Positions 1-64,000 of a DNA stretch of 64,000 nucleotides are shown piece by piece. The notes under the pieces were generated by a model. That model was not told the origin of the DNA. It saw only the letters and a list, made by a program, of their open reading frames with translations, and did no database searches. The first letter of the stretch is position 1; every line of letters starts with the position of its first letter. The position numbers and the translations under genes were made by a program. The stretch is from assembly GCA_903871605.1 (NCBI GenBank), contig CAIQHF010000026.1, forward strand, positions 1-64,000, written 5' to 3'. The stretch is from an uncultured Sphingomonadaceae bacterium (lineage in GTDB: Bacteria > Pseudomonadota > Alphaproteobacteria > Sphingomonadales > Sphingomonadaceae).

Positions 1-404
1 ATCGGACTCTCGGGCTTGGTCGGCCGGCTGATGATGCGCCGATGGTGATCGTCGCGCCCGCCGTCCGGGTCCGCCACGGCAAGGATGTGACGCTGGTCCT
101 CGCCGGAGACGACGGCGTCGCGGCGGCTCGCGACCAGACGTCGGTCGCGCTGCTCGCCGAGGCACAGGCGGTCAAGGATGCTGTCCTGTCATCGCCCGAG
201 CTATCGATGAAGGCGATCACGACTCGGATGGGTAAATGCACCACGCGCGCAACTCAGCTGATGCGCGTTGCCTGGCTTGCGCCCGAGATCGTCGAAGCTA
301 TCAGCGAGGGGCGTCACCCGCCGCGGCTGACACCGTCCAGGCTGCTCGCCGCCGACATCCCGGCGTGCTGGACGCCGCAGAAGACCATGCTCGGCATATC
401 CTGA
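1..404 (+). CDS. C-terminal part of a site-specific DNA recombinase, cut by the window start
   Basis: The reading frame is open from base 3 to the TGA at 402-404, so the gene begins before the window. The visible ~134 residues contain a helical segment (KAITTRMGKCTTRATQLMRV) followed by LAPEIVEAISEGRHPP and LLAADIPACW. This tail resembles the C-terminal end of large resolvase-type recombinases common in sphingomonad mobile elements, where a helix-turn-helix segment precedes 'LAPDIVEAI..GRQPP'. The catalytic serine domain is not in view, so the assignment rests on the tail alone. An internal ATG at 42 could be used but would give a protein without a catalytic domain. A terminator-like hairpin follows within 40 bp. 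The gene next downstream is a tRNA-Leu on the other strand, a setting typical of the end of an integrated element. Confidence 0.6.
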   Translation, partial: RTLGLGRPADDAPMVIVAPAVRVRHGKDVTLVLAGDDGVAAARDQTSVALLAEAQAVKDAVLSSPELSMKAITTRMGKCTTRATQLMRVAWLAPEIVEAISEGRHPPRLTPSRLLAADIPACWTPQKTMLGIS

Positions 405-439
405 CCGCGCCGCCCACAGATAAGTGGAGTTTGGAAATG

Positions 440-465
440 GGCCCTGTGAGACCGGGGCCTTTTTT
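440..465 (+). terminator. Rho-independent terminator after the recombinase fragment
   Basis: GGCCC (440-444) pairs with GGGCC (455-459) around a 10-base loop and is followed by six T residues (460-465). It lies 36 bp after the recombinase stop codon and would end its transcript before the tRNA gene on the opposite strand. Apart from this hairpin, 405-597 shows nothing I recognise. Confidence 0.65.
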
Positions 466-597
466 CGTGCCCCAGCGCCGCTACCGCCAGTCTCCCGGCT
501 CCACGGCGCGAAAGGCGCCTCGCAAAACGCCCGACTTCAGGCCGTATCTGGACCATGTGCCGACGGCTAACTCATTGTTATCGGACAAGAAAAATGG

Positions 598-684
<87 letters not shown>

Positions 685-700
685 AGGCCGGGGAGACGCG

Positions 701-729
701 CCGATAGCGGCGCCTCGCGCAGGCGTCAA
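701..729 (-). promoter_or_regulatory. Candidate promoter of tRNA-Leu
   Basis: On the minus strand TTGACG (724-729) matches a -35 box and TATCGG (701-706) stands 17 bp downstream as a -10 box. Transcription would start about 11-12 bp before the mature tRNA 5' end at 684, behind a GC-rich discriminator as in stable-RNA promoters. The -10 is weak, so this is a sequence-based proposal only. Confidence 0.45.
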
Positions 730-803
730 TGCCGGTCTTGCGTTGCGGCACGCGGGGAGGCAGAGCGGGCCCCGATGGATTTCGGCAAGGAAGAGCCCAC
801 GCG

Positions 804-1739
804 ATGACGGTATTGGTGACGCTGTTCGGCGGCGGCGGATTTCTCGGGCGCTATGTCGCGCAGGCGCTGCTCCAGCGCGGCGCGCGCGTGCGACTGGTCG
901 CGCGCGACCCCAAGCACGCCTTTTTCGTCAAGCCGCAGGGCGGGCTCGGGCAGACGCAGTTCATCGCCGCCGACATCACCAAGCGCGCCACCGTCGATCG
1001 CGCGGTGCAGGGCAGCGACGCGGTGATCAATCTGGTCGGGCTGCTCGCGGGCAATTTGCAGGCGGTGCATGTCGACGGTGCGCGCAACGTCGCCGAGGCC
1101 GCCCGCGCGGCAGGTGCCGAAACGCTGGTGCAGGTCTCCGCGATCGGCGCCGATCCTGCCTCGCCCTCGCTCTACGGGCGCACCAAGGCCGAGGGCGAGG
1201 CCGCGGCGCGCGCGGCCTTCCCGGGCGCGATCGTCGTCCGCCCGTCGATCGTGTTCGGGCCCGAGGATGCCTTCGTCAATCGCTTCGCGCGGATGATCGA
1301 GGTCGCACCCGCGGTACCGATTCTGCGCGGCGCAACGCTGTTCCAGCCGGTGTTCGTCGCCGATGTCGCCAAGGCGATCGCGGCCGCCGCGCTCGACGGC
1401 AAGCGCTATGCCGGCCGGACCTTCGAGCTGGGCGGCCCCGAGGTGATCGCGATGGGCGAGCTGATCCGGCGCATCGCCGCGCTGACCGGGCGCAAGCGCA
1501 GCTTTGTCGAGCTTCCCGACAGCCTCGGCGGGATGATCGCCAAATTCGGCTTCCTGCCGGGCGCACCGATCACGCAGGACCAATGGCAGATGCTCCAGCG
1601 CGACAATGTCGTGACGCCGGGCGCCGAGGGCCTCGCCGCGCTGGGCGTCGAGCCGACCCCGCTCGACAGCGTCGCGCCGACCTGGCTGGTGCGCTATCGC
1701 CGCTCGGGCCGCTTCGGCGCCGAACGCAAGGCCTCCTGA
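804..1739 (+). CDS. Complex I NDUFA9-like NAD(P)-binding epimerase/dehydratase family protein
   Basis: A 311-residue short-chain (extended SDR) protein. The N-terminus has a Rossmann motif, VTLFGGGGFLGRYVAQALL, with the glycine-rich loop at about residues 7-14. A central SxxYGRTKAEGE segment carries the Tyr/Lys pair, followed by RPSIVFGPEDAFVNRFA, a signature of NDUFA9-type homologues. In mitochondria this family stabilises complex I; the bacterial role is unclear and may involve quinone or membrane redox proteins. The ATG at 804 is preferred over upstream in-frame starts because it follows an AAGGAAGAG ribosome binding site and begins exactly at the Rossmann strand. uppP follows 70 bp downstream on the same strand, an arrangement seen in sphingomonads. 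Confidence 0.85.
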   Translation: MTVLVTLFGGGGFLGRYVAQALLQRGARVRLVARDPKHAFFVKPQGGLGQTQFIAADITKRATVDRAVQGSDAVINLVGLLAGNLQAVHVDGARNVAEAARAAGAETLVQVSAIGADPASPSLYGRTKAEGEAAARAAFPGAIVVRPSIVFGPEDAFVNRFARMIEVAPAVPILRGATLFQPVFVADVAKAIAAAALDGKRYAGRTFELGGPEVIAMGELIRRIAALTGRKRSFVELPDSLGGMIAKFGFLPGAPITQDQWQMLQRDNVVTPGAEGLAALGVEPTPLDSVAPTWLVRYRRSGRFGAERKAS

Positions 1740-1809
1740 CGACTCCCGGCGGGTCGGCCCGCGCGCGGACCCCCTCCCCTTCGGCCTCCAGCGAGCGAGA
1801 CCCCGTGCG

Positions 1810-2619
1810 ATGATGATTCTCCAGCCCGTCCTGCTCGGCATCGTCGAGGGCGTGACCGAGTTCCTGCCCGTCTCCTCGACGGGTCACCTGATCCTCGCGA
1901 GCGCGCTGCTCGGCTATGATCCGGACCAGTGGGCGACGTTCAACATCGTCATCCAGCTGGGTGCGATCCTCGCGATCGTGGTGCTCTACTGGCGGACCTT
2001 CTGGGCGGTGCTGACCGGGCTGTTCCACCGGACGCCGGGGGCCTGGCGGTTCGTGCGCAACCTGGTGATCGCCTTCCTGCCCGCCGCGGTGATCGGGCTG
2101 GCGCTGCACAAGCGGATCGAGGTGCTGCTGACCGAGCCCAAGCTGGTCTGCATCGCGCTGATCGTCGGCGGGATCGCGATCCTGATCGTCGAGCGGCTCG
2201 CCCGGCGCCAGCATATCGTCGGCGTCGCCGACATCCCCGTGCCGACCACGATCGGCATCGGCTTCATCCAGTGTCTCGCGATGATCCCGGGCGTCAGCCG
2301 CTCGGGCGCGACGATCCTGGGCGCGCTGTCGCTGGGGGTCGAGAGGCGCACCGCGGCCGAATTCAGCTTCTTCCTCGCGATCCCGACGATGCTCGGCGCG
2401 ACGGTGGTCGAGCTCGCCAAGAAGGCGCCGCCCGCGCCTGCCGGCGTCGCGCATGTCGGCGGCGCCGAGATCGCGATCGGCTTCGTCACCGCCTTCCTCG
2501 TCGCGCTGGTCGTCGTGCGCGGCTTCGTCGCGATTGTGTCGCGACGCGGATTCGGCCCGTTCGCCTGGTATCGGATCGTTGCGGGCGGCGCGGCACTTGC
2601 CTGGCTCGTCGCGCGATAG
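1810..2619 (+). CDS. uppP: Undecaprenyl-diphosphatase
   Basis: Dephosphorylates undecaprenyl pyrophosphate to regenerate the lipid carrier used for peptidoglycan and surface polysaccharide synthesis, in the inner membrane. The 269-residue length is normal for the BacA/UppP family. Diagnostic motifs are EGVTEFLPVSSTGHL near residues 14-28 and PGVSRSGATI near residue 160, which together form the active site (Glu, Ser and Arg residues). About eight hydrophobic segments are visible. Either the ATG at 1810 or the next one at 1813 could be used; both give the same protein apart from one Met. Loss of UppP activity or its overproduction is known to alter bacitracin sensitivity. Confidence 0.95.
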   Translation: MMILQPVLLGIVEGVTEFLPVSSTGHLILASALLGYDPDQWATFNIVIQLGAILAIVVLYWRTFWAVLTGLFHRTPGAWRFVRNLVIAFLPAAVIGLALHKRIEVLLTEPKLVCIALIVGGIAILIVERLARRQHIVGVADIPVPTTIGIGFIQCLAMIPGVSRSGATILGALSLGVERRTAAEFSFFLAIPTMLGATVVELAKKAPPAPAGVAHVGGAEIAIGFVTAFLVALVVVRGFVAIVSRRGFGPFAWYRIVAGGAALAWLVAR

Positions 2620-2775
2620 ACCCGATCCGGCCCTAACATATTCGGGATATCGTGGCCTCACTGTCGAAACGTCTAATGTCGGGATCAACTAGGTCAGCGA
2701 GTCTGTCAGACAGCCGAATCGTTTCGTGACTTCGCACCCAAACTATGCTTTTCGCATCCCAGATGGAGGGATGCG

Positions 2776-4230
2776 ATGGCCGACAATCCGATGCTCAAGT
2801 TCGTGGGGACGCGCCAAGCCTATCCCGACAAGCGCGCGCCCGATATCCGCGCGGAGGATTTCGCCGAGATCACGCGCGCCTATATCGACGCCAAGGCCGA
2901 GGAACAGGCCGGTCGCTGCTCGCAATGTGGCGTGCCCTATTGCTCGACGCACTGCCCGCTCCACAACCACATCCCCGACTGGCTGCGGCTGACCGCCGAG
3001 GGGCGGCTGCGCGAGGCCTATGAGCTGTCGTCGGCAACCTCGACGATGCCCGAGATCTGCGGGCGCATCTGCCCGCAGGACCGTCTGTGCGAGGGCAATT
3101 GCGTCATCGAGTTTTCGGGCCACGGCGCGGTGACGATCGGCGCGATCGAGAAATTCATCACCGACACCGCATGGAAGGAAGGCTGGGTCGAGCCGATCGT
3201 GCCCGTGCGCGACCGCGCCGGCCAGTCGATCGGCATCATCGGCGCGGGCCCCGCGGGCCTCACCACCGCCGAATATATGCGCGGCCACGGCTATGACGTG
3301 CATGTCTATGACCGCCACGACCGCGCCGGCGGGCTGCTCGTCTATGGCATTCCCGGCTTCAAGCTCGAGAAGGAGGTGGTCACGCGCCGCTTCGAGCGGC
3401 TGCGCGAGGCGGGCATCCATTTCCATCTCGGCTTCGAGGTCGGTCGCGACGCGACGCTGGCGCAGCTTCGCGAGCGTCACGACGCGCTGCTGATCGCGAC
3501 CGGCGTCTACCGCGCGCGCGCGATCAAGGCGCCGGGAGTCGGTGCGCCCGGGGTGATCAAGGCGCTCGACTATCTGATCGCCTCCAACCGCAAGGGCTTC
3601 GGCGATACCGTGCCCGAATGGGAGAGCGGCGCGCTCAACGCCGCGGGCAAGAACGTCGTCGTCGTCGGCGGCGGCGACACCGCGATGGATTGCGTGCGCA
3701 CCGCGGTGCGCCAGGGCGCCAAGTCGGTCAAATGTCTCTATCGCCGCGACCGCGCCAACATGCCCGGCTCGCAGCGCGAAGTCGCCAATGCCGAGGAGGA
3801 AGGCGTCGAGTTCGTCTGGCTCTCCGCCCCCGATGCGTTCGACGGCACCGAAGTGGTGAGCGGCGTGCGCGCGTCGCGGATGCGGCTGGGCGCGCCCGAC
3901 GCCTCGGGCCGCCGCGCGCCCGAGCTCGATCCGGGCAGCGAGTTCCGGCTCGACGCCGATCTGGTGATCCAGGCGCTCGGCTTCGATCCCGAGGACCTGC
4001 CGCAGATGTTCGGGAGCCCCGAGCTCTCCGTGACGCGCTGGGGCACGCTGCGCGTCGACCACAAGACGATGCAGACCTCGATGCCGGGCGTGTTCGCCGC
4101 GGGCGACATCGTGCGCGGCGCGAGCCTCGTCGTGTGGGCGGTGCGCGACGGCCGCGACGTCAGCGCGCGGATGCACGCCTGGCTCAAGGAGAAGGCGAAG
4201 CTCGCTGCGAGCGAGTTGGCGGCGGCGTGA
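2776..4230 (+). CDS. gltD: Glutamate synthase (NADPH) small subunit
   Basis: Takes electrons from NADPH and passes them through FAD and iron-sulfur clusters to the large subunit (gltB), which converts glutamine plus 2-oxoglutarate into two glutamates. The 484-residue protein has N-terminal cysteine groups CSQCGVPYC and CGRICPQDRLCEGNC for two [4Fe-4S] clusters, an FAD-binding GIIGAGPAGLTTAE (residues ~153-167) and an NADPH-binding VVVVGGGDTAMDC (~295-307). An excellent GGAGGG ribosome binding site precedes the ATG at 2776. The next gene overlaps its stop codon by one base and gltB follows that, so the three are probably cotranscribed, with gltD first, the reverse of the enterobacterial order. 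Confidence 0.96.
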   Translation: MADNPMLKFVGTRQAYPDKRAPDIRAEDFAEITRAYIDAKAEEQAGRCSQCGVPYCSTHCPLHNHIPDWLRLTAEGRLREAYELSSATSTMPEICGRICPQDRLCEGNCVIEFSGHGAVTIGAIEKFITDTAWKEGWVEPIVPVRDRAGQSIGIIGAGPAGLTTAEYMRGHGYDVHVYDRHDRAGGLLVYGIPGFKLEKEVVTRRFERLREAGIHFHLGFEVGRDATLAQLRERHDALLIATGVYRARAIKAPGVGAPGVIKALDYLIASNRKGFGDTVPEWESGALNAAGKNVVVVGGGDTAMDCVRTAVRQGAKSVKCLYRRDRANMPGSQREVANAEEEGVEFVWLSAPDAFDGTEVVSGVRASRMRLGAPDASGRRAPELDPGSEFRLDADLVIQALGFDPEDLPQMFGSPELSVTRWGTLRVDHKTMQTSMPGVFAAGDIVRGASLVVWAVRDGRDVSARMHAWLKEKAKLAASELAAA

Positions 4231-4778
4231 TGAAGCGCGTTGTTTTGCTCGCGGCGGCGCTCGCGGCTGCCCCAATCGTCGCGCAGACACCTGCCGTACC
4301 CGACGCCGCCACGCTCGCCGCCGCGCGCGACATGATGGCGGTTACCGATATTCAGGCGCAGTTGCGCGCGATGGGGCCGCGCATGGCCGAGGCAAGCAGT
4401 CAGCAAATGCGTCAGGCCTTCGCCGGCCAAAAGATTCCTGAGGGGTTGCAGAACCAGATAGCGGCAGCGACGCAGAGCTTCGTGGGTTCGATGGATTCGA
4501 TGTTCACGCCGCAGCTTGTCGATCAGATGGCGACGATCTACGCCCGCCACTTCACTGCCGAAGAACTCAAACGCCTGACCGCGTTGCTCAGGGACCCGGC
4601 GATGGTGAAGTTCCGCGCCGAGATGCCGAACACCATGAGCGAAATCCTGCCGCTGATCATGACGGCGATGGTTCCGCGCCAGCAGCAGTTCCAGGCGCAG
4701 ATCAAGCAGATCATGACCGACTGGATCAAGCAGCATCCCGAAGACAAGGCGAAGCTCAGCTCGCCTGCCGCCCATTAG
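4230..4778 (+). CDS. DUF2059 family secreted protein, between gltD and gltB
   Basis: A 182-residue protein beginning with a signal peptide (MKRVVLLAAALAAAPIVAQ) and containing a helical DUF2059 region, with the typical QLVDQMATIYARHFTAEEL and 'LLRDPAMVKFRAEMP' segments. Proteins of this family are exported and have no established function. Its ATG overlaps the gltD stop codon (TGATG), and gltB begins 10 bp after its own stop, so translation looks coupled to gltD. That places an envelope protein inside a cytoplasmic nitrogen-assimilation operon, for which the sequence gives no explanation. Family assignment is fairly sure; role unknown. Confidence 0.85.
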   Translation: MKRVVLLAAALAAAPIVAQTPAVPDAATLAAARDMMAVTDIQAQLRAMGPRMAEASSQQMRQAFAGQKIPEGLQNQIAAATQSFVGSMDSMFTPQLVDQMATIYARHFTAEELKRLTALLRDPAMVKFRAEMPNTMSEILPLIMTAMVPRQQQFQAQIKQIMTDWIKQHPEDKAKLSSPAAH

Positions 4779-4788
4779 GATTGCCACA

Positions 4789-9315
<4,527 letters not shown>

Positions 9316-9325
9316 GCCGGCCCTC

Positions 9326-9403
9326 GTGCTCCTGCGGAAGCAGGAGCCCAGATCGGCGAGCTCCGCGCCCGAAGCCCTGGGCTCCTGCGTGCGCAGGAGC
9401 ACG
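9326..9403. repeat. Paired palindromes (GCTCCTGC...GCAGGAGC), inverted pair
   Basis: Two 20-base hairpins, GCTCCTGC-ggaa-GCAGGAGC (9328-9347) and GCTCCTGC...GCAGGAGC (9381-9400), face each other about 33 bp apart; the flanks (GTG... and ...CCCAG / CTGGG...CAC) are also inverted. This is the layout of a REP doublet (BIME/REPIN). The same sequence class recurs at 16252-16332. It sits directly behind gltB and could protect or end the mRNA. Confidence 0.8.
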
Positions 9404-9421
9404 GTGATGGTCTTCTTCTAT

Positions 9422-9495
9422 GCTCCGGCGAAGGCCGGAGCGTTGTTTGGCCGCGCGCGGCACCCGCTTCCCGACGCTCGGGCCTTCGCCGGAGC
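9422..9495. repeat. Paired palindromes (GCTCCGGC...GCCGGAGC), inverted pair
   Basis: Hairpin GCTCCGGC-gaag-GCCGGAGC (9422-9441) and a partly decayed partner GCTCGGGC-cttc-GCCGGAGC (9476-9495). The same class is found at 43219-43292. It follows the previous doublet by 18 bp, so two different palindrome classes are stacked here. Confidence 0.75.
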
Positions 9496-9940
9496 ACAGG
9501 GCCGCCGCACGACATAGGACATCCGGACACATGTCTCCCTTGGCTGGCGAGAGAAACGGCCGGCGTGCCCGCGTGCCTCGTGGCAGGCGGAGGTGTGCGG
9601 GGGTCTCGGATCCCGCGAGGGCCTTCATCTTCGCCGTCGCCTGATGCCGGTTGGGCCTGTGCCGGATGGCTGGGCCGTCGGCCTTTGGAGCGCGGACGCG
9701 ATGCGATCCCGGTTGGGGCGGAAGCCTGGTTCTCTGCCGGGCCCCTCGTGGCACGGGGGCAAGCAAGCAGGCGCTGGCCTGGTTGAACATGGGTAGCGGG
9801 CTTGTCCCTCCGGATGCCCGGCACGCCGGCCGTTCGGGCGGCCGATCGCACCGCCACCCCGTCCCGCCCGCTGGGTCGCCCTGATCGGAGGCGACAGCGG
9901 ACGGGTGTGGCGTATAGCCTATATGGTTCGTAATGTCAAT
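9496..9940. other. Long gap without a convincing gene
   Basis: No frame here has a good start, ribosome binding site or recognisable family. On the minus strand one frame reads through with KMKALAGSETPAHLRLPRGT and related text; similar open frames occur, as far as I recall, beside intergenic repeats in other high-G+C proteobacteria, so this may be part of an interspersed non-coding element rather than a protein. It lies between two groups of palindromes (9422-9495 and 9943-9976). Confidence 0.4.
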
Positions 9941-9942
9941 CC

Positions 9943-9976
9943 CCCCTCCCTGAAAGGGAGGGGTCGGGGGTGGGTT
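9943..9976. repeat. Palindrome flanking the DUF559 gene, left copy
   Basis: CCCCTCCCT-gaa-AGGGAGGGG (9943-9963) followed by a G-rich tail TCGGGGGTGGGTT. An inverted copy, including the tail, lies at 10357-10392 on the other side of the DUF559 gene. Related C/G-rich hairpins are at 17434-17543 and 25850-25959. Confidence 0.85.
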
Positions 9977-10009
9977 GTCCTCCGTACCAGGTAAGGGCAG
10001 CATCAAGCG

Positions 10010-10396
10010 ATGCCGCGCGTCGTCCCTAACCTCACGATCAACGCACGCTCGCTTCGCAATCAGGCGACAGCCGAAGAACGGCTGTTGTGGGTGCGCCTCC
10101 GACATGCGCGGCCGCGATTCACTCGGCAGTTGCCGGTTGGACGCTATATCCTCGATTTCGCCTGTCGAACGGCGAAGCTGGCGGTCGAGATCGACGGCTC
10201 GCAGCACCTCGATGCCATCGATTACGATGAACGGCGAACTAGCGCCCTGATAGGCCTCGGCTGGCAGGTGCTGCGCGTCTGGAACAGCGAGGTTCGCGAA
10301 AATCCGGATGGAGTCGCCGAAGCTATCGTAACGGCGGCTGCGATCCGCCTCGGGCGAACCCACCCCCCAACCCCTCCCTTTCAGGGAGGGGAGTGA
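10010..10396 (+). CDS. DUF559 domain protein (Vsr/PD-(D/E)XK nuclease-like), flanked by inverted palindromes
   Basis: A 128-residue protein with the DUF559 pattern: ATAEERLLWVRLR near the N-terminus, GRYILDFAC (Asp of a PD-(D/E)XK core, ~residue 49), LAVEIDGSQH (E-I-D core, ~58-67), then 'GWQVLRVWNSEV'. DUF559 is related to the very-short-patch repair endonuclease fold; its cellular role is not established. The last ten codons (PPTPPFQGGE) are written by the right-hand copy of an inverted palindrome pair that brackets the gene, with the stop codon three bases after the hairpin. The ribosome binding site before the ATG at 10010 is weak (AAGGGC). Neighbours are unrelated housekeeping genes, so the unit looks like an insertion. 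Confidence 0.85.
   Translation: MPRVVPNLTINARSLRNQATAEERLLWVRLRHARPRFTRQLPVGRYILDFACRTAKLAVEIDGSQHLDAIDYDERRTSALIGLGWQVLRVWNSEVRENPDGVAEAIVTAAAIRLGRTHPPTPPFQGGE
10357..10392. repeat. Palindrome flanking the DUF559 gene, right copy (inverted)
   Basis: AACCCACC...CCCCTCCCT-ttc-AGGGAGGGG is the reverse complement, with few changes, of the copy at 9943-9976. It lies inside the 3' end of the DUF559 coding frame and could also act as its transcript end. Confidence 0.85.
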
Positions 10397-10462
10397 ATGA
10401 TGGCGCGTAGCACCGATCGCCCCCTTCCCCCACGCGCGCTCCCTGCCTAAGCAGGGCGGATC

Positions 10463-11134
10463 ATGTGGCAGCTCTTCCAATTCCCGCTCTGTCCCTTCTC
10501 GCGCAAGGTCCGGCTGATGCTCGGCGAGAAGGGGGTCGGCTACGAGCTGGTGCGCGAATCGCCGTGGACGCGGCGCGACGAGTTCCTCGATCTCAATCCC
10601 GCGGGCCAGACGCCGGTGATCGTGCAGGGCCAGGTCGCGCTCGCCGATTCGAACGCGATCTGCGAATATTTCGAGGAGACGATCGACAAGGCGCCGATGA
10701 TCGCCGGCTCGGCGCCCGCCCGCGCCGAAATCCGCCGGCTGGTCGCGTGGTTCGACGAGAAGCTCTACGGCGAGGTGGTGCGCCCGCTGATGGAGGAGCG
10801 CATGCTGAAGCGCCTCGTCCACCGCACCTCGCCCGACGCCAAGGCGATCCGCGACGCGATGAAGCAGGCCAATGCGCATCTCGACTATATCGACTGGCTG
10901 CTCGATCATCGCCGCTGGCTGGGCGGCCCGGTGCTGAGCCTCGCCGACCTCGCCGCCGCCGCGCACCTCTCGGTCGCCGACTATCTCGGCGGGATCGACT
11001 GGCGCGGGCACGAGCAGAGCAAGCAATGGTATTCGGGGCTCAAGAGCCGCCCCTCCTTTCGCCCGATGCTGGGCGAACGGATGGAGGTGATCGGGCCCCC
11101 CGACCATTATGACAAGGTCGATTTCTGGGAATGA
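10463..11134 (+). CDS. Glutathione S-transferase family protein
   Basis: A 223-residue two-domain GST. The N-terminal thioredoxin-like domain starts MWQLFQFPLCPFSRKVRLML, with the CPFSRK segment at the glutathione site, the cis-Pro motif QTPVIVQG (~residues 50-57) and the gamma-glutamyl-binding DSNAICEYFE (~64-73). The C-terminal helical domain includes LSLADLAAAAHLSVADYL, the N-capping-box region of GSTs. The substrate cannot be told from sequence; these proteins detoxify electrophiles or reduce peroxides with glutathione, which gshA in this window helps to make. AGGGCGGATC precedes the ATG. The gene is flanked by palindromic repeats on both sides. Confidence 0.9.
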   Translation: MWQLFQFPLCPFSRKVRLMLGEKGVGYELVRESPWTRRDEFLDLNPAGQTPVIVQGQVALADSNAICEYFEETIDKAPMIAGSAPARAEIRRLVAWFDEKLYGEVVRPLMEERMLKRLVHRTSPDAKAIRDAMKQANAHLDYIDWLLDHRRWLGGPVLSLADLAAAAHLSVADYLGGIDWRGHEQSKQWYSGLKSRPSFRPMLGERMEVIGPPDHYDKVDFWE

Positions 11135-11165
11135 CGGGGGCGCGTTCCGAGGCTTTGCGCCACCC

Positions 11166-11243
11166 GTTCCCCCGCGCCGGCGGGGATAGAGAGATTCACA
11201 TGCGGTCGCCCGACATCCCGGGCCCCCGCCTGCGCGGGGGAAC
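11166..11243. repeat. Paired palindromes; right copy carries a ribosome binding site
   Basis: Hairpins CCCCCGC-gccg-GCGGGG (~11169-11185) and CCCCCGC...GCGGGGG (11223-11240) in inverted layout. The GGGGG at the end of the second hairpin lies 6 bp before the GTG start of the POT transporter at 11247, so the repeat supplies the only visible Shine-Dalgarno-like sequence of that gene. Confidence 0.75.
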
Positions 11244-11246
11244 AGC

Positions 11247-12638
11247 GTGACCGACATGCCCCAATATCAGTCCGACCGCGCCTTTCTCGGGCATCCGCGG
11301 GGGCTGGGCTATCTCTCCTTCGCCGAGGCGTGGGAGCGCTTCTCCTATTACGGGATGGCGACGCTGCTCGCGCTCTACGGCAAATATCAGCTGTTCCAGC
11401 CGGGGCATATCGAGCGCATCTGGGGCTTTGCCGGGTTTCGCCATATCCTCGAGGGGCGTTATGGCGCGCTGACGCCGCTGACGATGGGCGGCGCGATCGC
11501 CGGCCTCTATGGCGGCTTCGTCTATCTGACGCCGATCGCCGGCGGGATCATCGCCGATCGCTGGATCGGGCGGACGCGCGCGGTCGTCTCGGGCGCGGTG
11601 CTGATGGCGTTCGGCCATTTCTGCATGGCGTTCGACCAGAGCTTCCTCGTGGCGCTCGCCTGCCTGCTGGTCGGCGTCGGGCTGTTCAAGGGCAATATCG
11701 CCGCCCAGGTCGGCGATCTCTATGCGCCGGGCGACCTGCGCCGCGCCGACGCCTTCCAGATCTACATGATCGGCATCCAGATCGCCGTCGTCGTCGCGCC
11801 GCTGGTCTGCGGCGGGCTCGGCCAGAAGGTCGCCTGGCATTTCGGCTTCGGCGCCGCCGGCGTGGGCATGCTGATCGGGCTCGTCGTCTATCTCTCGGGT
11901 CGCCGCTGGCTTCCTGCCGAACCCGCGCGCGAACCCGGCAGCATCGTCGAACCCCGCCCGAGGCTGGTCGCGGGCGAGGGCAAGCGCATCGTCGTGCTGG
12001 TGCTGCTGGTGCCCGTTCTGGCGCTCACCGCGGTCGGCAACCAGCAGCTGTTCGCCGCCTACGAGCTATGGGGCGATGCGCATTACCAGCTCCGCTTCTT
12101 CGGCTGGCAGATGCCGTCGACCTTCCTGATCTCGTTCGACGCGGCGGTGTCGTTCGTGACGATGGTCGGCGCGGTCGCCTTCTGGCGCTGGTGGAGCAAG
12201 CGGCGCATCGAGCCCAACGAGCTCACCAAGCTGACCATCGGCACCGCGATCGCCGCGCTCGCGCCGGTTACGCTCGCGCTCGCCTCGCTGCACGAGGGGG
12301 CCACCGGCGAGAAGGTGAGCTTCGCCTGGGCGGTCGCCTTCCACGTCTTCAACGATCTCGGCTTCGCCAACATCTTCCCGGTCGGGCTGGCGCTCTATTC
12401 GCGCGCCAGCCCGAAGGCGCTCGGCAGCACGATGATGGCGGTCTATTATCTCAACCTGTTCATCGCGGGCCTGATCGTGGCGAAGCTGGCGACGCTGCTC
12501 GACACGCTCAGCGGCTTCCAGTTCTGGGGGCTGCATGCGCTGCTGATCGCGGCCGCGCTGCTCGTGCTGCTGGTGGTGGGCCGCGTCGCCGGTCGGCTGC
12601 TCGCGCCCGACGTCGATCCCGAGGCGGTGGCGGCCTGA
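11247..12638 (+). CDS. Proton-dependent oligopeptide transporter (POT/PTR family)
   Basis: A 463-residue inner-membrane protein with about 12 or more hydrophobic segments. The family signature FAEAWERFSYYGMATLLALY (ExxERFxYYG) is at residues ~26-45 and binds protons and peptide; LLVGVGLFKGNIAAQVGDLY matches the second PTR2 signature. It should import di- and tripeptides with protons. The proposed start is GTG at 11247 (VTDMPQYQ); an ATG three codons later (11256) is an alternative. Translation initiation appears to depend on the G-run of a palindromic repeat. The 3' side ends in a convergent region with the HxlR-type regulator. Confidence 0.9.
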   Translation: MTDMPQYQSDRAFLGHPRGLGYLSFAEAWERFSYYGMATLLALYGKYQLFQPGHIERIWGFAGFRHILEGRYGALTPLTMGGAIAGLYGGFVYLTPIAGGIIADRWIGRTRAVVSGAVLMAFGHFCMAFDQSFLVALACLLVGVGLFKGNIAAQVGDLYAPGDLRRADAFQIYMIGIQIAVVVAPLVCGGLGQKVAWHFGFGAAGVGMLIGLVVYLSGRRWLPAEPAREPGSIVEPRPRLVAGEGKRIVVLVLLVPVLALTAVGNQQLFAAYELWGDAHYQLRFFGWQMPSTFLISFDAAVSFVTMVGAVAFWRWWSKRRIEPNELTKLTIGTAIAALAPVTLALASLHEGATGEKVSFAWAVAFHVFNDLGFANIFPVGLALYSRASPKALGSTMMAVYYLNLFIAGLIVAKLATLLDTLSGFQFWGLHALLIAAALLVLLVVGRVAGRLLAPDVDPEAVAA

Positions 12639-12765
12639 CGCCCATCGGCAGGCGCCGCCCCGCCCGCCTCCTTCGTCGCCGCCCCGGACGCTTCGACAGG
12701 CCCGGGACTGGCGCGATCCCCGATCGATCGACGCGGCGCCCGACGTTCAGGCGCAGCGTGTCGCT

Positions 12766-12785
12766 ATTCCCGCGCGCGCGGGAAT
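12766..12785. repeat. Perfect 20-bp palindrome, single repeat copy
   Basis: ATTCCCGCGCGCGCGGGAAT is a perfect inverted repeat, followed by GACGG. It lies between the convergent POT and HxlR genes and resembles one half of the paired palindromes elsewhere in the window. It may serve as a bidirectional transcript end, although no T-run follows. Confidence 0.65.
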
Positions 12786-12814
12786 GACGGACATGGTGAG
12801 CCGAGCCGGTCGCG

Positions 12815-13258
12815 TCACGCCGCCTCCGGCACCACGACGCGCATCGCGATCTTCGACAGCGGGCGCCCGGTCGCCCGATCGACCACGACCGCCTCGATCG
12901 CGTCGCCCGTCTCGGCATCGACCGCGCGGCTGAGCGCGCCGCCCTCGCAATGCTTCGCCCCCCACGCGCCGATCGCGGCCAGGATCGGCAGCACGTCGCG
13001 GCCCTTGGCGGTGATGAGATAATCGTCGCGCGGCGGCCGCTCGCTGTAGCGGCGTTTCTCGAGCAGCCCCGCCCTGGTCAGCGCCGTCAGCCGCCGCGTC
13101 AATATGTTGGGCGCGATCCCGAGGCTCGTGCGGAACTGATCGAAGCGCGTGCGGCCATGGCCCGCGTCGCGCAGGATCATCATGCTCCACGCATCCCCGA
13201 TCTGGGTCAGCGCGCGGCCGATCGGGCAGGCCCCTTCCGAATATTTTTCCATGTCCAT
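12815..13258 (-). CDS. HxlR-type winged-helix transcriptional regulator
   Basis: A 147-residue DNA-binding protein with the HxlR pattern: CPIGRALTQIGDAWSMMILR at the N-terminus (Cys11 is the position that senses reactive electrophiles or oxidants in several family members), RFDQFRTSLGIAPNILTRRL as the recognition helix region, and a wing with RYSERPPRDDYLIT. It is divergent from an SDR oxidoreductase, and a perfect inverted repeat lies 8-27 bp upstream of its start, so autoregulation and control of the SDR gene are likely. No clear ribosome binding site precedes the ATG at 13258; the second ATG (13252) is an alternative. Confidence 0.9.
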   Translation of the reverse strand: MDMEKYSEGACPIGRALTQIGDAWSMMILRDAGHGRTRFDQFRTSLGIAPNILTRRLTALTRAGLLEKRRYSERPPRDDYLITAKGRDVLPILAAIGAWGAKHCEGGALSRAVDAETGDAIEAVVVDRATGRPLSKIAMRVVVPEAA

Positions 13259-13265
13259 TGCAGTG

Positions 13266-13285
13266 TGATAGTGACATAACTATCA
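13266..13285. promoter_or_regulatory. Operator-like inverted repeat in the HxlR/SDR intergenic region
   Basis: TGATAGT-gacata-ACTATCA is a perfect 7-bp inverted repeat with a 6-bp spacer, in the only AT-rich stretch of this 70-bp divergent region. HxlR proteins bind such dyads as dimers. It begins 8 bp from the regulator start and ends 44 bp before the SDR start. The half TATCAT (13281-13286) could double as the -10 box of the SDR promoter. Confidence 0.7.
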
Positions 13286-13328
13286 TTATGCAAGCGACTC
13301 ACCGGCACGAGCCGCAAGGAGATCGAAC

Positions 13329-14135
13329 ATGAGCGAATCCATCACCGGCACCGCCCTCGTCACCGGCGCCTCCTCGGGAATCGGCGCAGTCTATGCCGAC
13401 CGCCTCGCGAAGCGCGGCCACGACCTCATCCTCGTCGCGCGCGATGCCGCGCGGCTCGACGCGCTCGCCGATCGGCTGCGCGGCGAAACCGGCCGCCGCA
13501 TCGACGTGGTGCGCGCCGACCTGACCGACGCGGCGGACGTAGCGCGGGTCGAGCAACGTCTCGCCGACGACGCCGCGATCGGGCTGCTGATCAACAATGC
13601 CGGCATGTCGCTCGATGGCGACATCCTCGACAACGGCCCCGCCGACTATGAGCGGATCATCGCGCTCAACATCACCGCGCCGACGCGGCTCGCGGGTGCC
13701 GCGGCCAAGGCGTTCATCGCGCGCGGCACCGGCGCGATCGTCAATATCGCCTCGGTGCTCGCGCTGGCGCCCGAAGGCTTCGACGGAATCTACAGCGGCT
13801 CCAAGGCCTATCTGCTCAACCTGAGCCAGTCCTTGTCCGCGCTGCATGCCGACAAGGGGCTCTATACGCAGGCGGTGCTGCCCGGCGCGACGCGGACCGA
13901 GATCTGGGAACGCTCGGGCAAGGACATCGACGCCTTCCCGGCCGAGATGGTGATGGCGGTCGACGATCTGGTCGACGCCGCGCTGGTCGGGTTCGACCGG
14001 CGCGAGACGGTGACGATCCCGCCGCTCGCCGACGAGGCCGCGTGGACCGCGGTGCAGGACGCACGGCTCGCCTTCGCGCAGGTGATGTCCAGGCGCGACG
14101 TGGCGGCGCGGTATCGCGAGACGGTGGACGCCTGA
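13329..14135 (+). CDS. SDR family oxidoreductase
   Basis: A 268-residue classical short-chain dehydrogenase. It has the cofactor motif TGASSGIG (residues ~13-20), the NNAG motif (~94-97, LLINNAGMS), the catalytic serine in VNIASVLALA and the catalytic YSGSKAY (Tyr-x-x-x-Lys). ARDAARLDALADRL after beta-2 suggests NADP preference. The ribosome binding site AAGGAG lies before the ATG. Because it is divergent from an HxlR regulator with a shared operator, its substrate may be a reactive carbonyl or quinone that the regulator senses; that is inference. The substrate is unknown. Confidence 0.9.
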   Translation: MSESITGTALVTGASSGIGAVYADRLAKRGHDLILVARDAARLDALADRLRGETGRRIDVVRADLTDAADVARVEQRLADDAAIGLLINNAGMSLDGDILDNGPADYERIIALNITAPTRLAGAAAKAFIARGTGAIVNIASVLALAPEGFDGIYSGSKAYLLNLSQSLSALHADKGLYTQAVLPGATRTEIWERSGKDIDAFPAEMVMAVDDLVDAALVGFDRRETVTIPPLADEAAWTAVQDARLAFAQVMSRRDVAARYRETVDA

Positions 14136-14155
14136 CGCCGAACGGCCCCTTTCCA

Positions 14156-14178
14156 CCGTTCGCCCCGAGGACGAACGG
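14156..14178. repeat. Hairpin between convergent SDR and ubiG genes
   Basis: CCGTTCG (14156-14162) pairs with CGAACGG (14172-14178), extended imperfectly by CCCCTTTCC on the left and GGGAGGGG on the right. It lies between two convergent genes and may end transcription from both sides, though no T-run is present. It looks like another member of the palindrome collection. Confidence 0.5.
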
Positions 14179-14187
14179 CGGGAGGGG

Positions 14188-14916
14188 TCAGTCCCGCACC
14201 GCCGCCAGCAGATAATCCATCCGCATGTCGTCGGAGAGCCGGAAGCCCTTGGCGGGATCGAGCGACAGCCCACGCGTCTCGATCACCTCGAGCCCCGCGC
14301 CCTCGAGCAGCGCGCCCAGTTCTGCGGGTGTGAGGAACTTGCCCCAATCGTGCGTGCCCCTGGGGATCATGCCCACCCCCTCGCCCACCGTGATCAGCGC
14401 GAGCCGCGACAGCGTCGTGCGGTTGGGCGTCGACATCACCAGCAGCCCGCCCGGCGCCAGTGCGCGCACCAGCCCGGCGACGAATGCCGCCGGATCGCTG
14501 ACATGCTCGATCACCTCCATCGAGCAGACCAGGTCGAATGTCTCGCCCGCGCCCAGCCGCTCGACCGACCCCGCGCGATAATCGATCGCCAGCCCCTGCC
14601 CCCTGGCGTGGAGCGCCGCCGCCGCGACATTCTCGGGCGCCGCATCGAGCCCGGTCGCCTGCGCGCCCATCCGCGCCAGCGGCTCGGTGAGCAGCCCCGC
14701 GCCGCAACCGACGTCGAGCGCGCGCTTGCCCGCCAGCGGCTGCCGCATCGTCGGATCGGTGCCGAAATGACGGTCGATCGCGGCGCGGACGAAGGCGAGC
14801 CGCACCGGGTTGAGCCGGTGAAGCATCGCCGACGAGCCCTTGGGGTTCCACCAGTCGGCGGCGAGCTTGCCGAAATGCGCGGCTTCGGCGGGGTCTATCG
14901 TTGTTGCATCCATCAT
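14188..14916 (-). CDS. ubiG: Ubiquinone biosynthesis O-methyltransferase
   Basis: A 242-residue class I SAM methyltransferase that performs both O-methylations in ubiquinone synthesis. It begins TTIDPAEAAHFGKLAADWWNP, the DWWNPKGSSAMLHRLNPVRL segment being diagnostic of UbiG. SAM motif I is ALDVGCGAGLL (~68-78), and post-I MEVIEHVSDPAAFV (~132-145) matches the family. It is divergent from lysC with 70 bp between starts. The neighbouring ATG one codon later is also possible. ubiA lies 6 kb away in this window and is not part of the same operon. Confidence 0.95.
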   Translation of the reverse strand: MMDATTIDPAEAAHFGKLAADWWNPKGSSAMLHRLNPVRLAFVRAAIDRHFGTDPTMRQPLAGKRALDVGCGAGLLTEPLARMGAQATGLDAAPENVAAAALHARGQGLAIDYRAGSVERLGAGETFDLVCSMEVIEHVSDPAAFVAGLVRALAPGGLLVMSTPNRTTLSRLALITVGEGVGMIPRGTHDWGKFLTPAELGALLEGAGLEVIETRGLSLDPAKGFRLSDDMRMDYLLAAVRD

Positions 14917-14986
14917 GTCGTCTCCCTATCAGGGCGCCGCTTTCTTTCCCACCGGCGCCTCGCGCCGCAATTTTCGAGCATTTGGC

Positions 14987-16243
14987 ATGGCCCGTATCGT
15001 GATGAAGTTCGGCGGCACCTCGATGGCCGGCATCGAGCGCATCCGGAATGTCGCGCGTCAGGTCAAGCGTGAATGGGCCAAGGGCGAACAGGTCGCGGTG
15101 GTCGTCTCGGCGATGTCGGGCGAGACCGACCGGCTGGTCAATTTCTGCCGCGAGGCCTCCCCGCTCTACGACCCGCAGGAATATGACGTCGTCGTCGCCG
15201 CGGGCGAGCAGGTGACGAGCGGGCTGCTCGCGATCGCGCTGCAGGCGATCGGCGTGCCCGCGCGCAGCTGGCTCGGCTGGCAGCTGCCGATCCGCACCTC
15301 GGACGCGCACGCCGCCGCGCGGATCGACACGATCGACACGGTCGCGCTCGACGCCTCGCTGGCCAATGGCGAGGTCGCGGTGATCCCCGGCTTCCAGGGC
15401 CAGACCGCCGACGGCCGCGTGACGACGCTGGGGCGCGGCGGATCGGACACCTCGGCGGTCGCGGTCGCGGCGGCGATGAAGGCGGATCGCTGCGACATCT
15501 ACACCGACGTCGACGGCGTCTATACCACCGATCCGCGGATCGTGCCCAAGGCGCGCAAGATCGAGCGGATCACCTATGAGGAAATGCTGGAGCTCGCGTC
15601 GGTGGGCGCCAAGGTGCTCCAGACGCGCTCGGTCGGGCTGGCGATGAAGGAGAAGGTGCGCATCCAGGTGCTCTCCTCGTTCGGCGACCCGGACGCGGAG
15701 CCGGTGCCGGGCACCTTCGTGGTCGGCGAGGACGAGATCGGAGACAGGAACGTGGAAGAACAGCTCATCACCGGAATCGCCTATGACCGCAACGAGGCGA
15801 AGATCACGCTGGTCGCCGTGCCCGATCGCCCGGGTGCGGTGGCGACGATCTTCACCCCGCTCGCCGAGGCCAACATCAACGTCGACATGATCGTGCAGAA
15901 CGTCGCGCATGGCGGCAGCTCGACCGACGTCACCTTCACCGTGCCGGGCGCCGAGCTGGCGCGTTCGCTCGACGTGCTCGAGAAGGCGCAGGGGACAATC
16001 GGCTACGAGAAGCTGATCTCGGACACGCGTGTGTGCAAGATCTCGGTGGTCGGCGTCGGCATGCGCAGCCATGCGGGCGTCGCCGCGACGATGTTCCAGG
16101 AGCTCGCCGGACGGGGCATCAACATCCTCGCCATCGCCACCTCCGAGATCAAGGTCTCGGTGCTGATCGACGAGGACTATACCGAGCTCGCGGTGCGCGT
16201 GCTGCACACCGCCTACGGGCTCGATGCGGAGGATGCGGCGTAG
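14987..16243 (+). CDS. lysC: Aspartate kinase (aspartokinase)
   Basis: Phosphorylates aspartate as the first step toward lysine, threonine, methionine and diaminopimelate. The 418-residue protein starts MARIVMKFGGTSMAGIERI (catalytic KFGGTS), has an amino-acid kinase domain with TLGRGGSDTSAVAVA (~residues 152-166) and two C-terminal ACT domains that bind the feedback inhibitors. The start at 14987 is chosen because the KFGGTS motif should lie at the N-terminus; upstream in-frame codons would add unrelated residues. An internal in-frame GTG at 15752 with its own ribosome binding site would produce a separate beta subunit, as known for LysC of Corynebacterium glutamicum and Bacillus subtilis. 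Confidence 0.95.
   Translation: MARIVMKFGGTSMAGIERIRNVARQVKREWAKGEQVAVVVSAMSGETDRLVNFCREASPLYDPQEYDVVVAAGEQVTSGLLAIALQAIGVPARSWLGWQLPIRTSDAHAAARIDTIDTVALDASLANGEVAVIPGFQGQTADGRVTTLGRGGSDTSAVAVAAAMKADRCDIYTDVDGVYTTDPRIVPKARKIERITYEEMLELASVGAKVLQTRSVGLAMKEKVRIQVLSSFGDPDAEPVPGTFVVGEDEIGDRNVEEQLITGIAYDRNEAKITLVAVPDRPGAVATIFTPLAEANINVDMIVQNVAHGGSSTDVTFTVPGAELARSLDVLEKAQGTIGYEKLISDTRVCKISVVGVGMRSHAGVAATMFQELAGRGINILAIATSEIKVSVLIDEDYTELAVRVLHTAYGLDAEDAA
15740..15754 (+). promoter_or_regulatory. Likely internal ribosome binding site and GTG start for an aspartokinase beta subunit
   Basis: Inside lysC and in frame, GGAGACAGGAAC precedes a GTG at 15752 that would start VEEQLITGIAYDRNEAKIT, giving 163 residues that cover both ACT domains. 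The beta subunit of C. glutamicum LysC starts at the same alignment point (MEEAVLTGVA...). What is seen is the purine-rich site and the start codon; the two-subunit product is inference. Confidence 0.55.
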
Positions 16244-16251
16244 GGCTCCCC

Positions 16252-16332
16252 GTGCTCCTGCGTAGGCAGGAGCCCAGGTGAAGCGAGCGCAGCGTCTGCA
16301 ACCCTGGGCTCCTGCCTTCGCAGGAGCACAGG
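16252..16332. repeat. Paired palindromes (GCTCCTGC...GCAGGAGC), inverted pair
   Basis: Hairpins GCTCCTGC-gtag-GCAGGAGC (16254-16273) and GCTCCTGC-cttc-GCAGGAGC (16308-16327), with GTG/CCCAGG flanks inverted relative to each other. Same class and same spacing style as 9326-9403. It lies between lysC and the nitronate monooxygenase gene. Confidence 0.8.
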
Positions 16333-16373
16333 AATGGTGACGATCCGGGCGGTTTCTTCTAAAGGCGCTCCCC

Positions 16374-17429
16374 ATGACCACGATCGAAGCCCCGACCCGC
16401 CCCGCCGCCGACAGCATCGGCCATGACCGCCTCCGCCGCCTGATGGCGCGCGGCACCGCCTTCCTGGGATCGGAAGTCGCGATCATGGCGGGCGCGATGT
16501 CGTGGGTGTCCGAACGCCATCTCGTCTCGGCGATGTCCAACGCGGGCGGGTTCGGCGTGATCGCCTGCGGCGCGATGACCCCCGAGCTGCTCGACGCCGA
16601 GATCGCCGCGACCAAGGCGCTCACGGCCAGGCCGTTCGGCGTCAACCTGATCACCATGCACCCGATGCTCCCCGAGTTGATCGACGTCGCCGGCCGGCAC
16701 GGCGTCGGCCATGTCGTGCTCGCGGGCGGGCTGCCGCCGGCGGGCGCGATCGACCGGATCAAGGCGACGGGCGCAAAAGTCATCTGCTTCCCGCCGACCC
16801 TGGCGTTCGCGAAGAAGCTGATCCGGTCGGGCGTCGACGCCCTGGTGATCGAGGGCATGGAGGCAGGTGGCCATATCGGTCCGGTCTCGACCAGCGTGCT
16901 CGCGCAGGAGATGCTGCCCGAGATCGCAACGCAGCTCCCCGTGTTCGTGGCGGGCGGGATCGGCCGCGGCGAGGCGATGGCGGGCTATCTGGAGATGGGC
17001 GCGGCGGGGGTGCAGCTGGGCACGCGCTTCGTCTGCGCGACCGAATGCATCGCGCACCCCAATTTCAAGAAGGCGTTCATCCGCGCCTCGGCGCGCGATG
17101 CGATCGCCTCGGTGCAGATCGACCCTCGGCTGCCGGTGATCCCCGTGCGCGCGCTCAAGAATGCGGGCGGCGAGCTGTTCACCGCCAAGCAGCGCGAGGT
17201 CGCCAGGTCGCTCGACGAGGGCCAGATCGCGATGGCCGAGGCGCAGCTGCAGATTGAACATTATTGGGCGGGCGCGCTGCGCCGCGCGGTGATCGAGGGC
17301 GATGTCGAGCATGGCTCGGTGATGGCGGGACAGTCGGTCGGGATGGTGACCAGGGAGGAGCCGCTCGCCGACATCCTCAACACGCTGGTCGACGAGGGCG
17401 CGCACGCGCTGGAGCGGCGCGCGGGATGA
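16374..17429 (+). CDS. Nitronate monooxygenase / 2-nitropropane dioxygenase-like flavoprotein
   Basis: A 351-residue FMN-dependent TIM-barrel protein. Visible family motifs are FGVNLITMHP (~residues 88-97), VVLAGGLPP, GMEAGGHIGP (~161-170, phosphate/FMN loop), FVAGGIGRGEAMAGYLEMGAAGVQLGTRF (second phosphate-binding loop). Relatives oxidise alkyl nitronates or act as enoyl-ACP reductase-like enzymes (FabK group), so the exact reaction is open. AAAGGCG lies before the ATG at 16374. Transcription appears to end at a C/G-rich hairpin with a TTTT tail at 17523-17548, just before the convergent L,D-transpeptidase gene. Confidence 0.85.
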   Translation: MTTIEAPTRPAADSIGHDRLRRLMARGTAFLGSEVAIMAGAMSWVSERHLVSAMSNAGGFGVIACGAMTPELLDAEIAATKALTARPFGVNLITMHPMLPELIDVAGRHGVGHVVLAGGLPPAGAIDRIKATGAKVICFPPTLAFAKKLIRSGVDALVIEGMEAGGHIGPVSTSVLAQEMLPEIATQLPVFVAGGIGRGEAMAGYLEMGAAGVQLGTRFVCATECIAHPNFKKAFIRASARDAIASVQIDPRLPVIPVRALKNAGGELFTAKQREVARSLDEGQIAMAEAQLQIEHYWAGALRRAVIEGDVEHGSVMAGQSVGMVTREEPLADILNTLVDEGAHALERRAG

Positions 17430-17433
17430 CACT

Positions 17434-17543
17434 CCCTCTCCCCTTCGGGGAGAGGGTCGGGGTGAGGGGGAGCGACGCGTCAGCGTCGCGTCGCACCCTT
17501 GGGGTTGGAACCCCTCACTCAACCCTCTCCCGGAGGGAGAGGG
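17434..17543. repeat. Triple palindrome block
   Basis: CCCTCTCCCC-ttc-GGGGAGAGGG (17434-17456), a middle hairpin GCGACGC-gtca-GCGTCGC (17472-17489), and CCCTCTCCC-gga-GGGAGAGGG (17523-17543). The outer two are inverted copies with CGGGGTGAGGG / CCCCTCACTCAA flanks. It closely resembles the block at 25850-25959. Confidence 0.85.
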
Positions 17544-17548
17544 CTTTT
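17523..17548 (+). terminator. Terminator formed by a palindromic repeat
   Basis: The 9-bp stem CCCTCTCCC/GGGAGAGGG with a three-base loop is followed by CTTTT (17544-17548), the pattern of a Rho-independent terminator for the upstream plus-strand gene. Its T-run abuts the stop codon of the minus-strand L,D-transpeptidase gene. Confidence 0.65.
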
Positions 17549-18192
17549 CATGGGGTGTGCGCGCTGACCAGCTGGACGCCCGGCTGCGAAGCGGGCGCCT
17601 CGTCGGCGTCGTTCGACGCCACCGTCGTCGTCGTCGCATCGATCGCATCCACGGGCGGCGTGCCGCGCAGCTCGACCGTCGCGCCGATGTCGGTGACGCC
17701 GTAGAGCGCCTTGGCGAAGGCGATCGGCAGATGCACGCAGCCATGCGATTCGCGGTAGCCGGGGACGCCGCCCGCGTGCAGCGCGACGCCGTCCCAGGTC
17801 AGCCGCTGCATGAACGGCAGCGACGCCTCGTGATACAGGTTGGATTTGTGATCGACCTGCTTCTGCAGGATGGTGAAGCTGCCGACCGGCGTCTCGTGGC
17901 CGTCGCGACCCGTCGACACGGTCGAGATGCCGATCAGCGCGCCGCCGCGATAGACGAACGCGACCTGGCGATCGAGATCGACGACGACGTTGACCGCGCC
18001 GGTCGTCGCGACGTTGGGATTCCACAGATAGTCGCCCGCCTTGAGCGAGTCGGCCTGCTCCTCGGTGAGCGGCGTGGCGACGGTGTCGGCGGTGACGGCC
18101 ATGTCCGGGGTCTGCGCATGCGCCGCCATCGGCGCGAGACAGGCGAGCAGCGGGGCTGCGACGGTGCAGAACAGCTTCGACGACATGCGCAT
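17548..18192 (-). CDS. L,D-transpeptidase (YkuD domain) family protein
   Basis: A 214-residue exported protein with a signal peptide (MRMSSKLFCTVAAPLLACLAPMAAHA). The YkuD catalytic domain runs from ~residue 65 to 175 and holds the active-site block ALHAGGVPGYRESHGCVHLP with the nucleophilic Cys in SHGCVHLP. Such enzymes form 3-3 peptidoglycan cross-links or attach proteins to peptidoglycan in the periplasm. The ATG at 18192 follows GGAGTGTCGGCA; a start 12 codons upstream would bury the signal peptide and has no better site. The C-terminus is a short Thr/Ala-rich tail. It is monocistronic, convergent with the nitronate monooxygenase gene. Confidence 0.9.
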   Translation of the reverse strand: MRMSSKLFCTVAAPLLACLAPMAAHAQTPDMAVTADTVATPLTEEQADSLKAGDYLWNPNVATTGAVNVVVDLDRQVAFVYRGGALIGISTVSTGRDGHETPVGSFTILQKQVDHKSNLYHEASLPFMQRLTWDGVALHAGGVPGYRESHGCVHLPIAFAKALYGVTDIGATVELRGTPPVDAIDATTTTVASNDADEAPASQPGVQLVSAHTP

Positions 18193-18372
18193 TGCCGACA
18201 CTCCTTCGTCTTGCGATTCAGCCCGCACGTCTCCGATCCGCCGGTCGCTGGTCCGGCGGCTGCTTGGTGCAGGCTGTGTTTCGATTTCGACTGTGCAAAC
18301 GCAGCACGTCGCACTTGGTGCCGCGCCGCAAACAAAACTATTGACAAGTCCCTAATCGGGATTGTTTTCGCG

Positions 18373-19161
18373 CTATCGGGCGCCGACGCGCTCCGCGATC
18401 GCGGCATAGGCGGCGAGCCGGGCGACCGCCGCATCGTGGATGCCCGGCGGCGTCACCAGCACGCCGAAGGCCTCGGCCATCGCGGTGTTGAACGCGAGCG
18501 GCGCGCCCAACGCGTCGCTCACGGTGCCGCCCGCCTCGCTTGCGATCAGCACCGCGGCGGCGATGTCCCACTCATGCCCCCAGCGCAGCGTCGCGACCAG
18601 ATCGGCCTCGCCCGCGGCGACCATCGCGATCCGCAGCGCGATCGAATTGGGCTTGGCCACCGCGACCAGATCGGCATCGCGCCGCGGCAGCTGATCGGCC
18701 GGGACGCGCGCGCCGGCGAGCTGCGAGCGCTCGGCGACATGGATCGGCACGCCGTTGCGCCACGCGCCTCGGCCCGCCAGCGCCGTCCAGCATTCGCCGC
18801 GCGCCGCCGCATCGAGCACGGCGAGCACCGGGCGGCCATGTTCGACGAGCGCGATCGACACCGCCCAGCCCGGCCGCCCGCGCAGGAAATCGCGCGTGCC
18901 ATCGATCGGATCGACCACCCAGACGCGATCCGCCGCGAGCCTGGTCTTGTCGTCGACGCTCTCCTCCGACAGCCACGCCGCATCCGGGTCGATCGCCTCG
19001 AGCTGCTCGCGCAGCATCGCGTCGACCGCGAGATCGACCTCGCACACCGGCTCGCCGCCCGCCTTCTCCCAGCGCCGATAGCCCTGCCGGGCACGCGCCT
19101 GCGCCATCGCCCCCGCGTCGGCGGCGACCGCCTTGACCCGATCGAGCAGCGCCTCAGGCAC
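18373..19161 (-). CDS. Inositol monophosphatase family protein, CysQ-like 3'(2'),5'-bisphosphate nucleotidase
   Basis: A 262-residue Mg-dependent phosphatase. Metal-binding motifs are WLSEESVDD (~residues 63-71), VVDPIDGTRDFLRG (~82-95) and WGHEWDIAAAVLIASEAGG (~192-210). The DPIDGTRDF version is typical of CysQ and related proteins that hydrolyse 3'-phosphoadenosine-5'-phosphate, but inositol or histidinol phosphate substrates are not excluded. Translation starts at a GTG (19159-19161) that overlaps the pmbA stop codon by 8 bases, so the two genes are translationally linked. Confidence 0.85.
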   Translation of the reverse strand: MPEALLDRVKAVAADAGAMAQARARQGYRRWEKAGGEPVCEVDLAVDAMLREQLEAIDPDAAWLSEESVDDKTRLAADRVWVVDPIDGTRDFLRGRPGWAVSIALVEHGRPVLAVLDAAARGECWTALAGRGAWRNGVPIHVAERSQLAGARVPADQLPRRDADLVAVAKPNSIALRIAMVAAGEADLVATLRWGHEWDIAAAVLIASEAGGTVSDALGAPLAFNTAMAEAFGVLVTPPGIHDAAVARLAAYAAIAERVGAR

Positions 19162-20509
19162 CGGCGACGGTCATTCCGTCGATCCTGAGCGTCGGGACAT
19201 CGGTGGCGCGCTCGAAACGCAGGTCGTTCGCGGGCACGATCGCGGCGAACATGTCGCGCAGATTGCCAGCGATCGTGATCTCGGCGACCGATGCGGCGAT
19301 CTCGCCGTCCTCGATCAGAAAGCCCGCCGCGCCGCGGCTATAGTCGCCCGTCACCGGGTTAACGCCGTGACCGATCAGCTCGGTGACGAACAGCCCGCGC
19401 TTGACGTCCGCCATCAGCTCGGCGGGCGCCAGCGTACCCGGTGCGAGATAGAAATTGGTCGTGCCGGCCCCCGGCGGGCCGCCGATGCCACGCTGCGCAT
19501 TGCCGGTGGGCGCGAGCCCCAGCTGACGCGCCGAGGCGCTGTCGAGCAGCCAGCCGGTCAGCACGCCGTCGGCGACGAGCTCGCGCCGCGCGGTCGGCAG
19601 CCCCTCGCCGTCGAACGGCTTGGAGCCGAGCCCGCGCGGACGCAGCGGATCGTCGACGATCGAGACGCCCTTGGCGAACACCTGCTTGCCCAGCATCTCG
19701 AGCAGGAAGCTGGTGCGGCGCGCGATCGACGAGCCGGTGATCGCGCCCGAAAAATGGCCGAGCAGGCTCGCGCCGACGCGCGGATCGAACAGGATCGGCA
19801 TCGTGCCCGACGACAGCTTGGCGGGGTTGAGCCGCGCCACGGCGCGTTCGCCGGCGCGCCGGCCGATCGTCTCGGCCGCCTCGAGGTCGGCGAGGTGGCG
19901 CGCCGAGCGATAGGCATAGTCGCGCTGCATGCCGGCGCCCTCGCCCGCGATCACGCTCGCCGAGCAGCCATGGCCGCTGGTCGCATAGCCGCCCGCGAAG
20001 CCGTGGCTGGTGGCGAGCGCGATGATCGTGCGGCCGGCGCTCGCCGAGGCGCCCTCGCTGTTGGTGACACCCGCGACGCCGCGCGCCGCCTGCTCGGCGA
20101 CCAGCGCGCGCGCGCGCAGATCCTCGGGCGCGACCGCGGCGCCGTCGTCGCCATCGAGATCGAGCGCGGCTCCTGCGAGCAGGCGATCGGCGGGGGCGAG
20201 ACCCGAGAACCGGTCCTCGGGCGCCTCGCGCGCCATCGCCACCGCGCGCTCGACCAATGTCGACAGCGCATCGCGTGACAGATCGGAGGAGGAGACGCTC
20301 GCCGAGCGGCTGCCGACGAACAGCCGCAGCCCGATCGTCTCGCCTTCGGAACGCTCGACATCCTCGAGATCGCCCAACCGCACCGAGACGCTGGTCGATT
20401 CGTTGCACACATAGAGCACGTCGGCGGCATCGGCGCCGGCACGCGTGGCGGACGTCACGAGATCGTGGACGCGGGACTGGGCTTCGGCGACGGTCAGCAT
20501 CCGCGGCAC
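19154..20509 (-). CDS. pmbA: PmbA/TldE subunit of the TldD/E metalloprotease
   Basis: A 451-residue member of the TldD/PmbA family. TldD and TldE form a heterodimer that degrades peptides (first seen in microcin B17 maturation and CcdA turnover); TldE lacks the zinc-binding HExxxH motif, and none is seen here. Characteristic blocks are GRRAGERAVARLNPAKLSSG, 'FDPRVGASLLGHFSGAITG' and a C-terminal region with GHGVNPVTGDYSRGAAGF. tldD itself is not in the window. The stop codon lies within the start region of the CysQ-like gene, giving a two-gene minus-strand unit. Confidence 0.93.
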   Translation of the reverse strand: MPRMLTVAEAQSRVHDLVTSATRAGADAADVLYVCNESTSVSVRLGDLEDVERSEGETIGLRLFVGSRSASVSSSDLSRDALSTLVERAVAMAREAPEDRFSGLAPADRLLAGAALDLDGDDGAAVAPEDLRARALVAEQAARGVAGVTNSEGASASAGRTIIALATSHGFAGGYATSGHGCSASVIAGEGAGMQRDYAYRSARHLADLEAAETIGRRAGERAVARLNPAKLSSGTMPILFDPRVGASLLGHFSGAITGSSIARRTSFLLEMLGKQVFAKGVSIVDDPLRPRGLGSKPFDGEGLPTARRELVADGVLTGWLLDSASARQLGLAPTGNAQRGIGGPPGAGTTNFYLAPGTLAPAELMADVKRGLFVTELIGHGVNPVTGDYSRGAAGFLIEDGEIAASVAEITIAGNLRDMFAAIVPANDLRFERATDVPTLRIDGMTVAGA

Positions 20510-20532
20510 TTAGGGAGCCGCATGCCCAACGT

Positions 20533-21450
20533 CTAGCCTGCGGACCCCACCGCAAGCGCCGCCATCGCGAGCAACAGCCCCGCCGTGCGGTTCGACCGGA
20601 AGCGAGCGAGCGCGCCCGCCGCGTCGGCGACGTCGAGCGTCGCGACCTGCCAGCCGAGGTGGATCGCCACCGGCAGCAGCGCGAGCAGCGCCAGCGGATC
20701 GGGCCGCCGCGCCCAGAAGGCGGCGCCCCACAGCAGCAGCGCGACGACATAGAAGGCCGCCACGCCGGGGCGGACATGCCGCCCCATCGCGCGCGCCGAC
20801 GACTTCACGCCGGCGAGCGCGTCGTCCTCGATGTCCTGCAGCGCGTAGATCGTGTCATAGCCGATCACCCAGGCGATCCCGCCCGCATAGAGCAGCAACC
20901 CCGGTGCCGTGAAGCCGCCGGCAGCCGCCGCCCAGCCGACCAGCGCCGCCCAGGAAAAGACGATCCCCAGCCACGCCTGCGGCCACCAGGTGATCCGCTT
21001 CATGAACGGATAGCAGGCGACCGGCGCGAGGCTCGCCACCGCGACGATCTCCGCGGGCCGGTCGAGTGCCAGCAGCACCGCAAAGCCGATCAGGCAGAGC
21101 GCGACGAGGAAGCGCCACGCCGACGCGACGCCGACCTGCCCGCTCGCCAGCGGCCGCGTGCGCGTGCGCGCCACCCGCCGGTCGAGGTCGCGATCGACGA
21201 TGTCGTTATAGACGCACCCCGCGCCGCGCATCGCCACCGCGCCGACCGCGAACAAGACGAGAAGCGTGGCCGCCCGATCGAGCGGACCACCCGCCAGCAG
21301 GATCGCCCACGCACCCGGCCAGAACAGCAGCCACGCCCCGATCGGCCGATCGAACCGCGCGAGCATCGCATAGGGCCGCGCGCGCGCGGGCAGCAGCGCG
21401 AGCATGCCGCGCTGCTCGGTATCGGGAACGACCGAGTCGGCGGCGGTCAT
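20533..21450 (-). CDS. ubiA: 4-hydroxybenzoate octaprenyltransferase
   Basis: A 305-residue membrane prenyltransferase that attaches the isoprenoid tail to 4-hydroxybenzoate in ubiquinone synthesis. The two aspartate-rich motifs are [12 protein letters not shown] (~residues 83-94) and [13 protein letters not shown] (~208-220), which bind prenyl diphosphate through Mg. Eight or nine hydrophobic helices are visible. The ATG at 21450 is chosen because UbiA homologues start shortly before the first helix ([14 protein letters not shown]); longer upstream frames are Arg/Pro-rich and not protein-like. Its start overlaps the stop of a possible 23-codon leader frame (ATGA). Confidence 0.93.
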
Positions 21451-21518
21451 GCGGGATCGCCCCGATCGACGGCGAAGCGCGCGGGGCGCGAGGCGGCGAG
21501 GACAACCGGGCGGGTCAT
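21447..21518 (-). other. Possible 23-codon leader frame overlapping the ubiA start
   Basis: ATG at 21516-21518 opens a frame encoding [20 protein letters not shown] plus three residues, ending in the TGA that overlaps the ubiA ATG. The overlap would couple translation, but a frame of this length is easily found by chance in such G+C-rich DNA. No ribosome binding site stands out. The rest of 21519-21740, between ubiA and the divergent chemoreceptor gene, shows no gene. Confidence 0.2.
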
Positions 21519-21740
21519 GGTGCCCGCGTGTGGCAGATCGACCCGGGCCTGGGAAGGGGCCGGCCGACGCCGCGCCGCGCTCCGTCGTCCGCGCCGGTCG
21601 GCTGCGCCGGTTGCGCCACGCCGGCGCGGACGTCCGTAAACCTACGATCCGTATATCTACCAAGCCGTCGCTTAAGCCCGGATCGACACTCGCCTGCTAG
21701 ATGCTGCTCGCGTCACACCATGTGCTGTAAAGTGGACGCC

Positions 21741-23540
21741 ATGAAAATTGCAAATCTCGTACGGATGGGCGCGTTCGGACTGCTCGGCGTCCTGTGTCTC
21801 GGCGGGGCATTTGCAACATCGAAGATCGACACGATCCGCGTCGGCGGCCCCATCCAGCTCGAAAACCAGCAGGTCTCGGATCTCGTCGCCGATATCCTGC
21901 CGCCGCCCGAATATGTGATCGAGCCCTTCCTCGAGGCGACGCTGCTGATGCAGGATCCCGGCGGCGTCGCGGCTCGCGCGGCGCGGCTCGCGACGCTGCG
22001 CCAGGCGTATGACGACCGCCACGACTATTGGCTGCACTCGAACCTCAACGACGCGGTCCGCCGGACGATCACCGTCGATTCGCACCGCAGCGCGATGCTG
22101 TTCTGGCACGAGCTCGACGATCATCTGATCGCCGCGGCGAAGGCGCACGACACCGCGGCGATGGCGGCCAGCTACCGGCGGCTGACCAGCGACTATCAGC
22201 AGCATCGCGCGATGATCGACCGCGCCGTGGTGGTCTCGAACCGCTATAACAGCGAATTGTCCGCGCGCTCCGCGGTGGCGCTGCGGAGCGCGATCGTGGC
22301 GATCCTGGTGATCGCCGGCGCCGCGCTTCTGCTGATCGCCGCCTTCTGCTGGATGATGCTGAGGCGCGTCGTCGCACCGCTCGGCGATTGCGCGCGGACG
22401 ATGACGACGATGGCGGCCGGCGAGATCGGCGTGACGATCAAGGGCGCGGCGCGCCGCGACGAGGTCGGCGACATGGCGCGCGCGCTCGACTTCTTCCGCC
22501 AGGCCGAGATCGACAAGCGCGCGCTGCAGGATGCCGAGCGCGACAATCAGGAAGCGCAGCAGGCGGTCATCGCCGCGCTCAGCGAAGCATTGCAGAATCT
22601 CGCCTCGGGCGACGTGACCTATCGGATCGATAACAAGCTGACCGGCCAGTATGAGGTGCTCCGCCGCGACTTCAATTCGGCGATGACCGCGATGGCGAGC
22701 GCGCTGTGCGCGGTCACCGCCTCGTCCGAGGTGATCCGCTGCGGCGCGGGCGAGGTGGCCGCGGCGGCGCAGGATCTCGCCTCGCGCACCGAGGTCCAGG
22801 CCGAGCGGCTGCAGTTCACCACCGAGGCGATCAAGCTGATCAGCCGCACCACCAAGGACACCGCCGCGCGCGCGCAGGCGGTCCGCTCGACCGTGGCCAG
22901 CGCGCACGAGGAGGCCGAAAATGGCGGGCGAACCGTCGTCGAGGCGATCGACGCGATGGCGCAGATCCAGAAATCGGCGACCGAGATCGGCGTGATCGTG
23001 ACGATGATGGACGGCATCGCCTTCCAGACCAACCTGCTCGCGCTCAACGCGGGCGTCGAGGCGGCGCGCGCGGGCGATGCCGGCCGCGGCTTCGCGGTCG
23101 TCGCCAACGAGGTGCGCGCGCTGTCGTCGCGCTCCGCCGACGCGGCGCGCGATATCCGCAGCCTGATCGCGACCAGCGACAAGCACGTCGCCAGCGGCTC
23201 GCGGCTCGTCGACGAGACGGGCAAGCGGCTCAAGCTGATCATCGAGGAGGTGACGAGCAGTTCGACGCTGATCCGCGAGATCGCCGAGACGATCGACGGC
23301 GAGGCCGCGCGGATCACCGAGGCCAGCGCGACGATGTCGCAGATGGACCTGATGACGCAGCAGAATGCGGCGATGGTCGAGCAGAGCAGCGCGGCCGCCA
23401 AGCTTCTCTCGGAAGAGGCCGTCAAGATGGCCGGGCTGGTCAGCACCTTCCGCGTCGAGATGCCCGATCCGACCGAGACCGATGGCTTCGTCGAACAGGC
23501 GCGCTGGGAAAAGCAGCACCCCCAACTCAAGGCGGCCTGA
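21741..23540 (+). CDS. Methyl-accepting chemotaxis protein (transmembrane chemoreceptor)
   Basis: A 599-residue receptor. Residues ~7-25 form the first membrane helix, ~26-180 a periplasmic helical sensor domain, and ~183-207 the second helix ([20 protein letters not shown]). A HAMP domain follows ([19 protein letters not shown]). The signalling domain carries the conserved hairpin tip around '[19 protein letters not shown]' and [19 protein letters not shown], which docks CheA/CheW. No che genes or flagellar genes are nearby, so it is an orphan receptor here. The ATG at 21741 follows AAAGTGGA; the upstream ATG at 21720 would add seven residues before a standard N-terminal membrane helix and is less likely. 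Confidence 0.92.
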
Positions 23541-23600
23541 TCGCGTCGCGACGGCGCGGGTCGCTTGCCCCCTGCCACCCGCCGCGGCTAAGCCGCCGCG

Positions 23601-24335
23601 ATGACCGCGACTCCCGCCTGGCCCCCCGACAGCGCACCGCGGCTGTTCGTCGACGCGGCGCTCGGCGAGGGCGCCGAGGTCGTCCTCGACGGCGCGCAGG
23701 CCAATTACCTGCTCAGCGTGATGCGGCTCAAGGGCGGCGACGCGGTGCGCTGCTTCGACGATTCGACCGGCGAATGGGCGGCCGAGATCGTCTCGACGGG
23801 CAAGCGCGACGCGCGGCTACGGATGGTTGCCCACCTCGCCCCGCGCGAGCCGGTGCCCGACCTGTGGCTGGTCGCCGCGCCGATCAAGCGGCAGCGGATC
23901 GACTGGCTCGCCGAGAAGGCGTGCGAACTCGGCGTCGCGCGGCTGTCGCCGGTGATCACGCGGCGCACCGTGATCGACCGGCTCAATCTCGACCGGCTGC
24001 GCGCGCACATGATCGAGGCCGCCGAGCAATGCGGCCGCACCGCGCTCCCGCTGCTCGACGAACCGGTCAAGCTCGCCGCGCTGCTGCGCGACTGGCCGGC
24101 CGATCGGACGCTCTGGTTCGCCGACGAGACGGGCGGCGCGCGCTTCGCCCCCACCCCCGGCCCCGCCGCGATCCTGATCGGCCCCGAGGGCGGCTTCGAC
24201 GCGGCCGAGCGCGAGGCGATCCGCGCGCTTCCGCAGGCGCGCGGCATCTCGCTCGGGCCTCGTATTTTGCGCGCCGAGACCGCGGCGCTGGCGGCGGTAT
24301 CGCTGTGGATGGCGGCGGCCGGGGATTGGGGCTAA
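23601..24335 (+). CDS. rsmE: 16S rRNA (uracil-1498-N3)-methyltransferase
   Basis: A 244-residue SPOUT-class methyltransferase that modifies U1498 in helix 44 of 16S rRNA. The N-terminal PUA-like part has RLFVDAALGEGAEVVLDGAQ and NYLLSVMRLKGGD; the C-terminal knot region carries LIGPEGGFDAAEREAI and LGPRILRAETAALAAVS, the SAM-binding loops of the family. It is followed, after a palindrome doublet, by gshA on the same strand, an adjacency common in alphaproteobacteria. Confidence 0.95.
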   Translation: MTATPAWPPDSAPRLFVDAALGEGAEVVLDGAQANYLLSVMRLKGGDAVRCFDDSTGEWAAEIVSTGKRDARLRMVAHLAPREPVPDLWLVAAPIKRQRIDWLAEKACELGVARLSPVITRRTVIDRLNLDRLRAHMIEAAEQCGRTALPLLDEPVKLAALLRDWPADRTLWFADETGGARFAPTPGPAAILIGPEGGFDAAEREAIRALPQARGISLGPRILRAETAALAAVSLWMAAAGDWG

Positions 24336-24340
24336 CCGTG

Positions 24341-24411
24341 CCCCCGCGAACGCGGGGGTCCAGGGCCACAAACGCAGCGCCTGTGTCCCTGGGCTCCCGC
24401 TTTCGCGGGAG
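24341..24411. repeat. Paired palindromes between rsmE and gshA
   Basis: CCCCCGC-gaac-GCGGGGG (24341-24358) and CTCCCGC-tttc-GCGGGAG (24394-24411), with GTCCAGGG and CCCTGGGC flanks inverted to each other. The two arms differ in sequence class, so the pair is a hybrid. Confidence 0.8.
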
Positions 24412-24469
24412 AACAAGAAGGTCGAAGCGCCCTCTTTCCATACCGATCGGTAACGGCTAGGGCGCGGCG

Positions 24470-25843
24470 ATGACGACGCGCGCCGAATCCCTTGCCGACG
24501 AAGCCCGCATCGCCGGGTTCGACGATCTTCTCACCGTCTTCACCAAGGGCGAAAAGCCCAAGGATCGCTGGCGGATCGGCACCGAACACGAGAAATTCGT
24601 GTTCATGCAGTCCGACCGTCATGCCCCGTCCTACGAGGAGAAGGGCGGGATCCACGCGCTGATGATCGGGCTCACCAAATTCGGCTGGGAGCCCGTCTAT
24701 GAGGGCGGCAACATCATCGCGCTGTCGGGCAAGGACGGCGGCATCAGCCTCGAACCCGCCGGCCAGTTCGAGCTCTCCGGCGCGCCGCTCGACAATCTCC
24801 ACCAGACCTGCGCCGAGACCGCGCGGCATCTCGCGCAGTGCAAGGAGATTGGCGACAGGCTCGGCATCGGCTTCCTCGGCATGGGCTTCTGGCCCGACAA
24901 GACGCGCGCCGAGCTGCCGATCATGCCCAAGGGCCGCTACGAGATCATGCTGCGCCACATGCCGCGCGTCGGCGATCTCGGGCTCGACATGATGCTGCGC
25001 ACCTGCACCATCCAGACCAACCTCGACTATGCGAGCGAGGCGGACATGGTGAAGAAGTTCCGGGTGTCGCTGGCGCTGCAGCCGCTCGCGACCGCGCTGT
25101 TCGCCAATTCGCCGTTCAAGGAGGGCAAGCCCAACGGCTATCTCTCCTACCGCTCGCACATCTGGACCGACACCGATCCGCACCGCACGGGCATGCTGCC
25201 CTTCGTGTTCGAGGACGGCTTCGGCTACCAGCGCTATGCCGACTATATGCTCGATGTGCCGATGTACTTCGTCTACCGCGACGGGAAGTATATCGACGCG
25301 GCGGGCCTGTCGTTCCGCGACTTCATGGCGGGCGAGCTCTCGGTGCTGCCCGGCGAGACGCCGACGCCGTCGGACTGGGTCGACCATCTGTCGACCGCCT
25401 TCCCCGAGGTGCGGCTCAAGAGCTTCCTCGAGATGCGCGGCGCCGACGGCGGCCCGTGGAACAAGATCTGCGCGCTGCCGGCGTTCTGGGTCGGGCTGCT
25501 CTACGACGACGCCGCGCTCGATGCGGCGTGGGACGAGGTCAAGCACTGGACCGCCGAGGACCATCAGCGCATCCGCGACCAGGTGCCGACGCTGGCGCTC
25601 GCCACCAGGGGCCCGCGCGGGCGAACCTTCCGCGAGCTCGCCGGGCCGATCCTCGACATCGCGCACGCCGGGCTCTCGGCGCGCAAGCGGCTGAACGCCT
25701 CGGGCGACGACGAGACCGGCTTTCTCGATCCGCTGCGCGAGATCGTCGCCAGCGGCAAGACACCCGCCGAGACGCTGCTCGACCGCTATAATGGCGCGTG
25801 GGGCGGCGACATCACGCGAATCTACGACGAGATGGCGTTCTGA
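24470..25843 (+). CDS. gshA: Glutamate-cysteine ligase, plant/alphaproteobacterial (GCS2) type
   Basis: Catalyses the first, ATP-dependent step of glutathione synthesis. The 457-residue protein matches the GCS2 class used by alphaproteobacteria and plants rather than the E. coli GshA class: RWRIGTEHEKFVF near the N-terminus, YEGGNIIALSGKDGGISLEP, GQFELSGAPLDNLHQTC (~residues 98-114), then LGMGFWPDKTRAELPIMPKG and 'FANSPFKEGKPNGYLSYRS'. These blocks build the glutamate, cysteine and ATP sites. It lies downstream of rsmE in the same direction and ends at another palindrome block. Confidence 0.95.
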   Translation: MTTRAESLADEARIAGFDDLLTVFTKGEKPKDRWRIGTEHEKFVFMQSDRHAPSYEEKGGIHALMIGLTKFGWEPVYEGGNIIALSGKDGGISLEPAGQFELSGAPLDNLHQTCAETARHLAQCKEIGDRLGIGFLGMGFWPDKTRAELPIMPKGRYEIMLRHMPRVGDLGLDMMLRTCTIQTNLDYASEADMVKKFRVSLALQPLATALFANSPFKEGKPNGYLSYRSHIWTDTDPHRTGMLPFVFEDGFGYQRYADYMLDVPMYFVYRDGKYIDAAGLSFRDFMAGELSVLPGETPTPSDWVDHLSTAFPEVRLKSFLEMRGADGGPWNKICALPAFWVGLLYDDAALDAAWDEVKHWTAEDHQRIRDQVPTLALATRGPRGRTFRELAGPILDIAHAGLSARKRLNASGDDETGFLDPLREIVASGKTPAETLLDRYNGAWGGDITRIYDEMAF

Positions 25844-25849
25844 CTTGTG

Positions 25850-25959
25850 CCCTCTCCCTTGAGGGAGAGGGTTGGGTGAGGGTGGCCGACGTCTGGGGTA
25901 GTACGCTCGGCTGCGCCGAGCTCCCCCTCACCCCAACCCTCTCCCCGACGGGGAGAGGG
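25850..25959. repeat. Paired C/G-rich palindromes between gshA and an ICMT-like gene
   Basis: CCCTCTCCCT-tg-AGGGAGAGGG (25850-25871) with tail TTGGGTGAGGG, and CCCTCACCCCAA followed by CCCTCTCCCC-gac-GGGGAGAGGG (25937-25959), inverted to each other. Between them lies a smaller dyad, TCGGCtgcGCCGA. The block separates two convergent genes and is the same type as 17434-17543. Confidence 0.85.
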
Positions 25960-25965
25960 AGACCG

Positions 25966-27276
25966 TCATTCCGCCGGCACCACCTCGGCCTGCCGGCGCA
26001 TCCCCCTCATCGCGCGCAGCATTTTCGCCACCGGCCCGTGCTGCGCCATCCAATCGGCATAGGCGACATAGGCGGGATCGGCCGAGAGATGCTTCTCCTC
26101 GGTCTTGGCGCGCCAGAAATAGACGCCGTTGATCACGCCGAGGATGCAGCAGTTGCGGATCGCGTCGCTGGTCAGCCCGGTGGTGGTCAGCATCGGCAGC
26201 GTCGACAGCCACCAGAACAGGTTCTTCGCGACATAGGCGGGATGCTTGGTGATGCTGTACGGTCCGTGCGTCAGGATGCCGCGGTGCGTGAGGTTGGAGA
26301 AGCGCAGCCCGAACGCGACCGTCGCCCACGCATAGGCCCCGGTCAGGAAGATCAGCGTGAAGCCCATGATCGGCTGGAGCAGCGGGTGATCGGACAGCGC
26401 GCGCGCCCAGCCGAGCTGGCCCTCGCCATAATAAAGCGGCCCGCCCTCGTTCATCAGGATGAAGGGCGGATAGCAGATCAGCGCCGCCATCCACGCCTGC
26501 GCGAAAGGATTGCCCGAGCGGATATGCGCATCGAGCGGGCGCAGCGTGAACAGATAGCCGACCGTCCCCATGCTGACGTCGATCAGGAACATCAGCCCGA
26601 TCAGCCCTTCGGCGAGCGCCACGACGTCGTCGCGGATCATCGACGGCTCGATCGTCACCGCATTGCCCCAATTGCCCGGCAGCGCCGAGAACATGAAGGC
26701 GGTGAAGAATCCCTTGATCGCCCAGCTGCGCAGATGGTTGGCGATCTTGGGCGAGAGCGCGGGATCGACATTGCGCCCGCCCGCGAGCAGCCAGCAGCCG
26801 AACGCCCAGGCACCGTCCTCGCGATCGACGAGGCGCCGATCGAGCCACAGCACATAGGGCACCGACAGCAGCACCAGCGGCACCAGCGCGGCCGCCATCA
26901 CGCGCATCGCGTAGAGATAGCCGTCCGTCCAATACCAGCGGCCGATCGCATAGACGCAGGCGATCAGCCCCCAGGTCGTCCACAGCCCGGCGAGCTTGAC
27001 CAGACCGGTATCGAGCGCGTCGGACCAGCGGCGCGGCGCTGTGTCCCAGGCGATGCCGACGGTCGGGTTGCGGTGGACGCGGTCGACCAGCAGCGACCAG
27101 GCCACCATCGGCAGCGCGCATGCGGCGAGCCCGGCGAGCGGCACCCACGGTGCATCGAGCTGCCAATAGCGTACCGCGAGATAGAAGAGCGCGAAGCCGG
27201 CCAGACCAACGAGCCCGACACCGGTCGATACCGCGGATCGCGGTCGCGCATCGCTTGCCTGTCTGTCGTCCATCAC
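25966..27276 (-). CDS. Isoprenylcysteine carboxyl methyltransferase-like integral membrane protein
   Basis: A 436-residue polytopic protein with about nine hydrophobic segments. The C-terminal part has GPYSITKHPAYVAKNLFWWL (~residues 345-364), which matches the ICMT/PEMT-type SAM-binding signature (H-P-x-Y ... N), and a later FWRAKTEEKHLSADPAYVAY with the E-E-x-x-L element of the same family. The long N-terminal membrane part (~340 residues) is unusual compared with the ~200 residues of simple ICMT proteins. Substrate unknown; bacterial members may methylate lipids, isoprenoid acids or small molecules. Convergent with gshA, single gene. Confidence 0.75.
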   Translation of the reverse strand: MMDDRQASDARPRSAVSTGVGLVGLAGFALFYLAVRYWQLDAPWVPLAGLAACALPMVAWSLLVDRVHRNPTVGIAWDTAPRRWSDALDTGLVKLAGLWTTWGLIACVYAIGRWYWTDGYLYAMRVMAAALVPLVLLSVPYVLWLDRRLVDREDGAWAFGCWLLAGGRNVDPALSPKIANHLRSWAIKGFFTAFMFSALPGNWGNAVTIEPSMIRDDVVALAEGLIGLMFLIDVSMGTVGYLFTLRPLDAHIRSGNPFAQAWMAALICYPPFILMNEGGPLYYGEGQLGWARALSDHPLLQPIMGFTLIFLTGAYAWATVAFGLRFSNLTHRGILTHGPYSITKHPAYVAKNLFWWLSTLPMLTTTGLTSDAIRNCCILGVINGVYFWRAKTEEKHLSADPAYVAYADWMAQHGPVAKMLRAMRGMRRQAEVVPAE

Positions 27277-27349
27277 GCCGCCCGTCCTGCTTCAGGACAC
27301 GCTGCCTACCCCATCATCGGTAAGCAAGCGGTGAAGAGCGAATGATCTG

Positions 27350-27361
27350 CCCCTGCAGGGG
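27350..27361. repeat. Short palindrome CCCCTGCAGGGG
   Basis: A perfect 12-bp palindrome 12 bp beyond the stop of the CHAP-domain gene. It may be a remnant of the repeat families above or a weak transcript end. Confidence 0.4.
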
Positions 27362-27373
27362 AAGGAGAAGCGG

Positions 27374-27961
27374 TCAGCCGATCAGCGCGGCGAGCGGCGC
27401 GGCGGCACGCGCCGACTTGATCGCGGCATCGGCCTTGATCAGCTTGGCGTCGATCGCCGGGGCGGCGCGATCCGTCGATGCGGTGGCGGCGGCCTTGGGC
27501 GCCTTGCCGCCGTAGATGAAGCCGTAGGCGGGATATTCGTGATTGCCGAGATCGTGGAGGTTCTTGAACCAGACGCGGACCGAGCTCCAGTCGTTGCGCG
27601 CGGAGGTGTCCATTACCTCGACGTCGCGCTCGACCTGGCCACGCGACGACCAATTGGCGTGCGTCACCTTGATGATGCGATCCGAGACGACCTGGCTGAC
27701 CGTCGCGACATGGCCGGCGCGCATCGAGCCGATCGCCTTGAAAACCAGCACCGCACCCGCCTGCGGGGCGTTGCCGCGGGTATATTTGCCGATCGCCTGG
27801 TTCCACCAGGTGGCGGCGTTGCCGAACAGCTGGATGCCCGAATACATGCGCGCGAAGGTCACGCACTGCCAGAAGGTGGTCGCCTGCGCATCGGCGGCGG
27901 CGGGAACAGCTGCCACCGCAAGAGCGATGGAACAAAGCGCCAGCTTCGACCGTTTGAACAT
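27374..27961 (-). CDS. Secreted CHAP-domain (cysteine, histidine-dependent amidohydrolase/peptidase) protein
   Basis: A 195-residue exported protein with a signal peptide (MFKRSKLALCSIALAVAAVPAAADA). The CHAP core follows: the catalytic Cys in QATTFWQCVTFARMYSG (~residue 33), the His in RAGHVATVSQVV (~83) and the residue cluster around 'KVTHANWSS'. CHAP enzymes usually cut peptide bonds in peptidoglycan or amidate glutathionyl-spermidine; a cell wall role is likelier given export. The C-terminus (~45 residues) is Ala-rich and probably unstructured. Divergent from a small secreted protein gene 330 bp away. Confidence 0.85.
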   Translation of the reverse strand: MFKRSKLALCSIALAVAAVPAAADAQATTFWQCVTFARMYSGIQLFGNAATWWNQAIGKYTRGNAPQAGAVLVFKAIGSMRAGHVATVSQVVSDRIIKVTHANWSSRGQVERDVEVMDTSARNDWSSVRVWFKNLHDLGNHEYPAYGFIYGGKAPKAAATASTDRAAPAIDAKLIKADAAIKSARAAAPLAALIG

Positions 27962-28034
27962 GCTTGGTAGCCCCCGAATCCCCGAACGCCTCCTTTGTTA
28001 ACCAGGCGGCGGCGACGCGATAGCGCCCTGCGGC

Positions 28035-28069
28035 CGATCGATGCCGCGATGCGGCGAACCGATCGATCG
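28035..28069. promoter_or_regulatory. Nested dyad in the CHAP / small-protein intergenic region
   Basis: CGATCGAT (28035-28042) is inverted as ATCGATCG (28062-28069), and inside it GCCGC-gat-GCGGC (28043-28055) forms a second hairpin. It lies about 75 bp upstream of the CHAP gene in a 330-bp divergent region that otherwise shows no gene. It could be an operator for a dimeric regulator or the stem of a leader RNA. Confidence 0.4.
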
Positions 28070-28291
28070 CCGTTGATTGGCCGTTCAATCGTGCCGCAAA
28101 CCTTGCCCAAGCGTAAAAAGCCGCCAAAATCCGCGGCATGATCGTGACGCCGGCATGCCCGCGCCGCGAATCGCATGGCCGTTCGGGGCGATCGGCCGCG
28201 GGCGCTGCGCTTTCCGGATGGACGTGCAACTGCCCCTTCTCGAAACTGTCACAGTCCGCGCTATAAGGGCGGCTTCCGTGACGGAGAGACG

Positions 28292-28714
28292 ATGATGCGT
28301 GCCCTGCCCTGTGCCGCCACGGCGCTGCTGCTGCTCGGCGGGGCGACCGCCGCCCCGCTCGGCGCGCGCCACCTGATGCCGTCGGGCGAACTCAAGCAGT
28401 GCATCGCCGTCGGACAGATCCGCGCCGAGACCGCCGAGACCGACGGCAGCCTGCTGTTCCACGCCGACGGCAGCCGCGTGTTCCGCAACCATCTGCCGGC
28501 GCCATGCGAGCGGCTGATGCGGATCAACAATGTCGATCAGCTCCGCCTGCCGCCGCGCGACCAGCTGTGCCGCGGCGACGTGGTGCAGGTGATCGACCAT
28601 GGCGGCCCGCTCGGCGTGATCGACGGCAGCGACAATGCGCAGACGATCAACTGCACGCTCGGCGGGTTCGAGCCGACCAACGAGATGTCGATCACCGAGC
28701 AGCTGCGCCGCTGA
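28292..28714 (+). CDS. Small secreted protein of unknown function
   Basis: A 140-residue protein with a signal peptide (MMRALPCAATALLLLGGATA). The mature part has four cysteines (in LKQCIAVG, LPAPCERL, RDQLCRGD and INCTLGG), enough for two disulfides, and no recognised domain. GGAGAGACG precedes the ATG at 28292; the next codon is also ATG. It converges on the TonB-dependent receptor gene with only 20 bp between stops. I do not recognise the family; periplasmic or extracellular location is inferred from the leader and cysteines. Confidence 0.7.
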   Translation: MMRALPCAATALLLLGGATAAPLGARHLMPSGELKQCIAVGQIRAETAETDGSLLFHADGSRVFRNHLPAPCERLMRINNVDQLRLPPRDQLCRGDVVQVIDHGGPLGVIDGSDNAQTINCTLGGFEPTNEMSITEQLRR

Positions 28715-28734
28715 CCGGCGCAGTCGGCGGTCGC

Positions 28735-30966
28735 TCAGATATCCTTGGTGATGCCGACGAACACGCCGCGCCGCGGACCATATTCGGGCGCGCCGACGCC
28801 GATGCCGTTGCCGTCGCGTATCTCATATTTATGGTCGCCGACATTGGTCACGTCGATGCGCAGCTCGATGCCGGGCCGATCGAATGTGTGGCTCGCGGTC
28901 AGGTTGAACTGGGCATAGGATTTGAGCTTCGCGCCATTGGGGATCACGCCTCCGCCCGGCAGCATCTCGTCGGTCCGCAGCCCCGAGCCATAGAGCATGT
29001 CGCCGCCGAGCTTCGAGCCGGCGAGCAGCCCGTCGCGGAAGGCGTACGATATCCCCGCCGAGCCGGTGTAGGTCTGGTCGTGGTCGAGATGGATATAGTG
29101 GTTGCGGATATAGTCGAGATCGGCGGGATCGAAGCTGAACTGGCTCGAGACGATGTCCTTGCCCTGCGCCTTGGCATAGGCGAAATTGGCATAAGCGAGC
29201 CACGGCCCGCGCTGGTAGCTGATATTGCCCTCGACGCCGTGGATGCGGCCATATTTATAGTTGAACGGGGTCAGGATGATCGGCGCGCCGAACTGGCCTT
29301 CGTCGACGAGGTTGCGCGAGGTGCGGTAATAGCCGTCGAGGCTGACGCTGACCGGGCCGATCTTCTGCTCGACGCCGGCATCGAAATAATTCTGGCGCTC
29401 GGCGAAGGGCGTGGTGTCGAGCGCGCCGGCGGGCGTCGCGGCGCTCGTCCCGGCGAACCTCGCGATGCTCGTCGTCGCGACATTCTCGAACGGCGGCGGC
29501 GAGAAATAGCGCGCATAGCCGAGATGCAGCGTGGTGCGCGCGCTCGGCTGCCACACCGCATTGATGCGCGGGCTGAACTGCTGCTCGCAGCGGAAGCCGC
29601 AATAATGATCGAAGCGGCCGCCGAAATTGAGCGTGACCATCGGCACGATCTTCCACTCGTCCTGCAGATAGACGCTCTCGGTCAGTTCGGTATCGGCGCT
29701 CCGCTCGGCGATGCCATAGGGCTCGCCGGTCTGGGTGAATGTGCCATCGGCATCGGTCGTGCCGGGAAAGACGAAGGTCTCGGCGCTGCTCGTGCCATGA
29801 TCGCGCGTCACCACCACGCCGCCGCGAAGCGTGTGCCGGTCGCCCAGCTTGAGCGCCGCCTCGGATTGCAGGCCGACGGTGAAGTCCTTCTTGGTCGCCG
29901 CCTGCGCCTGGCCGTTGAACAGCAGCTCGCCGGTCACGTCGGGACGATAGACGAGCTCGGAATAGCGCGCGAACAGCGAGGTCTGCCAGGTCAGCGCGCC
30001 CGCGCTGTGCAGCCACGACAGCGCGCCGAAGCCGGTGCGTTCGACCTGCCGCTCGTCGAGGTCGTTGGACAGATAGTCCGTCCGCCCGGCGACGGCATAG
30101 CCCGCGGCGGGATGCAGCCCGTCGGGATTGGGAATCTGGAAATAATCGTTCGAATAGCCGCCGAGGAAGGAGACACGGTCGCCGTCGCCGAGGATATGGT
30201 CGACATAGCCGAACGCCTGCGCCTGGTCGGTCCTGTCGTGGATCGGCGTCGCCGAGCCGTCGACGCTCTCGATTCCGACGTCGTTGTGCGTGAAGCTGCC
30301 GCTGGCGAAATAGTTGGTCGAGCCCGTCGAGCCGCCATATTCGGCGCTGGGCTCGATCGTGCCGTGGCTGCCGCCATAGAGCGTGATGTCGCCCTTGTTG
30401 GCGAAGCCGCTCTTGGTGGTGATGTCGATGATCCCCGCGGTGCGCAGGCCATATTGCGCGGGCAGCGCGCCGGTCAGCAGGTTGAAGCCGTTGATCAGGC
30501 GTGGGCTGAGCGTCTGCCCGAAGACCGCCAGCCCCTCGGGCAGGATCGTGCCGTTGATGCGATATTGCAGCCCGTTATGGTCGTCGCGGACGTGGAGCTG
30601 GCCGAAGCCGTCCTGCACCACGCCGGGCACCTGGAGGATCAGCTGGTTGAGCTGCTGGTCCTCGCCGCCGGGAAGCGCCTGGATCGTCGCCTGGTCGACG
30701 CCGTAGCTGGTCGCGCCGAGCGACGGCTGGATCGAGGCGCGCGCATCGTCGAGCCGCTTGGCGGTCACCACGATCGCGCCGGAGCCGCCAGCCGCTGGCG
30801 CTGGGGGGGCTGGCGCTGCGGGGGCTGGCTCTGCGGGTGCGGCATCGGATGCGGACGCATCCGCCGCGCCGACCGCCGGCGTCGCGACCGTCGCGAGAGC
30901 CCCGCTTGCAGGCAGCGCGGTCGCGACGACAGACGCGGCAACACCGCACAGAAGATAGGCCCGCAT
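28735..30966 (-). CDS. TonB-dependent outer-membrane receptor
   Basis: A 743-residue receptor: signal peptide (~1-25), an Ala/Pro-rich linker (~26-60), a candidate TonB box region GAIVVTAKR (~63-71), a plug domain with VPGVVQDGFGQLHVRDDHNG and 'GLRTAGIIDITTKSG', then a ~550-residue beta-barrel with many alternating aromatic strands ending in GVFVGITKDI. The plug segment 'INGTILPEGLAVFGQ' is that of a receptor subgroup common in sphingomonads whose ligand is unknown. No substrate-processing enzymes lie alongside. It is divergent from a His-rich secreted protein, and an AT-rich near-palindrome lies 55 bp upstream of its start, which hints at metal control; that link is inference. Confidence 0.92.
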   Translation of the reverse strand: MRAYLLCGVAASVVATALPASGALATVATPAVGAADASASDAAPAEPAPAAPAPPAPAAGGSGAIVVTAKRLDDARASIQPSLGATSYGVDQATIQALPGGEDQQLNQLILQVPGVVQDGFGQLHVRDDHNGLQYRINGTILPEGLAVFGQTLSPRLINGFNLLTGALPAQYGLRTAGIIDITTKSGFANKGDITLYGGSHGTIEPSAEYGGSTGSTNYFASGSFTHNDVGIESVDGSATPIHDRTDQAQAFGYVDHILGDGDRVSFLGGYSNDYFQIPNPDGLHPAAGYAVAGRTDYLSNDLDERQVERTGFGALSWLHSAGALTWQTSLFARYSELVYRPDVTGELLFNGQAQAATKKDFTVGLQSEAALKLGDRHTLRGGVVVTRDHGTSSAETFVFPGTTDADGTFTQTGEPYGIAERSADTELTESVYLQDEWKIVPMVTLNFGGRFDHYCGFRCEQQFSPRINAVWQPSARTTLHLGYARYFSPPPFENVATTSIARFAGTSAATPAGALDTTPFAERQNYFDAGVEQKIGPVSVSLDGYYRTSRNLVDEGQFGAPIILTPFNYKYGRIHGVEGNISYQRGPWLAYANFAYAKAQGKDIVSSQFSFDPADLDYIRNHYIHLDHDQTYTGSAGISYAFRDGLLAGSKLGGDMLYGSGLRTDEMLPGGGVIPNGAKLKSYAQFNLTASHTFDRPGIELRIDVTNVGDHKYEIRDGNGIGVGAPEYGPRRGVFVGITKDI

Positions 30967-31020
30967 GAAAACTCCCTGATACGCCGGAGGCTCGTGCCGC
31001 CCGTCTCAACCGACAATGAT

Positions 31021-31032
31021 ATGTTATACCAT
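31021..31032. promoter_or_regulatory. AT-rich near-palindrome upstream of the TonB-dependent receptor
   Basis: ATGTTATACCAT is a 12-bp dyad with one mismatched pair; with the preceding GAT it gives GATATGTTATA (31018-31028), like one half of some Zur-type operators. The stretch is markedly AT-rich for this genome and likely contains the receptor promoter (minus strand). The second half expected for a Zur site is not convincing. Confidence 0.35.
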
Positions 31033-31226
31033 GGTGTCTCGCGGGTGCAACATTACATTGTCTTCATGACGCTGCGCATGACCGGAAGATGAAGAATGGC
31101 GCATGCAACCCCGACGGCTGCGGCATTGGACGCGCCCGTGCCCGGCATCCCTCTTTTCGAGCGCGGCGCGGCTGGCTATGCGGCGGCCGGGGGTGGATCG
31201 CGCCGCCCCGACATTGCGGAGGCACC

Positions 31227-31580
31227 ATGGCAGATCGCATCGCACCGACCCTCGGCTTGCTGGCGCTGGCGCTCGTCGCCGGCCCATCGCCCGCGGCCGC
31301 GTCGTCGCACCATCACACGACACATAAGGCGACGGCCCATCACGCGGCCGCCCGCCACGGCACGAGCCACCACGCAGCCAAGGCCGCCCACGGGCATACC
31401 AAGCCGGCGCACCGCGCGACCAGGCAGGCCTCGTCCGAGCGCCGCGACGCTGCGCCGTCGGGGGTCACGCGCGTTCCGGGGGGCGGGATCAAGCTCTATT
31501 GCGCGGGGCGCAGCAATCCATTGCTGATCCGCAAATCGACGCAGGGCGCGGGCACGACGGTGACGGTCGTCTGCCGATAG
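31227..31580 (+). CDS. Histidine-rich small secreted protein
   Basis: A 117-residue protein with a signal peptide (MADRIAPTLGLLALALVAGP plus SPAAAS), then a His-rich stretch of ~45 residues (SSHHHTTHKATAHHAAARHG...) with about 13 histidines, followed by a basic linker and a short C-terminal segment with two cysteines (LYCAG and VTVVCR). The ATG at 31227 follows GCGGAGG; longer upstream frames lack such a site and would hide the leader. His-rich exported proteins often bind Zn, Ni or Cu. It is divergent from the TonB-dependent receptor, so a shared metal-related role is possible, but nothing else proves it. Confidence 0.7.
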   Translation: MADRIAPTLGLLALALVAGPSPAAASSHHHTTHKATAHHAAARHGTSHHAAKAAHGHTKPAHRATRQASSERRDAAPSGVTRVPGGGIKLYCAGRSNPLLIRKSTQGAGTTVTVVCR

Positions 31581-31637
31581 GGAACGCGATCGCGGCCCGT
31601 CGGTTGGGCGCGGGATTCTTCCTGCGAGGCCCGCGCC

Positions 31638-32213
31638 ATGACCGACGACACCGAATATCTCGCCGCCGAACGCTTCAGGGCGCCGACCATCCTGCTGTCG
31701 GGCCCGGTCGACTATGCGATGTACGAGTCCTTCCGCCGCCAGTTCGACGCGGCGCCACAGGACGGGCTCGTGGTCATCGAGCTCTCGACGCTCGGCGGCG
31801 ATCCCGAGGTCGCGCGGATGATGGGCGAGGATGTCCGCTTCCATTCCGACATGGCGCCCAATCGCCGCTTCGTGTTCCTCGGCAAGGCGGCGATCTATTC
31901 GGCGGGCACCACCTTCATGAGCTTTTTCGCGACCGAGAACCGCTTTCTCACGCGCGGCACGCGGCTGATGATCCACGAGCGCAAGATCAGCAAGACGCTG
32001 CAGATCGACGGACCGCTGACCACCTGCATCGCCACCGTCACCGCCGCGCTGCACGAGATCGAGGCGTCGATCGCGATCCAGAATGAGGGCTTCGAGAATC
32101 TGATCCGCGGATCGAAGGTGACGATGGCCGAGGTTCTCGAAAAGGCGCCGTGCAACTGGTATCTCGAGGCCAATCAGGCGCTCGAGCTCGAGCTGATCCG
32201 CGCGGTGCTCTGA
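31638..32213 (+). CDS. ClpP-like serine peptidase-fold protein
   Basis: A 191-residue protein of the ClpP/crotonase-type fold. It shows VVIELSTLGGDPEVARMMGEDV (compare the GG-D loop of ClpP), KAAIYSAGTTFMSFFA with the presumptive nucleophile Ser at YSAGTT, and LMIHERKI with the catalytic His. A true ClpP usually has 'MPSxQxMH', so this is a divergent member, perhaps without a Clp ATPase partner. No signal peptide or chaperone gene nearby. It is followed by a convergent PRC-barrel gene with only 3 bp between stops. Confidence 0.75.
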   Translation: MTDDTEYLAAERFRAPTILLSGPVDYAMYESFRRQFDAAPQDGLVVIELSTLGGDPEVARMMGEDVRFHSDMAPNRRFVFLGKAAIYSAGTTFMSFFATENRFLTRGTRLMIHERKISKTLQIDGPLTTCIATVTAALHEIEASIAIQNEGFENLIRGSKVTMAEVLEKAPCNWYLEANQALELELIRAVL

Positions 32214-32216
32214 GGC

Positions 32217-32600
32217 TCAGCCGAGCGTCAGATCCGCCGGCGCGACGCCATAATAGTTGGACACGCGGTCGGCATAGGCCTGGTTGAAGTCGGGCGCGTT
32301 GTTCGCCCAGCTCGGCCCGCCCTCGAGCAGGCGCCGGTCGATCGTGACGACATAGCCGTCCGCGACGTCGTCATAGGACAGGAGCTCGAACGGCAGCGGA
32401 TAATAGCTCTTGCCGATGCCGAGGAAGCCGCCGAGGCTGAGCACCGCATAGGTCGCCCGCCCCGAGCGCTTGTTGATCATCAGCGAATAAACGGTGCCGA
32501 GATTGTCGCCGTCGCGGCTTTTCACCTTGGTGCCGTCGATCTTGTTCGAGGCGAACAACATGCTGGTGGGCTCGGTGCTGCTCGTCTGGGTGTCGGCCAC
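32217..32600 (-). CDS. PRC-barrel domain protein
   Basis: A 127-residue protein. The PRC-barrel covers ~residues 16-90: FASNKIDGTKVKSRDGDNLG, 'YSLMINKRSGRATYAVLSLG', FLGIGKSYYPLPFELLSYD. PRC-barrels occur in RimM and in stress-related or photosynthetic proteins; free-standing ones like this are often stress-induced in rhizobia and sphingomonads, function unknown. The GTG at 32598-32600 is chosen as start because GAAGGAAA lies just upstream and the protein begins with a short Thr/Ser-rich leader; no ATG fits the full domain. Confidence 0.85.
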   Translation of the reverse strand: MADTQTSSTEPTSMLFASNKIDGTKVKSRDGDNLGTVYSLMINKRSGRATYAVLSLGGFLGIGKSYYPLPFELLSYDDVADGYVVTIDRRLLEGGPSWANNAPDFNQAYADRVSNYYGVAPADLTLG

Positions 32601-32738
32601 GGGAGTTTCCTTCGGGGGGGGATCGCTGCGGGGCCAACATTCCGCGCCGTCGGACGTTCCGTGACACCCGCCTCCCGCGATACCCGCCCCGACGTGGCGG
32701 GGGTTGACGCCGCGCACGCCGCCCGACCTTGATGCCCG

Positions 32739-33875
32739 ATGGTCGCCCCGCCCCGCACCCCCGCCACCCCCGCTCCCTTCATCGAGTCGATCGCGTCTTT
32801 CGAGGCCTGGATGGCAGAGCAGCTCGGATGCCTGCTCGTCACCGGCGACCTGCGGCACAAGCATAAGCGGATGCGCCGCGATCCCTTCCTGTTCCTGCGC
32901 GGCACCTGCTGGCGCTGGGCCGAGATCGCCGGCGTCGAGGCGCCCGAACTCATGGAGGGCCCCGCGGTCGGGTCGGTGGGCGACGCGCATGTCGGCAATT
33001 TCGGGCTGTGGCGCGACGCCGAGGGGCGCCTTGTCTGGGGCGTCAACGACTTCGACGAGGCGGCGACCATCCCCTATCGCATGGATCTTGCGCGGCTCGT
33101 CACCAGCGCCCGCCTCGCCCGCCGCAAAGGCGACACCGACGGCGCCGACAGCACCGACGACCGGGATCTCGCCGAGGCCGCACTCGACGGCTACGCCGCG
33201 GGGATCGCGGATCCGCGCCCCTGGGTGCTCGAGCAGGATCATGTCTGGCTGCGCGACCTGTTCGCTGCCACCGATCACGAGCGTGTGCGGTTCTGGGCAA
33301 AGCTGCGCGACGCGAAGCCGGCGGGGCCGGTCGCGACCCCCTATCGGGCGGCGCTCGAGCGCGCGGTCGAGAGCGCGGCGGCGGGCGCGACGGGTCCGAT
33401 CGCGTTCAGCCGTCGCCGCGCCGGGGTGGGCAGCCTCGGCCGGCCACGGCTGGTCGCGCTCGCCGACGACGCCGGCGGGCCGATCGCGCGCGAGGCCAAG
33501 GCGCTGCTCCCCTCCTGCTGGGATCGCGATGCGCCAGCCGGCCAACATTATGCGCTCGCGCGCGGCCGCTACCGCTCGCCCGATCCCTTCCTGCGCGCGG
33601 AAGGCGGGATCGTCTCGCGACGGCTCGCGCCCAACAGCCGCAAGATCGACATCGGCGCGCACAAGCGCCGCGTCCGCCGGCGCCTGATCGGGGCGATGGC
33701 GCGCGACATCGGCGCGATCCACGCCGCCGACGCGCGCGCGCGCGCAGCGATCGTGGAGCATCTCGCGCGCGAGGGCCATGCCTGGCTCGATCGCGCGGCC
33801 GACGCGATGGTCGAGGCGACGCGCCGCGACTGGCACGCCTTCCGCGCGGCGACCGACCACCACGGCACGCGATGA
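32739..33875 (+). CDS. DUF2252 family protein (kinase-like fold)
   Basis: A 378-residue cytoplasmic protein of the DUF2252 family. Motifs GPAVGSVGDAHVGNFGLW (~residues 72-89) and LVWGVNDFDEA (~97-107) resemble the catalytic HGD...N and metal-binding DFD elements of aminoglycoside phosphotransferase-like kinases, the suspected relatives of this family. No substrate is known. The C-terminal part has 'YRSPDPFLRAEGGIVSRRL' and a basic, Arg-rich stretch KIDIGAHKRRVRRRL. Convergent with an LssY_C-domain gene (28 bp between stops). Confidence 0.85.
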   Translation: MVAPPRTPATPAPFIESIASFEAWMAEQLGCLLVTGDLRHKHKRMRRDPFLFLRGTCWRWAEIAGVEAPELMEGPAVGSVGDAHVGNFGLWRDAEGRLVWGVNDFDEAATIPYRMDLARLVTSARLARRKGDTDGADSTDDRDLAEAALDGYAAGIADPRPWVLEQDHVWLRDLFAATDHERVRFWAKLRDAKPAGPVATPYRAALERAVESAAAGATGPIAFSRRRAGVGSLGRPRLVALADDAGGPIAREAKALLPSCWDRDAPAGQHYALARGRYRSPDPFLRAEGGIVSRRLAPNSRKIDIGAHKRRVRRRLIGAMARDIGAIHAADARARAAIVEHLAREGHAWLDRAADAMVEATRRDWHAFRAATDHHGTR

Positions 33876-33903
33876 GGATGCGCGCCGATCGCCGGCTGTG
33901 GGC

Positions 33904-34641
33904 CTATCGCGCGCCGCTCCGGCATGTGGCGGGCAAGGTCACGACCGCGATCCGCCCGTCGAACGTGTAGCGATCGCCGCCGCCGTTGCGGTGCGCCTTC
34001 CCCTCGAACGGGCCCGCGGTGAGGCTGGCGCGCTGCACGGCGCCCGCGCGCGTCAGCACGGCGACCGCGGCATCGCGTTCCTGGTCGATATCGGCGCCGA
34101 TATGGTGCGTGATCTGCAGCGTGAACAGGCTGAGCCCGACACCGCGATCGAAGGTCGCCGAGGCCAGCCAGCGGCCGCCTGCCTGGCGCCATAGCCGGAT
34201 ATGGTGGCGGCGATCGGCGCTGCGGCCCTCGTCGCGCTGATAGGCGACGTCCTGCTGCCGGTCGTCCACGTAGAGCGGGCTGACCGGCGCCTGCGGATAG
34301 GGCCGCGAGAGCAGCACGCTCGCCGCGATCTTGAGGCCGGAGCGCAGCGAGACGTCGTCGGCGCGGTTCCAGCCCGCCTGGCGGAAGGCGCAATCGAGCC
34401 CGGCCTGCGATCCCGCCACGACGAGATCGATCGGATCGCCGGGTATGCCCTGCGCAGTGTAGGAGACGAGCACGCCCTGCAGCTTGCCCTTCTTGTGCTC
34501 GTGATGGCTCCACAGTCTCGGCAGCCCGGCATAGGCGAGCAGGAACCACAGGACCGGCAGGCCGATGACGAGCGCGGCCAGCGTCGCGGCGAGATGGGGA
34601 CGATGGGTCCTGACCCAGCGCAGACGAGGCGTACCCTGCAT
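33904..34641 (-). CDS. LssY C-terminal domain protein, membrane-anchored
   Basis: A 245-residue protein with one N-terminal membrane helix (HLAATLAALVIGLPVLWFLLAYAGL, ~14-38) and an LssY_C domain: DPIDLVVAGS, AFRQAGWNRADDVSL, LYVDDRQQDVAYQRDEG, 'RHHIRLWR', FTLQITHHIGADIDQERD. LssY_C is found fused to PAP2 phosphatases (Legionella LssY) or, as here, alone; its role is unknown but probably membrane- or lipid-linked. The ATG at 34641 sits after AAGGAGCAGC. Frames that open earlier are Arg-rich and not protein-like. Confidence 0.8.
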   Translation of the reverse strand: MQGTPRLRWVRTHRPHLAATLAALVIGLPVLWFLLAYAGLPRLWSHHEHKKGKLQGVLVSYTAQGIPGDPIDLVVAGSQAGLDCAFRQAGWNRADDVSLRSGLKIAASVLLSRPYPQAPVSPLYVDDRQQDVAYQRDEGRSADRRHHIRLWRQAGGRWLASATFDRGVGLSLFTLQITHHIGADIDQERDAAVAVLTRAGAVQRASLTAGPFEGKAHRNGGGDRYTFDGRIAVVTLPATCRSGAR

Positions 34642-34850
34642 CGTGCCGCGCTGCTCCTTTCGCGCACGCCCTGTCAATCGGCAGCCCGCCGCCGCCCGCA
34701 TCGCGCCGCGCCGGCGTCGATCGTCGAAAAACCGCCATGCGGATACCTTGGGGACGACGGCACGTCGGGGATTGCCGACGCCGCGCGGCGGCTGGCAGGC
34801 ATGGGCCGCGAAGCGGACGCGGCTTGCCCGTTCACGAAAGGATATCGTGC

Positions 34851-35795
34851 ATGACGATCGCTCATCCCGGCGCCGGCGGCATCCGCATCGCCTTCGGCGG
34901 CAATGTCTTCGGCTGGACGGTGGACCGCGAGCGCAGCTTCGCACTGCTCGACGCCTTCTACGAGGCCGGCGGCCGGATGATCGATTCGGCCGAGGGCTAT
35001 TCGAGCTGGGTTCCCGGCAACAAGGGCGGCGAATCCGAGACGATCATCGGCGCCTGGCTGGCCAGCCGCGGCGTGCGCGGCGAGATGCGGATCGCCACCA
35101 AGACCGGGATGGGCGGCCCGCCCGGGGCGCTCGCGCCCGAGACCGTCGCCGCCGCGCTGGAACGCTCGCTCGAGCGGCTGCAGACCGACTATGTCGATCT
35201 CTATTATGCGCACCGCGACGAGCCGCAGACGTCGATCGACGACGTCGTCGCCGGATTCGCCGCGCTCCTCGAAACCGGCCGCGTGCGCGAACTCGGCGCG
35301 TCCAACTTCACCGCCGAGCGGTTCGCGCAGTCGCTCGACAGCGCGCGCCGGCAGGGGCTGCCGGGCTATACGATCCTCCAGCCCGGCTATAATCTGGTCT
35401 GGCGCGGCGAGTTTCCCGATGCGCTCCAGCGCGTCGCGGTGGATCGCGGCATCGCGCTGCTGCCCTATTACGCGCTCGCCTCGGGATTCCTGACGGGCAA
35501 ATATCGCAGCGCCGCCGACTTCACCGGCAGCCGCGGGAGCGGCGCGAAGATGTTCGCCGAGGCGGGCTGGCAGGCGCTTCCGGTGCTCGAGGCGGTCGCA
35601 GGCGAATGCGATGCGACGATGGCGGAGGTCGCGCTCGCATGGCTCAACACGCGACCCGGCGTGCTGGCGCCGGTGGCGAGCGGGACGAGCGTCGCGCAGG
35701 TGCGCCAGCTCTGCGCCGCGGCGGGGCTGGTGCTCGACGACGATCAGGTCGCGCGGCTGACCGCGGTCAGCATCGACGCGGCGGCGCCGCTCTGA
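34851..35795 (+). CDS. Aldo/keto reductase
   Basis: A 314-residue NADPH-dependent TIM-barrel oxidoreductase. It has the AKR signature in GGRMIDSAEGYSSWVPGNKG (Asp and Tyr of the catalytic tetrad), 'RIATKTGM' (Lys), DYVDLYYAHRDEPQ (the usual His replaced in context by AHRD), and the C-terminal NADPH loop VASGTSVAQVRQL. It is closest in pattern to the YdjG/AKR11-type group. GAAAGGAT precedes the ATG at 34851. It is followed 34 bp later by a TIM-barrel isomerase, and the two may form an operon for sugar or polyol metabolism; substrate unknown. Confidence 0.88.
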   Translation: MTIAHPGAGGIRIAFGGNVFGWTVDRERSFALLDAFYEAGGRMIDSAEGYSSWVPGNKGGESETIIGAWLASRGVRGEMRIATKTGMGGPPGALAPETVAAALERSLERLQTDYVDLYYAHRDEPQTSIDDVVAGFAALLETGRVRELGASNFTAERFAQSLDSARRQGLPGYTILQPGYNLVWRGEFPDALQRVAVDRGIALLPYYALASGFLTGKYRSAADFTGSRGSGAKMFAEAGWQALPVLEAVAGECDATMAEVALAWLNTRPGVLAPVASGTSVAQVRQLCAAAGLVLDDDQVARLTAVSIDAAAPL

Positions 35796-35829
35796 TCGGG
35801 CGCGGCGCGACATCTGGGGAGAGCGTGAC

Positions 35830-36663
35830 ATGGATCGGCTGGGCATAGACTTCATCAGCGTGTTCGGGATGCCGCCGGTCGCCTTTGTCGAGCTCGCGGC
35901 CGAGCTCGGCTGCGCGCATATCGGGCTCGGGGCGAAGCCGCTGGTCACCAATCCCGGCGTCTATCCCGACTGGTCGCTGCTCGACGACGCGGCGCTGCGC
36001 CGCGCGGTCAAGTCCGCGCTGGTGGCCAATGGCGTCTCGATCGCGATCGGCGAGGCGTGCCTGCTGTTCCCCGGCGGCGACGTCCGCGACGCAGAACCCG
36101 TGCTCGACGTCCTCGCCGAGCTCGGCGCGCCGTGCGCCAATATCGCGAGCCTCGAGCAGGATCGGGCGCGCAGCTTCGACCAGTGCGCGCTGTTCGCCGA
36201 CCTCGCGGCGGCGCGCGGGATGCGCGCGACGGTCGAATTCGCGCCCCTGATGGGGGTGCGCGATCTCGCCGCCGCGCGCGCGCTGATCGAGCATGTCGGG
36301 AATCCCGGCTTCGGGATCCTGATCGACATGCTCCACGTCGCGCGATCGGGCGCGACGGCGGCCGATCTCGCCGCGCTCGGCCCCGGCGAGGTCGGCCATA
36401 TCCAGCTGTGCGACGGGCTGCTCGACTGGACGATGGAGAGCTATGTCGAGGAGGCGAGCGCCGAACGCCTGTGCCCCGGCGACGGCGAATTCCCGCTCGC
36501 CGACTGGCTCGCCGCGCTGCGCGACGACGTCTCGATCGGGCTCGAGATCCCGATGCGCCGCAAGGCGCTGGCGGGCATTACCCCCGGCGAATGGCTCGGC
36601 CCCTGCCTCGCCGCCTCGCGCGCGCTGCTCGCACAGCTGCGGAGGGCGACGACCACGGGCTGA
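35830..36663 (+). CDS. Sugar phosphate isomerase/epimerase family (xylose isomerase-like TIM barrel)
   Basis: A 277-residue AP endonuclease family 2-type TIM barrel. Conserved pieces are VELAAELGCAHIGL, 'RATVEFAPLMGVRDLAAA' (metal-binding Glu), NPGFGILIDMLHVARSG (Asp, His), and GHIQLCDGL followed by LCPGDGEFPLADWLAALR, typical of sugar isomerases/epimerases with a divalent metal. Lies directly behind the aldo/keto reductase on the same strand. The stop codon is 3 bp from the convergent glmS stop. Exact substrate cannot be read from sequence. Confidence 0.85.
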   Translation: MDRLGIDFISVFGMPPVAFVELAAELGCAHIGLGAKPLVTNPGVYPDWSLLDDAALRRAVKSALVANGVSIAIGEACLLFPGGDVRDAEPVLDVLAELGAPCANIASLEQDRARSFDQCALFADLAAARGMRATVEFAPLMGVRDLAAARALIEHVGNPGFGILIDMLHVARSGATAADLAALGPGEVGHIQLCDGLLDWTMESYVEEASAERLCPGDGEFPLADWLAALRDDVSIGLEIPMRRKALAGITPGEWLGPCLAASRALLAQLRRATTTG

Positions 36664-36666
36664 CGA

Positions 36667-38490
36667 TCACTCGACCGTCACCGACTTCGCCAGGTTGCGC
36701 GGCTGGTCGACGTCGGTGCCCTTGGCGACCGCGACATGATAGGCGAGCAGTTGCACCGGGATCGCATAGACCATCGGCGCGATCAGCGGATGGACCTTGG
36801 GCATGGTGATCGTCGCGACGCAATCCTGCCCGGCCGACGCGATGCCGTCATAGTCCGAGATCAGGATCACCTGCCCGCCGCGCGCCTGCACCTCCTGCAT
36901 GTTGCTCACCGTCTTGTCGAACAGCGGGCCCGAAGGTGCGATCACGATCACCGGGACATTCTCGTCGATCAGCGCGATCGGGCCGTGCTTCATCTCGCCG
37001 GCGGCATAGCCCTCGGCGTGGATATAGCTGATCTCCTTGAGTTTCAGCGCGCCTTCCAGCGCCAGCGGATAGTCCGGGCCGCGGCCGAGATAGAGCACGT
37101 CGCGCGCCTTGGCGATGCTACCCGCCATCGCCTCGATCGCCTCGTCATAGGCGAGCGCGCCGTTGATCGCCGCGGGCGCCTCGGAGAGGTGGCGGACGAT
37201 GCGCTTCTCCTCCTCGCGGTCGATCCGGCCCTTGGCGCGCGCGAGATTGGCGGCAAAGGCCGCGAGCACCGCGAGCTGGCAGGTGAACGCCTTGGTCGAG
37301 GCGACGCCGATCTCGGGGCCGGCGTGCGTCGAGAGCAGCAGGTCCGCTTCGCGCGCCATCGTGGAGGTCGGCACGTTGACCACCACCGCGATCTTCTGAC
37401 CGCCGGCGCGCGCGTGGCGGAGCGCGGCGAGCGTATCGGCGGTCTCGCCCGATTGCGAGATGAACAGCGCGAGGCCGCCCTCCTCCATCACCGGCTCGCG
37501 GTAGCGGAACTCCGAGGCGACATCGATGTCGACCGGCACGCGCGCGAACTGCTCGAACCAATATTTGGCGACCATCCCCGCATAGAAGCTGGTGCCGCAG
37601 GCGACGATGGTGACGCGCCTGACCGAGGCGAGATCGAAATCCTCGGTGGGCAGCGCGAGCTCGCCCTCGAAGCGGCGCAGATAGGCGCGCAGCGTCTGCG
37701 CGACCACGGTCGGCTGCTCGTAAATCTCCTTGAGCATGAAGTGGCGGTAATTGCCCTTCGAGATCATCGCGCCGGTCGCGCCCGAGATGGTGATCGCGCG
37801 CTCGACGGGCTGGTCGTCGCGGTCGTAGATCTGCGTCGTCTCGCGCGTGATCACGCACCAGTCGCCTTCCTCGAGATAGGCGATCTTCTGCGTCAGCGGC
37901 GCGAGCGCGAGCGCGTCGGAGCCGAGGAAGGTCTCGTCCTCCTCATAGCCCAACACCAGCGGCGAGCCGAGCCGCGCGCCGATCAGCAGGCCCGGATGGC
38001 TGCGGAACAGGATCGCCAGCGCGAACGCGCCGTGCAGACGCTTCAGGGTCAGCCGCACCGCCTCGACCGGATCGACCCCCGCCTCGACATGCTCGGAGAT
38101 CAGATGCGCGACGACCTCGGTATCGGTCTGCGAGTGGAAGATGCGGCCGCGCGCCTGCAACTCCTCGCGCAACGGGCGGAAATTCTCGATGATGCCGTTG
38201 TGGACGACCGCGACCTCCTGCGTCGCGTGCGGATGCGCATTGTCCTCGGTCGGCGCACCGTGCGTCGCCCAGCGCGTGTGCGCGATGCCGATGAAGCCGG
38301 GCAGCGGATCGCCCTCGAGCACGCGCGCGAGATTGTCGAGCTTGCCCGCGGCGCGGCGGCGATCGATCTCGGCGTCGTGGACGGTGGCGATGCCGGCCGA
38401 ATCATAGCCGCGATATTCGAGCCGCCTGAGCCCGTCGAGCAGCCGGGGCGCGACCTCCGCATTGCCGAGAATACCGATGATGCCGCACAT
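36667..38490 (-). CDS. glmS: Glutamine-fructose-6-phosphate aminotransferase (isomerizing)
   Basis: Makes glucosamine-6-phosphate, the first step toward UDP-GlcNAc, peptidoglycan and lipopolysaccharide. 607 residues, the standard length. Cys2 (MCGIIGILG) is the N-terminal nucleophile of the glutaminase domain after Met removal; ARTRWATHGAPTEDNAHPH-like substrate motifs follow (IAHTRWATHGAPTEDNAHPH). Two SIS sugar-binding domains carry VACGTSFYAGMVAKYW and SQSGETADTLAALR, and the C-terminus ends LAKSVTVE as usual. No glmS ribozyme or leader structure is evident upstream, as expected for a Gram-negative bacterium. Confidence 0.97.
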   Translation of the reverse strand: MCGIIGILGNAEVAPRLLDGLRRLEYRGYDSAGIATVHDAEIDRRRAAGKLDNLARVLEGDPLPGFIGIAHTRWATHGAPTEDNAHPHATQEVAVVHNGIIENFRPLREELQARGRIFHSQTDTEVVAHLISEHVEAGVDPVEAVRLTLKRLHGAFALAILFRSHPGLLIGARLGSPLVLGYEEDETFLGSDALALAPLTQKIAYLEEGDWCVITRETTQIYDRDDQPVERAITISGATGAMISKGNYRHFMLKEIYEQPTVVAQTLRAYLRRFEGELALPTEDFDLASVRRVTIVACGTSFYAGMVAKYWFEQFARVPVDIDVASEFRYREPVMEEGGLALFISQSGETADTLAALRHARAGGQKIAVVVNVPTSTMAREADLLLSTHAGPEIGVASTKAFTCQLAVLAAFAANLARAKGRIDREEEKRIVRHLSEAPAAINGALAYDEAIEAMAGSIAKARDVLYLGRGPDYPLALEGALKLKEISYIHAEGYAAGEMKHGPIALIDENVPVIVIAPSGPLFDKTVSNMQEVQARGGQVILISDYDGIASAGQDCVATITMPKVHPLIAPMVYAIPVQLLAYHVAVAKGTDVDQPRNLAKSVTVE

Positions 38491-38654
38491 TGAAATTACC
38501 CCGAGAAAGTGTTGGCCGACCCTGCCGTCGCCCTAGCGATTAGCGGGATTGATCGGGGCTGAACAGGCCGGTGGCAGGCGCTTTACAAGCGATCGGCGCT
38601 CATGCTCTAACGCGCTGTGCATCTTGGGGAAGATGCTGAGGGGGGTCGTTTTTC

Positions 38655-39293
38655 ATGCGTGGTTTTGCGTTGGCCGCGCTTGCGGCCCCGCTCCTGCTGG
38701 CGTCGCCGGCCGAGGCCGACGACGGTGCGCCAGCGTCGTGCGAACTGCATATCTGGGCCGCGCCGGCACTCAGGACGGTAACCCAGAGCGCATTGTGGAA
38801 CCAGACGGTGGATCAGGCGATCCACGGCCCGCATCCCGTTCCCGGCCTCAGTGCGCAGGCGCTGCCGCCGGAAGAGCAATTCGCGGTTCTGGAAGCCGCA
38901 GATCCCGGCGCCGGGCTCGGCATCGCCTCGGCGCATGTCGTACGCAACGGCCAGCCGCTGGACGAGCACGCCTCGGCCTCGCCGGTCCGCCATGATCCTT
39001 CGACGACGTACTGCTATGCCGAGCTGATCGTCTCGCATCTCGTCTATGCATCCGATCCGCTGGCGGGCCGGTCGCTCAACATCCTCTTTCAGTTCCGCGA
39101 TTTCCGCACCGGCGCGACGCCCGCGCGCTCCTTCTCGACCTGGAGCCACCGCCCGCTGGCGATCTTTCCCGCCAAGGCCGAAGCGGATTCGGCGGCGGCT
39201 TCGGCCGAGATCAAGACCGCGTTCGGCCAGGGTTTCGCGGATTTCATCGCCAATCTCGCCAAGGCCGAGGCGAAGGCCCGGAAGAAATCCTGA
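38655..39293 (+). CDS. Secreted protein of unknown function, first of a tandem paralogous pair
   Basis: A 212-residue exported protein with a signal peptide (MRGFALAALAAPLLLASPAEA). The mature part starts with CELHIWAAPALR, and later carries STTYCYAELIVSHLVY and SLNILFQFRDFRTG, ending in a charged Ala/Lys-rich helix (FADFIANLAKAEAKARKKS). These blocks recur in the next gene (CELHVWPAERF, SCYSELIVADLFY, ALFIYRDFGA), so the two are duplicates that have diverged. I do not recognise the family. It lies between glmS and glmU with its own 164-bp upstream region, and its partner starts 28 bp after its stop. Confidence 0.75.
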   Translation: MRGFALAALAAPLLLASPAEADDGAPASCELHIWAAPALRTVTQSALWNQTVDQAIHGPHPVPGLSAQALPPEEQFAVLEAADPGAGLGIASAHVVRNGQPLDEHASASPVRHDPSTTYCYAELIVSHLVYASDPLAGRSLNILFQFRDFRTGATPARSFSTWSHRPLAIFPAKAEADSAAASAEIKTAFGQGFADFIANLAKAEAKARKKS

Positions 39294-39321
39294 CCGCCAT
39301 TCACGACAGGGGACCACATTG

Positions 39322-39981
39322 ATGTTGTTCGACACGCTCATGCTCGCCGCCGCGGTGGCCGCCGCCGCCACTCCGCCCGTCCCGCAGGAGGTCGCCGCGA
39401 CGCCCGTCGCCCAGCCGCCGGGGTGCGAACTGCACGTCTGGCCGGCCGAGCGCTTCAGCTCGATGACGACGGGCCTGCTCGGCGGCGGCCTGCTCGATGC
39501 CGCCATCCACGCCGATACCGACAAGAACAACCGCACCCAGATAGCGAGCGCGCTGGACAGCCAGGGCCAGGTCGATGCGCTGAACAGCCTCGATCTCGCC
39601 GCCTTGCTGAAGGTCCATCCAGCCCGCGTGATCGTCCACAACGAGCCGCTGGTCCGCCACACGGTCAACGACATCAAGACCCGGCGATCGGATTCGCAGG
39701 CGAGCTGCTATTCGGAACTGATCGTCGCTGATCTCTTCTACCAGAAGGCCGCGATCTACGGCCGCACCCTGCGCGCGCTGTTCATCTATCGTGATTTCGG
39801 CGCCAACGGGCAGACCGCAACGCGCATCTACAAGAACTGGGGTGGCAACGGGCTCAAACTCTTCCCGCCGAAGCCCGGCGAGGACGTCAGCGCAGCCAAC
39901 GCCGAACTCACGACCGTCTTCAAGGCCGACTTCCAGGAGTTCGCCCGCAACGAGGCTGCCGCGCAGACCGCGAGCCGCTGA
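39322..39981 (+). CDS. Secreted protein of unknown function, second of a tandem paralogous pair
   Basis: A 219-residue exported protein (leader MLFDTLMLAAAVAAAATPPV). It shares the layout of the preceding gene: CELHVWPAERF early, a GLLGGGLLDAAIH segment, two central Cys (SQASCYSELI region), 'LRALFIYRDF', and a closing helix FKADFQEFARNEAAAQ. AGGGGA precedes the ATG at 39322. It converges on glmU with 3 bp between stops. Cotranscription with its paralogue is likely from the 28-bp spacing. Location periplasmic or outer-membrane by inference; function unknown. Confidence 0.75.
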   Translation: MLFDTLMLAAAVAAAATPPVPQEVAATPVAQPPGCELHVWPAERFSSMTTGLLGGGLLDAAIHADTDKNNRTQIASALDSQGQVDALNSLDLAALLKVHPARVIVHNEPLVRHTVNDIKTRRSDSQASCYSELIVADLFYQKAAIYGRTLRALFIYRDFGANGQTATRIYKNWGGNGLKLFPPKPGEDVSAANAELTTVFKADFQEFARNEAAAQTASR

Positions 39982-39984
39982 CGC

Positions 39985-41355
39985 TCAGCCGCCCGCCTTC
40001 TTGCGCTCGCTCGAGCGGGCGCGGAAGCGGGCGGCCCAGCCGGGCTTTTCCTGCTGCTCGGGGCGGACCAGCGCGAGCGCGTCCGCTGCGACATCCTGCG
40101 TCACTGTCGATCCCGCCGCGACGATCGCGCCGCGACCGATCGTCACGGGTGCCACCAGCGCGCTGTTCGATCCGACGAACGCGCCCTCGCCGACGATCGT
40201 CCGGTATTTGAAGAAGCCGTCATAATTGCAGAAGATCGTGCCCGCGCCGATGTTCGCCCTGGCGCCGACCTCGCCGTCGCCGAGATAGGTCAGGTGATTG
40301 GCCTTGGCGCCCGCACCCATCGTGACGTTCTTGACCTCGACGAAATTGCCGACATGCGCCTGCTCGCCGATCACCGCGCCCGGGCGCAGCCGCGCGAACG
40401 GGCCGACCTGCGCCCCCGCCTCGATCCTGGCCCCCTCGAAATGGCTGAACGCCTTGATCGCGACGCCGTCGGCGACCTCGACGCCCGGCCCGAACACGAC
40501 ATTGGGCTCGATCGTCACGTCGCGGCCGACCGCGGTATCCCACGCGAACCAAACCGTGTGCGGCGCGACCAACGACGCCCCGTCCGCCATCGCCCGGCGG
40601 CGGCGGCGGTCCTGCCACGCGGCCTCGACCTCGGCGAGCTCGGCGCGGCTGTTGACCCCCGCCACCTCCCACGCCTCGGCCTCGATCACAGCAGACACGC
40701 GTCCATCGGCGAGTGCCAGCATGACGATGTCGGGCAGATAATATTCACCCGCCGCATTGTCGCAGCCGACCCGGCCAAGCAGCGGCCAGAGATCGGCGGC
40801 GCGCACCGCCATCAGCCCCGAATTGCACAGATCGACCGCGCGCTCCTGCTCGGTCGCATCCTTATATTCGACCATCCGCGCGATCATGCCCTGCTCGTCG
40901 AGCAGGATGCGACCATAAGCGAGCGGATCGGCGGGGCGGAAGCCGAGCACCACCGCAGCGGGCCTGTCCGCATCGTGGAGCCGCGCGAGCATCCGCGCGC
41001 AGGTCTCGGTCTGCACCATCGGCACGTCGCCGTAGAGGATGAGCACGTCGCCATCGAAGCCCTCGAGCGCGGCCTGCGCCTGCTGGACCGCGTGCGCGGT
41101 GCCGTGCTGCGGCTCCTGCAATGCGACGCGGGCGCCGCGAGCGGCGACCGCCTTCTCGACCTGCTCGCGTCCTGCCCCTACGACGACGACCTCGGCGACG
41201 GGGGCCAGCGCCTCGATGCTCGCGAGCAGATGGAGCAGCATCGGCCGCCCCGCGATCGGATGGAGCACCTTGTGCGTGTCGGATTTCATCCGCGTGCCCT
41301 TGCCGGCGGCGAGGATGACGGCGGCGAACGGGCGGGGGGTGGCGATCTCGGTCAT
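39985..41355 (-). CDS. glmU: Bifunctional UDP-GlcNAc pyrophosphorylase / glucosamine-1-phosphate N-acetyltransferase
   Basis: 456 residues. The N-terminal nucleotidyltransferase domain has the loop LAAGKGTRMKSDTHKVLHP (~residues 16-34), LYGDVPMV and the uridine-binding EPQHGTAHAV. The C-terminal left-handed beta-helix (from ~250) has hexapeptide repeats, FSHFEGARIEAGAQVGPFAR, GNFVEVKNV and KANHLTYLGD, the acetyltransferase site (His/Lys). It acts after glmS and glmM, both of which are also in the window, to make UDP-GlcNAc. Divergent from gph with 58 bp between starts. Confidence 0.97.
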   Translation of the reverse strand: MTEIATPRPFAAVILAAGKGTRMKSDTHKVLHPIAGRPMLLHLLASIEALAPVAEVVVVGAGREQVEKAVAARGARVALQEPQHGTAHAVQQAQAALEGFDGDVLILYGDVPMVQTETCARMLARLHDADRPAAVVLGFRPADPLAYGRILLDEQGMIARMVEYKDATEQERAVDLCNSGLMAVRAADLWPLLGRVGCDNAAGEYYLPDIVMLALADGRVSAVIEAEAWEVAGVNSRAELAEVEAAWQDRRRRRAMADGASLVAPHTVWFAWDTAVGRDVTIEPNVVFGPGVEVADGVAIKAFSHFEGARIEAGAQVGPFARLRPGAVIGEQAHVGNFVEVKNVTMGAGAKANHLTYLGDGEVGARANIGAGTIFCNYDGFFKYRTIVGEGAFVGSNSALVAPVTIGRGAIVAAGSTVTQDVAADALALVRPEQQEKPGWAARFRARSSERKKAGG

Positions 41356-41413
41356 CGCGGCCAGATGCCACGCCGCGCTTGCTTATTCCAGCACTCGCCG
41401 CCATCCGCCGCGG

Positions 41414-42076
41414 ATGACCGCGCTCCGCTTCAAGACCGTCGTGTTCGACCTCGACGGCACGCTCGCCGACACCGCCCCCGATCTCACCGCCGCGCTCAAC
41501 CATGCGCTGGGCGAAATGGGCCGCCCGCCGGTACCCGCCGACGATGTCCGCCACATGGTGGGGCATGGCGCGCGCGCGCTGCTCCACAAGGGGCTTTCGG
41601 CGACCGGCGAGGTATCCGAGACGCTGGTCGAGCGGGGCTTCCCGATCTTCCTTGCGCATTACGAGGCGCACATCGCCGATCTCACGCGTCCCTTCCCCGG
41701 GGTCGAGCGGGCGCTCGCCACGCTCGAGGCCGAGGGCGTCGCGCTCGCGATCTGCACCAACAAGCTCGAGGCGCTGACCCGCCGCTTCCTTGCCGAGATC
41801 GGCTGGGAGGGCCGCTTCGCCGCGATTGTCGGCGGCGACACGCTGGCGGTGCGCAAGCCCGATCCGGCGCCGCTGCGCGAGGCGATCGCGCGCGCGGGCG
41901 GGGGGCCTGCCGCGTTCGTCGGCGATTCGATCACCGATACCGACACCGCCAGGGCGGCCGCCATCCCGTGCGTCGCGCTGAGTTTCGGCTTTTCGGATCG
42001 ACCGGCGGGCGAACTCGGCGCGAACCGCGTGATCGACCATTGGGACGAGCTGGTCGGGGCGCTTGCCGCGCTGTAG
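41414..42076 (+). CDS. gph: Phosphoglycolate phosphatase (HAD hydrolase)
   Basis: A 220-residue HAD-family phosphatase. Motif I VVFDLDGTLADTAPDLTAAL with nucleophile Asp (~residue 11), motif II AICTNK (Thr), motif III Lys in AVRKPDPAPL, and motif IV FVGDSITDTDTA with the metal-binding Asps. The cap domain and the 'DLTAALNHAL' stretch match Gph, which removes 2-phosphoglycolate formed in DNA repair or metabolism. The ATG at 41414 is chosen as it opens right before motif I; upstream sequence belongs to the opposite-strand glmU. Other HAD substrates are not excluded. Confidence 0.88.
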   Translation: MTALRFKTVVFDLDGTLADTAPDLTAALNHALGEMGRPPVPADDVRHMVGHGARALLHKGLSATGEVSETLVERGFPIFLAHYEAHIADLTRPFPGVERALATLEAEGVALAICTNKLEALTRRFLAEIGWEGRFAAIVGGDTLAVRKPDPAPLREAIARAGGGPAAFVGDSITDTDTARAAAIPCVALSFGFSDRPAGELGANRVIDHWDELVGALAAL

Positions 42077-42080
42077 TTGC

Positions 42081-42170
42081 CCGGCGAAAGCCGGGGCCGG
42101 GGCCGGGGCCATGAAGCGGACGCGGCGGTTCGATCGCGATGGGGGGCCTGGACCCCGGCGTGCGCCGGGG
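42081..42170. repeat. Paired palindromes plus GGGGCC tandem repeats
   Basis: CCGGC-gaaa-GCCGG (42081-42094) runs into three copies of CCGGGG/GGGGCC, and CCCCGGCG-tg-CGCCGGGG (42153-42170) forms the partner hairpin. The block lies between the convergent gph and nucleotidyltransferase genes and may end both transcripts. Confidence 0.75.
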
Positions 42171-42172
42171 AA

Positions 42173-43204
42173 CTATTGTTTCCCGCGCCGCGCCTTCGTC
42201 CACAGGTGCCGCGCCAACATCGCGGGCGGCATCCGCAGCCAGTGCGAGCGGACGTAGAAGCCCAGTCGCGTGAAGGGATAGCGTTGCCGCCCCCAGCCGT
42301 CGCGCGCGAGCAGGCGACGACGATAGAGCGCGTCGCCTGACGGCCGGCCGCTCCAGCCGGGGGGCACCGCCGTTCCATACAGATCGGCCGACAGACGAAC
42401 CGCGCGCCGCACCGGCGACGCCAGATCGTGTAGCGCCGCGCGGGCAGCGAGCGTTTCCCAGAACGCGTCGGCATCGCCGAACTCGCGCAGCAGCCGGTCG
42501 ATGTCCCACAGGTTGCGCAGCCCGCCAGCCATGTCGCCATCGGCGAACAGGTGCGCCGCGGCGTGGACGACCATGTCGGCGGGCGAGAGCATCGACAGCC
42601 CGCCCCCGGCCGCGGCGCCGAGCGGCAGCGCGTCGGCGATCAGCGCGGCGGCATCGGGCGTCGGTCGCGCGGTCGGCGGCAGGATGGTATGGTGGACGTC
42701 GATCATCCGATCGCGTGTCCGGTGGATCAGCGGCGGCAGTTCGTGCATCCAGCGGCGGTAATAGGCGTCGTCATAGGCGTCGGCCTTCACCCACTCCCAC
42801 CCGGCCACGATCAGCGCGCGCTCGACCGCGGGCAACGCGTCGCGCGGCACCAATATGTCGAGATCGCCGATCGCCCAGCCCCGCCCCGCATCGAGTCCCG
42901 CCGCGACGAACGCCGTCCCCTTGAGCAGCACGACGGGCACGCCCAGACCGACCAAGGCACGGCGCGCCATCTCGGCCTCCCACAAGGCGGCACGACGCTC
43001 TTGCGCGGCGCCCTCGGCGGCGTCGGCGAGGATACGGGCAACCGCGGGCGGCACGGCACGCGGATCGAAGCGGACGGCCAGCGTGCCGATCAGCCGCTCC
43101 GCCCGCGCCGCGGTGAGCAGCGCGGTCCAGTCGTCGGCGCCGAGACCGGCCACGCTCGCCGGATCGCGCAGTGCGGCGACGAGCAGGCGCGCGGCGCGGC
43201 TCAT
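42173..43204 (-). CDS. Nucleotidyltransferase-fold protein of a PqqD/HprK-like operon
   Basis: A 343-residue protein of the NTP_transf_5 type. The motif block VVLLKGTAFVAAGLDAGRGW and WAIGDLDILVPRDALPAVER (~residues 92-125) has the K-G ... R ... D-L-D-I-L-V pattern of this family. Later helices include MLSPADMVVHAAAHLF and LWDIDRLLREFGD. Such proteins are found near HprK-like kinases in lasso peptide clusters and in the sphingomonad 'HPr-rel-A' cassette, where they may transfer nucleotides or phosphates. The ATG at 43204 has CCGGGGATGG upstream. It is separated from the kinase gene by 103 bp occupied by a palindrome pair. Activity unproven. Confidence 0.8.
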   Translation of the reverse strand: MSRAARLLVAALRDPASVAGLGADDWTALLTAARAERLIGTLAVRFDPRAVPPAVARILADAAEGAAQERRAALWEAEMARRALVGLGVPVVLLKGTAFVAAGLDAGRGWAIGDLDILVPRDALPAVERALIVAGWEWVKADAYDDAYYRRWMHELPPLIHRTRDRMIDVHHTILPPTARPTPDAAALIADALPLGAAAGGGLSMLSPADMVVHAAAHLFADGDMAGGLRNLWDIDRLLREFGDADAFWETLAARAALHDLASPVRRAVRLSADLYGTAVPPGWSGRPSGDALYRRRLLARDGWGRQRYPFTRLGFYVRSHWLRMPPAMLARHLWTKARRGKQ

Positions 43205-43218
43205 CCGGCCATCCCCGG

Positions 43219-43292
43219 GCTCCGGCGCAGGCCGGAGCGTTGGAGGATCGGGCGCCGCGTGTGCTTCGCAACGCTCCGGCCTTCGCCGGAGC
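43219..43292. repeat. Paired palindromes inside the PqqD/HprK-like operon
   Basis: GCTCCGGC-gcag-GCCGGAGC (43219-43238) and GCTCCGGC-cttc-GCCGGAGC (43273-43292), the same class as 9422-9495. The pair fills the 103-bp gap between the kinase and nucleotidyltransferase genes and could stabilise the upstream mRNA or reduce expression of the downstream gene. Confidence 0.8.
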
Positions 43293-43307
43293 ACAGGAGC
43301 AGGGTGC

Positions 43308-44162
43308 TCACGCCTCGCCCCACAGCCGCTCGACCAGCGCCAGACCCGCGCCGCTGTCGGGATAGCCGATCGACAGCGCCGGCACGCTCTGGACCAGCCG
43401 GCTCAGCGCGGAAAAGCCCGCCTCGCCGAGCGCGACATAGTTGGTCGAGGCCTGCGTCAGCCGCACGAACGCCTCGCTCGGCGCCATCGCCTCTACTCGC
43501 GCGGCCTCGCCGAAGCGCGGGAACAGCAGCAGCCGGGGTGGCGCCGGCTCGGCCATGCGCGCGATCGCGTCGGCCGGCGGCCGCCAATAGCCGATCGTGC
43601 CCTTGGGGGTCTCCTCCAGCACCGGGCCGACCACCCCGCCCGCGGCGCGCACCGCCGCCACCGCCTCGTTCTTGAGGCTGGCGGCGCGCGGAAAGGGGTG
43701 GATCGCGCCGTCGCTCAGCGCGACGAAGGCGAATTCGTCGCCGAGGAAGCGCCAGCCCGACAGCGCGAGCAGCGTCGCCAGCGTCGACTTGCCCGATCCG
43801 CTCGCGCCCGACATCAGCAGGACGCGCCCGTCGCGCTCGACCGCCGAGCAGTGCAGCAGCAGATGCCGCCGCCAGCCAAGCGCAACCTGCAAATTCATGC
43901 CCATCTCGGCGGCGAGCAGCCCCTGCGCGAGCGGCAGCGGCGCCGCGTCGGGCAGCCAATAATCGCCACCGATCGCCACCGACGGCCGCAGCCAGCGGCG
44001 CCAAGGACGCTCGGGATAGAGCCGCACGGTGAGGTCGGGGATGTCGTCCGCGGGCGTCGGATAGCCTTCGTACAGCGTCCGCACCGCGGCCACCGGCGCG
44101 CGCCACGCCGAGCCGATCCGGAAGCCGACCGCGCCGACGCGCAGGGCATGCGCCTGCCTCAT
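43308..44162 (-). CDS. HprK-related serine kinase-like protein
   Basis: A 284-residue protein with the HPr kinase fold. LLLHCSAVERDGRVLLMSGA aligns with the HprK stretch 'HGV..D..G.GVLI.G', and the P-loop GASGSGKST is at ~119-127; GDEFAF (~141-146) supplies a Walker B-like acidic pair. It lacks the N-terminal HprK domain, and the canonical HprK signature helix is not evident. It matches the TIGR family called HPrK-rel-A as far as I can judge. Its ATG overlaps the stop codon of the PqqD-like gene (ATGA), indicating coupled translation. HPr itself is not nearby, so the target is probably another protein or peptide. Confidence 0.82.
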   Translation of the reverse strand: MRQAHALRVGAVGFRIGSAWRAPVAAVRTLYEGYPTPADDIPDLTVRLYPERPWRRWLRPSVAIGGDYWLPDAAPLPLAQGLLAAEMGMNLQVALGWRRHLLLHCSAVERDGRVLLMSGASGSGKSTLATLLALSGWRFLGDEFAFVALSDGAIHPFPRAASLKNEAVAAVRAAGGVVGPVLEETPKGTIGYWRPPADAIARMAEPAPPRLLLFPRFGEAARVEAMAPSEAFVRLTQASTNYVALGEAGFSALSRLVQSVPALSIGYPDSGAGLALVERLWGEA

Positions 44163-44452
44163 GCCCGCCAGGCGAGCCCGGCCAGCATCAGTTCCTCCAT
44201 CCGCGCGTCGATCATCGCGCTGCCATCGCCTTCGAGATCGTAGCGCGCGGCGAGACGGGCGCGCAGCGTTGCCGCGTCGGCGGGCCCGTCGGCGAGCGCG
44301 TCGAGCAGCTCGGGCGACGGCGACGCCAGAAGATGCGTCGTCCCCGAGCGGCGATGATAGACCGCGACCAGCGCGTCGAGCGGGACCGCGAGGCGCCCCG
44401 CCGGAGGATCGGCGGCATAGACCGGCGCCGTCCCCTCATCGCTCGATGTCAC
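44159..44452 (-). CDS. PqqD-like protein (RRE-type peptide-binding fold) of the HprK-related system
   Basis: A 97-residue protein with the PqqD/RiPP recognition element pattern: VPLDALVAVYHRRSGTTHLL, 'SPELLDALADGPADAATLRA', then MEELMLAGLAWRA at the C-terminus (winged helix). PqqD proteins hold a precursor peptide while partner enzymes modify it. The start is a GTG at 44450-44452, 12 bp after the stop codon of the upstream Tat-exported protein gene. Its stop overlaps the kinase start. The match to the 'HPr-rel-A system PqqD family' is from recall and should be tested with a profile search. Confidence 0.75.
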   Translation of the reverse strand: MTSSDEGTAPVYAADPPAGRLAVPLDALVAVYHRRSGTTHLLASPSPELLDALADGPADAATLRARLAARYDLEGDGSAMIDARMEELMLAGLAWRA

Positions 44453-44464
44453 CGCACCGCCCGA

Positions 44465-44893
44465 TCAGGGCCGCGGGGCCTGCAGCGAGGCGTAGCAGGT
44501 GAAGCCGCTGGTGCCGTGCTGCAGCCGGCGGATATAATTGACATAGGCCTCGCGCGCGGCGGGATCGAAACCTGCGGGCGACTGGCCGTTGATCATGTTC
44601 TTGGCCTCCTCGCCCGTGATCGGGCGCGGCGGCGGACGCACCGCGCCCTGCGTATTGGCGGCGACAAGCCGGCCATCCTGCGCGATATACTGGCCGGCGT
44701 GCGGCGGATCGGGGATGGGAATCTTGCAGTTGAGCACCGAGGCGGCGGTCGACGCGAGCGCGGGCCGGATCGTGACCACGGAGGTTGCCGCGACCGCGCC
44801 GAGCATCAGCACGCCGCGCCGGCCGGCGGCGCCGAGCGGGCCCGCAGCCGCTGCGCCGGTGTCCTTCTCCGGCCTGTCACAATCTTGCGCCAT
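44465..44893 (-). CDS. Small Tat-exported protein, first gene of the PqqD/HprK-like operon and candidate substrate
   Basis: A 142-residue protein with a twin-arginine leader: Arg25-Arg26 in AAGRRGVLMLGAVAATSVVT, cleavage likely after Ala47 (RPALA-S). The mature ~95 residues include a first Cys (SVLNCKIPIPDPPHAGQYIA), a Pro-rich middle (AVRPPPRPITGEEAKNMING) and a conserved-looking tail (YIRRLQHGTSGFTCYASLQA) with a second Cys and several Ser/Thr. No enzyme domain is seen. It is the first of four minus-strand genes with tight spacing (12 bp, overlap, 103 bp). Tat export would fit a protein that is folded or modified in the cytoplasm before transport. The role as substrate is inference. Confidence 0.7.
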   Translation of the reverse strand: MAQDCDRPEKDTGAAAAGPLGAAGRRGVLMLGAVAATSVVTIRPALASTAASVLNCKIPIPDPPHAGQYIAQDGRLVAANTQGAVRPPPRPITGEEAKNMINGQSPAGFDPAAREAYVNYIRRLQHGTSGFTCYASLQAPRP

Positions 44894-45007
44894 CAAAACC
44901 CCGCATGCGTCTCTCGCGCTTCCATACCCGCAAATGAAGCGCATCATAAGAGGCTGCAAGCACCGCATCGGGCAAGGCGGCACAAAGCGGGACGGAGCGA
45001 CGGACTA

Positions 45008-46249
45008 ATGGAGCGGATCGGACTGACGGCGGTGACGGGCGCGCTCGCGCTGGCCTCGGGGCTGGCGCTCGCGTTCGCGGGCGCGGCCGATCCGCTGGTG
45101 GTGGTCGCGGGCATGCTGGCGGGCATCGGGCTGACGCTGCTGCTGTGGACCGCGCGGATGTGGGCCGACGAGGGGACGGGCCAGACCGAGGCGGCCGCGA
45201 CGCCGCCACCCCCGCCGCCGGGGCCACGCGTCGAGGACGTGCTCGGCGCGGTCGACGACCCGCTGCTGCTCGTCGAGGGCCGGCAGGTGATCCGCGCCAA
45301 TGCCGCCGCGATCGCCGCGCTCGGCGAGCATGTCGTCGACGACGACGTCCGCCTCGCCATCCGCCATCCCGCGGCGACCGATCTGCTCACCCGCGAGGGC
45401 CATGCGGGTGGCAGCGTCGAGCTGATCGGGCTGGGCGATGCCGATCGCGTGTGGACGCTGAGCGTATTGCCGCTCGGCGAGACCACGCGGCTGGTGCGGC
45501 TGAGCGATCATAGCGCGACGCGCGCGACCGAGCGGATGCGCGTCGATTTCGTCGCCAATGCCAGCCACGAGCTGCGCACGCCGCTCGCCAGCCTGATCGG
45601 CTTCATCGAGACGCTCGAGGACGCAAACGGCCCCGACGATGCGACGATCCGCGCGCGCTTCCTCGGCATCATGGCGGGCGAGGCGCGGCGGATGCAGCGG
45701 CTGGTCGACGATCTGATCTCGCTGTCGCGGATCGAGGCGGACAAGCACCGCGCCCCCGCCGACGCGGTGCCGCTCGGCACGCTGGCGCGCGAGACCGCCG
45801 ACACGCTGCGCGGCAGCCGCGGCGGCGCGACGCGGATCGAACTCGCGATCGAAGAGGGCCTTCCGCCGGTCTCGGGCGACCGCGCGCAGCTTTCGCAGCT
45901 GCTGCACAATCTCGTCGGCAACGCGCTCAAATATGGCGACCTCGCCAAGCCGGTGCGCGTCGCGGTGGCGCGCGACGGCAGCGGCATGGTGCGGCTGACG
46001 GTCGCGGACCAGGGCGACGGCATTCCCGCCCAGCACCTCCCGCGGCTCACCGAACGCTTCTACCGCGTCGATCCCGGGCGCAGTCGCGCAGTGGGCGGAA
46101 CCGGGCTTGGTCTGGCGATCGTCAAGCACATTGTCGAGCGGCATCGGGGGCGGCTCGATATCGCCAGCACGCCGGGCGTGGGCACGACGGTGACGGTGCT
46201 GCTCCCCGCGCTGGCGGAGACACCGTCGGCAGCCGTGGCGGCGGAATAG
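45008..46249 (+). CDS. phoR: Phosphate regulon sensor histidine kinase
   Basis: A 413-residue membrane sensor. Two N-terminal helices (~residues 5-52), a Pro-rich linker, a PAS-like region (~75-165), a dimerisation domain with the phosphorylated His in FVANASHELRTPLASLIGFI (~residue 190), and an ATPase domain with LHNLVGNALKYG, VADQGDGIPAQHLPRL, ERFYRVDPGRSR and GGTGLGLAIVKHI. The assignment as PhoR comes from the domain layout and the downstream pstS-phoU-phoB genes. Divergent from the Tat-exported protein gene with 114 bp between starts. Confidence 0.92.
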   Translation: MERIGLTAVTGALALASGLALAFAGAADPLVVVAGMLAGIGLTLLLWTARMWADEGTGQTEAAATPPPPPPGPRVEDVLGAVDDPLLLVEGRQVIRANAAAIAALGEHVVDDDVRLAIRHPAATDLLTREGHAGGSVELIGLGDADRVWTLSVLPLGETTRLVRLSDHSATRATERMRVDFVANASHELRTPLASLIGFIETLEDANGPDDATIRARFLGIMAGEARRMQRLVDDLISLSRIEADKHRAPADAVPLGTLARETADTLRGSRGGATRIELAIEEGLPPVSGDRAQLSQLLHNLVGNALKYGDLAKPVRVAVARDGSGMVRLTVADQGDGIPAQHLPRLTERFYRVDPGRSRAVGGTGLGLAIVKHIVERHRGRLDIASTPGVGTTVTVLLPALAETPSAAVAAE

Positions 46250-46318
46250 CCCGCCGAGCCCCGCTTGCGCGTGCGGGTGAAGGCTTGTGCCGTCGCGGGC
46301 TTGCGCTACGCCGTCGGC

Positions 46319-47236
46319 ATGCGCCGCCCCGCCCTCCTTGCCCTCCTCGCGCTCGCCGCCTGCGGCAAGACGCCGGGCCCCGCCCCGCACCAGATCCACA
46401 TCGTCGGATCGAGCGCGGCCTTCCCCTTTTCGTCGATCGCCGCCGAGCGCCTGATGCGCGAGGACGCCACCGCAATCGCGCCGCTGGTGCGTGCCGGCGG
46501 CACCGGCGAGGGCATCGCGCGCTTCTGCGACGGACCGGGGCGCACGCATCCCGACATCGTCGTCGCCGCCCGACCGATGACGTCGGCCGAGATCGGGCGA
46601 TGCGCCGCGAACGGCGTGACCCATGTCGCGAGCGTGCCGATCGGCTTCACCGCCTTCGTGCTCGTCACCGGCAAGCACGACCCCGCCCCCCCGCTCACGC
46701 GTCGCTCGCTCGCGACCGCGCTGACCACGCCCGCGCGCACCTGGTCCGACGTCGACGCGGCGCTGCCGGCGACGCCGATCCGCCTCGTCGGGCCGGCCGC
46801 CGATCCCGCGATCGCCGACGGTCTCTACGACCGGCTGCTCAGCACCGGCACGTCGCCAATCCGCCGCGACAGCGCGTATAGCGGCTATGGCGCCGACGCC
46901 GAGCGCGTCGCCCGCGTGGTCGCAGCGACGCCCGGCGCGATCGGCATCCTGCCCTATGCGCAGGCCTGGCAGCATCGCGACACGCTGCGGCTGCTCGCGC
47001 TCGACGGCGTCGAGCCGACTCCCGCGACGATCGCCTCGCGCCGATATCCGGCGGCCGCCCCCCTGCTGCTGTTCATCAAGGCCGACGAGGCGGCACATGT
47101 TCCCGCGCTGCCGCGGCTGCTCGGCTATTATGCGGACGGCATCCTGCCGAACGGTGGCTTCGTCGCACAGGGCCTCGTCCCCGCGGCGGACGGCAACGCG
47201 GCGGCGCGCCGTTTACGGTCGATCGCGCGCCGCTGA
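46319..47236 (+). CDS. pstS: PstS-like phosphate-binding lipoprotein
   Basis: A 305-residue periplasmic substrate-binding protein with a lipobox (LLALLALAAC-G, Cys ~16), so it should be anchored in the inner or outer membrane. IHIVGSSAAFPFSSIAAERL is the phosphate-binding GSS motif region; 'GGTGEGIARFCDG' and the later SAYSGYG-type segment also fit the PstS family. The ATG at 46319 is preferred because it opens directly before the leader; an earlier frame adds 18 unrelated residues. pstC, pstA and pstB, which normally follow, are missing: phoU starts 117 bp after this stop. Confidence 0.82.
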   Translation: MRRPALLALLALAACGKTPGPAPHQIHIVGSSAAFPFSSIAAERLMREDATAIAPLVRAGGTGEGIARFCDGPGRTHPDIVVAARPMTSAEIGRCAANGVTHVASVPIGFTAFVLVTGKHDPAPPLTRRSLATALTTPARTWSDVDAALPATPIRLVGPAADPAIADGLYDRLLSTGTSPIRRDSAYSGYGADAERVARVVAATPGAIGILPYAQAWQHRDTLRLLALDGVEPTPATIASRRYPAAAPLLLFIKADEAAHVPALPRLLGYYADGILPNGGFVAQGLVPAADGNAAARRLRSIARR

Positions 47237-47353
47237 ACACCGCCTACTCGTAATTGTAACAATCGGCGTGCAGAGGCGCTGACGAACAAGCGCGCCCTTT
47301 CGCCCGCCGCGTCCGCGGGCTAGTCTCGGGTGGCGTCGACTGGGGATTTCACG

Positions 47354-48064
47354 ATGGCGACCACCGGCCACACCGTCAAAGCGTTCGACAGCGATCTCGG
47401 GCAGATCCGCGGTCTCGTCTCCGAAATGGGCGGCCGCGCCGAAGCCGCGATCTCGGCCAGCATCGAGGCGCTCGCCCGGCTCGATCTCGAAAGCGCCGCC
47501 AAGGTGGTCGAGGAGGATCGCAAGATCGACGCGCTCGAGGCCGAGGTGGAGCGCCAGGTGATCCGGCTGATCGCACTGCGCGCACCGATGGCGGACGATC
47601 TGCGCGACGCGGTCGCCGCGCTCAAGATCTCGGGCGTGATCGAGCGGATCGGCGACTATGCCAAGAACATCGCCAAGCGCGTCCCGCTGCTCGCCGAGCT
47701 GCGCAATTCGGAGCCGATGGCGATCCTGCCCGCGATGGCGCGATCGGTCAGCGACATGGTGCGCGGCGCGCTCGACGCCTATGCCGCGCGCGACGCCACC
47801 GCCGCGGTGATGGTGCAGGAGGCCGATCGCCACGTCGACGATTTCTACAACAGCCTCTTCCGCACCTTGCTCACCTACATGATGGAGAATCCGACGAGCA
47901 TCACGCCGTCGGCGCATCTGCTGTTCATCGCCAAGAATCTCGAGCGGATCGGCGATCATGCGACCAACATCGCCGAGATGGTGTTCTTCGCCGCGACCGG
48001 CGAGCAGCTCGTCGACCGCCCGCGCGGCCCCGATCCGTTCGCCGCGATGGCGGAGAAGGCCTGA
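47354..48064 (+). CDS. phoU: Phosphate transport system regulatory protein
   Basis: A 236-residue helical-bundle protein with two PhoU repeats: FDSDLGQIRGLVSEMGGRAE, 'DRKIDALEAEVERQVIRLIA', KISGVIERIGDYAKNIAKRV, and in the second repeat DRHVDDFYNSLFRTLLTYMM and NLERIGDHATNIAEMVFF. The E/D-x-x-R-x-x-D metal motifs are intact. PhoU represses PhoR when phosphate is ample, acting through the Pst transporter. ATG at 47354 with GGGGA upstream. The stop codon is one base before the phoB start. Confidence 0.95.
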   Translation: MATTGHTVKAFDSDLGQIRGLVSEMGGRAEAAISASIEALARLDLESAAKVVEEDRKIDALEAEVERQVIRLIALRAPMADDLRDAVAALKISGVIERIGDYAKNIAKRVPLLAELRNSEPMAILPAMARSVSDMVRGALDAYAARDATAAVMVQEADRHVDDFYNSLFRTLLTYMMENPTSITPSAHLLFIAKNLERIGDHATNIAEMVFFAATGEQLVDRPRGPDPFAAMAEKA

Positions 48065-48065
48065 C

Positions 48066-48764
48066 GTGCCTGGCCGTGTCCTGCTCGTCGAGGATGACGC
48101 CGCGCTCGCCGAGCTCGTCTCCTTCCATCTCGAGCGCGACGGCTTCACCGTCGAGCGCACCCCCGACGGCGAGGAGGCGCTGCTGCTCGCCGCCGAGAAC
48201 GCGCCCGACCTGGTGCTGCTCGACTGGATGATCGAGGGGATTTCGGGGATCGAGGTGTGCCGCCGACTGCGCCGCCGCCCCGAGACCGCCAACGTGCCGA
48301 TCATCATGCTCACCGCGCGCGGCGAGGAGGAGGACCGCGTCCGCGGGCTCGAGACCGGCGCCGACGACTATGTGACCAAGCCGTTCAGCCCGCGCGAGCT
48401 GATCGCGCGCGTCGCCGCGGTGCTGCGTCGCGTGCGCCCGGCGCTGGCGGGCGAGCGGCTCGCATATGGCGGGATCGAGATGGACTTGGTCGGCCACAAG
48501 GTCCGCCGCGATGGCTCGGGGATCGCGCTCGGCCCCACCGAATTCCGCCTGCTGCGCCATTTCCTCGAGCATCCCGGCCGTGTCTTCTCGCGCGAGCGGC
48601 TGCTCGATTCGGTGTGGGGGCGCGAGGCCGACATCGAGCCGCGCACCGTCGACGTCCACATCCGCCGGCTGCGCAAGGCGATCAACGACGACGGCGCGAT
48701 GCCCGACATCATCCGCACCGTCCGGTCGGCGGGCTACGCGCTCGACTCCGAAGCGCAGGGCTGA
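48066..48764 (+). CDS. phoB: Phosphate regulon response regulator
   Basis: A 232-residue OmpR/PhoB-family regulator. Receiver domain: acidic pocket LLVEDD, phosphoacceptor Asp in LVLLDWMIEGISG (~residue 53), Thr in IIMLTARGEE and Lys in YVTKPFSPRELIAR. C-terminal winged helix: LGPTEFRLLRHFLEHPGRVF, SRERLLDSVWGRE, TVDVHIRRLRKAI. It activates phosphate-starvation genes. Start is a GTG at 48066, one base after phoU, implying coupled translation. Confidence 0.95.
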   Translation: MPGRVLLVEDDAALAELVSFHLERDGFTVERTPDGEEALLLAAENAPDLVLLDWMIEGISGIEVCRRLRRRPETANVPIIMLTARGEEEDRVRGLETGADDYVTKPFSPRELIARVAAVLRRVRPALAGERLAYGGIEMDLVGHKVRRDGSGIALGPTEFRLLRHFLEHPGRVFSRERLLDSVWGREADIEPRTVDVHIRRLRKAINDDGAMPDIIRTVRSAGYALDSEAQG

Positions 48765-48840
48765 ACACCGCGCGCGCGTCGGTTCACGGTTACCGCGGAC
48801 CCGACCCCGAGGCTTGGACACGCGACGTCGTTTCCGACGC

Positions 48841-50016
48841 CTACGCCGCCAGCGGCATCCTGAAGGTGAAGCACGTCTCGCGCGGCGACGAGGCGACGCC
48901 GAGCGTGCCACCATGCGCGGTGGCGATCTCGGAGGCGATGTAGAGCCCCAGCCCCAGCCCTTCGCGACGGCTGCCCGGCTTGCCGCGCGAGAAGGGATGG
49001 AAAAGCTGCGCGCGCGCCGCCGGCGGTATCTCATCGCCCGCATTGCTGACCGACAGCACAAACACCCCCTCCTCGATCGCGCACCGCACCGCAATCGGCA
49101 TATCGGCGGCGCCGTGCGTCAGCGCGTTGCCGACAAGGTTGGAGAGCATCTGCGCGATACGCTGCGGATCGCAATCGATCGGACGATCGGCGCTGCAGGC
49201 GACATCGATGATGCGCTCCGGATGACCGACCGCCAGTTCCGCGACGATCTGCCGCAGGATCGCGTCGATCGCGACCGGGTGGCGCTGGAGCGACAGCCCG
49301 CCGCCCAGCCGACCGCGCGCGAAATCGAGGATGTTGTCGATCATGTTGGCCATGCGATCGAGGCTGCCCTGCATCTGCGCGAGGATCGTCTCGCCGCGAC
49401 CGTGCTCGGGTCGCTTACCGAGCAGGTGGATCCCCGCGCGCACCGATGCAAGCGGGTTGCGCAGATCGTGCCCGAGCACCGCGATGAACTGCTCGCGCAA
49501 CTCGGCCGCCTTGCGCTCGGTGAGCAGCTCCGCTTCGCTCGCCGCCAACCGGTCGGTCGCGTCGAGATGGAAGCCGAGAAGATCGGCGAACATCGCGAAC
49601 ATGCCCCGGATCTCGGCGCGCTCCAGATCGGCGGGGTGCGGATCGATCGCGCACAGCGTGCCGAAGACGCGACCGTCGGGCAGCCTGATCGGCACCGAGA
49701 TATAGCTGCGAAACCCGTAGAGCGCGGGCGTCGCATGGTCGCGGAAGTGCGGATCGCGCTGGACGTCGGCGATCACCACCGGCTCGCCCGTCTGGCGGAT
49801 CTCGTGGCAGATCGTCGTCTCGAGCGGGAGTTCGCCGCCGGGCGCGAGGCCGAAATCGATCTCGTCGCGCACGCTGCACGCGATCCAGCGCTGGTCGGTG
49901 ACGCGCGCGATCGCGGCGAAGCCCATACCGGTCGCGCGGCAGACCGTGTCGAGGATCGTCGGGACGACACCGATGCGGTTCACGGCCGCGACATCGGCCG
50001 CATGGGAATCGGGCAC
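48841..50016 (-). CDS. Soluble GAF-domain sensor histidine kinase
   Basis: A 391-residue cytoplasmic kinase without membrane segments. A GAF domain covers ~10-155 (DTVCRATGMGFAAIARVTDQ, CHEIRQTGEPVVIADVQ, 'RSYISVPIRLPDG'), then HisKA with LREQFIAVLGHDLRNPLASV (phosphorylated His ~185) and HATPase with LSNLVGNALTHG, 'VSNAGDEIPPAARAQLF' and GLGLGLYIASEIA. The GTG at 50016 is chosen as start because GGGGGAAAGCG lies just before it; upstream codons give an Arg-rich, unlikely extension. No response regulator gene is adjacent except the convergent phoB, so its partner is unknown. Confidence 0.88.
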   Translation of the reverse strand: MPDSHAADVAAVNRIGVVPTILDTVCRATGMGFAAIARVTDQRWIACSVRDEIDFGLAPGGELPLETTICHEIRQTGEPVVIADVQRDPHFRDHATPALYGFRSYISVPIRLPDGRVFGTLCAIDPHPADLERAEIRGMFAMFADLLGFHLDATDRLAASEAELLTERKAAELREQFIAVLGHDLRNPLASVRAGIHLLGKRPEHGRGETILAQMQGSLDRMANMIDNILDFARGRLGGGLSLQRHPVAIDAILRQIVAELAVGHPERIIDVACSADRPIDCDPQRIAQMLSNLVGNALTHGAADMPIAVRCAIEEGVFVLSVSNAGDEIPPAARAQLFHPFSRGKPGSRREGLGLGLYIASEIATAHGGTLGVASSPRETCFTFRMPLAA

Positions 50017-50107
50017 GCTTCGCTTTCCCCCGAGATGGTCCGCAGGACCGGCGAGCCGCAGCGATAGGGCGCGCGCCGCACGCCCGCAAGCCTGCCGCAT
50101 GTCGTGC

Positions 50108-50119
50108 GTATTGCAATAC
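50108..50119. promoter_or_regulatory. Perfect palindrome GTATTGCAATAC in a divergent promoter region
   Basis: A 12-bp perfect palindrome, AT-rich against a G+C-rich background, 41 bp before the membrane protein gene (start 50161) and 91 bp before the GAF kinase start. It includes TTGCAA, with AATACACCCGGTATA following, which could contain promoter elements. It is a plausible operator but no regulator can be assigned. Confidence 0.4.
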
Positions 50120-50160
50120 TAATACACCCGGTATAGGCTGCCCGCAGGAGGATGCCGCCC

Positions 50161-51246
50161 ATGTACAGCGAGGATGATCTGGAAGCCGCGGTCGCCGCGG
50201 GTATCGTCGACCGGCAGACGGTCGAGCGGATGCGCGACTTCCTCGCCCGATCGCAGCGCACGATGCTCGTCGACGAGGAGCATTTCCGGCTGATCTCGGG
50301 CTTCAACGACATCTTCGTCTCGATCGCGAGCATCCTGCTGCTCGTCGCGCTTGCCTGGCTGGGCCAGGCGATCCCGCTCGGCCTGGCCGACGGCCCCCGC
50401 CCGCTCGGTGGCCTGCTCGTCGCCATCGCCTCCTGGGGGCTCGCCGAGGTCTTCACCGCACGGCGGCGGATGGCGCTGCCCTCGATCCTGCTGCTCGCCG
50501 GGTTCGTCGGCGGCCTGTTCGAGGCGGCGGGCGCGCTGTTCGCCTCGGCGCTCGATCTCCACGACAACAGCGCGACCGGCACCGTCGTCGGCGCGCTGAT
50601 GCTGGCGGGATCGGCCGCGGTCGCCGCGGTCGGCGCCTATGTCCACTGGCGGCGCTTCCATGTGCCGATCACGATCGCGGCGGGCGCCGGCGCCCTGGTC
50701 GCGGTCGCGCTCGGGCTGCTGGCCGCCGCGGTGCCCGATGCGCCCAGGCATCTCGCGCTCCCCGCCTTCGTCGCCGGGCTGTGCGTGTTCGCGCTGGCGA
50801 TGCGCTGGGACATGTCCGATCCCAAGCGCGAGACGCGGCGCTCGGACATCGCCTTCTGGCTGCACCTGCTCGCCGCCCCGCTGATCGTCCACCCGGTGTT
50901 CGCGATGATGGGGCTGCTCGACGGCGGCGTCGGGCTGGCCGGCGCGGGGATCGTCGTGCTGCTCTATGTCGTGCTCGGGTTGATCGCGCTGGCGATCGAC
51001 CGCCGCGCGCTGATGGTCTCGGCGCTCGCCTATGTGCTCTACGCGCTGTCGGTGCTGTTCCGCGAATTCGGCGCGCTCAGCCTCAACATCGCGCTGACCG
51101 CGCTGGTGCTGGGATCGGCGCTGCTGCTGCTCTCGGCCTATTGGACGAGCGTGCGCGGCGCGGTGCTCGCGCTGCTGCCCGCCGATCTGCGCGCCAGGCT
51201 GCCGATGGCGACGCGCACCGCGCCGATGGCGGCGCAGCGGACGTGA
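50161..51246 (+). CDS. Polytopic membrane protein of unknown function
   Basis: A 361-residue protein with a cytoplasmic N-terminal ~45 residues (MYSEDDLEAAVAAGIVDRQT, then a helix) and about ten hydrophobic segments. The N-terminal layout resembles DUF2157-type membrane proteins, which begin with a short 'AxxxGII' helical segment, but the match is weak. It starts after a strong AGGAGG; the ATG at 50161 is preferred over the one at 50152 because the latter is too close to that site. No neighbours of related function. Confidence 0.7.
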   Translation: MYSEDDLEAAVAAGIVDRQTVERMRDFLARSQRTMLVDEEHFRLISGFNDIFVSIASILLLVALAWLGQAIPLGLADGPRPLGGLLVAIASWGLAEVFTARRRMALPSILLLAGFVGGLFEAAGALFASALDLHDNSATGTVVGALMLAGSAAVAAVGAYVHWRRFHVPITIAAGAGALVAVALGLLAAAVPDAPRHLALPAFVAGLCVFALAMRWDMSDPKRETRRSDIAFWLHLLAAPLIVHPVFAMMGLLDGGVGLAGAGIVVLLYVVLGLIALAIDRRALMVSALAYVLYALSVLFREFGALSLNIALTALVLGSALLLLSAYWTSVRGAVLALLPADLRARLPMATRTAPMAAQRT

Positions 51247-51286
51247 ATCCTGCTCGTCCGCGCCGGCTTAGGGAAGCGCGTCCGAC

Positions 51287-51634
51287 CTAATCCTCGACCA
51301 GCTTGAGCAGCTTGCGCTCGACCGGCGCGAGCAACGGACCGAGCTCGGCACCGCGCTTGAGCACCGCGCCATGCTCGCCGAGCAGCGCCCACATCCCCTG
51401 CCGTTGGCGCAGCGCGGGGCGCTTCTCGATGCGATATTCGGGCCGCTCGGCGGCGCGGCGGAAAGCGGAGAAGGTCGCCGCCTCGCGTCCGAGGTCGATC
51501 GCATAATCCTTCCAATGCCCCGCCGCGACCATCCGCCCGTAGAGATCGAGGATCCGCGACAGCTCGATGCGATCGAAGACGACCTGCGTGGCGCGGCCCC
51601 CGGTGGCGGGAAACGGCGTGACGATCGCGCTCAC
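51287..51634 (-). CDS. DUF2794 domain protein
   Basis: A 115-residue protein: [20 protein letters not shown], '[20 protein letters not shown]', [20 protein letters not shown]. This is the DUF2794 pattern found in alphaproteobacteria, function unknown. GTG start at 51632-51634 overlaps the stop codon of cysE (GTGA), so the two are translationally linked. Such tight coupling with serine acetyltransferase may mean a sulfur-related role, but this is inference. Confidence 0.88.
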
Positions 51635-52338
51635 GCGCTCTCCCGATCGGGATCGCGGCGCGCCAGCAGCGCCCGCGCATCGTCGCGTTCGCCGATCACC
51701 TCGTCGACGCGCCTGCGCAGCTGCTCGAGCTCGCAGCGCAGAAGCTCGAGCTTCTGCGTCGCGGGATCATGCTGCTCGCTGCAGATCGTGCCATAAGGGG
51801 TGAAGCGCTGCGTCTCGGCCGCGTCGACAAGCGTCTGCTTGGCGGGGATGCCGACCATCGTCGCGCCGGCCGGCACGTCGCGCGTCACCACCGCATTGGC
51901 GCCGATCCGCGAGCCTTCGCCGACCGTGATCGGCCCCAGCACCTGCGCGCCCGATCCGATCACCGCGCCATCGAGGATAGTGGGGTGGCGCTTGCCTGCC
52001 TTGCCGTTGACCGGATTGGTGCCGCCCAGCGTGACGCACTGGTAGATCGTCACATCGTCGCCGATCACCGAGGTTTCGCCGATCACGCTGAACCCGTGGT
52101 CGATGAAGAAATTGCGGCCGATCTCGGCACCGGGATGGATGTCGATCGCGGTCCACAGCCGCGACCAGTGGTTGATCAGCCTTGCCAGGAAGAACAGCCG
52201 CGCGCGGAACAGCGCATGCGCAATGCGATGATAGCCGAGCGCCCAGACGCCCGGGTAGAGCAGTATTTCCCACCGCGAGCGCGGCGCGGGATCGCGCGCC
52301 TTGATGGAATCGAGATAGGCGACCAGCCGCATCGGCAT
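51631..52338 (-). CDS. cysE: Serine O-acetyltransferase (EpsC type)
   Basis: Makes O-acetylserine for cysteine synthesis. A 235-residue protein of the shorter EpsC/CysE class: an N-terminal helical part ([15 protein letters not shown], '[16 protein letters not shown]') and a left-handed beta-helix with [20 protein letters not shown] (catalytic His/Asp), GVTLGGT-like [20 protein letters not shown], and [18 protein letters not shown]. The C-terminal ~45 residues form a charged, probably coiled-coil tail. GGGGAG precedes the ATG at 52338. A stable hairpin (52405-52433) lies upstream. Confidence 0.93.
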
Positions 52339-52404
52339 GGCGAAACTCCCCTTGGATCGCGCGCTATTTAGGCGATCGGCGCGCGAATTGCGAGGGGCGA
52401 CCCC

Positions 52405-52433
52405 GATCCTCCCCATCGCCGACGGGGAGGATC
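52405..52433 (-). terminator. 10-bp-stem hairpin between ahpD and cysE
   Basis: GATCCTCCCC (52405-52414) pairs perfectly with GGGGAGGATC (52424-52433) around a 9-base loop, 7 bp beyond the ahpD stop. A T-run is absent on either strand, so it may be a Rho-independent-like structure of the kind frequent in high-G+C genomes or an mRNA-stabilising stem. Confidence 0.5.
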
Positions 52434-52440
52434 GACAGGA

Positions 52441-52959
52441 TCACAGCGTCGCGTGGATCGTCGCGAGCGCCTTGATCACTGCGCCAATGCGTGCGCCCGC
52501 CTGCACCACGTCGGATCCGACGCCGTGCTGCTTCAGCACCTTCTCGTGGCTGTCGATGCACATGCCGCAGCCGTTCATCGCCGAAACCGCGAGGCTGAAC
52601 AGCTCGAAATCGGCCTTGTCGATGCCGGGATTGCCGATCACGTTCATCCGCAGCTTGGCGGGCAGCGTGGCATATTCGGGGTTCGCGACGAGGTGGACGA
52701 AGCGGTAATAGACGTTGTTCATCGCCATCACCGCCGCCGCCGCGCGCGCCGCATTGGCGGCCTCGGGCGAGAGCTTGCCCGCGCACTCGGCCTCGGCCGC
52801 CTCGACCACGGGCTTGTAGCCGGTGCCGTGCGCGCAGGAGAGCAGCAGGCCATATTTGCGCTGGTCGCCCAGCGTCTGGTCGGAAAGCAGCGAGCCGACG
52901 TTGAGGCGGATGTCCTTGGCGTAGTCGGGGAGCGCATCGGCGAGCGTCTTGAGCGACAT
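52441..52959 (-). CDS. ahpD: Alkyl hydroperoxidase AhpD (carboxymuconolactone decarboxylase fold)
   Basis: A 172-residue disulfide reductase/peroxidase. The active site is complete: Glu119, Cys131, Cys134 and His138 in 'DFELFSLAVSAMNG' and CGMCIDSHEK, matching the proton relay of Mycobacterium AhpD. AhpD can reduce AhpC using lipoamide-linked adaptors. ATG at 52959 after GAGGAATTT; the gene follows ahpC by 116 bp on the same strand, and both should be induced by peroxide through the divergent oxyR. Confidence 0.93.
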   Translation of the reverse strand: MSLKTLADALPDYAKDIRLNVGSLLSDQTLGDQRKYGLLLSCAHGTGYKPVVEAAEAECAGKLSPEAANAARAAAAVMAMNNVYYRFVHLVANPEYATLPAKLRMNVIGNPGIDKADFELFSLAVSAMNGCGMCIDSHEKVLKQHGVGSDVVQAGARIGAVIKALATIHATL

Positions 52960-53075
52960 CGGAAATTCCTCGTTCATGGAAAGGGGCGCGCAAGCGGCAA
53001 GCCTGCGCGCCCCAGTGGAGCGCGGCCGGTCAAGGAGGGGGGAGCCCGACCGCGCTAGCTGGTTGAAGCCGCGCC

Positions 53076-53618
53076 TCAGGCGGCGGGCTTGAGCACCTCT
53101 TCGCCCTGCGACCAGTTGCAGGGGCACAGCTCGTCGGTCTGCAGCGCGTCGAGCACGCGCAGCGCCTCGGCGGGGTTGCGGCCCTGGTTGAGGCCATTGA
53201 CCGTGACGTGCTGGATGACGTTGTGCGGATCGACGATGAAGGTCGCGCGGAACGCGACGCCCTCGGGCTCGGCGACGATGCCCAGCGCCGAGGCGAGCTT
53301 CTTCGAATTGTCGGCGATCCACGGGAAATCGCAGGCGGCGAGACGCTCGTCCGACTTGCGCCATGCGAAGTGAACGAAATCGGTGTCGGTCGAGGCGCCG
53401 ATCAGCACCGCGTCGCGATCGGCGAAATCATTCTTGAGCTCGCCATAGCCGATGATCTCGGTCGGGCAGATGAAGGTGAAATCCTTGGGCCAGAAGAACA
53501 CGACCTTCCACTTGCCGCCGGTCTCGCCGGTATCGATCGTCTCACCGTTGGGCAGCGCCGCAACGCCCTGCTGGACGGGGAGGGTCAGGGCGGGGAATTT
53601 GTCACCGACGGTCAGCAT
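53076..53618 (-). CDS. ahpC: Peroxiredoxin (alkyl hydroperoxide reductase subunit C)
   Basis: A 180-residue 2-Cys peroxiredoxin. The peroxidatic Cys51 lies in WPKDFTFICPTEIIGYGE, and the resolving site near the C-terminus is DELCPCNW (Cys165 and Cys167), as in AhpC/AhpE-like enzymes of actinobacteria and alphaproteobacteria that pair with AhpD rather than AhpF. It removes hydrogen peroxide and organic hydroperoxides. No ahpF is present; ahpD follows. AAGGAGAT precedes the ATG. Divergent from oxyR with 109 bp between starts. Confidence 0.96.
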   Translation of the reverse strand: MLTVGDKFPALTLPVQQGVAALPNGETIDTGETGGKWKVVFFWPKDFTFICPTEIIGYGELKNDFADRDAVLIGASTDTDFVHFAWRKSDERLAACDFPWIADNSKKLASALGIVAEPEGVAFRATFIVDPHNVIQHVTVNGLNQGRNPAEALRVLDALQTDELCPCNWSQGEEVLKPAA

Positions 53619-53689
53619 GAAATGGATCTCCTTGTTGCGTTTGCGAAAAACTCGATGCGGCTCTGCAGCATTGCATATAGCAGGGCAAA

Positions 53690-53715
53690 TCGATTATTCC
53701 ACGGGCTATGATCGA
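53690..53715. promoter_or_regulatory. Possible OxyR-binding dyad between ahpC and oxyR
   Basis: TCGAT (53690-53694) is inverted as ATCGA (53711-53715) in the 109-bp divergent region; ATAG-like and CTAT elements flank and fill it (ATAG at 53677-53680, CTAT at 53705-53709 area). OxyR sites consist of spaced ATAG/CTAT half-sites, but the spacing here does not fit the four-site E. coli consensus, so the exact operator is uncertain. Confidence 0.4.
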
Positions 53716-53727
53716 AAAACTTATTCC

Positions 53728-54627
53728 ATGAGCATCTACGTCCCCACGCTCAAGCAGCTGCAATATCTGACCGCGCTGCAGGAGCACGGCCATTTCGGCA
53801 ATGCCGCGGAGGCCTGCTTCGTTACGCAGTCGACGCTGTCGGCGGGGCTGCGCGAGCTCGAATCGCTGCTCGAGCTGACGCTGGTCGAGCGGACGCGGCG
53901 GGTGGTGCGCTTCACGCCGGTCGGCGAGCTGATCGCCAAGCAGGCGCGGCGCGTGCTCGCCGAGGCGGAGAATCTGACCGACCTCGCGCGCACCGCGGGC
54001 AAGCCGCTGTCGGGCGAGCTGCGCATGGGAGTGATCCCGACGATCGCGCCCTTCCTGCTGCCGCGGCTGCTTCCCAAGCTGCGCGCCGACTGGCCCGATC
54101 TCAAACTCTATCTGCGCGAGGAGGTGACCGCAGCGGCGTGCGATTCGCTCCAGCGCGGGCGGCTCGACTGCGTGCTGCTGGCGCTGCCCTATCGCTGCGG
54201 CGAGGTCGATTCGGCGGAATTGTTCGAGGATCGGCTGTTCCTCGCCTTCCAGCAGGCGCGGCAGGACGATTATCCGCCGACCATCCCCTCGGACGCGATC
54301 GACGAGCAATCGCTGCTGCTGCTCGAGGACGGCCATTGCCTCAAGGACCATGCGCTGGCGGCGTGCAACCGGCCCGATCTGGGTGCCGAGGCGGCGATGC
54401 TCGGCACGTCGCTCCACACGCTGGTGCAGATGGTCGACAACGGGCTGGGGGTGACGCTGCTCCCCGAAATGGCGATCGAGGCGGGTATCCTCAACGGCAC
54501 CGGCGTGATCGTGCGCCCGCTCGATACCGAGAAGCCGAGCCGGCGGATCGCGCTCGCCTGGCGCAAGGGCAGCCCGCGCACCAAGGAGTTCACGTTGCTC
54601 GCCGATGCGCTGCGCAACGCCGCCTGA
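53728..54627 (+). CDS. oxyR: Hydrogen peroxide-sensing LysR-type regulator
   Basis: A 299-residue LysR-family activator. The N-terminal winged helix is LKQLQYLTALQEHGHFGNAA ... TQSTLSAGLRELE. The redox pair is Cys204 and Cys213 in EDGHCLKDHALAAC, with the same nine-residue spacing as Cys199/Cys208 of E. coli OxyR. It should activate the divergent ahpC-ahpD genes when the disulfide forms, and may repress itself. Upstream in-frame codons exist, but the ATG at 53728 gives the standard N-terminus. Confidence 0.95.
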   Translation: MSIYVPTLKQLQYLTALQEHGHFGNAAEACFVTQSTLSAGLRELESLLELTLVERTRRVVRFTPVGELIAKQARRVLAEAENLTDLARTAGKPLSGELRMGVIPTIAPFLLPRLLPKLRADWPDLKLYLREEVTAAACDSLQRGRLDCVLLALPYRCGEVDSAELFEDRLFLAFQQARQDDYPPTIPSDAIDEQSLLLLEDGHCLKDHALAACNRPDLGAEAAMLGTSLHTLVQMVDNGLGVTLLPEMAIEAGILNGTGVIVRPLDTEKPSRRIALAWRKGSPRTKEFTLLADALRNAA

Positions 54628-54636
54628 CCGGCGCGA

Positions 54637-55353
54637 TCAGTCGCCCGATGCCAGCGCCGCGGCGATCTGGCGTTCCGCGTGCAGCGCCAGCGCCTTGCGG
54701 TCGTCGCTCGCCGCCGGATCGATCGGCGCGAGGAAGCGCACCACGACGGTGCGGCGGCCGGGCAATCCCATCACGCGCATCATCTCCTCGCCGATGCCGG
54801 TATCGCCCCATGCGAGCCGCGGCGCGTCCGCGCCGTAATCGAGCGCGACCGGCTGCATCACGACGCGCGGCAGCGGCGGCGACAAGGCGGCGAGCAGCGA
54901 GGCGCGGAAGGGCCTGAGACCCACGCCGTCGCCCGTCGTACCCTCGGCGAACAGCGCCACGGGCTGGCCCTCGGCGAGCGCGGCGCGGATGTCCGCCGCC
55001 TGCGCGCGCACCGCGTGGCGCTGGTGGCGGGACACATAGACGGTGCGGTTGAGCCCCGCGAGGAAGCCCAGCACCGGCCAGCGCGCGACCTCGCCCTTCG
55101 CCACGAAGCGAGCGCCGGATGCGCCGGCGAGAATCATGATATCGAGCCAGCTCAGATGATTGGCGACGATCAGCACGTCGCGCCGCACCGCGCTGCCGAC
55201 GATCCGCACGTCGACGCCGGCCGCCCAGCCGACCTGGCGCAGGAAGCGCCGCGGCCAGGGCGATCGCCGCCCGACCAGTCGCCAAACCCCGTGGAGCGGG
55301 AGATGGATGCCGAGCAGCAACACGATCAGCGCGATGCGCCGGCGCGCGCGCAT
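54637..55353 (-). CDS. Lysophospholipid acyltransferase (1-acyl-glycerol-3-phosphate acyltransferase family)
   Basis: A 238-residue PlsC-type enzyme. N-terminal membrane helix RIALIVLLLGIHLPLHGVWR, catalytic motif VANHLSWLDIMIL (NHxxxxD, ~residues 66-78), FVAKGEVARWPVLGFLAGLN and the glycerophosphate-binding FAEGTTGDGVGLRPF. It transfers an acyl chain to lysophosphatidate or an ornithine-type lipid; OlsA-like and PlsC-like roles cannot be separated by eye. Start ATG at 55353 with GGGAGAGG directly before it; a TTG at 55440 next to the folP stop is an alternative but would add an unlikely 29 residues. Confidence 0.88.
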   Translation of the reverse strand: MRARRRIALIVLLLGIHLPLHGVWRLVGRRSPWPRRFLRQVGWAAGVDVRIVGSAVRRDVLIVANHLSWLDIMILAGASGARFVAKGEVARWPVLGFLAGLNRTVYVSRHQRHAVRAQAADIRAALAEGQPVALFAEGTTGDGVGLRPFRASLLAALSPPLPRVVMQPVALDYGADAPRLAWGDTGIGEEMMRVMGLPGRRTVVVRFLAPIDPAASDDRKALALHAERQIAAALASGD

Positions 55354-55446
55354 CCTCTCCCGGCTCGCCGCGCTGCTGCTAATCGATCCGCTCCCCTGCC
55401 CGAACCTGCGCGTCCATAGCGTATGGCAGGCGGTCCGCAATCCGGC

Positions 55447-56574
55447 TCAGCGGGGGGTCAGCGCCTCGTCGCGCAGGCCCCGCCAGACGCGCAGCGCCTG
55501 CACCGTCTCGGGCACGTCGTGCACGCGCAGCAATTGCACGCCCTGCGCCGCACCGAGCAGCGCCAGCGCGACCGACCCGCCGAGCCGCTGCTCGACCGGC
55601 GCCTCGCCCGACAGCGCACCGATCGTGCGCTTGCGGCTGGCGCCCAGCACGATCGGCAGCCCGAGGCCGTGGAACAGCGACAGCCCGTTGAGGATCGACA
55701 GATTGTGCCGGAGCGTCTTGCCGAAGCCGATGCCCGGATCGATCAGCAGCCGCGCGCGCGCGACACCCGCGGCCACGACCGCCTCGACCCGCGTCTCGAG
55801 CCAGTCATAGACGTCGAGCAGCGCGTCGCGGTAGCGCGGATCCTGCTGCATCGTCTCGGGCGCGCCCTGATGGTGCATCAGCACGATCGGCACGTCGCTT
55901 GCCACCGCCGCCTCGAGCGCGGCGGGATCGTAGCTCAGCGCGGCGACGTCGTTGATCATCTGCGCGCCCGCGGCGAGCCCTGCCGCGATCACCGCGCCCT
56001 TGCGCGTGTCGAGCGACAGCGCGACCCCCGCGTGGCGCAGCCGCTCGATCACCGGCACGACGCGCGCGATCTCGTCGCCCTCCCAGAGCGGCTTGGCGCC
56101 CGGCCGCGTCGACTCGCCGCCGATATCGACGATCGCCGCACCCGCGCCGCTCATCGCGATTGCCCGCTCGGCGGCCTCTTCCGGCCGGTCGCCGAGCCCC
56201 CCGCCGTCCGAGAAACTGTCGGGGGTGACGTTGAGGATTCCCATCGCCTGCGGCTGGTCGAGCCGCACGATGCGCTCGCCGAGCCGCAGCGCCGGCCGCG
56301 GCGCGACGATCCGGTCGAGCTGGAGCCGCGCCATGCCCGATTGCGGCTCGGGCAGGCTCGCGATGAAATCGTCGACGCGCTCGACCGGCACCAATGCGGT
56401 CGCGAAACGCCCGTCGCCATCGGCCGCGATCGCCTCGACCATCGCGAACCAGACGAGGCCGCCGGCAAGCCGCAGCGTCTGCCCGTCATAGCCGAACGGG
56501 CTGTCGACGAAGCCGGTCGGGCGCAGATGGATGCGCGCATGGCGACCGCGCCGCGCGATCTCGGCGGAAATCAT
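55447..56574 (-). CDS. folP: Dihydropteroate synthase with N-terminal extension
   Basis: Condenses 6-hydroxymethyl-dihydropterin pyrophosphate with p-aminobenzoate in folate synthesis; the sulfonamide target. The DHPS barrel begins at ~residue 112 with MGILNVTPDSFSDGG, followed by DIGGESTRPGAKPL, 'VALSLDTRKGAVI', MINDVAALSYDP, LIDPGIGFGKTLRHN and LGASRKRTIGAL. The first ~110 residues (RPTGFVDSPFGYDGQTLRLA ...) are absent from the ~280-residue E. coli enzyme and have no recognised domain; similar leaders occur in other sphingomonad folP genes as far as I recall. Start ATG at 56574 is 13 bp after ccrM. Confidence 0.93.
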   Translation of the reverse strand: MISAEIARRGRHARIHLRPTGFVDSPFGYDGQTLRLAGGLVWFAMVEAIAADGDGRFATALVPVERVDDFIASLPEPQSGMARLQLDRIVAPRPALRLGERIVRLDQPQAMGILNVTPDSFSDGGGLGDRPEEAAERAIAMSGAGAAIVDIGGESTRPGAKPLWEGDEIARVVPVIERLRHAGVALSLDTRKGAVIAAGLAAGAQMINDVAALSYDPAALEAAVASDVPIVLMHHQGAPETMQQDPRYRDALLDVYDWLETRVEAVVAAGVARARLLIDPGIGFGKTLRHNLSILNGLSLFHGLGLPIVLGASRKRTIGALSGEAPVEQRLGGSVALALLGAAQGVQLLRVHDVPETVQALRVWRGLRDEALTPR

Positions 56575-56587
56575 GCGCCGAAGCCGG

Positions 56588-57913
<1,326 letters not shown>

Positions 57914-57926
57914 GCCGCCGCCGTTT

Positions 57927-58526
57927 TCACAGCGCGAGGCACAATTGCGCGACGGGGGCGAAGCTGCGCCGGTGGAGCGGCGTCACGCCGAGCCGGCCCA
58001 GCGCCTCGCGATGTTCGGCGGTGCCATAGCCCTTGTTCTGCCGCCAGCCATAGCCGGGATAGGTCGCGTCGTGCGCGATCATCATGCGGTCGCGCGTCAC
58101 CTTGGCGACGATCGAGGCGGCCGCGATCGAGCGGCACAGCGCGTCGCCCGAGACGATCGCGCGCGCCGGATGTCGCCACTTGGGCAGCGCGTTGCCGTCG
58201 ACCAGCACCATCCCCGGCTCGATGCCGAGCGCATCGACCGCGCGGCTCATCGCCAGCATCGTCGCATGATAGATGTTGAGCCGGTCGATCTCCTCGACGT
58301 CGACGATGCCGACCCCCCAGCCGGCGACGCGCGTGATCCGCGTGTAGAGCGCCTCGCGCGATTCCGCGCACAGCTTCTTCGAATCATCGATCCCGTGCGG
58401 CACGCGCCGCCGATCGAGGATCACCGCCGCCGCGACGACCGGCCCCGCCAACGGGCCACGCCCGGCTTCGTCGACGCCGACGGTCGGTTCGGGATGGTCG
58501 CGTTCGAAGCGAAAGCTCGGAGGCAT
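57927..58526 (-). CDS. rnhB: Ribonuclease HII
   Basis: A 199-residue enzyme that removes ribonucleotides from DNA. The catalytic block is [20 protein letters not shown] (Asp and Glu, residues ~15-34), with DSKKL, '[11 protein letters not shown]' (Asp) and [12 protein letters not shown] further on and the RNase HII-type C-terminal '[26 protein letters not shown]'-like segment ([20 protein letters not shown]). Upstream of ccrM on the same strand with 199 bp between them. Confidence 0.95.
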
Positions 58527-58658
58527 CGCCGCTTTCTAGCCCAAGCGATCGGCGACGCAAGCCCGGCGCGGGCGCGTACGCACTTATCGGGGGATCGCGT
58601 TAACAGTCCAATAATGCTGACCGGCTATACGGGATCAAAAGGCGAGGACCTGGAGACG

Positions 58659-58769
58659 ATGCGCAACCATATCGACACGATGCCGAGGCCGCTGGCGCTC
58701 ACGCTGCTTGTCGGCTCGCTGACCGGAAGCGTCTTCTGGGCGGGACTGATCGCGCTGGTCATCCGCTGA
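58659..58769 (+). CDS. Putative 36-residue single-pass membrane protein
   Basis: ATG at 58659 follows CCTGGAGACG, a good ribosome binding site. It encodes MRNHIDTMPRPLALTLLVGS followed by LTGSVFWAGLIALVIR: a short charged N-terminus and one ~22-residue hydrophobic helix. An in-frame ATG at 58614 would give 51 residues but lacks such a site. It stands alone between divergent rnhB and the nucleotide-sugar dehydrogenase gene. Small size means chance is not ruled out; the protein-like hydrophobic pattern and ribosome binding site argue for a real gene. Confidence 0.5.
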   Translation: MRNHIDTMPRPLALTLLVGSLTGSVFWAGLIALVIR

Positions 58770-58867
58770 CCGGCGGCCCGCAGTCCGTCGGCCCCTTCCG
58801 CGATGCACGACCGAAAAATCGCCGCGATTGACGAAGCCTTTACGTGACAGACGTATAAGCCGAGCCC

Positions 58868-60187
58868 ATGGACGCACGTATCGCTGATCTCCACACCCCG
58901 CACAGCCTCGCCCAAGGCAGCGCCGCGCCACCCGCGATCGTCGTGGTCGGGCTGGGCTATGTCGGCCTGCCGCTCGCCGTGTCGCTCGCGCGCAGCTTCC
59001 CGACCGTCGGGCTCGATATCGACGCATCGCGGATCGCCGAGCTCGAGCGCGGCGACGACCGAACCGGCGAGATCGATCCGGACCGCATGGCCGAATCCGA
59101 GCTTCGCTACGCCGCCGATCCCGTCCGCTGCGCGCCCGCCGACGTCTATATCGTCACCGTCCCGACCCCTGTCGACGAGCGCAACCGCCCCGATCTGCGC
59201 GCGCTGCTCGGCGCAAGCGAGATGGTCGGCCGGATGCTCGACGGCGCGCGCAAACCGCTGATCATCTTCGAGAGCACGGTCTATCCGGGCGTCACGGAGG
59301 AGCTCTGCGTCCCCGCGATCGAGCGCGCATCGGGGCTCAAATGGCGCGACGACTTCGTCGTCGGCTATTCGCCCGAGCGGATCAACCCAGGGGACCGCGA
59401 ACATACCGTCGACCGCATCGTCAAGGTGGTCGCCGGCGACAGCGCCGAGACCACCGAGCGCGTCGCCGCGCTCTACGAGCGCGTCACCACCGGCGGCACC
59501 TTCCGCGCCGCCTCGATCAAGGCCGCCGAGGGCGCCAAGGCGATCGAGAATGCGCAGCGCGACGTCAACATCGCCTTCATGAACGAGGTGACGCGGATCT
59601 TCTCCAAGCTCGACGTGTCGATCTGGGACGTGCTCGACGCCGCGCGGACCAAGTGGAATTTCCTGCCCTTCACGCCCGGCCTCGTCGGCGGCCACTGCAT
59701 CGGCGTCGATCCCTATTATCTCTCGCACCGCGCGATCGAGCTCGGCCATCTGCCCGAGGTGATTCCTGCGGCGCGCTCGGTCAACGACGACATGGCGCGC
59801 TGGATCGCCGACACTCTGCACCTGACGCTCAAGCGCCGCTCGCTCAGGATCCTGATCCTCGGCGTCACCTTCAAGGAGGACGTGCCCGATCTGCGCAACT
59901 CCAAGGTCGGCGACATCGTCAAGCGCTTCTGGTTCCACGGCCATTCGGTGACGGTGCACGATCCGCTCGCCGATGCGGCCGAGGCCGAGCGCGACTATGG
60001 CGTCCATCTCGACGCCGAGGCGCTCGACCGCCGCTACGACCTCGTCGTCTCGGCGGTCAGCCACGCCTTCTATCGCGAGATGGACGACGCGACGCTCGCC
60101 GGCCTGGTCGAGGAGGACGGCCTGTTCGCCGACGTCAAGGGCGTGTTCCGCGGCCGCGACTTCGGACGGAAGATCTGGACGCTTTGA
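58868..60187 (+). CDS. Nucleotide-sugar dehydrogenase (UDP-N-acetylhexosamine 6-dehydrogenase type)
   Basis: A 439-residue NAD-dependent enzyme that oxidises a UDP-sugar to its uronic acid. Rossmann motif VVVGLGYVGLPLAVSLARSF (~residues 26-45), FESTVYPGVTEELCVP, YSPERINPGDREHTVDRIVK, and the catalytic Cys in FTPGLVGGHCIGVDPYYLSH (~residue 282). The NPGD and GGHCIGVDPYYL text groups it with TviB/WbpA-like dehydrogenases of UDP-GlcNAc or UDP-GalNAc rather than UDP-glucose. It probably supplies capsule or exopolysaccharide synthesis; no other polysaccharide gene is adjacent. Only a weak promoter region (98 bp) precedes it. Confidence 0.9.
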   Translation: MDARIADLHTPHSLAQGSAAPPAIVVVGLGYVGLPLAVSLARSFPTVGLDIDASRIAELERGDDRTGEIDPDRMAESELRYAADPVRCAPADVYIVTVPTPVDERNRPDLRALLGASEMVGRMLDGARKPLIIFESTVYPGVTEELCVPAIERASGLKWRDDFVVGYSPERINPGDREHTVDRIVKVVAGDSAETTERVAALYERVTTGGTFRAASIKAAEGAKAIENAQRDVNIAFMNEVTRIFSKLDVSIWDVLDAARTKWNFLPFTPGLVGGHCIGVDPYYLSHRAIELGHLPEVIPAARSVNDDMARWIADTLHLTLKRRSLRILILGVTFKEDVPDLRNSKVGDIVKRFWFHGHSVTVHDPLADAAEAERDYGVHLDAEALDRRYDLVVSAVSHAFYREMDDATLAGLVEEDGLFADVKGVFRGRDFGRKIWTL

Positions 60188-60201
60188 CGCGCTAGGCCCC
60201 G

Positions 60202-60217
60202 TCCCTCCGGGGAGGGA
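60202..60217. terminator. Short hairpin between convergent sugar dehydrogenase and pckG genes
   Basis: TCCCTCC (60202-60208) pairs with GGAGGGA (60211-60217), 15 bp after one stop and 9 bp before the other. Its position between convergent stops suggests a bidirectional transcript end; a T-run is missing. Confidence 0.45.
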
Positions 60218-60225
60218 TGTCGCGC

Positions 60226-62064
60226 TCAGCCCGCCAGTCGTTGCTCGAGCGCCGCCTGCTCCTGCAGGATCGCGGACGGCAGCCGGTCGCCCAGCTTGGC
60301 GAGATCGCGCGCCGCGAGCTGCGCTTCCTCGCTCCACACGCCGCGATCGACCGCCAGGAGCTCGGCGAGCTTCGCCGGATCGAGATCGATCCCATCCAGA
60401 TCGAGCGATTCCGCGGTCGGCACGCGGCCGATCGGCGTGTCGCTGGCGTCCGCCCTGCCCTCGATCCGCTCGACGATCCACTTGAGCACGCGGCTATTCT
60501 CGCCATAGCCCGGCCACAGGAACTTGCCGTCGGCGCCCTTGCGGAACCAGTTGACCAGATAGAGCCGCGGCAGCTGCGCCGCATCCGACGAGGCCTGCTT
60601 GCCGACGCGCAGCCAGTGACCGAGATAGTCGGCCATGTTGTAGCCGCAGAAGGGCAGCATCGCGAAGGGATCGCGGCGCAGCGCCCCGACCTTGCCCTCG
60701 GCCGCCGCGGTGCCTTCGGAGGCGATGTTGGCGGCGAGATAGACGCCCTGCTGCCAGTCATAGGCCTCTGTCACGAGCGGCACCGCGGTCGCGCGACGCC
60801 CGCCGAACAGCATCGCCGAGATCGGAACGCCGGCGGGATCGGCCCATTCCGGCGCGATCGACGGGCATTGTTCGGCGGGTGCGGTGAAGCGCGCATTGGG
60901 GTGCGCGGCGGGCTTGCCCGAGGCGGGATCCCAGCGCTCGCCCTGCCAGTCGGTCATCCCCTCGGGGGGCGTGTCGGTCATCCCCTCCCACCAGATGTCG
61001 CCGTCGTCGGTCAGCGCGGTGTTGGTGTAGATGCAGTTGGCGGTCAGCGTGTCGATCGCATTCTTGTTGGTCTTGATGCCGGTGCCGGGTGCCACGCCGA
61101 AGAAGCCCGCTTCCGGATTGACCGCATAGAGCCGCCCGTCCTTGCCGAAGCGCATCCAGGCGATGTCGTCGCCGATCGTCTCGGCCTTCCAGCCGGGGAT
61201 GGTCGGCTCGAGCATCGCCATGTTGGTCTTGCCGCAGGCGCTGGGGAAGGCGGCGGTGACATAGTGGACCTCGTTCGCGGGCGAGGTGAGCTTGAGGATC
61301 AGCATATGCTCGGCGAGCCAGCCGCCATCGCGCGCCATCACGCTCGCGATGCGCAGCGCGAAGCATTTCTTGCCGAGCAGCGCGTTGCCGCCATAGCCCG
61401 AGCCATAGGACCAGATCTCGCGCGTCTCGGGATAATGGACGATATATTTGTCGTCGTTGCACGGCCAGGCGACGTCGGACTGGCCGTCGGCGAGCGGCAT
61501 GCCGACGCTGTGGATGCACTTCACGAAGAAGCCGTCGTCGCCGAGCATGTCGAGCGTCTGCTGGCCCATCCGCGTCATGATCTTCATCGACACGACGACA
61601 TAGGGGCTGTCGGTCAGCTCGACGCCGATCGCGCTCTTGTCCGATCCGATCGGCCCCATGCAATAGGGCACGACATACATGGTGCGGCCCGCCATGCAGC
61701 CGTCGAACAGCGGCTCGAGCGTCGCGCGCATCTCGGCGGGATCCCGCCAATTATTGGTCACGCCGGCATCGGCCTGCTCGTCGGAACAGATGAAGGTGCG
61801 GCTCTCGACGCGTGCGACGTCGCGCGGATCGGAGCGCGCATAGAAGCTGTTGGGCCGCTTGGCGGGATCGAGCCGGATCAGCGTACCCGATGCGACCATC
61901 TCCGCGGTGAGCTCGTCCCACTCGGCCTGCGAGCCGTCGCACCAGCGGATCGCGGCGGGCTTGGTCAATGCAGCGACCTGCTCGACCCAATCGACCAGCG
62001 CGCGGTGCCGCGTCGGAAGCACGGCCTCGCTCGTCGTTTGCGGATCGATTGCCAGCGTGGCCAT
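60226..62064 (-). CDS. pckG: Phosphoenolpyruvate carboxykinase (GTP)
   Basis: Converts oxaloacetate to phosphoenolpyruvate with GTP in gluconeogenesis. The 612-residue length and the P-loop/kinase-1a motif in [15 protein letters not shown] (Cys of GTP-type PEPCK) separate it from the shorter ATP-type enzyme common in many other alphaproteobacteria. Other blocks: [18 protein letters not shown], '[13 protein letters not shown]', [23 protein letters not shown] and '[14 protein letters not shown]' region. ATG at 62064 with GGAGAG upstream is chosen over an in-frame ATG 19 codons earlier. Monocistronic. Confidence 0.95.
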
Positions 62065-62370
62065 TTCAGTCTCTCCAACTTGGCCGATCCGCCAGCCTTT
62101 GCCGGCGTGCGACAGCGTCATTCCCCGGCGATCATGCGATCGTCGGACAAGGCGTAGCTGGCTATTGCGCGCAAAGGGAGGGTGACAACGCTATCGCTTG
62201 CGCGCGGCTACGTAGTTTGCGCCTGATTTCCCCCGAATTTGCGTCATCGCGAGACGCGGGTGACGGCATGGCCGGGCCGCCCGCGACCGCCGCGCCGTCC
62301 GGATGCGCGGACGAGGCGCGAGGACGAATCGGCGATTTGCCGCCCCGCGCGCGAACCGCCCGCGCGGTGT
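62065..62370. other. 306-bp gap upstream of pckG without a gene
   Basis: Holds the pckG promoter region and the 3' side of glmM (both minus strand). Near glmM, CCGCGCG ... CGCGCGG (about 62343-62366) forms a possible stem that may end the glmM transcript. CTACGTAG (~62210) is a small palindrome. No open frame has a start site worth reporting. Confidence 0.5.
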
Positions 62371-63708
<1,338 letters not shown>

Positions 63709-63805
63709 GGATGCTCCTTCGTTGCTCGCCTCTTACGCCTGTCCCCGCCCCGACCGCCAGCCCGCGATCGTTGCAGCGTCGCGGCGGACGCGGTAGCGCG
63801 CCGCG

Positions 63806-64000
63806 ATGGCCGCGCCCGAGAACCCGCCCCCCGAGAGGATGTCCACCGAGATATTGGGCGTCGACGATGTGGCCATCGGGCGCGCGGCAGCGCTGATCCG
63901 CGCCGGTCACTGCGTCGCGGTGCCGACCGAGACAGTCTATGGCCTCGCCGCCGATGCGACGTCGGGCGAGGCGGTCGCGCGCATCTATGCCGCCAAGGGG
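63806..64000 (+). CDS. tsaC: Threonylcarbamoyl-AMP synthase (Sua5/YrdC/TsaC), 5' part
   Basis: The frame is open from the ATG at 63806 to the window end (65 codons). It shows GRAAALIRAGHCVAVPTETV followed by YGLAADATSGEAVARIYAAK, the VPTETVYGLAADA motif being diagnostic of the YrdC fold that makes threonylcarbamoyl-AMP for the t6A37 tRNA modification. A second in-frame ATG at 63839, 11 codons on, has GAGAGG directly upstream and is an equally good start. Full-length Sua5 has ~310-330 residues, TsaC ~190; the rest is outside the window. Confidence 0.93.
   Translation, partial: MAAPENPPPERMSTEILGVDDVAIGRAAALIRAGHCVAVPTETVYGLAADATSGEAVARIYAAKG

Follow-up and report, generated by a model that had tools for sequence, protein, structure and literature searches.

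The kinases that tailor lasso peptides are HprK-like. Several of them, namely the paeninodin kinase PadeK, ThcoK, SyanK from Sphingobium and the pseudomycoidin kinase PsmK, are described in passages of PMC9266682 as phosphorylating a conserved C-terminal serine of the precursor. According to the same passages, in the pseudomycoidin system the phosphoserine made by PsmK is elaborated by PsmN, which is annotated as a nucleotidyltransferase, the leader in lasso systems is bound by an RRE (B1) protein, and genes for RRE (B1) proteins, kinases and nucleotidyltransferases are found in lasso peptide clusters (PMC9266682). In bufferins and other MNIO-modified RiPPs an export signal replaces the usual leader and modification precedes export; the portion of PMC12452194 that deals with this point includes the authors' speculation that a partner protein masks the signal. 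A third set of related proteins carries the NCBIfam name HPr-rel-A system (kinase TIGR04352 and PqqD-like protein TIGR04353), and the names by themselves carry no function or substrate. Among the matches listed for CC-licensed PMC full text, none was a study of the HPr-rel-A system, TIGR04352, TIGR04353 or PF14907.

Gene organization and family assignment

The window, a stretch of 64,000 nucleotides from a Sphingomonas-type bacterium, contains four open reading frames in one direction on the minus strand. Their positions in the preliminary description, including an ATGA overlap, were confirmed by an ORF check. The first gene (44465..44893) encodes a small Tat-type exported protein of 142 residues that matched no Pfam or NCBIfam family at E ≤ 1. 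The second (44159..44452), with a GTG start 12 bp past the stop of the first, encodes a PqqD-like protein of 97 residues, and the ATGA overlap joins it to the gene for a 284-residue HprK-related kinase A (43308..44162). A nucleotidyltransferase-fold protein of 343 residues (NTP_transf_5) is encoded at 42173..43204. Because this last gene is preceded by a gap of 103 bp, which contains a paired palindrome, only the first three genes are seen to be tightly coupled.

TIGR04352 and TIGR04353, the models that had been suggested as a check, scored 225.7 bits for the kinase (cut-off 200) and 58 bits for the PqqD-like protein (cut-off 35). With both curated cut-offs passed and the two genes side by side, we assign the cassette by profile matching to the HPr-rel-A system. 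The nucleotidyltransferase matched PF14907 with 164.6 bits (cut-off 31.2) and is the only protein of the window genome to do so. The four-gene unit showed no gene for a transporter or a protease. Lasso-like loci occur elsewhere in the same genome: matches to PF13471, the transglutaminase-like lasso leader protease, were found on contigs C36 and C22 only, as were those to NF033535, the asparagine-synthetase-like lasso cyclase, the latter all below cut-off, and neither model matched on contig C26, which carries the cassette.

Conservation of the two enzymes

The kinase has a P-loop, GASGSGKST (residues 119-127; 43782..43808, minus strand), that aligns with the P-loop of HPr kinase. Lys125 and Thr127 are each present in 112 of 112 aligned rows, as are His104 and Asp142. 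In the nucleotidyltransferase, Lys94, Gly95, Asp113 and Asp115 are conserved in 106/106 rows and Asp168 in 105/105. Judged from these alignments, both enzymes retain their catalytic residues. Structures were predicted for single chains, and the predicted fold of the kinase is of the PEPCK/HprK type; among the chains compared, the best match of the full-length model was PEP carboxykinase (Z 16.4, rmsd 4.3, 269 residues). HPr kinases were also among the structural matches, and the P-loop, the histidine and the first aspartate of HPr kinase/phosphorylase align with the cassette kinase. Nevertheless the cassette kinase is not a member of that family by TIGR00679, against which it scored 13.7 bits, far under the cut-off of 240. 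It also differs from the lasso peptide kinases, for which a His-Lys-Asp-Asp set has been reported, in having His-Lys-Asp-Glu.

Co-occurrence of the four genes in Sphingomonadaceae

A kinase above cut-off was found in 61 of 199 sampled family genomes, and 138 gave no match. All 61 kinase-positive genomes contained the Tat-type partner, some of the copies being weak or fragmentary. A direct search for the Tat-type protein (E ≤ 0.001) returned 58 genomes, and in five of these (G007, G040, G052, G085 and G150) the match covered little beyond the signal region; in the remaining three kinase-positive genomes a divergent copy occupies the corresponding position. The preliminary description had proposed a check for this co-occurrence and had named, as one possible refutation of the substrate role, a Tat-type protein found mostly without the other three genes. 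That pattern was looked for, and all 58 direct matches fell inside the kinase-positive set. In the six genera of the sample with mixed states (g1, g22, g36, g50, g53 and g68) the kinase and the Tat-type gene are present or absent together, and four further family genomes from the phylum sample (L213-L216) have the Tat-type gene too.

All four genes occur in order on one strand in 57 of the 61 kinase-positive genomes, the window included. Displaced arrangements retain all parts: the Tat-type gene lies far from the cassette in G042 and G122, and in G040 the Tat-type and PqqD-like genes share one contig while the two enzyme genes share another. In a set of named genomes, which overlaps the 199-genome sample, the four genes were complete and ordered in 79 of 80 loci. 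Genes intervene between the Tat-type and PqqD-like genes in six of the 80, encoding a GT4 glycosyltransferase in four (L264, L268, L281 and L286) and other proteins in L246 and L276; with a family locus, L122, five loci have a GT4 gene inside the cassette. The association of the four genes thus exceeds chance as judged by co-occurrence. Within the family most copies of the locus occupy a single site, next to phoR/phoU-like and glmU-like genes, and therefore much of the linkage there reflects shared descent. Overall, there is strong support for a dedicated partnership between the Tat-type protein and the other three genes.

Two further readings of the locus were rejected. The cassette is divergent from the phoR-like gene, and Pho regulation was considered, but in the window and 35 loci the 200 bp upstream scored no better than shuffled sequence against a Pho-box consensus (8.44 vs 8.42). 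For anti-phage defence, PADLOC gave one weak match to the kinase (mads_8, 14.8 bits, E 0.0036) and none to the other three proteins.

Signal region and C-terminal tail of the Tat-type protein

The label Tat-type is based on an Arg-Arg pair, an uncharged stretch, an arginine ahead of a cleavage-like site and an Ala-x-Ala sequence, features that are conserved among the homologues. The window protein has the twin arginine, the uncharged stretch and Ala-x-Ala, and its genome encodes tatC; TIGR01409, the Tat model of NCBIfam, did not report the protein at E ≤ 1. The signal region (residues 24-48, GRRGVLMLGAVAATSVVTIRPALAS; 44750..44824, minus strand), which we propose as the leader bound by the PqqD-like protein, has a pairwise identity of 0.70 vs 0.565 for the body of the protein. 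At matched body identity it is also better conserved than the signals of a PhoD control set, for which 30 loci gave 28 ORFs, 20 of them with a signal found, and 16 were used after removal of four by eye. Arg26 is invariant across the 61 sequences of alignment A3, which comprises 60 of the 77 locus sequences and the window protein (a further alignment, A4, holds 39 of 75 and the window protein). Arg-Arg precedes a hydrophobic stretch in 80/80 named loci; in the family set an in-frame pair was not found in L079.

The most conserved stretch of the protein is its C-terminal tail (residues 129-141, SGFTCYASLQAPR; 44471..44509, minus strand), the top-scoring 13-residue window with an identity of 0.918. 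Within it, Cys133-x-x-Ser136 (44486..44497, minus strand) is present in all 77 homologues counted, the 80 loci having been reduced by L220, L230 and L267, for which no start codon was found, and it is invariant in alignments A1 (27 sequences) and A3. Loci L063-L126 gave 60 Tat-type matches, or 59 after L079 was dropped, and the tail is missing in two of these, one probably broken by an indel that split the kinase too (L065) and one at a contig end (L126). The post-signal segment holds a second conserved element, Ser52-x-x-x-Cys56, whose serine and cysteine are invariant to the same degree as Cys133 and Ser136. Two cysteines follow the signal in 72 of the 77 homologues, a pattern compatible with a periplasmic disulfide.

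In the predicted structure the confidence is 82-92 for residues 61-120, 58 for residues 131-140 and 50 for residues 141-142, which places the tail outside the confidently modelled fold. None of the 66 chains compared matched the model with Z ≥ 2, a result that does not show a new fold, and the search for sequence relatives in the PDB gave no credible one. No family was matched above cut-off by any of the Tat-type proteins tested.

Loci outside the family

Many proteobacteria have a comparable arrangement. Of 58 non-family loci found with a kinase above cut-off, 46 were retrieved and form the set described here; L178 was excluded, its kinase being below cut-off. A Tat-type protein is encoded just upstream of the kinase locus in 42 of the 46, mostly with a different body, and is absent from the adjacent position in L170, L195, L196 and L204. 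By script count, a strict Tat pattern occurs at the upstream position in 37/46 loci vs 64 of 1601 other ORFs. The Tat profile built here matched 21 of the 46 at E ≤ 0.01, and the other partners were recognized by signal pattern and position. Our PqqD profile did not find a PqqD-like gene in ten of the 46 loci, although the Tat-type gene is present in seven of the ten, and a nucleotidyltransferase was not seen in six, for some of which it may lie beyond the stretch.

The proposal that the Tat-type protein ends in a conserved-looking Ser/Thr/Cys-rich tail holds for the family but extends only partly beyond it. Classification covered 44 loci, of which L213-L215 are family members; among the 41 non-family partners that remain, Cys-x-x-Ser is present in 26, about 25 residues from the end in four of them, and absent in 15. 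A C-terminal end with such a motif also occurs in L197, outside the classified set. We therefore rejected Cys-x-x-Ser as a universal signature: there is no single fixed site for the whole system, and the feature common to all partners is the Tat-type signal region.

Proposed mechanism and alternatives

We propose that the four genes form one cassette for protein modification and export, with the Tat-type protein as its likely substrate, and we consider the scheme as a whole reasonably probable. In the cytoplasm the PqqD-like protein would bind the N-terminal Tat signal as a putative leader, which may both present the protein to the enzymes and delay its export. We infer that the HprK-related kinase phosphorylates Ser136 in the Cys-x-x-Ser tail and that the phosphate is next extended with a sugar or nucleotide by the nucleotidyltransferase-fold protein. 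This order, with the kinase acting first, is likely because of the analogy with PsmK and PsmN acting on a lasso peptide, and it replaces the earlier wording 'phosphorylated or nucleotidylated'. The modified, folded protein would leave through the Tat system with cleavage of its signal, and the product may act in the periplasm or at the cell surface, possibly together with exopolysaccharide.

The proposed scheme resembles lasso peptide tailoring without the lasso enzymes at the locus. Unlike a lasso peptide, the client would be an exported protein that has a folded core in the model and whose Tat-type signal would serve as leader; and whereas lasso kinases target the C-terminal serine itself, six residues follow Ser136. 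The likeness to bufferins would lie in a precursor with an export signal for a leader, modified before export, but in bufferins the signal is of the Sec type, the enzymes are iron-dependent oxidases and the partner proteins are DUF2063-type, where the cassette combines a signal of the Tat type with a kinase, a nucleotidyltransferase and a PqqD-like protein.

The substrate could instead be modified elsewhere, at Ser52-x-x-x-Cys56 or another site, with the tail and Cys133 serving as a tag for recognition or sorting. The equal invariance of Ser52 and Cys56 fits this explanation, as do the two post-signal cysteines that could form a disulfide and the partners lacking the tail motif, which are often rich in Cys and Ser just past the signal as judged by eye. 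We consider it rather unlikely, since Ser136 lies near the C-terminus like the acceptor of kinase-tailored lasso peptides, and the tail is not part of the confidently modelled fold, which would be expected of a site accessible to enzymes. In a RiPP pathway in the narrow sense, the Tat-type protein would be a long precursor from which a small tailored peptide is cut; this is very improbable. The occurrence of RRE (B1), kinase and nucleotidyltransferase genes in lasso clusters (PMC9266682) and the lasso-like loci elsewhere in the window genome speak for it, but neither a lasso-type protease nor a cyclase was matched on contig C26, the four-gene unit showed no gene for a transporter or a protease, and the model of the mature part has a confident core at residues ~61-120.

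The Tat-type protein might also be a dedicated partner that is not itself modified. The enzymes would then act on an exopolysaccharide or lipid-linked intermediate, or on another peptide, and the Tat-type protein on the product outside the membrane. In its favour, XrtA/PEP-CTERM-type exopolysaccharide genes are found nearby in 31 of the 46 non-family loci, and XrtA is present in 56 of 61 kinase-positive vs 73 of 138 kinase-negative family genomes, counts that are uncorrected for kinship. In the window and the family loci (up to 17 kb) no match was obtained for XrtA-type glycosyltransferase, amidotransferase or Prs genes; XrtA of the window genome is encoded elsewhere, on contig C36. This explanation appears quite unlikely to us: a PqqD-family protein implies that the client is a peptide or protein, no further small ORF was recognized as constant in the cassette (the non-family clustering covered ORFs of at least 110 residues), and tail conservation would be left unexplained.

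With the Tat-type protein as substrate, the named HPr-rel-A system gains a candidate client that accompanies the kinase at nearly every locus examined; for the present family a candidate for the modified residue is added, and the proposed sequence of steps is testable. Should the scheme be correct, tailoring of the lasso peptide type extends from peptides to folded, Tat-exported proteins, RRE-type proteins gain a role as chaperones of Tat signals, and this chemistry is tied to the exopolysaccharide loci of other proteobacteria. More tentatively, and as a reading less likely than not, the RRE-bound Tat signal would delay export until a phospho-linked sugar or nucleotide is on the tail. This would provide quality control for a surface protein that carries such a decoration and that, in many other proteobacteria, would be linked to XrtA-type exopolysaccharide, perhaps as its anchor or primer.

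The palindromes between the kinase and nucleotidyltransferase genes (43214..43297, no strand) stand outside this mechanism. They were rejected as parts of the cassette and form a paired REP-like repeat element, the palindrome core having 12 matches in the window vs 0.87 expected.

The cassette and its enzymes

ORF reading bore out the four minus-strand genes of the preliminary description (42173–44893), which encode, in order, a small Tat-type protein (44465–44893), a PqqD-like protein (44159–44452), an HprK-related kinase (43308–44162) and a nucleotidyltransferase-fold protein (42173–43204). The kinase scored 225.7 bits with TIGR04352 (cut-off 200) and the PqqD-like protein 58 bits with TIGR04353 (cut-off 35), so both passed the family check proposed with that description; the last protein belongs to PF14907 (164.6 bits, cut-off 31.2). 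The cassette belongs to the HPr-rel-A system, which has a name but no assigned function and for which no published study was found in the full-text literature searched, most subscription journals being outside that scope. The source, a Sphingomonas-type genome of 4.28 Mb, contains one over-cut-off kinase, one PF14907 protein and tatC.

The small first protein had no match in NCBIfam or Pfam at E ≤ 1 and was not reported by the NCBIfam Tat model; it is called Tat-type from its sequence features and because these are conserved. It makes a regular fourth member of the cassette, one to which none of the family models searched gives a name. Its top identity in the named records listed, a set that may omit the window's own genome, was 75%, to S. 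oligoaromativorans.

The kinase residues His104, Lys125 and Asp142 (112 of 112) and Glu143 (111 of 112) have as their aligned counterparts in HPr kinase the His, the P-loop Lys and the Asp-Asp pair. The kinase model (pLDDT 94.6) gave a full-length match to PEP carboxykinase (Z 16.4, rmsd 4.3, 269 residues), and HPr kinases were also among its Foldseek matches. Identity as an HPr kinase was ruled out by family score. In the nucleotidyltransferase Lys94-Gly95 and Asp113-x-Asp115 were present in 106/106 and Asp168 in 105/105; we take these Asp residues to be the catalytic carboxylates, as in polymerase-β-type folds.

Partnership within the Sphingomonadaceae

The kinase exceeded its cut-off in 61 of 199 sampled family genomes. 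A single-protein search with the Tat protein (E ≤ 0.001) matched 58 genomes, every one kinase-positive (Fisher p 4e-47, kinship ignored); in five of them (G007, G040, G052, G085, G150) the match covers little beyond the signal region. The remaining three kinase-positive genomes (G005, G099, G161; one genus) encode at the corresponding position a Tat protein that has diverged, so that a Tat-type partner is present in all 61, that of G085 as a fragment at a contig end. The 138 kinase-negative genomes gave no match at E ≤ 0.001, a threshold that a very divergent copy could escape. Six sampled genera show both states, and in each the kinase and Tat genes are present or absent together.

The four genes follow the window's order on one strand in 57 of the 61 genomes, the window included. 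The Tat gene lies elsewhere on the same contig in G042 and G122, the Tat and PqqD-like genes are on a different contig from the other two in G040, and a contig end splits the cassette of G085. A profile scan of named genomes, which overlap the family sample, gave 264 relatives; all four genes were in order in 79 of the best 80 loci, the 80th having a contig edge right after the PqqD-like gene. As an example of the overlap, the contigs that carry L221 and G123 are equally long. The Tat protein is thus a regular companion of the other three genes, as had been supposed, and since it is kept with the cassette in both genome sets, the contrary picture of a Tat protein occurring mostly alone fails.

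Relatives of the window's neighbours recur in the 60 family neighbourhoods (phoR 52, phoU 49, glmU 47; names assigned by eye, PhoR being that neighbour's best NCBIfam match, below cut-off). No Pho-box signal was found upstream of the cassette. The family cassette occupies mostly one genomic site, and therefore much of the linkage within the family reflects inheritance of one arrangement.

Loci outside the family

Over-cut-off kinases occurred in 11/385 class-level and 61/398 phylum-level genomes, some of these being family members, and 46 of the 58 non-family loci were read. A Tat-type protein lies just upstream in 42 of the 46 (41 classified by motif, and L197) and was not found in L170, L195, L196 and L204. 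Our Tat profile (E ≤ 0.01) matched in only 21 loci; partners that it missed were identified by where they lie and by their signal. A strict Tat pattern was present at the partner position in 37 of 46 loci, against 64 of 1601 other ORFs of 85–320 aa in the same loci (4%). Our PqqD profile found its gene in 36 loci and the nucleotidyltransferase profile in 40; the genes not found may have diverged, lie past a contig end or be truly lacking.

The mature bodies of these partners differ widely. Of the 41 classified partners, 26 carry the motif Cys-aromatic/aliphatic-x-Ser-(Phe/Leu/Ile/Tyr/Val) at the C-terminus or close to it, nine have an SPGYW-like motif instead and six have neither, these classes being pattern-based with no chance control. 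One such tail, ...SCWTSF, resembles the window's GFTCYASL; in L173–L176 the motif lies about 25 residues before the end. The SPGYW-like proteins form a second class (L169, L172, L182, L183, L202, L208, L209, L211, L212; L207 by eye), without the Cys-x-x-Ser tail, and several start Cys-x-Ile/Val-Ser-Gly as judged by eye. Seven partners tested, from both classes, matched no family over its cut-off. Very probably the Tat protein is a dedicated partner of the cassette.

Tail, signal and proposed modification

Pairwise identity among 61 Tat sequences was 0.13 for residues 1–23, 0.70 for the Tat region (24–48), 0.57 for the body (62–112) and 0.88 for 127–139. The C-terminal tail proved to be the most conserved part, as anticipated (best 13-residue window 129–141, identity 0.918). 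All 77 homologues whose start could be located keep Cys133-x-x-Ser136; downstream of the signal, 72 of these contain two Cys and no more. AlphaFold2 gave a moderate model (mean pLDDT 66, pTM 0.52) with block means of 82–92 for residues 61–120, then 73, 58 and 50 toward the end; the most conserved stretch lies outside the confident core, as expected of a recognition or modification site. Signal identity was 0.46–0.56, against 0.31–0.36 in the single control family (Tat-type PhoD, 16 sequences), at matched body identity of 0.25–0.55; the gap was smaller (0.60 vs 0.52) at 0.55–0.65. By this comparison the cassette signal is apparently under unusual constraint.

The review PMC9266682 describes kinases of lasso peptides, Sphingobium SyanK among them, that carry a His-Lys-Asp-Asp motif and phosphorylate the precursor at its C-terminal Ser, a step that precedes maturation for PadeK. 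The annotated nucleotidyltransferase PsmN is described there as adding hexoses onto that phospho-Ser, or as working as a nucleotidyltransferase ahead of a host glycosyltransferase. Because the cassette has similar enzyme types and an invariant near-terminal Ser, we suggest that a protein here would undergo both steps, by the kinase and then by the nucleotidyltransferase. The bufferin authors speculate (PMC12452194) that a partner protein masks a Sec signal until modification is complete; the PqqD-like protein is the natural candidate for such a role here, where it would mask a Tat-type signal. The Tat protein is probably the substrate of the cassette. On balance we favour, by analogy, the full sequence of docking of its signal by the PqqD-like protein, phosphorylation of Ser136, elaboration by the nucleotidyltransferase and Tat export.

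Relatives of XrtA/PEP-CTERM exopolysaccharide genes were found in 31 of 46 non-family loci (tblastn E ≤ 1e-20, one representative per gene kind, so that some may be paralogues), with at least two kinds in 23 of these, and in none of the family loci read. XrtA itself was over cut-off in 56/61 kinase-positive vs 73/138 kinase-negative family genomes (p 2e-8, kinship uncorrected); in G052 and G056 it and the kinase gene are some 13 kb apart. Five family-type loci (L122, L264, L268, L281, L286) have a GT4 glycosyltransferase gene that separates the Tat gene from the PqqD-like gene, and XrtA-type glycosyltransferase relatives occur in non-family loci (stp2 16/46, stp1 15/46); these fit, but do not prove, a sugar-bearing product. 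A version in which the Tat signal serves as leader and the phospho-elaborated product is exopolysaccharide-linked seems rather unlikely.

Other observations

A lasso cluster was ruled out: in the window's own genome, protease and cyclase matches occur only on other contigs, where they form two lasso-like loci (L332, at G000:C36:50632, and G000:C22:160908), each with a PF13471 protease match beside a lasso-cyclase-like match below cut-off. Two adjacent plus-strand genes (38655–39293 and an ORF ending at 39981) encode exported-looking proteins, paralogous by eye, with a CELH-I/V-W motif; the first had no Pfam/NCBIfam match and no relative among the 60 family neighbourhoods. A Sphingomonas-type cassette also occurs in a record titled Microvirga sp. 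SRT01 (L295), perhaps because the organism is mislabelled or the cassette was transferred. Paired REP-like palindromes lie at 43214–43297 and near 9329–9494 and 16255–16326, their core having 12 matches in the window vs 0.87 expected.
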